This document shows, piece after piece, positions 1 to 23,294 of a DNA stretch of 23,294 bases. Under the pieces are notes generated by a model that saw only the letters and a program-made list of their open reading frames with translations, had not been told where the DNA came from and made no database searches. Every line of letters begins with the position of its first letter. Within the stretch, counting starts at the first letter, position 1. Source of the DNA: a virus; IMG/VR virus record IMGVR_UViG_3300047444_000725, positions 1 to 23,294 of that record; one strand, 5' to 3'. Position numbers and translations under genes: made by a program.

Positions 1-432
1 CGGCTCTCTCCAGGCAAGCGGAATAAGCGCATCCATGAGACCGCGAAGCGCGACGGTAAGAGCGTGCCCATCATCATCGAACAGGAGCCCGGCTCTGGCG
101 GTCCCGCGCAGGTCGAGGAGATCAAGCGTCTACTCGATGGCTTCAATGTCATCGCGGTTCCGGCCTCGCGTGACGGCTCGAAGGAGATGCGCGCCGAAGG
201 CATGGCAGCTCAGGCGGGGATCGGCAATTTCACGATGCGGAAAGCCCCCTGGAACCTCGACTTCGTCCAAGAGGCGAACAGCTTCCCCGCCGGGCTGATC
301 GACATGATCGACGCCGCGGCTCACGCTTACAACCATCTGGCGGGCTCGCCTGGCCCGGTCAAGATCCCCGCGGGCTTTACGGGTCTCGCGGTTCCCGGCG
401 CTCGTGTCTTCGGAACCGGGAGGCTCGCCTGA
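1..432 (+). CDS. Terminase large subunit, C-terminal fragment (partial)
   Basis: The reading frame is open from the first base, so the gene begins upstream; about 143 residues are present. The large terminase subunit is the ATPase/nuclease motor that cuts concatemeric phage DNA and pumps it through the portal. The visible part matches the end of the nuclease domain: a segment reading ETAKRDGKSVPIIIEQEPGS, followed by a glycine pair and a helix (VEEIKRLLDGF), is typical of large terminase C-termini. A later stretch, near FVQEANSFP, resembles the usual end of this domain with its conserved F/Y-P. The stop TGA shares one base with the ATG of the portal gene (TGATG), the standard terminase-portal order. 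The ATPase motifs are outside the window and could not be checked. Confidence 0.85.
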   Translation, partial: RLSPGKRNKRIHETAKRDGKSVPIIIEQEPGSGGPAQVEEIKRLLDGFNVIAVPASRDGSKEMRAEGMAAQAGIGNFTMRKAPWNLDFVQEANSFPAGLIDMIDAAAHAYNHLAGSPGPVKIPAGFTGLAVPGARVFGTGRLA

Positions 433-2342
433 TGGGCGCGATCGGTCGACTCCTGACGGGCCTGCGTCAAATGCTCTCGACGGACTCGCCTGCGGATGCT
501 CCGCTTGTTCCCGGCTCCGTCTTGCGCCAGCACTTCATTACCCAGATCTATGCCAAGGTCGTCGACACGATCGGCCTCTTTCAGCCGAAAGCCGTCACGA
601 TCAACAATCGCTTGGTGATGCGGAACGATCCCGACGTCGCCTTCGGCTCGGCGGTGAATCGCGGTCCGCTCATCAATGCCCAGTGGACCGTCCAAAGCCG
701 GGACGAGAAGATCAAGGCCTTCGTCGATTCTATCTTCCGGACTCACTTCCGCGCCATCGCCCGCTCTGCATCCCTTGCGATCGGCTTCGGGTATCAGGTC
801 ACCGAGAAGGTCTGGAAGTCCGGTCCCGTGACGATCGAGATCGAGGACAAGATCGGCGCGTCGCGTGAGGTCGTCAAGATCCCGATGGCCTGGACGTTCG
901 ACCGCTTCAAGTCGATCGATCCCCGTACCGTCGTCCTTCACGTTGATCCCCTGACCGACCAGTGGGACGGCGTGCAGCAGTACGCCTATCTCAGCCCGGC
1001 CATGCAGAATCCGACCGACCTGGTCGGCCCGGAGCGCGTCGGTCTCTGGACGCACGCGAAGGACGACAATTTCGGGCGCCTCACCGGCCGCGCGATGTTC
1101 GATCAGGCCTATACCGACTGGTGGGACAAGCAGGCGATCGGGATGTATGCGAACCGCTACTTCGAGACGAAGGGCGATCCCACGCCGATCGGTCGCGCTT
1201 TGCTCGACAGCCTCCTGATGCCGGACGGCACGCGCGTTGATGGCTTTGAGTTCATCGGCGGCGTGCTCCGCATGTTCAAGGGCGGGAATGGCGTCGTGCT
1301 TCCGAGCGATCGGGACGAAAAGGGGAATTACAAATACGACGTCGAGCTTAAGCACGACGACAAGCGCGGCGATCAATTCGAAAGCTATCTGAAGTACAAG
1401 TCGGGCCAGATCCTCCAGGCCCTCCTCACTCCCCCGCGCGTCGGCGGCGCCCACGCAGGGAGCGGCCTCGGGACCAAGGACGCCGGGGTCCAGCAGGATC
1501 AACACGCCGAGTTCCTGGAGTCGATCCTTTACGACTTCTTCGACTACGTGAACGAGCAGTACGTCAATCCGCTGGTGATCTACAACTTCGGCCAGCAGGC
1601 TTTCGAGGAGTCGAAGACCCGACTCGTCGTCAGCGGCCTGTCGGCCGGAATGAAATCCATGTTGAAGGACATCCTGTTCAAGGCCTTCGACGAGGAGATG
1701 ACCTTAGGCAGCGGGAAGAACATCCCGCTCTATAAGCGCCTCGACTGCCCCGCGATCATGAAGGAACTCGACGTTCCGATGCCGAGCGCCGAGGATCTCG
1801 CCGAGCTCGAGGCGGAGCAGCAAGAGATCAACGACCAGAATGACCAGATGCAGAAAGCGGCGATGGACGCCGGCGGCGGCGGAACGCCTCCGAAGGAGCC
1901 GAACGACGACCTTTCGCGCATGACTTACGGCGAGGACCTCGGCGAGATCAATACCGAGACGCTGTCGGCCGACATCATGGGCAAGGTCGACGCGAAGCTG
2001 CGCGCACAGTATGCGGAGTTCGAGCGCCAGCGGACCCTCGAGCTTGCCGCGAAGAAGCCCGATCCGGCGCCCGTCGTTCCCCAGGAAGTCCATCACCACC
2101 ATGAAACGGTGATCAACAACCCCGCCCCGGCTGCTCCTGTCGTTACGGTCCCCGTGACCGTCCAACCCGCCGCAGCTCCCGCTGTCCAAATGGGCGACAC
2201 CGTTGTCAATTTGGGCGACACGAACATCAAAGCGGATCTCAATCTGAAGCCCGGCGACAAGAAGACCGTCGAATTTAAGAAGGACGCCGAGGGGAAGATC
2301 ATCAGCGCCGAGATCAAGCCGTCGGAAGGCGGTGGCGCATGA
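432..2342 (+). CDS. Phage portal protein (DUF935/Mu gp29-like)
   Basis: This 636-residue protein is the likely dodecameric portal at the DNA-packaging vertex. Support is its place directly after terminase (1-nt TGATG overlap) and its resemblance to the DUF935/Mu gp29 portal group: an early segment on nonstandard positions of the membrane-free N-domain, an aromatic core with WWDKQAIGMYANRYFETKGD around residues 235-255, and a long helical region (about 350-420) before the clip-like C-terminal part. Residues about 455-480 are a charged, Gln/Glu-rich predicted coiled coil. From about residue 550 the protein changes to a low-complexity tail: a four-histidine run, a Pro/Val/Ala-rich stretch, then a short beta-like segment of the form KKTVEFKKDAEGKIISAEI. 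Similar tails occur on other phage head proteins, so this part may be a flexible interaction arm. The family call is from pattern recognition. Confidence 0.8.
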   Translation: MGAIGRLLTGLRQMLSTDSPADAPLVPGSVLRQHFITQIYAKVVDTIGLFQPKAVTINNRLVMRNDPDVAFGSAVNRGPLINAQWTVQSRDEKIKAFVDSIFRTHFRAIARSASLAIGFGYQVTEKVWKSGPVTIEIEDKIGASREVVKIPMAWTFDRFKSIDPRTVVLHVDPLTDQWDGVQQYAYLSPAMQNPTDLVGPERVGLWTHAKDDNFGRLTGRAMFDQAYTDWWDKQAIGMYANRYFETKGDPTPIGRALLDSLLMPDGTRVDGFEFIGGVLRMFKGGNGVVLPSDRDEKGNYKYDVELKHDDKRGDQFESYLKYKSGQILQALLTPPRVGGAHAGSGLGTKDAGVQQDQHAEFLESILYDFFDYVNEQYVNPLVIYNFGQQAFEESKTRLVVSGLSAGMKSMLKDILFKAFDEEMTLGSGKNIPLYKRLDCPAIMKELDVPMPSAEDLAELEAEQQEINDQNDQMQKAAMDAGGGGTPPKEPNDDLSRMTYGEDLGEINTETLSADIMGKVDAKLRAQYAEFERQRTLELAAKKPDPAPVVPQEVHHHHETVINNPAPAAPVVTVPVTVQPAAAPAVQMGDTVVNLGDTNIKADLNLKPGDKKTVEFKKDAEGKIISAEIKPSEGGGA

Positions 2343-3127
2343 CGCAAGCTCTAGACCAAGCCCCGGCGAGAAAGATCCGCGAGACGGGCGGCCCGACGAT
2401 TCTTAGCTTCGCCGGAATTCCGGACGGCTACCTACTCAAGCGGGTATCCGCCGCCGTTCAGGGCGTCGATCCCGCTTCGCTCGGTAGCGTTGTGACTTTC
2501 TACACCGGAAGCGTAGACCCTTCGGCGGGCGGCGGCGTTGCCGCTTCGATCCCGTCGATATATGTCCGTAATGATGGGGTCGTCTGGTCAAAAACGGGCG
2601 CGGGCGATACGGACTGGACTCGCATTGTCACGTCTACCCTCGTTACGATTCAAACGATCACGGTTGCGGTTGATACCGATTCCGTCGTCTTCTCAGGGCT
2701 AAATGTCGACGTAGACGGGACCTACTACCTGCAAGGGAAAATTCTATCTGGACATTCCGGAGACGGCATCTTCCTTCGGCCCAATTCGATAGCCGATACG
2801 AACATGAAGTGCGGCTTCTTTATCAATCTGGGGTCCTCGCTCAGCGTCTTCACTATCGCGGGAATGGCGCTGACGGCGCTTTCAACTGCCGGATCAGTCT
2901 CCACAATCGACGCCGATTTCATGGGCTCCAAGATCGACGGCCTGCCACGGGCCGGACATTCAAGTTCGATGATCGGCATTGGTGGTGTGGATCAGCAATT
3001 TGAAGGCGATTACCGTTGGAACGACGGTTCCACCAATATTACCAGTCTCCAGATTCGCTCGAATGGCGGAACGGGAGCCGGTATTAAGGCCGGAAGCATC
3101 CTCACGCTCTCTAAATTTGCTGGATAG
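2339..3127 (+). CDS. Unrecognised beta-rich protein, possible virion decoration or fibre protein
   Basis: A 262-residue protein that I do not recognise by family. It starts with ATG overlapping the portal stop (ATGA), so it is translationally coupled. Composition is rich in Ser, Gly, Thr, Val and Ile with alternating hydrophobic residues, and there is no signal peptide. An early stretch (about residues 60-100) resembles the N-terminal part of phage proteins that wrap a short beta segment with a W-K-x-G-x-G-D-T-D-W pattern, common in phage tail-fibre or appendage proteins. The rest looks like a beta-sandwich (GDGIFLRPN, IRSNGGTGAGIKAGS). The DNA is clearly lower in GC than the head genes: two 60-base lines I counted gave 52% and 55%, against 72% in the scaffold gene. 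That and its position suggest an acquired surface protein, which is inference. Confidence 0.55.
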   Translation: MTQALDQAPARKIRETGGPTILSFAGIPDGYLLKRVSAAVQGVDPASLGSVVTFYTGSVDPSAGGGVAASIPSIYVRNDGVVWSKTGAGDTDWTRIVTSTLVTIQTITVAVDTDSVVFSGLNVDVDGTYYLQGKILSGHSGDGIFLRPNSIADTNMKCGFFINLGSSLSVFTIAGMALTALSTAGSVSTIDADFMGSKIDGLPRAGHSSSMIGIGGVDQQFEGDYRWNDGSTNITSLQIRSNGGTGAGIKAGSILTLSKFAG

Positions 3128-3128
3128 A

Positions 3129-3764
3129 ATGAACGTAAAGGGAGCCTCGCCGTCTCGGTTCTCAGTCACCCCGCAGCGAGGATCGGTCGTCGTTCTTGGG
3201 GACTCCATCGCCCTAGAAACGTGGGGGAACTACTTACTTGGTTTCCCCACCGTCTTTCCGACTCTGCAATTTAGGAATCTCGTTCAAGCCGCTTATGGGC
3301 ATTTGCCTACGGTCTATAACGCAGCCGTAAACGGCACGACGAGTGCCGACGGGCTTGCAGCTATCGACGCTCTTCTGGCGGGCTCTACTTCTCCAGGCAT
3401 TAATGTCGTCGTTCTCGCCTTCGGTACGAACGACGCGGGGAACGGCGTCAGCGATGCGACCTTCCTCTCGAACATGACGTCGATGATCGCGAAGGTCGTT
3501 GCGGCCGGGAAGACTCCGGTCGTCCCGAAGATCATGTATGCCTCCGCCGATCCCTGGCACACGAACATCCCCGCAAAGAACACGGTCATCGCCAATTCGA
3601 TTTGGGGCGTCCTGCCCGGAGTTGTCGCGGGCCCGGATCTATGGACGTTGGTCTCTGCGCATCCCGAGTACCTCGCTGGAGACGGAATCCATCTGACGGT
3701 TCCCGGTTGTGACTTTGTTATTACCTCTTGGAAAGACAGCCTGGCCTGGGCCTATGCTTATTAA
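3129..3764 (+). CDS. SGNH/GDSL-family hydrolase (probable carbohydrate esterase or deacetylase)
   Basis: A 211-residue protein with the full set of SGNH blocks: VVLGDSIA with nucleophile Ser26 (block I), a glycine at about 69 in AAVNGTTS (block II), GTND with Asn101 (block III), and DGIHL with Asp185 and His188 (block V). SGNH enzymes hydrolyse esters, and phage versions often remove acetyl groups from capsule or O-antigen sugars at the virion surface. There is no signal peptide, consistent with a virion-associated or cytoplasmic enzyme. I chose ATG 3129 because it lies one base after the previous stop and leaves a compact N-terminus; the frame stays open upstream to 2979, but that would overlap the previous gene by about 150 bases. 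It is followed after 3 bases by the coiled-coil fibre gene, so both may form one adsorption unit. The substrate is unknown. Confidence 0.85.
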   Translation: MNVKGASPSRFSVTPQRGSVVVLGDSIALETWGNYLLGFPTVFPTLQFRNLVQAAYGHLPTVYNAAVNGTTSADGLAAIDALLAGSTSPGINVVVLAFGTNDAGNGVSDATFLSNMTSMIAKVVAAGKTPVVPKIMYASADPWHTNIPAKNTVIANSIWGVLPGVVAGPDLWTLVSAHPEYLAGDGIHLTVPGCDFVITSWKDSLAWAYAY

Positions 3765-3767
3765 CAA

Positions 3768-4709
3768 ATGGGCGACCTGATCAAGACCGGCGTCCTGTGT
3801 ACTCGGGTTATTACCGTCTTCGACACGGACGGTATTACGCCTAAGACCGGCCTTGTCAGCTCAGATTTCACGACGAAGAACTTGACGAAGGACGGCGCGG
3901 TCGACGCTACGGCCGTGACCGTCACGGAGATCAACTCCAGCACTCGCGCTGGAAGGTACAAGGTTACGTGGACGCCTGGGGGGGATGGGGAATACGAACT
4001 TCGCGTTGCCGTTCCCACCTATGCAGACCGCGGCTTCATCTTTGAGTTCACGTCGACCGCCGACGGAGTTCTTACTCTCGCTCTCATCCAGGCGTATCTT
4101 GACGCGAACTCGACGAAGCTCGCGCATCTTGACGCCGACATATCGACTCGTGCGACGGCGTCGGCCCTAGCGACCGTCCAAGCCGACACCGACGACATCC
4201 AGACGCGGCTTCCCGCGGCCCTCGTCGGCGGAAAGATGGACTCCCACGTCAACGACATCGCGACGGATGCGATCACGGCGGCGGCTGTGAAGGCTGACGC
4301 GGTGACGGAGATCCAGGCTGGGCTTGCGACTTCGGCCGCTGTCGCCGCGCTTCCGACGACCGCAGACATCGCCGCGCTCGATGCGGACGTCTTGTCCAGA
4401 GTCGCCACGGCAGACGCTCGGCTCGATAACCTCGATGCCGCTGTCTCGACGAGGGCGACCCCAGCGGATATTGCGGGAATTCCGGCCGCCCCGACGTCGG
4501 ATGAGAATGCCGATGCGTTCCTCGACCGCGCGGGAGCGATCGATGGCAAGACGCCGCGCGAAGCTTGGCAGATCATGGCTGCTACGACCGCCGGGAAGTC
4601 TAGCGGAGATCCTGGCTCGCCCGTCTTCAAGGGCTTGGACGGCTCTACTCCGCGCGTCTCGGCATCCATCGACTCCAGCGGGAACCGTATCGCGGTGGCC
4701 TACCCATGA
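3768..4709 (+). CDS. Tail fibre/appendage protein with coiled-coil stalk
   Basis: A 313-residue protein with three visible parts. Residues 1 to about 105 form an Ig-like beta domain (DTDGITPKTGL ... AGRYKVTWTPGGDGEYELRV) like those at the start of many phage appendage proteins. Residues about 107-240 are a long Ala/Asp/Thr-rich heptad region with recurring elements such as LDADISTRAT and LDAAVSTRAT, as expected for a trimeric coiled-coil stalk. The C-terminal 70 residues (ADAFLDRAGAIDGKTPREAW ... then a short beta end, SASIDSSGNRIAVAYP) match a tail-end module that recurs in phage fibre and baseplate proteins. Which part meets the host or the virion cannot be told. Start ATG lies 3 bases after the SGNH stop, and the stop overlaps the next ATG by four bases. 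Confidence 0.7.
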   Translation: MGDLIKTGVLCTRVITVFDTDGITPKTGLVSSDFTTKNLTKDGAVDATAVTVTEINSSTRAGRYKVTWTPGGDGEYELRVAVPTYADRGFIFEFTSTADGVLTLALIQAYLDANSTKLAHLDADISTRATASALATVQADTDDIQTRLPAALVGGKMDSHVNDIATDAITAAAVKADAVTEIQAGLATSAAVAALPTTADIAALDADVLSRVATADARLDNLDAAVSTRATPADIAGIPAAPTSDENADAFLDRAGAIDGKTPREAWQIMAATTAGKSSGDPGSPVFKGLDGSTPRVSASIDSSGNRIAVAYP

Positions 4710-5035
4710 GAATGTTCAGCGGATCGTTCTGGGCTGGAGCACTCTTTACGACTTCGATGTTCGCCGGGATACGAGTCGAGGGGTCAGTCTCCGAAACCGG
4801 AGGCGTCTTCTGGCGCGGAGAGTTTTGGAAGGCCTCGCTCTTCTCGACGGATTTCTTCCGCGGGGTTCCTGTCGTGATCCCCGTTCCTCCGAAGAAGAAC
4901 GACGGCGGCGCATGGCTGGGCTATATCCGCCCGCGGGTGGCGCCCAAGGTTCATCCGCCGGTCCCGGTGATTCAGTATCGAGAAGATACGGCCGCCCTCG
5001 CGGTCGCGCTGCTTGAGTCCGACGAGCTTCTGTAA
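4706..5035 (+). CDS. Small aromatic-repeat phage protein, unknown function
   Basis: A 109-residue protein not assigned to a family. Its first half carries two copies of an aromatic pattern, FWxxxLFxTxxFxG: SFWAGALFTTSMFAG at residues 7-21 and EFWKASLFSTDFFRG at residues 39-53. Between them is another FWRG. The second half is proline-rich (PVVIPVPPKK and VAPKVHPPVPV) and ends in an acidic helix. No signal peptide or membrane anchor is apparent. Short proteins with F-S-G-x-F-W repeats are seen next to phage fibre genes, so a small virion or fibre-associated role is likely but unproven. The start overlaps the previous stop (ATGA), showing coupling to the fibre gene. Confidence 0.65.
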   Translation: MRMFSGSFWAGALFTTSMFAGIRVEGSVSETGGVFWRGEFWKASLFSTDFFRGVPVVIPVPPKKNDGGAWLGYIRPRVAPKVHPPVPVIQYREDTAALAVALLESDELL

Positions 5036-5052
5036 CGAGAGAGGATAGACAG

Positions 5053-5682
5053 ATGGGCGAAACGGTTTTCCCGGGAAACAAGAGCTACGGCGCGGTCAGG
5101 ATCGCCGCGTTCGGCTCTCTGGTCAACGGCGACACGATCACCATCGGCGATAAGGTGTACGAGTTCCGGACCTCGGGCTCCGCTGGCGCAGGCCACGTCC
5201 AGGTCAACGTCGGCATGGACGGTCCGGCTACGGCGCTCGCCCTTCAGGCGGCCATCGTGGCGAATCCTCCGACCCCTCAGATCGACGCCTACATCGACGC
5301 CATCGATTCGAAGGTCGTGCGCCTGGAAGCCCACGACTACGGCACCGCGGGGAACGTCGCCTTCTCGGCGTCGCTCACGGGCGGGACGAACATCATCGAC
5401 CAGACGAGCGGGTTCATGCTGGGCGGCGAAGCCGGGAGCCTGAAGCATCTCGATTCCGGCCGCTACACCGTTACGGCTCTGGACGTCGCGGCGACCGCGA
5501 TCATGATCCCGACCAAGCTGACCACGCCGAAGATCCTGTCGATCCAGGTGTTCGACGCGACGGGCGTTCTCAAGGCTGCGACGACCAAGTGGACGCAGTC
5601 GACCACGCGCATTAAGGGCGAGTTCGCCGGCGGGACGAATCCCGCGGCGACGGACATCGTCTGCTGGAGTGCCCGGGACTGA
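5053..5682 (+). CDS. Putative virion protein with one GDTITIGDKVYEF-type beta module
   Basis: A 209-residue protein preceded by a purine-rich SD (GAGAGAGGA) about 9 bases before ATG. Residues about 15-125 form a module beginning NGDTITIGDKVYEFRT, then GAGHVQVNVG, a helix (ATALALQAAIVAN) and later beta strands (VVRLEAHDYGTAGN). This module recurs in phage fibre and structural proteins and reappears in the neighbouring gene at 5721-6728. The C-terminal 80 residues are a separate beta-rich part (YTVTALDVAATAIMIPTKL ...). The copies suggest the two neighbours arose by duplication and probably form part of the same appendage or capsid-surface structure. Exact function is not known. Confidence 0.7.
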   Translation: MGETVFPGNKSYGAVRIAAFGSLVNGDTITIGDKVYEFRTSGSAGAGHVQVNVGMDGPATALALQAAIVANPPTPQIDAYIDAIDSKVVRLEAHDYGTAGNVAFSASLTGGTNIIDQTSGFMLGGEAGSLKHLDSGRYTVTALDVAATAIMIPTKLTTPKILSIQVFDATGVLKAATTKWTQSTTRIKGEFAGGTNPAATDIVCWSARD

Positions 5683-5720
5683 GCCTGACTTTCTTTTGAT
5701 TTGATATAGGAGACCGAACC

Positions 5721-6728
5721 ATGTCGAGCAAGTTTCCGCGAATCGAAGGCCAGAGAGCCATCAACGTCTTTCGGGTCGCCTCAGCGGGCGTGAACGCCCA
5801 GGTCGTCGTCATCGGTGCCGACACCTACGAGCTTGCCACCAGGGACGACCTCGCCGTCACGGCGGGCCATATCCCCGTGGACCTGACCGGCGGCGCGACG
5901 CGCAAGGCGAAGGCGAAGCTGACCTTCACCGGCCAGCCCTCCGACACCGAGACGATCACGATCAACGGCAAGGTCTACACGTTCCAGACCACGCTCACCC
6001 AGGTCGACGGCCACGTCCTGATCAGCGCGGTCAACGCCGAAGGGACGATCGACAACCTCGTCGCCGCGATCAACGGCGGAGCCGGCCGGGGCATCGCCTA
6101 CGGCACTCCGACGGTCACGAACACGATCTGCACGGCGGCCAAGAGCAGCACGGACAAGTGCATCCTCTCGGCCATCATCGCGGGCACCCCGGGCAACGCC
6201 TACACCCTGGCTGAGGCGGCGACCAACGTCGCCAAGGACGCCACGACCTTCGGGACCGAGCAGCTGGGGGTCGATCCGACCGCCGACGACGTCTCCGACG
6301 CCATGGTCGCCACGATCAACGCCGAGACGACCGAGGACATCGTGGCCCGCGAGATCGGCGACAACGAGTTCATGATCATGGGCAGGAAGTCCCGGCCCAT
6401 GGTGCTCACCTGCACCGAGACCCTGACGGGCTCGAACAACGCCTGGGCGGCGTCCGCGATGTACGGCGGCTCGCTCACCAAGAACCGGCGCATGGCGGTT
6501 GCCAGCCGCGTCCCGACTGCCGTCGAAGTCGCGCTCGGAAACATGCACTTCGAGCTCGACTTCACTCCCGCGACGGTCCTCGCGCGCGTGCGCGTGACCA
6601 CGACGCCGGGAGTCGATGTTGCCTGGGATGGCGCCGTGACGATCAGCGGCGGCCACGTCGTTCTCGACAACGCGGGCTCGACCGACTGGAGCGCGAGCCA
6701 TACCCTCGAGGTCATCTTCATCGAGTAA
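5721..6728 (+). CDS. Putative virion protein with two nested copies of the same beta module
   Basis: A 335-residue protein with AGGAG 8 bases before its ATG. It shares the module of the preceding gene. One copy is complete at about residues 63-175: TETITINGKVYTFQTTL, GHVLI, then the helix IDNLVAAING and a later AGTPGNAYTLAEA. A second copy appears split around it: VVVIGADTYELATRDD and AGHIPVDL at about 27-55, then its expected helix and strand (VSDAMVATINAETTEDIVAR and EIGDNEFMIMGRKSRP) at about 181-216. The remaining C-terminal part (about 221-335) is a different beta domain. I infer a virion surface or appendage role from the neighbours; family assignment is uncertain. Confidence 0.7.
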   Translation: MSSKFPRIEGQRAINVFRVASAGVNAQVVVIGADTYELATRDDLAVTAGHIPVDLTGGATRKAKAKLTFTGQPSDTETITINGKVYTFQTTLTQVDGHVLISAVNAEGTIDNLVAAINGGAGRGIAYGTPTVTNTICTAAKSSTDKCILSAIIAGTPGNAYTLAEAATNVAKDATTFGTEQLGVDPTADDVSDAMVATINAETTEDIVAREIGDNEFMIMGRKSRPMVLTCTETLTGSNNAWAASAMYGGSLTKNRRMAVASRVPTAVEVALGNMHFELDFTPATVLARVRVTTTPGVDVAWDGAVTISGGHVVLDNAGSTDWSASHTLEVIFIE

Positions 6729-6733
6729 TCGAA

Positions 6734-7492
6734 ATGTCGAAGAAGATCCGCGTCCTGTCCTGCGCAGACGCTACCGACGTCGGGGAGGTTCCCTCCCCGC
6801 GCGATCAGAGTCTCGCCTTGATCGAATCGACGGGGGTGTCCTGGCGTTTCGACGGCAGGAGCACGGCGACGCATGACGGAACCACCGTCATCAAGCCGGC
6901 GGCCAGGGCTGTCGAAAAGCCCGGCCGCTGGCTGGTCGTTCCTGGGGGAACGGGGTCGAGTGCAGGCTCCTGGGGGATCGCCTATGCTCGCGTCGCCAAG
7001 GACGCCGACACGAACGATTCTTCGGAGGTCGACACGGGCGTCGCAATCGAGGAGGGCTACGAATACGCCTTCGGTATGAAGCTCATCTCTCACGGCAACG
7101 CGGATTATTCGGACGCCTCGAATACCGTCAAGGTTCTCCAAGCCCTTCCGGGGGTGGCCCTGACCGTGACTCCGACCGTCGGGGGCGGCGCCGCCGAAGT
7201 CGATGGCGGAGTTCCCAATCCTATTCTCTTCGAGAACGTCCCAGCTTCCGACGTCAACGGCAAGCAACTTACCTTCGTAACCGGCGGTCCTAATGCGCTC
7301 GTCGCTGGGGTCGGATCGGTAGTTCACGGCGTCTTCGACTTCGTCGAGGACTACTTCCTCGCCTATCTCGCAGGGCAGACCTCTTACATCTCCGTAAAGA
7401 GAGACGGGACGATCCTCGCCTATTTCGGAGATTCCGGAAATCTGGGCGGACTCGATCTTGTCTTCTTCGTCGCCCGGAGGAAAGTCGCCTAA
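6734..7492 (+). CDS. Hypothetical phage protein, beta-rich
   Basis: A 252-residue protein that I cannot assign. The ATG is 5 bases after the previous stop and has only a weak SD-like GAG. The N-terminal 50 residues (CADATDVGEVPSPRDQSLAL ... STGVSWRFDGRS) read like the opening of phage fibre-head or capsid-decoration proteins, with a conserved tryptophan and aspartate-rich turns. The rest alternates beta strands and glycine turns (YEYAFGMKL, SYISVKRDGTILAYFGDSGN). No signal peptide or transmembrane segment is seen. It ends the accessory block and its stop shares one base with the ATG of the MuF-like gene (TAATG), so it belongs to the same transcript. A virion-surface role is inference from position only. 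Confidence 0.6.
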   Translation: MSKKIRVLSCADATDVGEVPSPRDQSLALIESTGVSWRFDGRSTATHDGTTVIKPAARAVEKPGRWLVVPGGTGSSAGSWGIAYARVAKDADTNDSSEVDTGVAIEEGYEYAFGMKLISHGNADYSDASNTVKVLQALPGVALTVTPTVGGGAAEVDGGVPNPILFENVPASDVNGKQLTFVTGGPNALVAGVGSVVHGVFDFVEDYFLAYLAGQTSYISVKRDGTILAYFGDSGNLGGLDLVFFVARRKVA

Positions 7493-8610
7493 TGTCCGAC
7501 GCGAAAGACCTGTCCTGGCTCCTGGGCACGCGCGACTCGGTCGCCGCGCTCGAGGGATACTATGGGCAGGTCTGGGATAAGATTCTGCGCGAGGTCGCTC
7601 TCGGGCTTGGACGCCCGGGAGCGGCCCAGCGCACGGGTCTACTCCTGCGCCTGAAGGCTCTCGTCGGCCAGCTTGACCCCTACCGTCAGACCGTCGTCCG
7701 GAAGTGGATCCGCGACTGGGCGAGCGCGTCCCTCATGCTCGGCGAGGAAAATGCCGTAGACGGAATTTCCTCCCAGAAGGACGTCGCGCACCCTGACCGG
7801 GCATCCTCCTTCGGGGACGTGGCGACCGACAAGTCGAAGGATTCTGGGGTCATGCTCGCGGGGCTGATCTCGGACGCCAGCGCGCGCCTTGCCGTCCTCC
7901 AAGCCCAGATCCTCTCCTCCCTGACCGGCGTGGTCACCCGCTCCCAGGGGGTACTCCTCGGGATGAGGAATCAGGGGGTCCTGGGAGGCCTCACCCAGCA
8001 GACCGTCGAGCGGGACCTTGCCGATCTCGTCCTGAAAGGCCCTTCCCCGGCCGCCATACGCGGCCTGCGGGGTCTGGGCTTCCCGGATGACCTGGTAACC
8101 GAGATCAAGCGCCTGGGCGAAGGCTGGGCCTCGTCTGAGGGCTCCAGGCTGCCCAAGGTGGCGGATCAGGCGGGGATGATCGGTGGCGGCCTCATCTCGG
8201 GCGGTCACGGGGCTGGGATCAAGGTCCGGTCCCGCCACAACGGCGTCGAGCACGTCCGGATCTCGAATCCTCCTCGCGTGGGCGAGCCGGATGTCTGCAC
8301 CGTCTTCGCCGGCCGCGTGTTCTTCATCGGCCTCGGGACCGATCCGCTGGGCTTCCCCAAGCTCTCCAGCGTGCCCAACGGCGGGCCGAAGTTCCATCCT
8401 CACTGTCGCCACGGCCTGCAGCCCTATGTCGTGGTCCTGAAGGACTCCGAAGAAGTCGATACCGAGGTCGAAGCGTCGAACGCCATCCCCGCGCAGTTCT
8501 TCAACGTCAAGCCTTACGCCGTCACGAAGGCCGTCCGCAAGATGGGCGCCGAGCAGATCAACCGGATCAATCCGGGCTCTCGGCCGCCTCGCAAGGAGAA
8601 AGTCGCATGA
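7492..8610 (+). CDS. MuF-like minor head protein
   Basis: A 372-residue protein of the Mu gpF/SPP1 gp7-like minor head group, a few copies of which sit near the portal. The N-terminal two thirds are helical. The C-terminal domain shows the diagnostic cysteine-histidine pattern: DVCTVFAGR at about residues 267-275 and GPKFHPHCRH at about 298-307, which resembles the conserved D-x-C ... F-H-P-x-C-R-H signature of MuF domains. Portal and MuF genes usually adjoin; here seven genes lie between them. There is no C-terminal toxin domain, as found in some MuF fusions; the end (residues 340-372) is short, basic and helical. The ATG overlaps the previous stop by one base and the stop overlaps the next ATG (ATGA). 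Confidence 0.8.
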   Translation: MSDAKDLSWLLGTRDSVAALEGYYGQVWDKILREVALGLGRPGAAQRTGLLLRLKALVGQLDPYRQTVVRKWIRDWASASLMLGEENAVDGISSQKDVAHPDRASSFGDVATDKSKDSGVMLAGLISDASARLAVLQAQILSSLTGVVTRSQGVLLGMRNQGVLGGLTQQTVERDLADLVLKGPSPAAIRGLRGLGFPDDLVTEIKRLGEGWASSEGSRLPKVADQAGMIGGGLISGGHGAGIKVRSRHNGVEHVRISNPPRVGEPDVCTVFAGRVFFIGLGTDPLGFPKLSSVPNGGPKFHPHCRHGLQPYVVVLKDSEEVDTEVEASNAIPAQFFNVKPYAVTKAVRKMGAEQINRINPGSRPPRKEKVA

Positions 8611-9455
8611 GCCAGAAACAGATCCTCCTCCATCAGGGTGAAGCGTTCGCCGCGAAAGGTTCCGGCCGCTTCGCGAAGGACGTGATCCATCTGGGCAAGT
8701 GGTATCACCCAGTCACGAAGACCGAGGTGATCGTCACACCCGAGCGCCTCTCGCGCCTGATCGAGAACACGACCCGCTACAAGGCCGCGGGGAACAAGAT
8801 CCCTTTCCGTGATGGCCATAAGAACTCCGTCCTCTCGAATATGGGCGAGTGGACGGGGCCGTTCATCGAGCACCAGGGGAGCCTGGTCGCGGTGGTCGAG
8901 CCGAAGCTTCCGGCGGCCCTAGCGGGGATCGAGAGCGGCGCCATCGACGGCGTCTCGGTCGTGATCGAGTACGACCACACGGACAGCCTGAAGAACCATT
9001 ACGACGAGGTCATCACCGCTATCGACGCGACGGACTTCCCCGTCGTGACCGAGCAAAAGGAGTTCGTCGCCCTCTCCAAGGACGCCGAAGGGAACGACGT
9101 GTTCCTTCCCGAGTCGCTCAAGCTCGCCAAGGGCGACACCGACGCGGATGGGGACTGCATGGCCCAGCACGACAACCTCCATGCGGACCTGAAGAGCAAG
9201 CTCGCCGCCTTCTCGAAGTCGAAGGCCAAGCACGGCGCGGACCATGCGGACACGAAGGCCGCGGGCTCGAAGGCCCAGGAGGCCGCCATGCGCCTTCGCA
9301 AGCAGGCCCAGGTCGTTCACGACCACGTCCAGAATATGACGGGCGGCCCGGCCTACTACGACCGGGAGAACCCCGCCGACGTGCTGGCGGAGAAGCTGTC
9401 GAGCAAGGTCGATATGGATGCGCTTCTGAAGTCTTTGGAGCTTCCGATGAAATAG
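8607..9455 (+). CDS. Prohead serine protease (Mu gpI/S78-like), with charged C-terminal extension
   Basis: A 282-residue protein. The first 155 residues follow the prohead-protease layout: a start strand (KWYHPVTKTEVIVTPERL), an IPFRDGHKNS segment with likely catalytic His71, GEWTGPF, an AGIESGAIDGVSVVIEY segment with likely nucleophile Ser117, and a final AIDATDFPVVTEQKEFV segment. These enzymes cleave scaffold and capsid termini during head maturation. Residues about 160-282 are a separate extension rich in Lys, Ala, His and Asp (SKSKAKHGADHADTKAAG) that looks helical and may act in assembly or be removed by autocleavage. A separate scaffold-like gene follows. Catalytic residues are inferred by position, not alignment. 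Confidence 0.75.
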   Translation: MSQKQILLHQGEAFAAKGSGRFAKDVIHLGKWYHPVTKTEVIVTPERLSRLIENTTRYKAAGNKIPFRDGHKNSVLSNMGEWTGPFIEHQGSLVAVVEPKLPAALAGIESGAIDGVSVVIEYDHTDSLKNHYDEVITAIDATDFPVVTEQKEFVALSKDAEGNDVFLPESLKLAKGDTDADGDCMAQHDNLHADLKSKLAAFSKSKAKHGADHADTKAAGSKAQEAAMRLRKQAQVVHDHVQNMTGGPAYYDRENPADVLAEKLSSKVDMDALLKSLELPMK

Positions 9456-9472
9456 AAACTTCGCTGCCTCAG

Positions 9473-9490
9473 GGCCCCTGATCAGGGTCC
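9473..9490 (+). other. Short palindromic hairpin after the protease gene
   Basis: CCCTGATCAGGG at 9476-9487 is a perfect 12-base palindrome, extended by GG/CC on both sides across one mismatch. As RNA it would form a short hairpin with almost no loop. It lies 17 bases after the protease stop and just upstream of the terminator-like hairpin; it may add to that structure or be chance. Confidence 0.35.
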
Positions 9491-9505
9491 GGGCTTACGG
9501 GAATC

Positions 9506-9554
9506 GAAAAAAGGGCATGTCGGTGCCGACACACCGCCACGCCCTTTTTCTTTT
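9506..9554 (+). terminator. Rho-independent terminator-like hairpin, probably bidirectional
   Basis: The arms AAAAAGGGC (9508-9516) and GCCCTTTTT (9541-9549) pair perfectly over 9 bp. Inside, TG/CA and CGGTG/CACCG can extend the stem, separated by single mismatches, with a CCGACA loop. The right arm continues into CTTTT, giving a U-rich tail on the + strand. The left arm is A-rich, so the minus strand would also have a U-tract, making it potentially bidirectional. It is in the 171-base gap between protease and scaffold genes, all reading rightward, so it is expected to reduce or end readthrough in the middle of the late operon. Confidence 0.75.
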
Positions 9555-9567
9555 CCCAAAAATTCGT

Positions 9568-9586
9568 GGGGCTTGCGGGACGCCCC
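9568..9586 (+). other. Small GC hairpin upstream of the scaffold gene
   Basis: GGGGC at 9568-9572 pairs with GCCCC at 9582-9586 around a 9-base loop. It lies between the terminator-like hairpin and the scaffold SD (AGGAG, 9614-9618). There is no recognisable sigma70 promoter in this gap. Function unknown; it may be chance in GC-rich DNA. Confidence 0.3.
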
Positions 9587-9626
9587 TTCAACTCCCCGCG
9601 CTGCGCGAGTGACAGGAGAACCAAGA

Positions 9627-10253
9627 ATGGACCTTTCGAAGCTCGCCGCAACGCTCGGTCTCCCCAAGGAGAGCACCGAGTCCGTGGTCTTCGAGGCGCT
9701 CGCGAAGCGCGATGCCGAAGGCCGTGCGGCTGTCGAATCCTTGTCGGCCGTGGCGGCCGAACTCCCGAAGCACGGCTTCAAGCTGGAAGCCGGGAAGCTG
9801 GTCGGCCCTCCCGCCGCCCCCGTGCGGCTCGACCTGGCCGCGAAGGCCGAGGACGACGAGGAGAAGAAGGCCCTGAAGGCCGCGCTGCTCGCGGCCGAGG
9901 AGAAGTCGATCGCGACGGGCCTCTCCTCCAACAAGGAGTACGTCAAGAAGCTCGCCGCCGACCTCAAGCTCCCGCCGGCCGCGATGTCCATCGTCGAGGA
10001 GTGCCTCAGCGTCCGCGGCGAGATGGAAGCCCTCGCGCTGTCGAAGGACGGCAAGGTCGAGGTCCGGAAGACCCAGGACCTCCCCAAGAAGCTCCGCACG
10101 CTGCTCGACCAGCTGGTCGGCATGAAGGGCGTGAAGTTCTCCACCGAGAACGAGTCGCCCAAGACCGAAGCGGACGCCGAGAAGGCCGCCCGCGAAAAGG
10201 CCTTCAAGGAGCACTTCTCGAAGCATGTGGAGGAGGTGCCCGCGGCCAAGTAG
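9627..10253 (+). CDS. Putative capsid scaffolding protein
   Basis: A 208-residue, highly charged, Lys/Glu/Ala-rich helical protein. A scaffold guides capsid assembly inside the prohead and is then removed. Support is its place between the protease and the decoration/major capsid genes, its helical and coiled-coil composition (about residues 60-100: AAKAEDDEEKKALKAALLAA), and a basic, Lys-rich C-terminus (AAREKAFKEHFSKH), the usual capsid-binding end. I chose ATG 9627 because AGGAG lies 8 bases upstream; a longer frame from 9573 exists, but its start has no SD and its extra residues look non-coding. The same GACAGGAGAA sequence precedes the tail tube gene. No family match is claimed. Confidence 0.65.
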   Translation: MDLSKLAATLGLPKESTESVVFEALAKRDAEGRAAVESLSAVAAELPKHGFKLEAGKLVGPPAAPVRLDLAAKAEDDEEKKALKAALLAAEEKSIATGLSSNKEYVKKLAADLKLPPAAMSIVEECLSVRGEMEALALSKDGKVEVRKTQDLPKKLRTLLDQLVGMKGVKFSTENESPKTEADAEKAAREKAFKEHFSKHVEEVPAAK

Positions 10254-10267
10254 TTCCCCAGCAGCTT

Positions 10268-10285
10268 GTCCCCGTGAGGGGTGAC
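10268..10285 (+). other. Small GNRA-type hairpin between scaffold and decoration genes
   Basis: CCCC (10270-10273) and GGGG (10278-10281) pair around a GTGA loop, which fits the GNRA tetraloop class; GT/AC can pair outside with a bulge. It sits 14 bases after the scaffold stop. It is weak alone but is one of several hairpins found after individual head genes. Confidence 0.35.
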
Positions 10286-10318
10286 TGAACCTGAAAAACG
10301 ATTGTTGGAGATGAAACC

Positions 10319-10759
10319 ATGAGCGGATTCTTTCCCGAACTCGGAAACGATTCCTTCCCCGGCATGGGATCGGTCGTCGAGCAGAAGGTCCGGGAGTTCA
10401 AGCGCGACGGCGGCGCCTGGCAGCGCAAAGAGGGCGTCGTGGTCGACAAGGACTCCGTCGATTCCGGCAACACGAACGACACCACGAACCTCCGCCCCGG
10501 TCTGGTCCTGCTCCTCGGGAGCAACGGCCGCTACGTCCCCGCGGACCATGCGGACGCGCCGGACGCGGTCGACGTCGTGGCGGGCGAGGTCGTGATCCTC
10601 GATCACTTCCTGGAGCTCCGCGACAAGAGCGGCACGGTCGTTCACAAGCCCGCCGCGGGCATCATCGCCGGATTCGTGGATGACGCCCAGATCATCTACG
10701 TGGACGGCACCTACAAGACCGCCATCCAGGCGGCCCTGAAGCTGGTGGACTTCCGCTAA
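10319..10759 (+). CDS. Head decoration protein (lambda gpD-like), putative
   Basis: A 146-residue protein immediately before the major capsid gene, the usual place of the trimeric decoration protein that stabilises expanded capsids. Its centre reads LRPGLVLLLGSNGRYVPADH at about residues 58-77, like the LRPG-x-V ... G-x-Y-x-P part of lambda gpD-type proteins, followed by EVVILDHFLEL and a beta C-terminal half (GIIAGFVDDAQIIYVDG). The N-terminal 30 residues are Gly/Asp-rich and may be flexible. A GGAG SD lies 8 bases before ATG. Family assignment is from pattern and position. Confidence 0.7.
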   Translation: MSGFFPELGNDSFPGMGSVVEQKVREFKRDGGAWQRKEGVVVDKDSVDSGNTNDTTNLRPGLVLLLGSNGRYVPADHADAPDAVDVVAGEVVILDHFLELRDKSGTVVHKPAAGIIAGFVDDAQIIYVDGTYKTAIQAALKLVDFR

Positions 10760-10763
10760 CCCT

Positions 10764-10786
10764 GGCGGCCCTGGAGAGAGGTCGCC
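10764..10786 (+). other. Hairpin between decoration and major capsid genes
   Basis: GGCGGCC (10764-10770) pairs with GGTCGCC (10780-10786), 7 bp including one G-U pair, around the loop CTGGAGAGA. It begins 4 bases after the decoration stop. There is no U-tract. Like the other hairpins in this region, it may mark an mRNA 3' end or processing point. Confidence 0.45.
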
Positions 10787-10833
10787 TGTAGCGGCTTCTT
10801 GGTGAAACAGAAAAACGCAAAGGAGAAATAGAG

Positions 10834-11859
10834 ATGCTCGACGAAACCCTCCTGCATTGGGAGAACCTGACCCGGCTGGTCAACGACTACAAGCCGCAGG
10901 GGACTCCCCTGATCGATTCCGGTCTGTTCTCGAAGGCGCCGATCGAAGGCCAGTCGGCCGTCATCGACATCATCAAGGTCAACCGGACGAAGGCGCACTC
11001 GACCGGCAAGCGGTCGCCCTCCAAGACCATCGCGCCTGAGGTGATCAAGCGCCAGCCGCTCACCCTGTCCCGCGCGTTTGAGAACGTGCCCCTCCCGGGC
11101 TCGACGCTGCTCAACCTGCGCAACCCCGGAAGCTTCAACCTCCAGAAGATCGCGGCCGACCAGGTGGCCCGCGAGGTGAAGAAGATGGGCCGACGGATCG
11201 ACTATCGGAACGAGTTCTACATGGCTTCGGCCTTGCAGGGCTCGATCACCGACACGATCGACGGCGTCAGCTTCACCGCCGACTACATGTTCCCGGCCAG
11301 CCACAAGATCACGATCGGCGGGAATGAGCTGTCGAACGACTCCTTCGGCACCGCTTGGGACGACACGGGCGCGAAGATCTCCTTCGACGTGACGAAGCTC
11401 CGTCAGAAGGCCCGCGAGGATTCGGGCTTCGAGATCGACACGATCATCGCCGGTCCGGAAGTCATGGACGCGCTGATCAACAACGAGCTCGTCTCGACCT
11501 ACCTCCGGTCGACCCAGGAAGGCATCGCCTTCATGAAGAGCGGCTTCCGCGGCGAGCTCTTCGGAGTCAAGTGGATGGAGTACGGCGCCGGCTACAAGGA
11601 CGACAGCGACGTCTTCCAGCGCTTCCTCCCCGAGGGCGTGATCTGCGCCATCCCGGCGGCGGATCCCCTCCTGGCCGAGCTCCTGTCGGGCGACGACGTG
11701 ATCCCGACGCCGAACAAGATGGACGTGCAGTCCATCAACGGCCGCTACAGCTATGCGTCCATCACGGACGATCCCGCGGGGATCAAGCTGTTCGCCGGTG
11801 AAGTGTCCCTCCCCGTGATCTACGTCCCCGGGGCGTTCTTCACGGCCACGGTCCTGTAG
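10834..11859 (+). CDS. Major capsid protein (lambda gpE-like/Phage_cap_E family)
   Basis: A 341-residue protein with the pattern of the gpE-type major capsid family: an N-terminal arm, then LIDSGLFSKAPIEGQSAVID, a VNRTKAHSTGKRSPSKTIAP loop (about residues 49-68) leading into a conserved FENVPLPG-like turn, a long spine-like helix (IAADQVAREVKKMGRRIDYR), and EFYMASALQGSITDTIDGV. It ends with a beta-rich part including AAADPLLAELLSGDDVIPTP and VYVPGAFFTATV-like strands. It follows the decoration gene, as usual. AAAGGAG lies 8 bases before ATG. A long hairpin follows its stop. This is a well-supported assignment, although no alignment was run. Confidence 0.85.
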   Translation: MLDETLLHWENLTRLVNDYKPQGTPLIDSGLFSKAPIEGQSAVIDIIKVNRTKAHSTGKRSPSKTIAPEVIKRQPLTLSRAFENVPLPGSTLLNLRNPGSFNLQKIAADQVAREVKKMGRRIDYRNEFYMASALQGSITDTIDGVSFTADYMFPASHKITIGGNELSNDSFGTAWDDTGAKISFDVTKLRQKAREDSGFEIDTIIAGPEVMDALINNELVSTYLRSTQEGIAFMKSGFRGELFGVKWMEYGAGYKDDSDVFQRFLPEGVICAIPAADPLLAELLSGDDVIPTPNKMDVQSINGRYSYASITDDPAGIKLFAGEVSLPVIYVPGAFFTATVL

Positions 11860-11876
11860 TTCCAGCAACCATGTAA

Positions 11877-11908
11877 CCCCCGGGGGTCCCGCGAGGGGCC
11901 TCCGGGGG
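11877..11908 (+). other. 14-bp RNA hairpin with GCGA (GNRA) loop after the major capsid gene
   Basis: CCCCCGGGGGTCCC (11877-11890) pairs completely with GGGGCCTCCGGGGG (11895-11908): 12 Watson-Crick pairs and 2 G-U pairs, closed by GCGA, a GNRA tetraloop. It begins 17 bases after the capsid stop. No U-tract follows, so it is not a standard Rho-independent terminator. In the minus-strand transcript the two G-U pairs become A-C mismatches, so the structure favours the + strand RNA. It could mark or protect the capsid mRNA 3' end, or cause partial termination. Confidence 0.8.
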
Positions 11909-11927
11909 AAACCCTGGCGGAGGATAG

Positions 11928-12497
11928 ATGCCTGACATCGTGGCGACCATCGGCGACCCGGCGGCGAATTCGTATCTCTCGCTCGCCGATGCCGACAAGG
12001 CCATGGACGGCTTTCCGAATGCTCTGGCGTGGCTCAACCTCGACGAGGCCACCCGCCAGAGGCATCTCCTAGACGGCTCCCGCAGGATCGACCGCTTCAA
12101 GGCCTGGATTCCCAAGCAGGACCCCGCCCAGGCTCTCGCCTTCCCCACGAAGAAGGATCCCACGGGCGAGCTTCCCCCGGAGGTCCCGAACGCCCTCCTC
12201 GAGTTTCTCGACTTCCAGGCTTCCGGCGAGATGGCGTCGATCAAGAGGCTGCAGGCCGAAGGGGTGACGAACCGTTCCATCATGGGCCAGAGCACGACTT
12301 TCAAGGCCGATGCGAGCCAGCTTCCCGCCGGCGCGCGGAACGAACTCGAAAAGCTCTGGAGGCTCTACAGCTCCCCGGTCATGGTCCGCCACCCTCATCG
12401 CCAGATGTTCGTCCGCGGCCTGACCAATCAATCGCCCTTCTCGGGTGATCCGGTGAATTCCTTCGACAACGGCCCCTTGGAGCCCTTGAGCGACTGA
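11928..12497 (+). CDS. Head-tail adaptor protein (gp6/DnaT-like group)
   Basis: A 189-residue protein directly after the major capsid gene. Its N-terminus has the pattern of phage neck adaptors often labelled DnaT-like: NSYLSLADADKAMDGFPN, a W-L (residues about 35-36), a helix with ATRQRHLLDGSRRIDRF, and a segment ALAFPTKK. Such proteins bind below the portal as a connector ring. The C-terminal 70 residues, with GVTNRSIMGQSTTFKADASQ and an LWRLYSSP helix-like end, fit the same group. GGAGG lies 8 bases before ATG. Position, length and pattern all agree, but no structure comparison was possible. Confidence 0.7.
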   Translation: MPDIVATIGDPAANSYLSLADADKAMDGFPNALAWLNLDEATRQRHLLDGSRRIDRFKAWIPKQDPAQALAFPTKKDPTGELPPEVPNALLEFLDFQASGEMASIKRLQAEGVTNRSIMGQSTTFKADASQLPAGARNELEKLWRLYSSPVMVRHPHRQMFVRGLTNQSPFSGDPVNSFDNGPLEPLSD

Positions 12498-12877
12498 TGC
12501 TCGACATCGACTTCGGAAACGTCGTGACCCTGAGGAGGCAGCGGCTCGGCTCGCGCAAGAACGCGACCGACGTCGTCTGGGATCCCGTCCTCGATCTCAC
12601 GAACGAACCGCTCCGGATCAAGTGCCGCTTCAAGCGCAGCGGGGTCAAGAACTTCTCGCTCCAGGCGGGAGAGGAACAGTCTGACGCGACGATGCTCTTC
12701 CGGGTGACGGCAATCCAAGACGTCACCCGGGAAAACCTCGTCGTTGATCAGCGCGGGGAAGCCTACAAGGTTCTCCGCTTTCGCGAGGAAGAGGACATCG
12801 ACCTCGCGGCCACCTACAAGCAGGTCGAGCTCAAGAAGGTCGACAAGACCTTCCCGCCGGGAGGGCCCGATGTCTGA
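12497..12877 (+). CDS. Putative head-tail stopper/closure protein
   Basis: A 126-residue, beta-rich protein. Its ATG shares one base with the previous stop (TGATG). It reads like a small neck protein: VVTLRRQRLGSRKN at the start, a barrel-like centre (EPLRIKCRFKRSG ... SDATMLFRVTAIQD), then a segment DQRGEAYKVLRFREEEDID resembling the last strands of head-closure proteins. The stopper plugs the neck after DNA packaging. I assign it mainly by size, beta composition and place between the adaptor and gp10-like genes; it could instead be another neck protein. Confidence 0.55.
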   Translation: MLDIDFGNVVTLRRQRLGSRKNATDVVWDPVLDLTNEPLRIKCRFKRSGVKNFSLQAGEEQSDATMLFRVTAIQDVTRENLVVDQRGEAYKVLRFREEEDIDLAATYKQVELKKVDKTFPPGGPDV

Positions 12878-13454
12878 CGGCCTGAGCTTTGATCTGGACG
12901 GACTCCTGGGAGACATCGAGAAGGTCAAGGGCGGCCTTGACCAGGCGTCCTACGTCGTGGTCGAGTCCCTGATGCGCGCCCTGGACGCCATCGCCCGCGA
13001 CATCCTTTCGGCCGCGCAGATCAACCTCGAGACCCAGACACGCTCGGGGGATCTCTCCCGCTCGGGCAAGGTGACGGACGTGGTCCTCTCCGACGGGAAG
13101 ATCAACGTCTCGCTCGGCTTCACCGAGGTCTATGCCGCCCAGCGCGACCAGGGAGGCACCATCACGGCTAAGAATGGGAAGATGCTGGCGATCCCGCTCG
13201 CGCCGATCCTGACGGCCACGGGAAGCCGCTTCAAGAGCCCGCTCGAGGAGACCAACCTCGAGTGCATCTCGATCCTCGGAAACGTCTATCTCGTCGACAA
13301 GACGACCCACGAATTCCATTGGCTGCTCACGCCTTCCGTCACTCAGAAGGGCTCGTATTACCTGACCAGCGTCGTCCAGGAGCGCCAGGGTCAAGTCGGT
13401 GCCGTGGCCGCCCAGCTGGTGAAAGACGACCTCTCGCAAGGGAGGGCTGCATAA
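12870..13454 (+). CDS. HK97 gp10-like neck/tail-completion protein
   Basis: A 194-residue protein whose ATG overlaps the previous gene by 8 bases, with GGGAGG 5 bases upstream; the frame is open further back to 12744, but this start has the better SD. It has an N-terminal helix (about residues 22-55: GLDQASYVVVESLMRALDAI), then TRSGDLSRSGKV, then EVYAAQRDQGGTITAKNGKM followed by LAIPL, which is the recognisable pattern of the HK97 gp10 family (S-G-x-L-x-x-S; Y-A-x-x-x-x-x-G-G-T-I-x-x-K-N). This family acts at the head-tail joint. The remaining 80 residues are a beta-rich extension, longer than in typical members. Confidence 0.75.
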   Translation: MSDGLSFDLDGLLGDIEKVKGGLDQASYVVVESLMRALDAIARDILSAAQINLETQTRSGDLSRSGKVTDVVLSDGKINVSLGFTEVYAAQRDQGGTITAKNGKMLAIPLAPILTATGSRFKSPLEETNLECISILGNVYLVDKTTHEFHWLLTPSVTQKGSYYLTSVVQERQGQVGAVAAQLVKDDLSQGRAA

Positions 13455-13964
13455 ATGGGCGTTCGCCGCCTGAGACTGTCCGGGATCGAGACGGACATTC
13501 TGAAGATGATCGCGAACGGGTTCCGCTTCTCGAATCCGGACCTGAAGGACTACGCTCTCGTCCTCGACCGCAACCTGTTCGCGAACGACATGCCCGACGC
13601 TGCGGACATCGCGATCACCGCTTCCGACGCCGACAACGGCCTAGCCTTCGATGCGAAGAAGGAGCCCGCGATCGTGCTCTATCGCCAGCCGGGCAGCGGG
13701 ATTGATCCCACGATGTCCAGCGGCTCGCGCCTGGCCTTCAACTTCCTGATTGTCCTGCGCGTGCCCAAGACGCTGCAGGACGCCGCCGACATGCTGGGGG
13801 AGCTTGTCGTCTGGCTCGAGATGAATGCTGCCGGCCAGACGACGGAGCATTTCGAGATCCGCAGCTTCAAGACCCTGGGACTCCCCATCCCCTACCAGCG
13901 TCTTTCCGACGACAAAAGCGCCGCTTCCGCGACGGTCCGGTTTTTGGCTGTCGCTCGTCTTTGA
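13455..13964 (+). CDS. Putative tail terminator protein
   Basis: A 169-residue protein starting immediately after the previous stop (TAAATG), with GGGAGGG about 9 bases upstream. The layout fits tail terminators of the lambda gpU group: an N-terminal helix (GIETDILKMIANGF), a beta-strand centre with YALVLDRNLF and IVLYRQPG, then a helix (KTLQDAADMLGELVVWLEM) and a final strand (AASATVRFLAVARL). It caps the tube and joins it to the neck. Support is mainly the position between the gp10-like and tail tube genes and the alpha/beta pattern; no signature residue identifies it. Confidence 0.6.
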   Translation: MGVRRLRLSGIETDILKMIANGFRFSNPDLKDYALVLDRNLFANDMPDAADIAITASDADNGLAFDAKKEPAIVLYRQPGSGIDPTMSSGSRLAFNFLIVLRVPKTLQDAADMLGELVVWLEMNAAGQTTEHFEIRSFKTLGLPIPYQRLSDDKSAASATVRFLAVARL

Positions 13965-13987
13965 ACTTTTGAGACAGGAGAATCGCA

Positions 13988-15049
13988 ATGACCGATCCCT
14001 TGAGCGTGAACGTCCGCGGTGCGGATCCCCGGAACTACGGAGTCGCCAAGCGGGCGAGCCTGTGGGTTCGTCCCTTCGGCTCGACCGATGATGCCGCATG
14101 GGACGAGATCGGCAACCTCGCGGACCTCTCGGCCCTGCCGGAAATCACCAAGCTGGAGCACAAGTCGAACCGCCGCGGGGGCCTCGTGCGCGACCGGATC
14201 GAGTACACCGAGCGCAAGATGACCCTCGACGTCAAGCTCGACGAAGTCAAGACGTCCAACCTGCTCAAGGCCTTCGGCTCCTCGATCGGGAAGAACGTCG
14301 GAAGCGCGACGGTCCGCGAAGGGAAGATCGTGAAGAACCCCGGCGAGGGCCTTTCGGTCGCCCTCGGCATGGCGGGGATCGACTCCCTGATCGTGCGCTC
14401 GACGAACGAAGAAGGCTCCGTCACGACCTACGACGTCGATCCCATCGAGACGGACTCCACCGACGACACCGTCAGCACGGACTTCACCAACGTCACCAAT
14501 CCCCTGACCGTGGTGGGCGCGGTCACCAGCTACACCGGCACCGTGTTCGTGGTGGGAATGCTCATCAAGATCCAGAACGAAATCCTGCGCGTCACGGCCA
14601 TCAACGGGAACGACGTCACCTTCGCCCGTGGACAGCTGGGCACGACGGCGGCGTCCCATGCCGCGGCCCTGGACATCTTCGTCGGCAACGCCAAGGACTA
14701 CGCCCAGGATCTCGTCACTGCGGCGGTCTACGTCCTGCCCGGCGGAGCCCTCGCCGACGAGACCACGGTTCCCGAGTTCCACATCTACTTCACGAAGGAC
14801 GTCGATACCGAGTCCTTCGAGATGTTCGACGGAACGCCCATCAAGCTCGAGGCGGAGTATCAGGTGCTCACCACGAAGGGCGCCCGCATCGTCATGACCC
14901 TCCCGCACACGGTCATCACGAACAAGGGCGCGATCACCTTCGGCCTGGGCGACAAGTGGATCGAGATGCCCCTCGAGCTCGACGTCCTGTCGGACGAGAA
15001 CGGCTCGCTCGGGACGTTCCACGTCATCGACGCGGCGGCGACTCTCTAA
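13988..15049 (+). CDS. Major tail tube protein with an inserted domain
   Basis: A 353-residue protein with AGGAG 8 bases before ATG. The N-terminal part (SLWVRPFGSTDDAAWDEIGN; LSALPEITKLEHKSNRRGG; YTERKMTLDVKLDEV) and the C-terminal part (EFHIYFTKDVDTESFEMFDG; EYQVLTTKGARIV) fit a tail tube protein. Tube subunits are commonly shorter; here residues about 168-232 form an inserted module of the pattern VVGMLIKIQNEILRVTAING followed by RGQLGTTAASHAA, which recurs as an add-on domain in phage virion proteins. Its position, after the terminator and before the chaperone pair, agrees. No sheath gene is present, indicating a non-contractile tail. A long hairpin follows the stop. Confidence 0.75.
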   Translation: MTDPLSVNVRGADPRNYGVAKRASLWVRPFGSTDDAAWDEIGNLADLSALPEITKLEHKSNRRGGLVRDRIEYTERKMTLDVKLDEVKTSNLLKAFGSSIGKNVGSATVREGKIVKNPGEGLSVALGMAGIDSLIVRSTNEEGSVTTYDVDPIETDSTDDTVSTDFTNVTNPLTVVGAVTSYTGTVFVVGMLIKIQNEILRVTAINGNDVTFARGQLGTTAASHAAALDIFVGNAKDYAQDLVTAAVYVLPGGALADETTVPEFHIYFTKDVDTESFEMFDGTPIKLEAEYQVLTTKGARIVMTLPHTVITNKGAITFGLGDKWIEMPLELDVLSDENGSLGTFHVIDAAATL

Positions 15050-15065
15050 ACGATCCCGCAACGGA

Positions 15066-15097
15066 CTGGGGTCGGGCTCTTGTGGGCCCGGCCCCAG
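15066..15097 (+). other. 14-bp RNA hairpin with TTGT loop after the tail tube gene
   Basis: CTGGGGTCGGGCTC (15066-15079) pairs completely with GGGCCCGGCCCCAG (15084-15097): 12 Watson-Crick and 2 G-U pairs around a 4-base TTGT loop. It starts 16 bases after the tail tube stop and is followed by no U-tract. Its size, wobble count and place match the hairpin after the major capsid gene, though the sequences differ. In the opposite-strand RNA the two wobbles become A-C mismatches, indicating selection on the + strand transcript. Confidence 0.8.
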
Positions 15098-15128
15098 GAG
15101 TAATAGGCGAAGGCGAAGGAGGCGAACG

Positions 15129-15479
15129 GTGGCGAATTTGGCGAAGACCCCGGAGGGGCTCGGGAAGAGAGAAGCCCTCGTCGATCTCTCGGACGGATCG
15201 ACGATCGTAGTCCACAAATGGGCGAGCGGCAAATACAGGGAACTCCTACCTCACGTCGGCCTCCTCGCCGGCGTGCCGACGATCGCGGAGCAATCCGTCG
15301 CCGAGGCTGACCGCGAGCGCGTCCGGACGATGGAGTTCGATGACCAGATGGCGATCGCGACCGCGGGATCGGCTCTGAGCGTGACGCCCTCAGTCCTAAA
15401 AAACTTGCAGACGCTCCTCGATCAGAGAAGGGGGCTCGAGGACGCGACGAAGAAGGCAGCCCCCTCGAATCCAGTCTAG
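15129..15479 (+). CDS. Tail assembly chaperone, upstream ORF (lambda G-like)
   Basis: A 116-residue protein with a GTG start preceded by AAGGAGG (15116-15122) at 6 bases. It is mostly helical and acidic-basic mixed, including SDGSTIVVHKWASGKYREL and LDQRRGLEDATKK. The place between the tail tube and tape measure genes is that of the lambda G-type chaperone that coats the tape measure during tail assembly. Codons 90-92 are CTA AAA AAC, making a slippery site in frame, so some ribosomes are expected to shift to -1 and continue into the next ORF. The unshifted product ends at TAG 15477-15479. The family is inferred from place, size and frameshift signal, since these chaperones share little sequence. 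Confidence 0.75.
   Translation: MANLAKTPEGLGKREALVDLSDGSTIVVHKWASGKYRELLPHVGLLAGVPTIAEQSVAEADRERVRTMEFDDQMAIATAGSALSVTPSVLKNLQTLLDQRRGLEDATKKAAPSNPV
15398..15442 (+). promoter_or_regulatory. -1 programmed ribosomal frameshift signal (A AAA AAC plus stem-loop)
   Basis: The heptamer AAAAAAC lies at 15398-15404. In the frame of the upstream chaperone it is read ctA AAA AAC, the X XXY YYZ arrangement for tandem -1 slippage. After slipping, reading continues in the frame of the next ORF, with 35 sense codons and no stop before its ATG at 15509. Downstream, TCCTCGA (15415-15421) pairs with TCGAGGA (15436-15442) over 7 bp with a 14-base loop, 10 bases after the heptamer, a plausible stimulator. By eye I found no other six-A run inside a gene in this window. 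Confidence 0.85.
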
Positions 15480-15508
15480 GAACGATATGCGCATCCGGAA
15501 TAGCGACG

Positions 15509-15811
15509 ATGTCGGAGCTCCTCGCCTGGGACGGTCCCTGGTCGATGGATCTCGTCAATCTGATGCTCCCGGTTGCGGTCGAGATCGAGACGAAGCGGGA
15601 GCAGGCTTTCTATCGGGCGGCCCTCGCGGCGATCGCGGCGGTCTTCTCGAAGGGGGACGTCGGGAAGAAGTATTCGGAGTCGCTCGAGAGGGTCATCGCG
15701 CTAGTTCGGGCGGATCAGGCGGCAGCCCGCGGGGAAGCCGGAATGGATCACCACTCCGTAGCGGCTCAGAAGCTCATGGATGTCGTCCTGCCCATGATGA
15801 CGAGGGGATGA
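15509..15811 (+). CDS. Tail assembly chaperone, downstream ORF (T part)
   Basis: A 100-residue helical ORF with ATG at 15509 but no clear SD in front (only GGAATAGCG). This weak start, together with the open frame running back to the slippery site, suggests that it is mainly made as the C-terminal part of the frameshift fusion. It contains SELLAWDGPWSMDLVNLMLP, a helix (VEIETKREQAFYRAALAAIA) and an end typical of no specific family. In lambda the T domain binds the tail tube protein while G coats the tape measure. Its stop (15809-15811) is 5 bases from the stop of a gene on the other strand, so the two converge. Confidence 0.75.
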   Translation: MSELLAWDGPWSMDLVNLMLPVAVEIETKREQAFYRAALAAIAAVFSKGDVGKKYSESLERVIALVRADQAAARGEAGMDHHSVAAQKLMDVVLPMMTRG

Positions 15812-15816
15812 GCCTA

Positions 15817-16005
15817 CTAGTTGCTGCGGAAGTCTCGGGCCCTCGGGCTCGGTCGGAGAAGGATGCTCTCGAGGTCGAAGGTCGGGATCGGAAGGGGCTT
15901 TCGCTTCCGGTCGCTCCTCCAGACGGCGATCGCCGTCGCGAGAAGGTAGGCGATGAAGGCCGTCTTCCCGAGCGGGGTCATGAAGAGCCAGTAGAGAAAG
16001 GCCAT
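15817..16005 (-). CDS. Small single-pass membrane protein on the antisense strand
   Basis: A 62-residue protein. It has one hydrophobic segment, about residues 3-29 (FLYWLFMTPLGKTAFIAYLL then ATAIAVW), followed by a basic stretch (RSDRKRK) and a short polar end, so it is predicted to sit in the inner membrane with the tail inside. Codon third positions are mainly G or C, as in the virion genes, which supports real coding against an overlapping + strand shadow. ATG is 3 bases after the stop of the secreted protein gene on the same strand, with AAGGA about 13 bases away, so coupling is likely. Possible roles: superinfection exclusion, or a lysis-related membrane protein. I know of no direct match. 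Confidence 0.6.
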   Translation of the reverse strand: MAFLYWLFMTPLGKTAFIAYLLATAIAVWRSDRKRKPLPIPTFDLESILLRPSPRARDFRSN

Positions 16006-16008
16006 GGC

Positions 16009-16344
16009 CTAGCGCTGGTCCTTCAGGCTCTTCTGATAGGCCTCTTCCTTTGCGGCGCACTTCCCGGCGCCGCAATCCTCGGTCCAGGTATGCGAGTAGG
16101 CGCGGTTGTGGGCCTTCGCCAAGCCGTCGAGGCCGGCGCATCTCTCATCGTAGTCGCACCGACTCCCGACTCGATGGTTCGGGAAGAGACGACGATGGAC
16201 CTCCGCCTTCTGGATCCGAAGGCTCTCCGTAAGGAGGGCCTTGATCTCGTCGAGCTTTCCGGCGTCGTCGTTCGCTGGACGGGCTGCGAGCCCGAGGACC
16301 GCCAGGACGAGAAGAGCCGGGAGTGCCGATCCGAGCTTCGCCAT
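16009..16344 (-). CDS. Small secreted cysteine-containing protein on the antisense strand
   Basis: A 111-residue protein with a signal-peptide-like start: MAKLGS, a hydrophobic core LPALLVLAVLGLAA, then RPAND with a possible cleavage after ARPA. It has no lipobox cysteine. The mature part begins with a helix (KLDEIKALLTESLRIQKAEV) and ends with four cysteines (about residues 63, 69, 90 and 95: RCDYDERC and DCGAGKC), able to make two disulphides in the periplasm. GGAGG (16351-16355) lies 6 bases before the ATG on this strand. Third codon positions are mostly G/C. The transcript would run opposite to the tail operon. Candidate roles: moron effector, superinfection factor, or spanin-like helper; no assignment is secure. 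Confidence 0.65.
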   Translation of the reverse strand: MAKLGSALPALLVLAVLGLAARPANDDAGKLDEIKALLTESLRIQKAEVHRRLFPNHRVGSRCDYDERCAGLDGLAKAHNRAYSHTWTEDCGAGKCAAKEEAYQKSLKDQR

Positions 16345-16350
16345 AGTTCG

Positions 16351-16391
16351 CCTCCGTCCTTAAGAGTACCTCCAATATTGAACGATTTCAA
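16351..16391 (-). promoter_or_regulatory. Sigma70-like promoter and SD for the antisense gene pair
   Basis: Read on the minus strand, TTGAAA (16386-16391) is followed after 17 bases by TACTCT (16363-16368), a good -35 and a weaker -10 with T-A-----T kept. Transcription would start near 16356. The SD GGAGG (16351-16355) then lies 6 bases before ATG, so the leader is very short. The -35 box shares two bases with the tape measure SD on the + strand, so the two functions are packed back to back. The surrounding bases are AT-richer than the rest of the region. Confidence 0.45.
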
Positions 16392-16402
16392 GGGGGTGGC
16401 TC

Positions 16403-18109
16403 GTGCCTGACGGCTTTGATGCAGGAAGCATCTTTGTTGCGCTCCGGGCCCAACTGGACGACTTCAACAAGGGGATCGCCTCCGCGAAGGATACGCTCTC
16501 GAGCCTCGGCCAGACGAGCAGCGAGGTTACGGTCGCCTTCACGGAACTCGACACGTCCGTTCAGGTCTTTACCGAGATCGAGACGGCCGCGCCACGGGTT
16601 AGGACGGCGCTCGCTACGGTCGGAGCGGAATCGCGGAATGCGGCCGTAGGCTTCCAGCAGCAGCGGCAAGCGGTAGACGAGACGGAACAGGCGCACCAAA
16701 GATCGAACTTCACCCTCGGCCGCTCGGCGAACCGGATCCTCTCGGTCCAGCTTGCGCTGATTACGCTCTCCCAACATGCCGGACCGTTCCGGGATCTCTT
16801 CCAGGGAATATCGAACGGAGTTTCGACCGCCGCGGCCTCGATGCAACTCTTCGGCGACAAGTTATCCCTAGCGAGCGGTGGGCTGATCGCCATCGGCGTC
16901 GCGATCGAGAGCTTCCTCTTCCGTGCCTGGGAGGACGCGATCAAGGCGCAGGACGAGGGGACGGACCAGCTCGAGAAGAGCACGAAGCGAATCGACGAGC
17001 TCAAGAACGCCCTCGAGGACGCGGCGAAGGTCGCGAAGGTCTTTGGGTCTACCTACGGCGAGGACCTTTCCCGCAAGCTGAGCCTGACCGAGGCAGAATA
17101 TGCATCGAACCTCAAACGCCTCCGCGAGATCTCGGCGGAGATCGCGAAGCTCAACTCGACCGACCCCGGCCTCTTCGGGAGCGATCGGACGGACAAGATC
17201 TCAGCCCTCAACCTCGAGAGGACGCGCCTAAGCGGGCAGCAAGACACTATTCAGCAGACGGGGCTCTTCGATAAGCAATTCGCAGCGGCGGTTAAGATCA
17301 CCGATGCGACGAAGGCCTTCAACAAGGAGCTTGAGAATACCGAGATCGTCGGGCAGAAGGCTCTCCAGTTTGGGGTCGCGGAGCCGGCGGAGATCGCTGC
17401 GAAGAGCCTCTCGGACGCGAGGTCGGAGTTTGATCGCCTGATCCTAGACAACGCGAAGCTCCAGGACGAGGCGAACAAGTATGGGCTGACCGATGACCAG
17501 AGGAATAAGATCCTCGCGCGTCTTCATTCCTTCGACGAGATCCAATCAGCGGCAGACAAGGAGAGGGCGGCGAAGGCCTACAACGACCAGGTAAAGGCGG
17601 TCAACGACCTCGCCTCGACCTTCTCGACGTCCGTCGGCGATGGTCTCCGGGATGCGCTGATCAACGCGAAGAAGCCCATGGAAGCCCTCGCGTCGATCGG
17701 TCAAAACCTCTTCGCCAATATGGTCGACCAGACGATCAAGCGCCTAGAGACCGGGCTCACGGAAGCATTCAAGGCGATCACCGGCGTCGCTGGCGAGGGG
17801 ATCGGCCTCGCGCTTACGGGGATCCTCGGCGCCGCTGGCGCGGTCCTTTCGAAGCTCGGCTCGAAAGGCTCCGACTCTTTCGGCTCCGTCCAGAGCGCGG
17901 TCACAAGCTCCCAGGCGGTGCGCGGCATCGTGGCGGGGCCGTCATCCGTCGCAATCGCGACCGTCTCAGATGACCTCGCTCGCGCGGTCGCCCCTGTGGT
18001 CCAGCGGCTCGATATGGCGATCGGATACCTCGCGTCCATCGACCGCAAGACCGGGAGCGGCGGGCGGGGCGGAATCGGCGGTTCGAACGTGGCACTTGCA
18101 ACCCCATAA
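16403..18109 (+). CDS. Tape measure protein
   Basis: A 568-residue protein that sets tail length and helps DNA pass into the host. Start is GTG with AAGGGGGT (16390-16397) 5 bases upstream. It is largely helical. There is a hydrophobic stretch at about 155-172 (ASGGLIAIGVAIESFLF), a long charged coiled-coil centre (about 180-400), a conserved end region (about 411-460: VGDGLRDALINAKKPMEALA then SIGQNLFANMVDQTIKRLET) that is typical of tape measure C-termini, then a Gly/Ala hydrophobic stretch (463-484). The last 80 residues are variable. At 1.5 angstrom per residue the tail would be about 85 nm. It follows the chaperones, with the antisense gene pair in between. Confidence 0.85.
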   Translation: MPDGFDAGSIFVALRAQLDDFNKGIASAKDTLSSLGQTSSEVTVAFTELDTSVQVFTEIETAAPRVRTALATVGAESRNAAVGFQQQRQAVDETEQAHQRSNFTLGRSANRILSVQLALITLSQHAGPFRDLFQGISNGVSTAAASMQLFGDKLSLASGGLIAIGVAIESFLFRAWEDAIKAQDEGTDQLEKSTKRIDELKNALEDAAKVAKVFGSTYGEDLSRKLSLTEAEYASNLKRLREISAEIAKLNSTDPGLFGSDRTDKISALNLERTRLSGQQDTIQQTGLFDKQFAAAVKITDATKAFNKELENTEIVGQKALQFGVAEPAEIAAKSLSDARSEFDRLILDNAKLQDEANKYGLTDDQRNKILARLHSFDEIQSAADKERAAKAYNDQVKAVNDLASTFSTSVGDGLRDALINAKKPMEALASIGQNLFANMVDQTIKRLETGLTEAFKAITGVAGEGIGLALTGILGAAGAVLSKLGSKGSDSFGSVQSAVTSSQAVRGIVAGPSSVAIATVSDDLARAVAPVVQRLDMAIGYLASIDRKTGSGGRGGIGGSNVALATP

Positions 18110-18124
18110 GAAAGGGATACGGGT

Positions 18125-18931
18125 ATGGCTTCTCTGACTCTCGTCCGGCGCGGAACCATTTCGGCGACCTCCTCGGACGGGGCGGGGCCGAAGGACTCCA
18201 GCGCCTTCTCGGCCATCAAGACGGCCTCCTCGTTCGTCGTGGCTCGGATCCGAGACCGTCGGCAGGACGTGAGCGTCCAAGCTGGACGGGTGTCCCTGAC
18301 GGACGCCGACACGTCGCCCAAGGACATCACCATCACCTCGGTCGATGTCACCGCCTCTGAAGTCGCGGCGACCTTCCGGGAGAACCGCTCGGACGGGAAG
18401 AGCGGAGTGGTGGCCTACCTGACCAGCGCGACGAACCTGCGCCTCGAGTTCTCGATCTCGACGGGCGATACGATGCAGGTTGCCTACGAGGTCCGGGAGA
18501 AGAAGGCGCGCCGCGGGGCGACCTTGCGGCTCCTCTCGACGACCCAGGTCCGCATGGAATGGGACGGCACTCTGGCGGCCGGGGAGACGATCGATGCCGC
18601 CTTCGACGTCTACGACCTCGACACCGTCGGGAACGAGCTCCTCGAGCTCGACTTCAAGCTCCTGCGCCTCCTGGGCTTCTCCGGGGAGAACTCCATGGAG
18701 GACGGTCTGGACTACGACCAGGCGGGGAATCCCGTCCTGATCCGGATCCGGACCTTCGATACCAAGGCCCATCGCCTGCTCGCCACCGAGGATATCCCAG
18801 ACGGCGACCCGCTGGAGACCGGGGAGCTTTCCAGGGTCAAGGCGACGCTGTCGTGGTCGACGGGCAAGAACCGCCCGGACCTCATCGTAAGCGACCTGCT
18901 CGACGTAGCCGCGACGCCGGGGGTTGCCTGA
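18125..18931 (+). CDS. Unassigned tail protein (possible distal tail/tip component)
   Basis: A 268-residue protein with AAAGGGATACGGGT before its ATG, 15 bases after the tape measure stop. The first 140 residues are beta-rich with Ser/Thr (LTLVRRGTISATSSDGAG; VSVQAGRVSLTDAD). A later helical segment, about residues 178-210 (LLELDFKLLRLLGFSGEN then a DGLDYDQAGNP stretch), resembles the LGLxGEN ... YDxxGNP pattern seen in some phage tail-region proteins. The C-terminus is beta-rich again. Position after the tape measure suggests a distal tail or baseplate-like role. I do not recognise the family. Confidence 0.6.
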   Translation: MASLTLVRRGTISATSSDGAGPKDSSAFSAIKTASSFVVARIRDRRQDVSVQAGRVSLTDADTSPKDITITSVDVTASEVAATFRENRSDGKSGVVAYLTSATNLRLEFSISTGDTMQVAYEVREKKARRGATLRLLSTTQVRMEWDGTLAAGETIDAAFDVYDLDTVGNELLELDFKLLRLLGFSGENSMEDGLDYDQAGNPVLIRIRTFDTKAHRLLATEDIPDGDPLETGELSRVKATLSWSTGKNRPDLIVSDLLDVAATPGVA

Positions 18932-19536
18932 TGCGGAGAGTCAATTCCGTCTTGGGCTTCGCTCCTGGGGCCTTCCAGGCCTTCCTGGGGCCCCGGATCC
19001 CCTGGACCCGTCCCGGGTGGACGGCAAGGCAGAAGGATGCCCGTTTCTTCCCCCTCAAGGGCGGCGGGCGCCGGCTGGTCCATCCCTACCTCCCGGACAT
19101 CCTCTACCCGGAGATCCCTCGGACGGACGGCTTCGACTACGACGTCCTGCGGACCGTCAAGAGCGTCCTGACCCGGACGGAAGGCGGGACGGCCTTGATC
19201 CGCTACCCGGACTTCCGGGACGACGTGGTGATCACCGAGACCTTCAACGCGGGCGGGGACCTGAAGACGACCGTCGACCTCTTCCGGCAGCTTTACGAGT
19301 ACCTGCAGACTCCGCTCCCGGACGGGGACTATCTGGGCTGGCATTGCCCGGACCTGTCGCCCTACTTCTACGCGATCGAACTCATCGACGTGAAGCTCGG
19401 CAACGGGACTGGCTACCACCTGGAGGAGATCGGGAGCGAACAGCCCTATATGACGACGGAGCCGCTCCAGATCATGTTCAAGTTCATCACCGAGGCGAAG
19501 GCCCCGGCGGGAGTCCTGACCTTCACGGGTGCATGA
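18931..19536 (+). CDS. Unassigned tail-region protein
   Basis: A 201-residue protein. I chose ATG 18931 because it shares a base with the previous stop (TGATG); the same frame is open back to 18559 but that part overlaps the upstream gene. It is rich in aromatic residues and proline (PRIPWTRPGWTARQK; VHPYLPDILYPEIP) and has a middle part YDVLRTVKSVLTRTEGGTAL and a C-terminal part with YLGWHCPDLSPYFYAIELID. This could be a tail-tip protein that contacts the hub, but no motif proves it. The following start lies 1-2 bases after its stop. Confidence 0.6.
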   Translation: MRRVNSVLGFAPGAFQAFLGPRIPWTRPGWTARQKDARFFPLKGGGRRLVHPYLPDILYPEIPRTDGFDYDVLRTVKSVLTRTEGGTALIRYPDFRDDVVITETFNAGGDLKTTVDLFRQLYEYLQTPLPDGDYLGWHCPDLSPYFYAIELIDVKLGNGTGYHLEEIGSEQPYMTTEPLQIMFKFITEAKAPAGVLTFTGA

Positions 19537-19537
19537 G

Positions 19538-20941
19538 ATGAGCAACACCTACGGCCGTCCTCAAATGAAAAGCCCGGACTGGAGCCGGACCCAGCGGGCG
19601 AACGCCCCGCGCATCGCCGGGGTCGTCCCTGCGCTGAATGCCCCGCGCGAGAGCGCGAACGTGATCCTGAACAAGCAGATCGCGACTCTGAGCAGGGCGG
19701 GATCGAATCCAGGGAATCCCATCCTCGCGGGCCTCGGGGTCCATCTCCAGATCGCCATGGGCTTGAACGACCGCCTGATCGCCCTTTACCTGTACCAGGA
19801 CCAGGGCATCCCGGGAGCGAACCTCGTTTCCCAGGCCTCGCCGGCGGGCCAGTATGCGACCTTCGACTTCCGCGCGGGCAGCGGGCGCACCGTGGCGGGA
19901 GACGCCTCGACCGGCTCGGTCAAGAACTTCGTCCGCTTCCAGACTGAAGGCGGGACCGTCGAGCGGGAATTCTGGATCAAGAACTACGACGCCGACGTCG
20001 TGACGCTGAACGGCACGGCTGCGCTCGACTCCGTGACGCTCCTCCCCGTCGTGATCCCGCTCTCGATCGTGAACGTGAGCCGGGACTGGATCGACGTCGA
20101 CGTGGACTTTATGTCTTCGTGGAACGACGAGTTCCAGGTTCTCGCTCGCTCGGGCGGCCAGCAGGCGGAAGCGGGCTTCCGCAAGCCCTACGGCGGCGCC
20201 CTGTTCGTCTCGTTCTTCGACAAGACCCCTGGGACCGAAGGCGTTGGGGTTCAGGTCAATCCCATCACCCAGGACATCATCTATACCCGCCGGTCGATCC
20301 AGATCCAGAATACGGCGGGTCTGAAGGAAATCACCGTCCGCTTCCGCTCCGCCCGGGATTCCTCGTTCTTCGTGGACGTCCCGATCAAGTTCCTGGTCTC
20401 GGCGCCGGATGATACGCTGTGCGATCCACCTTTCTCCGAGCCTTGCTCCTCGCCCTACTTCAAGGCTGGGACCGCACTCCCCGCGGACTGTCCCGCCGTC
20501 GCAAGCGTGCCGGGCGTGCAGGTCGTGGCAGGCGTCGAGGGCTCTTCGCTCTCCCAGGATCTCCTCGTCGTCACCGTCCACGGGACCGCCGTCGGGGCTT
20601 CCCCTAAGCTCCGCGTCCGGAAAGAGAAGTGGATCGCGAATAGCAAGGCGCTGGCCGGTGCGGACCTCGAGCAGATTGGCTCGGACGAGGACTATCTCCC
20701 GCTCGTCCTTCCCGGAGACAGCCCCGTCGAGCCTTCCCCTTACGGCTCGCCCCAGCGGCTCACCATCGCGTTCTCGGTCGTCCAGCTGCGCTCGGATCTT
20801 GTCGCCTTCCTGAACGTCGTGGTGATCGACGGCGACCACGTCTCAAGCCCCATCGCGATCCCCGGCCCCAAGGCGCGGGACATCTCGGGGATGCCCATCG
20901 GAGGCCTCGGCGGAACCGGGGCTGATATGTGCGCGTACTAG
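19538..20941 (+). CDS. Large unassigned tail-tip or fibre protein
   Basis: A 467-residue protein, largely beta-rich. ATG 19538 is one base after the previous stop; GTG 19529 is an alternative in the same frame. It contains VNVSRDWIDVDVDFMSSWND and DIIYTRRSIQIQNTAGLKE in its centre, and four cysteines (CDPPFSEPCSS, DCPAV and the last near the C-terminus) in the C-terminal half. The final 100 residues (SPYGSPQRLTIAFSVVQLRS; LNVVVIDGDHV) look like a separate beta domain with Gly-rich end. No enzyme motif is seen. Its size and place after the tape measure, before two glycosyltransferases and the hub-like gene, suggest a virion tip or fibre component; it is a possible target for those glycosyltransferases, which is speculation. 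Confidence 0.6.
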   Translation: MSNTYGRPQMKSPDWSRTQRANAPRIAGVVPALNAPRESANVILNKQIATLSRAGSNPGNPILAGLGVHLQIAMGLNDRLIALYLYQDQGIPGANLVSQASPAGQYATFDFRAGSGRTVAGDASTGSVKNFVRFQTEGGTVEREFWIKNYDADVVTLNGTAALDSVTLLPVVIPLSIVNVSRDWIDVDVDFMSSWNDEFQVLARSGGQQAEAGFRKPYGGALFVSFFDKTPGTEGVGVQVNPITQDIIYTRRSIQIQNTAGLKEITVRFRSARDSSFFVDVPIKFLVSAPDDTLCDPPFSEPCSSPYFKAGTALPADCPAVASVPGVQVVAGVEGSSLSQDLLVVTVHGTAVGASPKLRVRKEKWIANSKALAGADLEQIGSDEDYLPLVLPGDSPVEPSPYGSPQRLTIAFSVVQLRSDLVAFLNVVVIDGDHVSSPIAIPGPKARDISGMPIGGLGGTGADMCAY

Positions 20942-21675
20942 AGCCCGGCCTCGTCTCGGTCATCACGGCGACCTGTAACCGGCCGCTCTTTCTCCGAAAG
21001 GCGATCGACCTCTTCATGGCCCAGACCTGGCCGAAGAAGGAAATGATCATCATGGACGACGGATCGATGGATGCCCCGAACGTCGCGGGGCTTCCGATCC
21101 GTCACGTTCGGCTTCCCTCTCCGACGTGGATCACCCACAAGCACCGCCTCGCCTTCCCGCTTTGCCGCGGGGAGTTCATCGGCTATTGGGACGACGACGA
21201 CTACTTCGACCATCGACGCCTCTCGCTCCAGGCTCAAGCCCTGATGGAGGATAAGGCCGACGTTGTCGGCTTCCACGTCAAGTTACTGGCGAGCGTTCCC
21301 GATCCGCTCTTTTGGAGATGGAGCCGGAAGACCCTAGAGAAGTGGGACCGCGAGGCGAAGCCGGGTTTCGCTTCTGGGCTTCCGTTCCATGATGGGACTG
21401 CGGTCTGGCGGGCTTCCCTGCTCGAAGGCGTCTCCGAGGACGTCCTTCAGGGCTCACAGCTGGATCTCCTCCGAGTGCTTCGCGCACGCGGCGCAAGGCT
21501 GATCGAGATCCCGAATGACGGCGCCTTCGTCTATGTGCGCCATTCCCGGGTCGGCTGGGACTTCGACGTCCGCGAGCTTTGCGATCCGGTCGACTGTCCT
21601 CCCTGGATCCCCCGCGAGATGCTCGCATTCTGGGCGAATTCAGATCTCGCCGACGAGGGGGTGCGCGTTGGGTAA
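20929..21675 (+). CDS. GT2-family glycosyltransferase (GT-A fold), first copy
   Basis: A 248-residue protein. It opens with VSVITATCNRPLFLRKAIDL, the usual start of GT2 enzymes, then MIIMDDGS (DDG at 43-45) and GYWDDDDYF (DxD-type acidic cluster at 88-91), which bind the nucleotide-sugar and metal. Later motifs are HDGTAVWR (about 154-161) and VYVRH (about 201-205), shared with the next gene. There is no transmembrane segment, unlike GtrB-type O-antigen enzymes, so it should act in the cytoplasm. Start is GTG at 20929, overlapping the previous gene by 13 bases, with GGGG about 7 bases upstream. The acceptor is unknown: virion protein, host surface sugar or DNA are all possible. Confidence 0.85.
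   Translation: MRVLEPGLVSVITATCNRPLFLRKAIDLFMAQTWPKKEMIIMDDGSMDAPNVAGLPIRHVRLPSPTWITHKHRLAFPLCRGEFIGYWDDDDYFDHRRLSLQAQALMEDKADVVGFHVKLLASVPDPLFWRWSRKTLEKWDREAKPGFASGLPFHDGTAVWRASLLEGVSEDVLQGSQLDLLRVLRARGARLIEIPNDGAFVYVRHSRVGWDFDVRELCDPVDCPPWIPREMLAFWANSDLADEGVRVG
21655..21661 (+). promoter_or_regulatory. Strong SD that decides a TTG start
   Basis: GAGGGGG lies 6 bases before TTG 21668 and inside the end of the first glycosyltransferase gene. No ATG or GTG in the second gene's frame is similarly placed, so this SD is the reason for choosing TTG. Confidence 0.6.
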
Positions 21676-22390
21676 TCCCCTCGTCTCCCTAGTCTGCCCG
21701 ACGTGGAACCGTCCCCAGTATCTCGCCCATGCGGTCAAGCTGTTCCAGGCCCAGACCTACCGGGACTGCGAGTTGATTGTGGTCGACGACAGCGACCCGG
21801 ATAAGAGGCCGAACCTGTCGGGCGTCCCGCGCGTCCGGCACATCAAGCTCGGCGACAAGCTCTCGCTCGGGGAGAAGCATAACATCGGGCACGCGATGGC
21901 CCAGGGGGAAATCCTTGGCTTTCACGACGATGACGATTGGATCTCGCCGCGCCGGGTGATCCGCCAGATCGAGCCGCTGATCCTGGGCACCGCCCAGATC
22001 GTCGGCTTCAAGCGTAACGTCGTCCTATCGGCCGGCGACCCTGTCCGGTGGTGGAAGATCGAGGGCCGGGGAAACTGGATCGGGAACGGCGCGACGAATC
22101 TCAGGCTCCCGATTCACGACGGGAGCGCCCTATACCTGCGCTCCGTCCTCAAGACGGGCGCTCGGTTCCCGCATCGGACCATGAATGAGAAGGTCGACTT
22201 TCTGAATGCGGCCGTCGCCGGCGGGGCGACCTGGACCGTCATCCCGAACGCCGACCTCTTCGTCTATGTGCGCCACGGCGCGAATACCTGGAAGTACAGC
22301 GAGGCGCTCGCCCATGTTTCCGTTGCCGCGCCTTACTGGTTCCCGGATTCCGAGATGGAATTCTATCGCACGGCGAAGGTGAGCGCGTGA
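21668..22390 (+). CDS. GT2-family glycosyltransferase (GT-A fold), second copy
   Basis: A 240-residue relative of the previous gene. The start is most likely TTG 21668, because GAGGGGG (21655-21661) lies 6 bases upstream and the protein then begins directly with the GT2 opening MGNPLVSLVCPTWNRPQYL. The acidic motifs are VVDDSD (38-43) and FHDDDDW (85-91), followed by HDGSALYLRS and VYVRH, all in the same order as the first copy. No transmembrane segment. The overlap with the first copy is 8 bases. Side-by-side copies point to gene duplication and possibly sequential transfer of two sugars. The frame is open upstream to 21515, but that would include shadow sequence from the first gene. Confidence 0.8.
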   Translation: MGNPLVSLVCPTWNRPQYLAHAVKLFQAQTYRDCELIVVDDSDPDKRPNLSGVPRVRHIKLGDKLSLGEKHNIGHAMAQGEILGFHDDDDWISPRRVIRQIEPLILGTAQIVGFKRNVVLSAGDPVRWWKIEGRGNWIGNGATNLRLPIHDGSALYLRSVLKTGARFPHRTMNEKVDFLNAAVAGGATWTVIPNADLFVYVRHGANTWKYSEALAHVSVAAPYWFPDSEMEFYRTAKVSA

Positions 22391-23294
22391 GCCGAAACCT
22401 AATGGCCGGATCGATCCTGAACAGAATCTCAGGGTCCATGCTTCGCTATCCCGCCTTCAAAGTGCTGGTCTGGAATCCGCTCCGGGTGGACATCGCCGAC
22501 GTAGCAACCGGCCAGGTTGCCGACGCTCCGCTGGACCTGACGGACTTCGTCGAGCAGGTCCAGATCCAGGAAAACGTCGGCTATGAGCAGGCGGATGCGC
22601 CTTCCCCCACCCGCGCGACCATCAGCTTCCGGAAGAATCTTCCGGTGGGGACTTTCAGACGCGGCTTCATCGCCGACGGGGTGATCGTCCGGATCTTGGA
22701 AGGCGATCGCCGCGTCCGGGATACGGATTGGGTTCCCGCATTCACAGGCACCTTCCGCGGGCGCCCGGGAGAGAACAAGGGCACGCGCGCCGATCTTTCC
22801 GAAGGCTTGACGGCGAACGCCCTAGGGCGCGAGGAGCGGTTCCTCAGCTGCCCGCCGGTCACGACGGACGTCTTTCCTTCCGGGACCGACGTGGGCGAAC
22901 TCGCCTACCACATCGCTTGGAAGCACATGGGCCTCGGAGTCGAGGAGATCCTCTTCGGGGCGATGGGCTTCACCCTGCTCCACGTCTCGAATCAGATCGT
23001 CAATACCCAGCCTCTCGACGCGCTCTATCAATGCATGTTCCCCGTCGGGAAGAAGCCGAAGTTCGATGCCCTGGGCCGCCTGTGCGCGGTGGACGTCGAT
23101 CTCGACAAGCCTTCCACGCGGATCTACTCGGCCGGGAATCACGTCATCGAAAGCATCGTCGCCAGCCCGAACGACATCGAAGTCAACAATCAGGTGATCC
23201 TCCGCGGCCTTGACCACAACATGACCAAGGTCGTTCAGGACGCGCAGGTCCTCGATACCATCGACTTCACGACGGGCTTCTTCGACGCCTTCGT
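22387..23294 (+). CDS. Tail hub/baseplate-like protein, N-terminal part (cut at window end)
   Basis: An open frame from GTG 22387 to the end of the window, about 302 residues, without a stop. GTG overlaps the previous stop by four bases (GTGA), with GAAGGTGA just upstream; ATG 22402 is an alternative. The sequence begins with an Ile/Leu-rich N-terminus, then LRYPAFKVLVWNPLRVDIAD, a beta domain with YEQADAPSPTRATISFRKN, and a GTFRGRPGENKGTRADLSEG stretch typical of the beta-strand swapped hub. Later, SNQIVNTQPLDALYQCMFPV and KPKFDALGRLCAVDVDLDKP resemble the repeat of phage hub/Tal-like proteins (gp27-like barrel). The hub lies at the tail tip. Its C-terminal end is outside the window. Confidence 0.65.
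   Translation, partial: MSRNLMAGSILNRISGSMLRYPAFKVLVWNPLRVDIADVATGQVADAPLDLTDFVEQVQIQENVGYEQADAPSPTRATISFRKNLPVGTFRRGFIADGVIVRILEGDRRVRDTDWVPAFTGTFRGRPGENKGTRADLSEGLTANALGREERFLSCPPVTTDVFPSGTDVGELAYHIAWKHMGLGVEEILFGAMGFTLLHVSNQIVNTQPLDALYQCMFPVGKKPKFDALGRLCAVDVDLDKPSTRIYSAGNHVIESIVASPNDIEVNNQVILRGLDHNMTKVVQDAQVLDTIDFTTGFFDAF

What the first reader, a model, noticed from the sequence alone, without database searches (positions are those of the whole stretch)
15398..15811. Canonical -1 frameshift signal linking the two tail chaperones
Seen: AAAAAAC at 15398-15404 in frame as ctA AAA AAC at codons 90-92; after a -1 shift there are 35 sense codons and no stop before ATG 15509; a 7-bp stem (15415-15421 with 15436-15442) follows; the downstream ORF lacks a good SD. 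Known: lambda G/GT and many other tailed phages make the chaperone fusion by -1 slippage. Inference: a 227-residue fusion is made in a small proportion, and simple ORF calling would miss it. A six-A run is conspicuous in such GC-rich coding DNA.
Basis: partly seen in the sequence, partly recalled or inferred. Interest (0 to 1): 0.7.

Follow-up and report, generated by a model that had tools for sequence, protein, structure and literature searches.

The report
Phage tail-chaperone −1 frameshift site
A virus of microbes, known only from an environmental sequence, carries a standard slip-back signal that probably lets ribosomes fuse two small tail-building helper proteins, a trick already well known from phage lambda and many other phages; it is ordinary in kind.

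Summary
A AAA AAC lies at 15398-15404 in slippery register at codons 90-92 of ORF1 (15129-15479). The -1 frame is open from 15344 to 15811, so a slip gives a 227-residue fusion. AAAAAAC somewhere in the window is unremarkable (52 of 100 shuffles have one). Its placement is not: 0.03-0.04 in-frame canonical heptamers are expected in the 45-codon overlap. The genes follow an Ig-like major tail protein and precede a probable tape-measure gene. Distant siphophages with this layout mostly carry A AAA AAG at the junction (Vibrio), and one Stenotrophomonas phage record annotates the fusion. Caulobacter phage phiCbK uses the identical heptamer. Homology of ORF1/ORF2 to known chaperones was not shown, and no close relative covers the site, so conservation is untested. 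Verdict: very likely a lambda G/GT-type -1 frameshift, a new member of a known kind.

The parts
15129..15479 (+). ORF1, 116 aa, probable tail assembly chaperone (lambda G-like, zero-frame product)
   Evidence: Coding signal +30 bits in this frame over 15129-15397, strong SD -11.7 kcal/mol; lies directly after the major tail protein; no family match
15398..15404 (+). A AAA AAC slippery heptamer in -1 register (codons 90-92 of ORF1)
   Evidence: expected 0.03-0.04 in-frame canonical heptamers in the overlap
15344..15811 (+). -1 open frame, stop to stop, containing ORF2; a slip at the heptamer makes a 227-aa fusion
15509..15811 (+). ORF2, 100 aa from its first ATG; probable T-like extension domain, predicted all-helical (low confidence)
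   Evidence: Coding signal +43 bits in the -1 frame only; weak SD -3.5 kcal/mol; low-confidence model
15412..15446 (+). Stem 1: 7 bp 15415-15421/15436-15442, optionally +3 bp 15412-15414/15444-15446 around a bulge; starts 7-10 nt after the heptamer
   Evidence: unexceptional on its own (5% of genic positions)
15429..15465 (+). Stem 2 of a possible H-type pseudoknot: 15429-15435 (AGGGGGC) with 15459-15465 (GCCCCCT); the 5' arm lies in the loop of stem 1 and abuts its 3' arm
   Evidence: Stack sum S1+S2 -32.2 kcal/mol; equalled at 0.18-0.54% of 5713 genic positions and in 1.6% of synonymous recodings; found post hoc
13988..15049 (+). Major tail protein with Ig-like domain (phrog_807, E 4.3e-14)
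16403..18109 (+). Probable tape measure protein (568 aa); only weak support
   Evidence: tblastn E 0.8 to an annotated tape measure protein of Vibrio phage PG28; Pfam TMP_N E 0.39; position

Best explanation
This is a -1 programmed ribosomal frameshift site that makes two tail assembly chaperones from one start, as lambda G and GT do. Most ribosomes read ORF1 to its stop at 15479. A minority slip back one base on A AAA AAC and read on to 15811, appending the T-like domain. By analogy with lambda, the short form coats the tape measure protein, and the long form in small amount links it to the major tail protein. A downstream pseudoknot or hairpin may raise the slip rate, since A AAA AAC is reported to be less slippery than A AAA AAG in E. 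coli. Shown here: heptamer, register, open frame and gene position. Inferred: the slippage, the product ratio, the chaperone role and the stimulator.
For: In-frame A AAA AAC in the overlap with an open -1 frame into ORF2. Only 0.03-0.04 canonical heptamers expected there. ORF2 has a clear coding signal in exactly the -1 frame and a weak SD. It lies after an Ig-like major tail protein and upstream of a probable tape measure gene. Of nine Vibrio siphophages with this tail-gene order, eight have A AAA AAG near the end of the first ORF with the -1 frame open 66-67 codons past its stop; SM1, DLP_5 and Summit have an in-frame T TTT TTT with an open -1 frame; Summit's record annotates a 'frameshift product'. 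phiCbK has A AAA AAC at codon 140 with an annotated 'programmed frameshift' (PMC3556154). The same heptamer is proposed in Acinetobacter phages Loki and IME_AB3 (PMC5313236) and haloarchaeal virus HCTV-2 (PMC5009743).
Against: No homology of ORF1 or ORF2 to chaperone families, and profile comparison with the Vibrio and SM1/DLP_5 fusions is not significant (the two reference groups also barely match each other). The only near relative, L002, ends just before the tail protein, so heptamer conservation is untested. In 15404-15508 the -1 frame shows no coding bias. Two reverse-strand ORFs separate ORF2 from the tape-measure candidate, which is unusual.
Confidence: 0.86

Rival explanations
1. ORF2 is a separate gene. 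Ribosomes that end ORF1 at 15479 reinitiate 30 bases on at ATG 15509, or start there independently, and the heptamer is a chance A6 run.
For: An ATG is in frame at 15509, close behind the ORF1 stop; 5 of 23 other starts in the window have an even weaker predicted SD; a long open -1 frame is common in this GC-rich DNA.
Against: About 0.03-0.04 in-frame canonical heptamers expected in the overlap; the same junction in distant phages of this layout carries a slippery heptamer; weak SD.
Confidence: 0.1
2. The fusion arises by transcriptional slippage on the A6 run (mRNAs with one base more or fewer) and not by ribosome slippage.
For: The site is one of only two runs of six or more A on this strand.
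Against: Six A is short for polymerase slippage (general knowledge); the run sits exactly in X XXY YYZ register and ends in C as in known ribosomal sites.
Confidence: 0.03
3. ORF1 and ORF2 are not tail chaperones but other small genes joined by a frameshift.
For: No family match to either ORF; two reverse-strand ORFs lie between ORF2 and the tape-measure candidate.
Against: Slot directly after the major tail protein, two-ORF -1 layout and sizes match chaperone pairs in phages with a related tail protein.
Confidence: 0.07

Closest known systems
Lambda G/GT tail assembly chaperone -1 frameshift (reviewed in PMC5009743)
   Same: Short upstream ORF, in-frame slippery heptamer in its 3' part, -1 extension domain, located between the major tail protein and tape measure genes
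   Different: Heptamer A AAA AAC (from general knowledge lambda uses G GGA AAG); slip 25 codons before the ORF1 stop; no sequence similarity shown
Caulobacter phage phiCbK tail assembly chaperone (NC_019405; PMC3556154)
   Same: Identical heptamer A AAA AAC in a tailed phage, annotated programmed frameshift, next to the tape measure gene
   Different: Slip at the very end of the first ORF; longer extension (about 156 aa against 135); no sequence similarity shown
Vibrio siphophages PG28, LV6, PJ32, 29Fa.3, MS01, 1.215.A, V-YDF132, J26
   Same: Major tail protein, two ORFs in -1 relation, tape measure; A6 heptamer near the end of the first ORF; PG28 tape measure weakly matches the window's (E 0.8)
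   Different: A AAA AAG; no strong stem or pseudoknot behind it; chaperone proteins not detectably similar
Stenotrophomonas phage Summit / DLP_5 and Pseudomonas phage SM1
   Same: Ig-like major tail protein, chaperone ORF, -1 extension, tape measure; Summit annotated as a frameshift product
   Different: In-frame T TTT TTT as the only canonical heptamer; tape measure directly adjacent

Membership tests
Lambda G/GT-type tail-chaperone -1 frameshift | X XXY YYZ heptamer in zero-frame register within the 3' part of the upstream ORF | tested here: met
   A AAA AAC at codons 90-92 of 116
Lambda G/GT-type tail-chaperone -1 frameshift | -1 frame open from the heptamer through the downstream ORF | tested here: met
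   Open 15344-15811
Lambda G/GT-type tail-chaperone -1 frameshift | Genes lie between the major tail protein and the tape measure protein | tested here: inconclusive
   Major tail protein upstream is clear (phrog_807); the tape-measure assignment is weak and two reverse-strand ORFs intervene
Lambda G/GT-type tail-chaperone -1 frameshift | Sequence or fold similarity to tail assembly chaperones | tested here: inconclusive
   No Pfam, PHROG or NCBIfam match; hhalign not significant, nor is it between two reference groups; models too poor for a fold search
Lambda G/GT-type tail-chaperone -1 frameshift | Heptamer and open frame conserved among relatives | tested here: inconclusive
   The only near relative stops before the tail protein; distant phages share the arrangement
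Lambda G/GT-type tail-chaperone -1 frameshift | Fusion product is made in minor amount | not testable with these tools
   Needs mass spectrometry or a reporter assay
Pseudoknot-stimulated -1 frameshift sites | Stable H-type pseudoknot about 5-10 nt behind the heptamer | tested here: inconclusive
   Geometry present; stack sum equalled at 0.18-0.54% of genic positions and 1.6% of synonymous recodings, post hoc; no covariation data

The most novel reading that the evidence does not exclude
The site is a pseudoknot-stimulated A AAA AAC frameshift in a phage tail gene: a less slippery heptamer (by E. coli data) compensated by a GC-rich H-type pseudoknot, unlike the A AAA AAG sites of comparable Vibrio phages, which show no strong structure.
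Probability: 0.35. Interest if true: 0.33.

Novelty: new member of a known kind. Interest (0 to 1): 0.2.

Why it matters
It corrects the gene model: ordinary ORF calling would list two small unrelated hypothetical proteins, whereas the virus probably makes a short chaperone and a 227-residue fusion. It extends a well-known mechanism to a poorly sampled virus group whose chaperones are too diverged for profile searches. The possible pseudoknot offers a simple test of whether weaker heptamers are paired with stronger stimulators.

Tried and rejected
Eight viral-contig scans and two genome-contig scans with the tail, capsid, minor head and neck proteins, ORF1 and the -1 frame found only one relative, L002, which ends before the tail protein, so no covariation or conservation test was possible. 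tblastn of the capsid, major tail, ORF1, -1 frame and tape-measure proteins in phages gave nothing significant apart from a short tail-protein segment that also matches other phage proteins, plus weak tape-measure and tail-protein hints. Leptospira phage LE1 (one shared domain) and a Paenibacillus plasmid with phage genes (capsid 24% identity) were read and judged too distant. Single-sequence structure models of ORF1 and the -1 frame were too poor (mean pLDDT 42 and 50) to search with. No Rfam family in the window; no PDB sequence match to the -1 frame.

Full report
The window is a whole IMG/VR virus record of 23,294 bases, GC 63%. It carries a portal protein (432-2342, phrog_113 and Pfam Portal_Mu), a minor head protein (7492-8610), a major capsid protein of the Phage_cap_E family (10834-11859), a head-tail adaptor (11928-12497), a probable head completion protein (12497-12877, weak) and a major tail protein with Ig-like domain (13988-15049, phrog_807, E 4.3e-14). 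The finding concerns the two ORFs directly after the tail protein.

Every detail of the observation checks. A AAA AAC at 15398-15404 spans codons 90-92 of ORF1 (15129-15479) in slippery register, and the -1 frame is open from 15344 to 15811 with 35 sense codons between the slip and ATG 15509. The fusion is 92 + 135 = 227 residues. AAAAAAC occurs once in the window, which is what shuffles give (mean 0.80), so its presence alone means nothing. Its place does: canonical heptamers in frame number 5 in 6932 codons of the window's ORFs, so 0.03-0.04 would be expected in the 45-codon stretch where the frames overlap. The open -1 frame itself is weak evidence, since 62% of 35-codon stretches in this GC-rich DNA are open in that frame. 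ORF2 is coding in exactly that frame (+43 bits against -34 and -75 for the others) and has a weak Shine-Dalgarno, while ORF1 has one of the strongest in the window.

But a stem of that strength occurs at 5% of genic positions, and the stretch does not fold better than shuffles. The loop of this stem contains AGGGGGC (15429-15435), complementary to GCCCCCT (15459-15465). Together they give an H-type pseudoknot with loops of 7 and 16 nt and no base between the helices. Its summed stacking energy, -32.2 kcal/mol, is equalled at 0.18-0.54% of 5713 genic positions, depending on the geometry allowed, and in 1.6% of synonymous recodings of the same peptide. With a pseudoknot penalty of about 10-12 kcal/mol (constants from memory) it would be about as stable as the best nested fold (-18.8). 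I noticed this pairing by eye before testing it, so those fractions understate chance. It is a candidate, not a result.

Relatives. Only one close relative was found, L002 (IMGVR_UViG_3300020118_000209), mostly 45-80% identical over the head and neck genes, but it ends just before the tail protein. Conservation of the heptamer could therefore not be tested. Weak matches of the tail protein and tape-measure candidate led to Vibrio and Pseudomonas/Stenotrophomonas siphophages with the same order: major tail protein, two ORFs, tape measure. In eight of nine Vibrio phages A AAA AAG lies in slippery register near the end of the first ORF and the -1 frame is open 66-67 codons past its stop; the ninth, KarBoss, has the heptamer but its second ORF is out of -1 register. 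SM1, DLP_5 and Summit have T TTT TTT as the only in-frame canonical heptamer with an open -1 frame, and Summit's record annotates a tape measure chaperone frameshift product. The proteins are not detectably similar to ORF1/ORF2; the profile comparison was insignificant, as it also was between the two reference groups. These phages show that the slot is used this way, not that the heptamer is inherited.

Known precedents: lambda makes G and GT in about a 30:1 ratio, where the G part binds the tape measure protein and the T part the major tail protein (PMC5009743). A AAA AAC is the reported site in phiCbK and its relatives (PMC3556154; read here at codon 140 of the NC_019405 gene), and is proposed in Acinetobacter phages Loki and IME_AB3 (PMC5313236), haloarchaeal HCTV-2 (PMC5009743) and possibly Paenibacillus phage Dragolir (PMC6003738). 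In E. coli A AAA AAC is less slippery than A AAA AAG (PMC5009743), which would make a stimulator more useful here; the Vibrio sites show no comparable structure. This last step is inference.

Conclusion: very probably a lambda-type -1 frameshift producing a tail-chaperone pair. It is a new member of a known kind. Chaperone identity rests on position and architecture; slippage itself is untested.

Noticed in passing
window 15817-16005 (-) and 16009-16344 (-): Two small reverse-strand ORFs with good coding signal (22.5 and 26.9 bits) sit between ORF2 and the tape-measure candidate: a 62-aa protein with one membrane segment and a 111-aa protein with a signal-like N-terminus and several cysteines, perhaps lysis proteins. 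An opposite-strand pair inside a tail operon is unusual.
   Followed up: partly
L012 1196-1255 (Vibrio phage KarBoss): A AAA AAG is present, but the second ORF lies in the +1 frame because the stretch behind the heptamer is one base shorter than in relatives; a +1 or -2 shift, or a sequencing error.
   Followed up: partly
window 20929-22390: Two overlapping family 2 glycosyltransferase genes at the end of the tail region.
   Followed up: no
window 5053-6728: The C-terminal part of 5721-6728 matches phrog_18828 (E 6.4e-28) and a protein of Leptospira phage LE1 (41% identity); parts of this gene and its neighbour 5053-5682 map to overlapping places in L002, suggesting shared domains or rearrangement.
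   Followed up: no
window 9507-10288: ORF 9566-10288 has no predicted Shine-Dalgarno and lies just downstream of the only other A6 run (9507-9512) on this strand.
   Followed up: no
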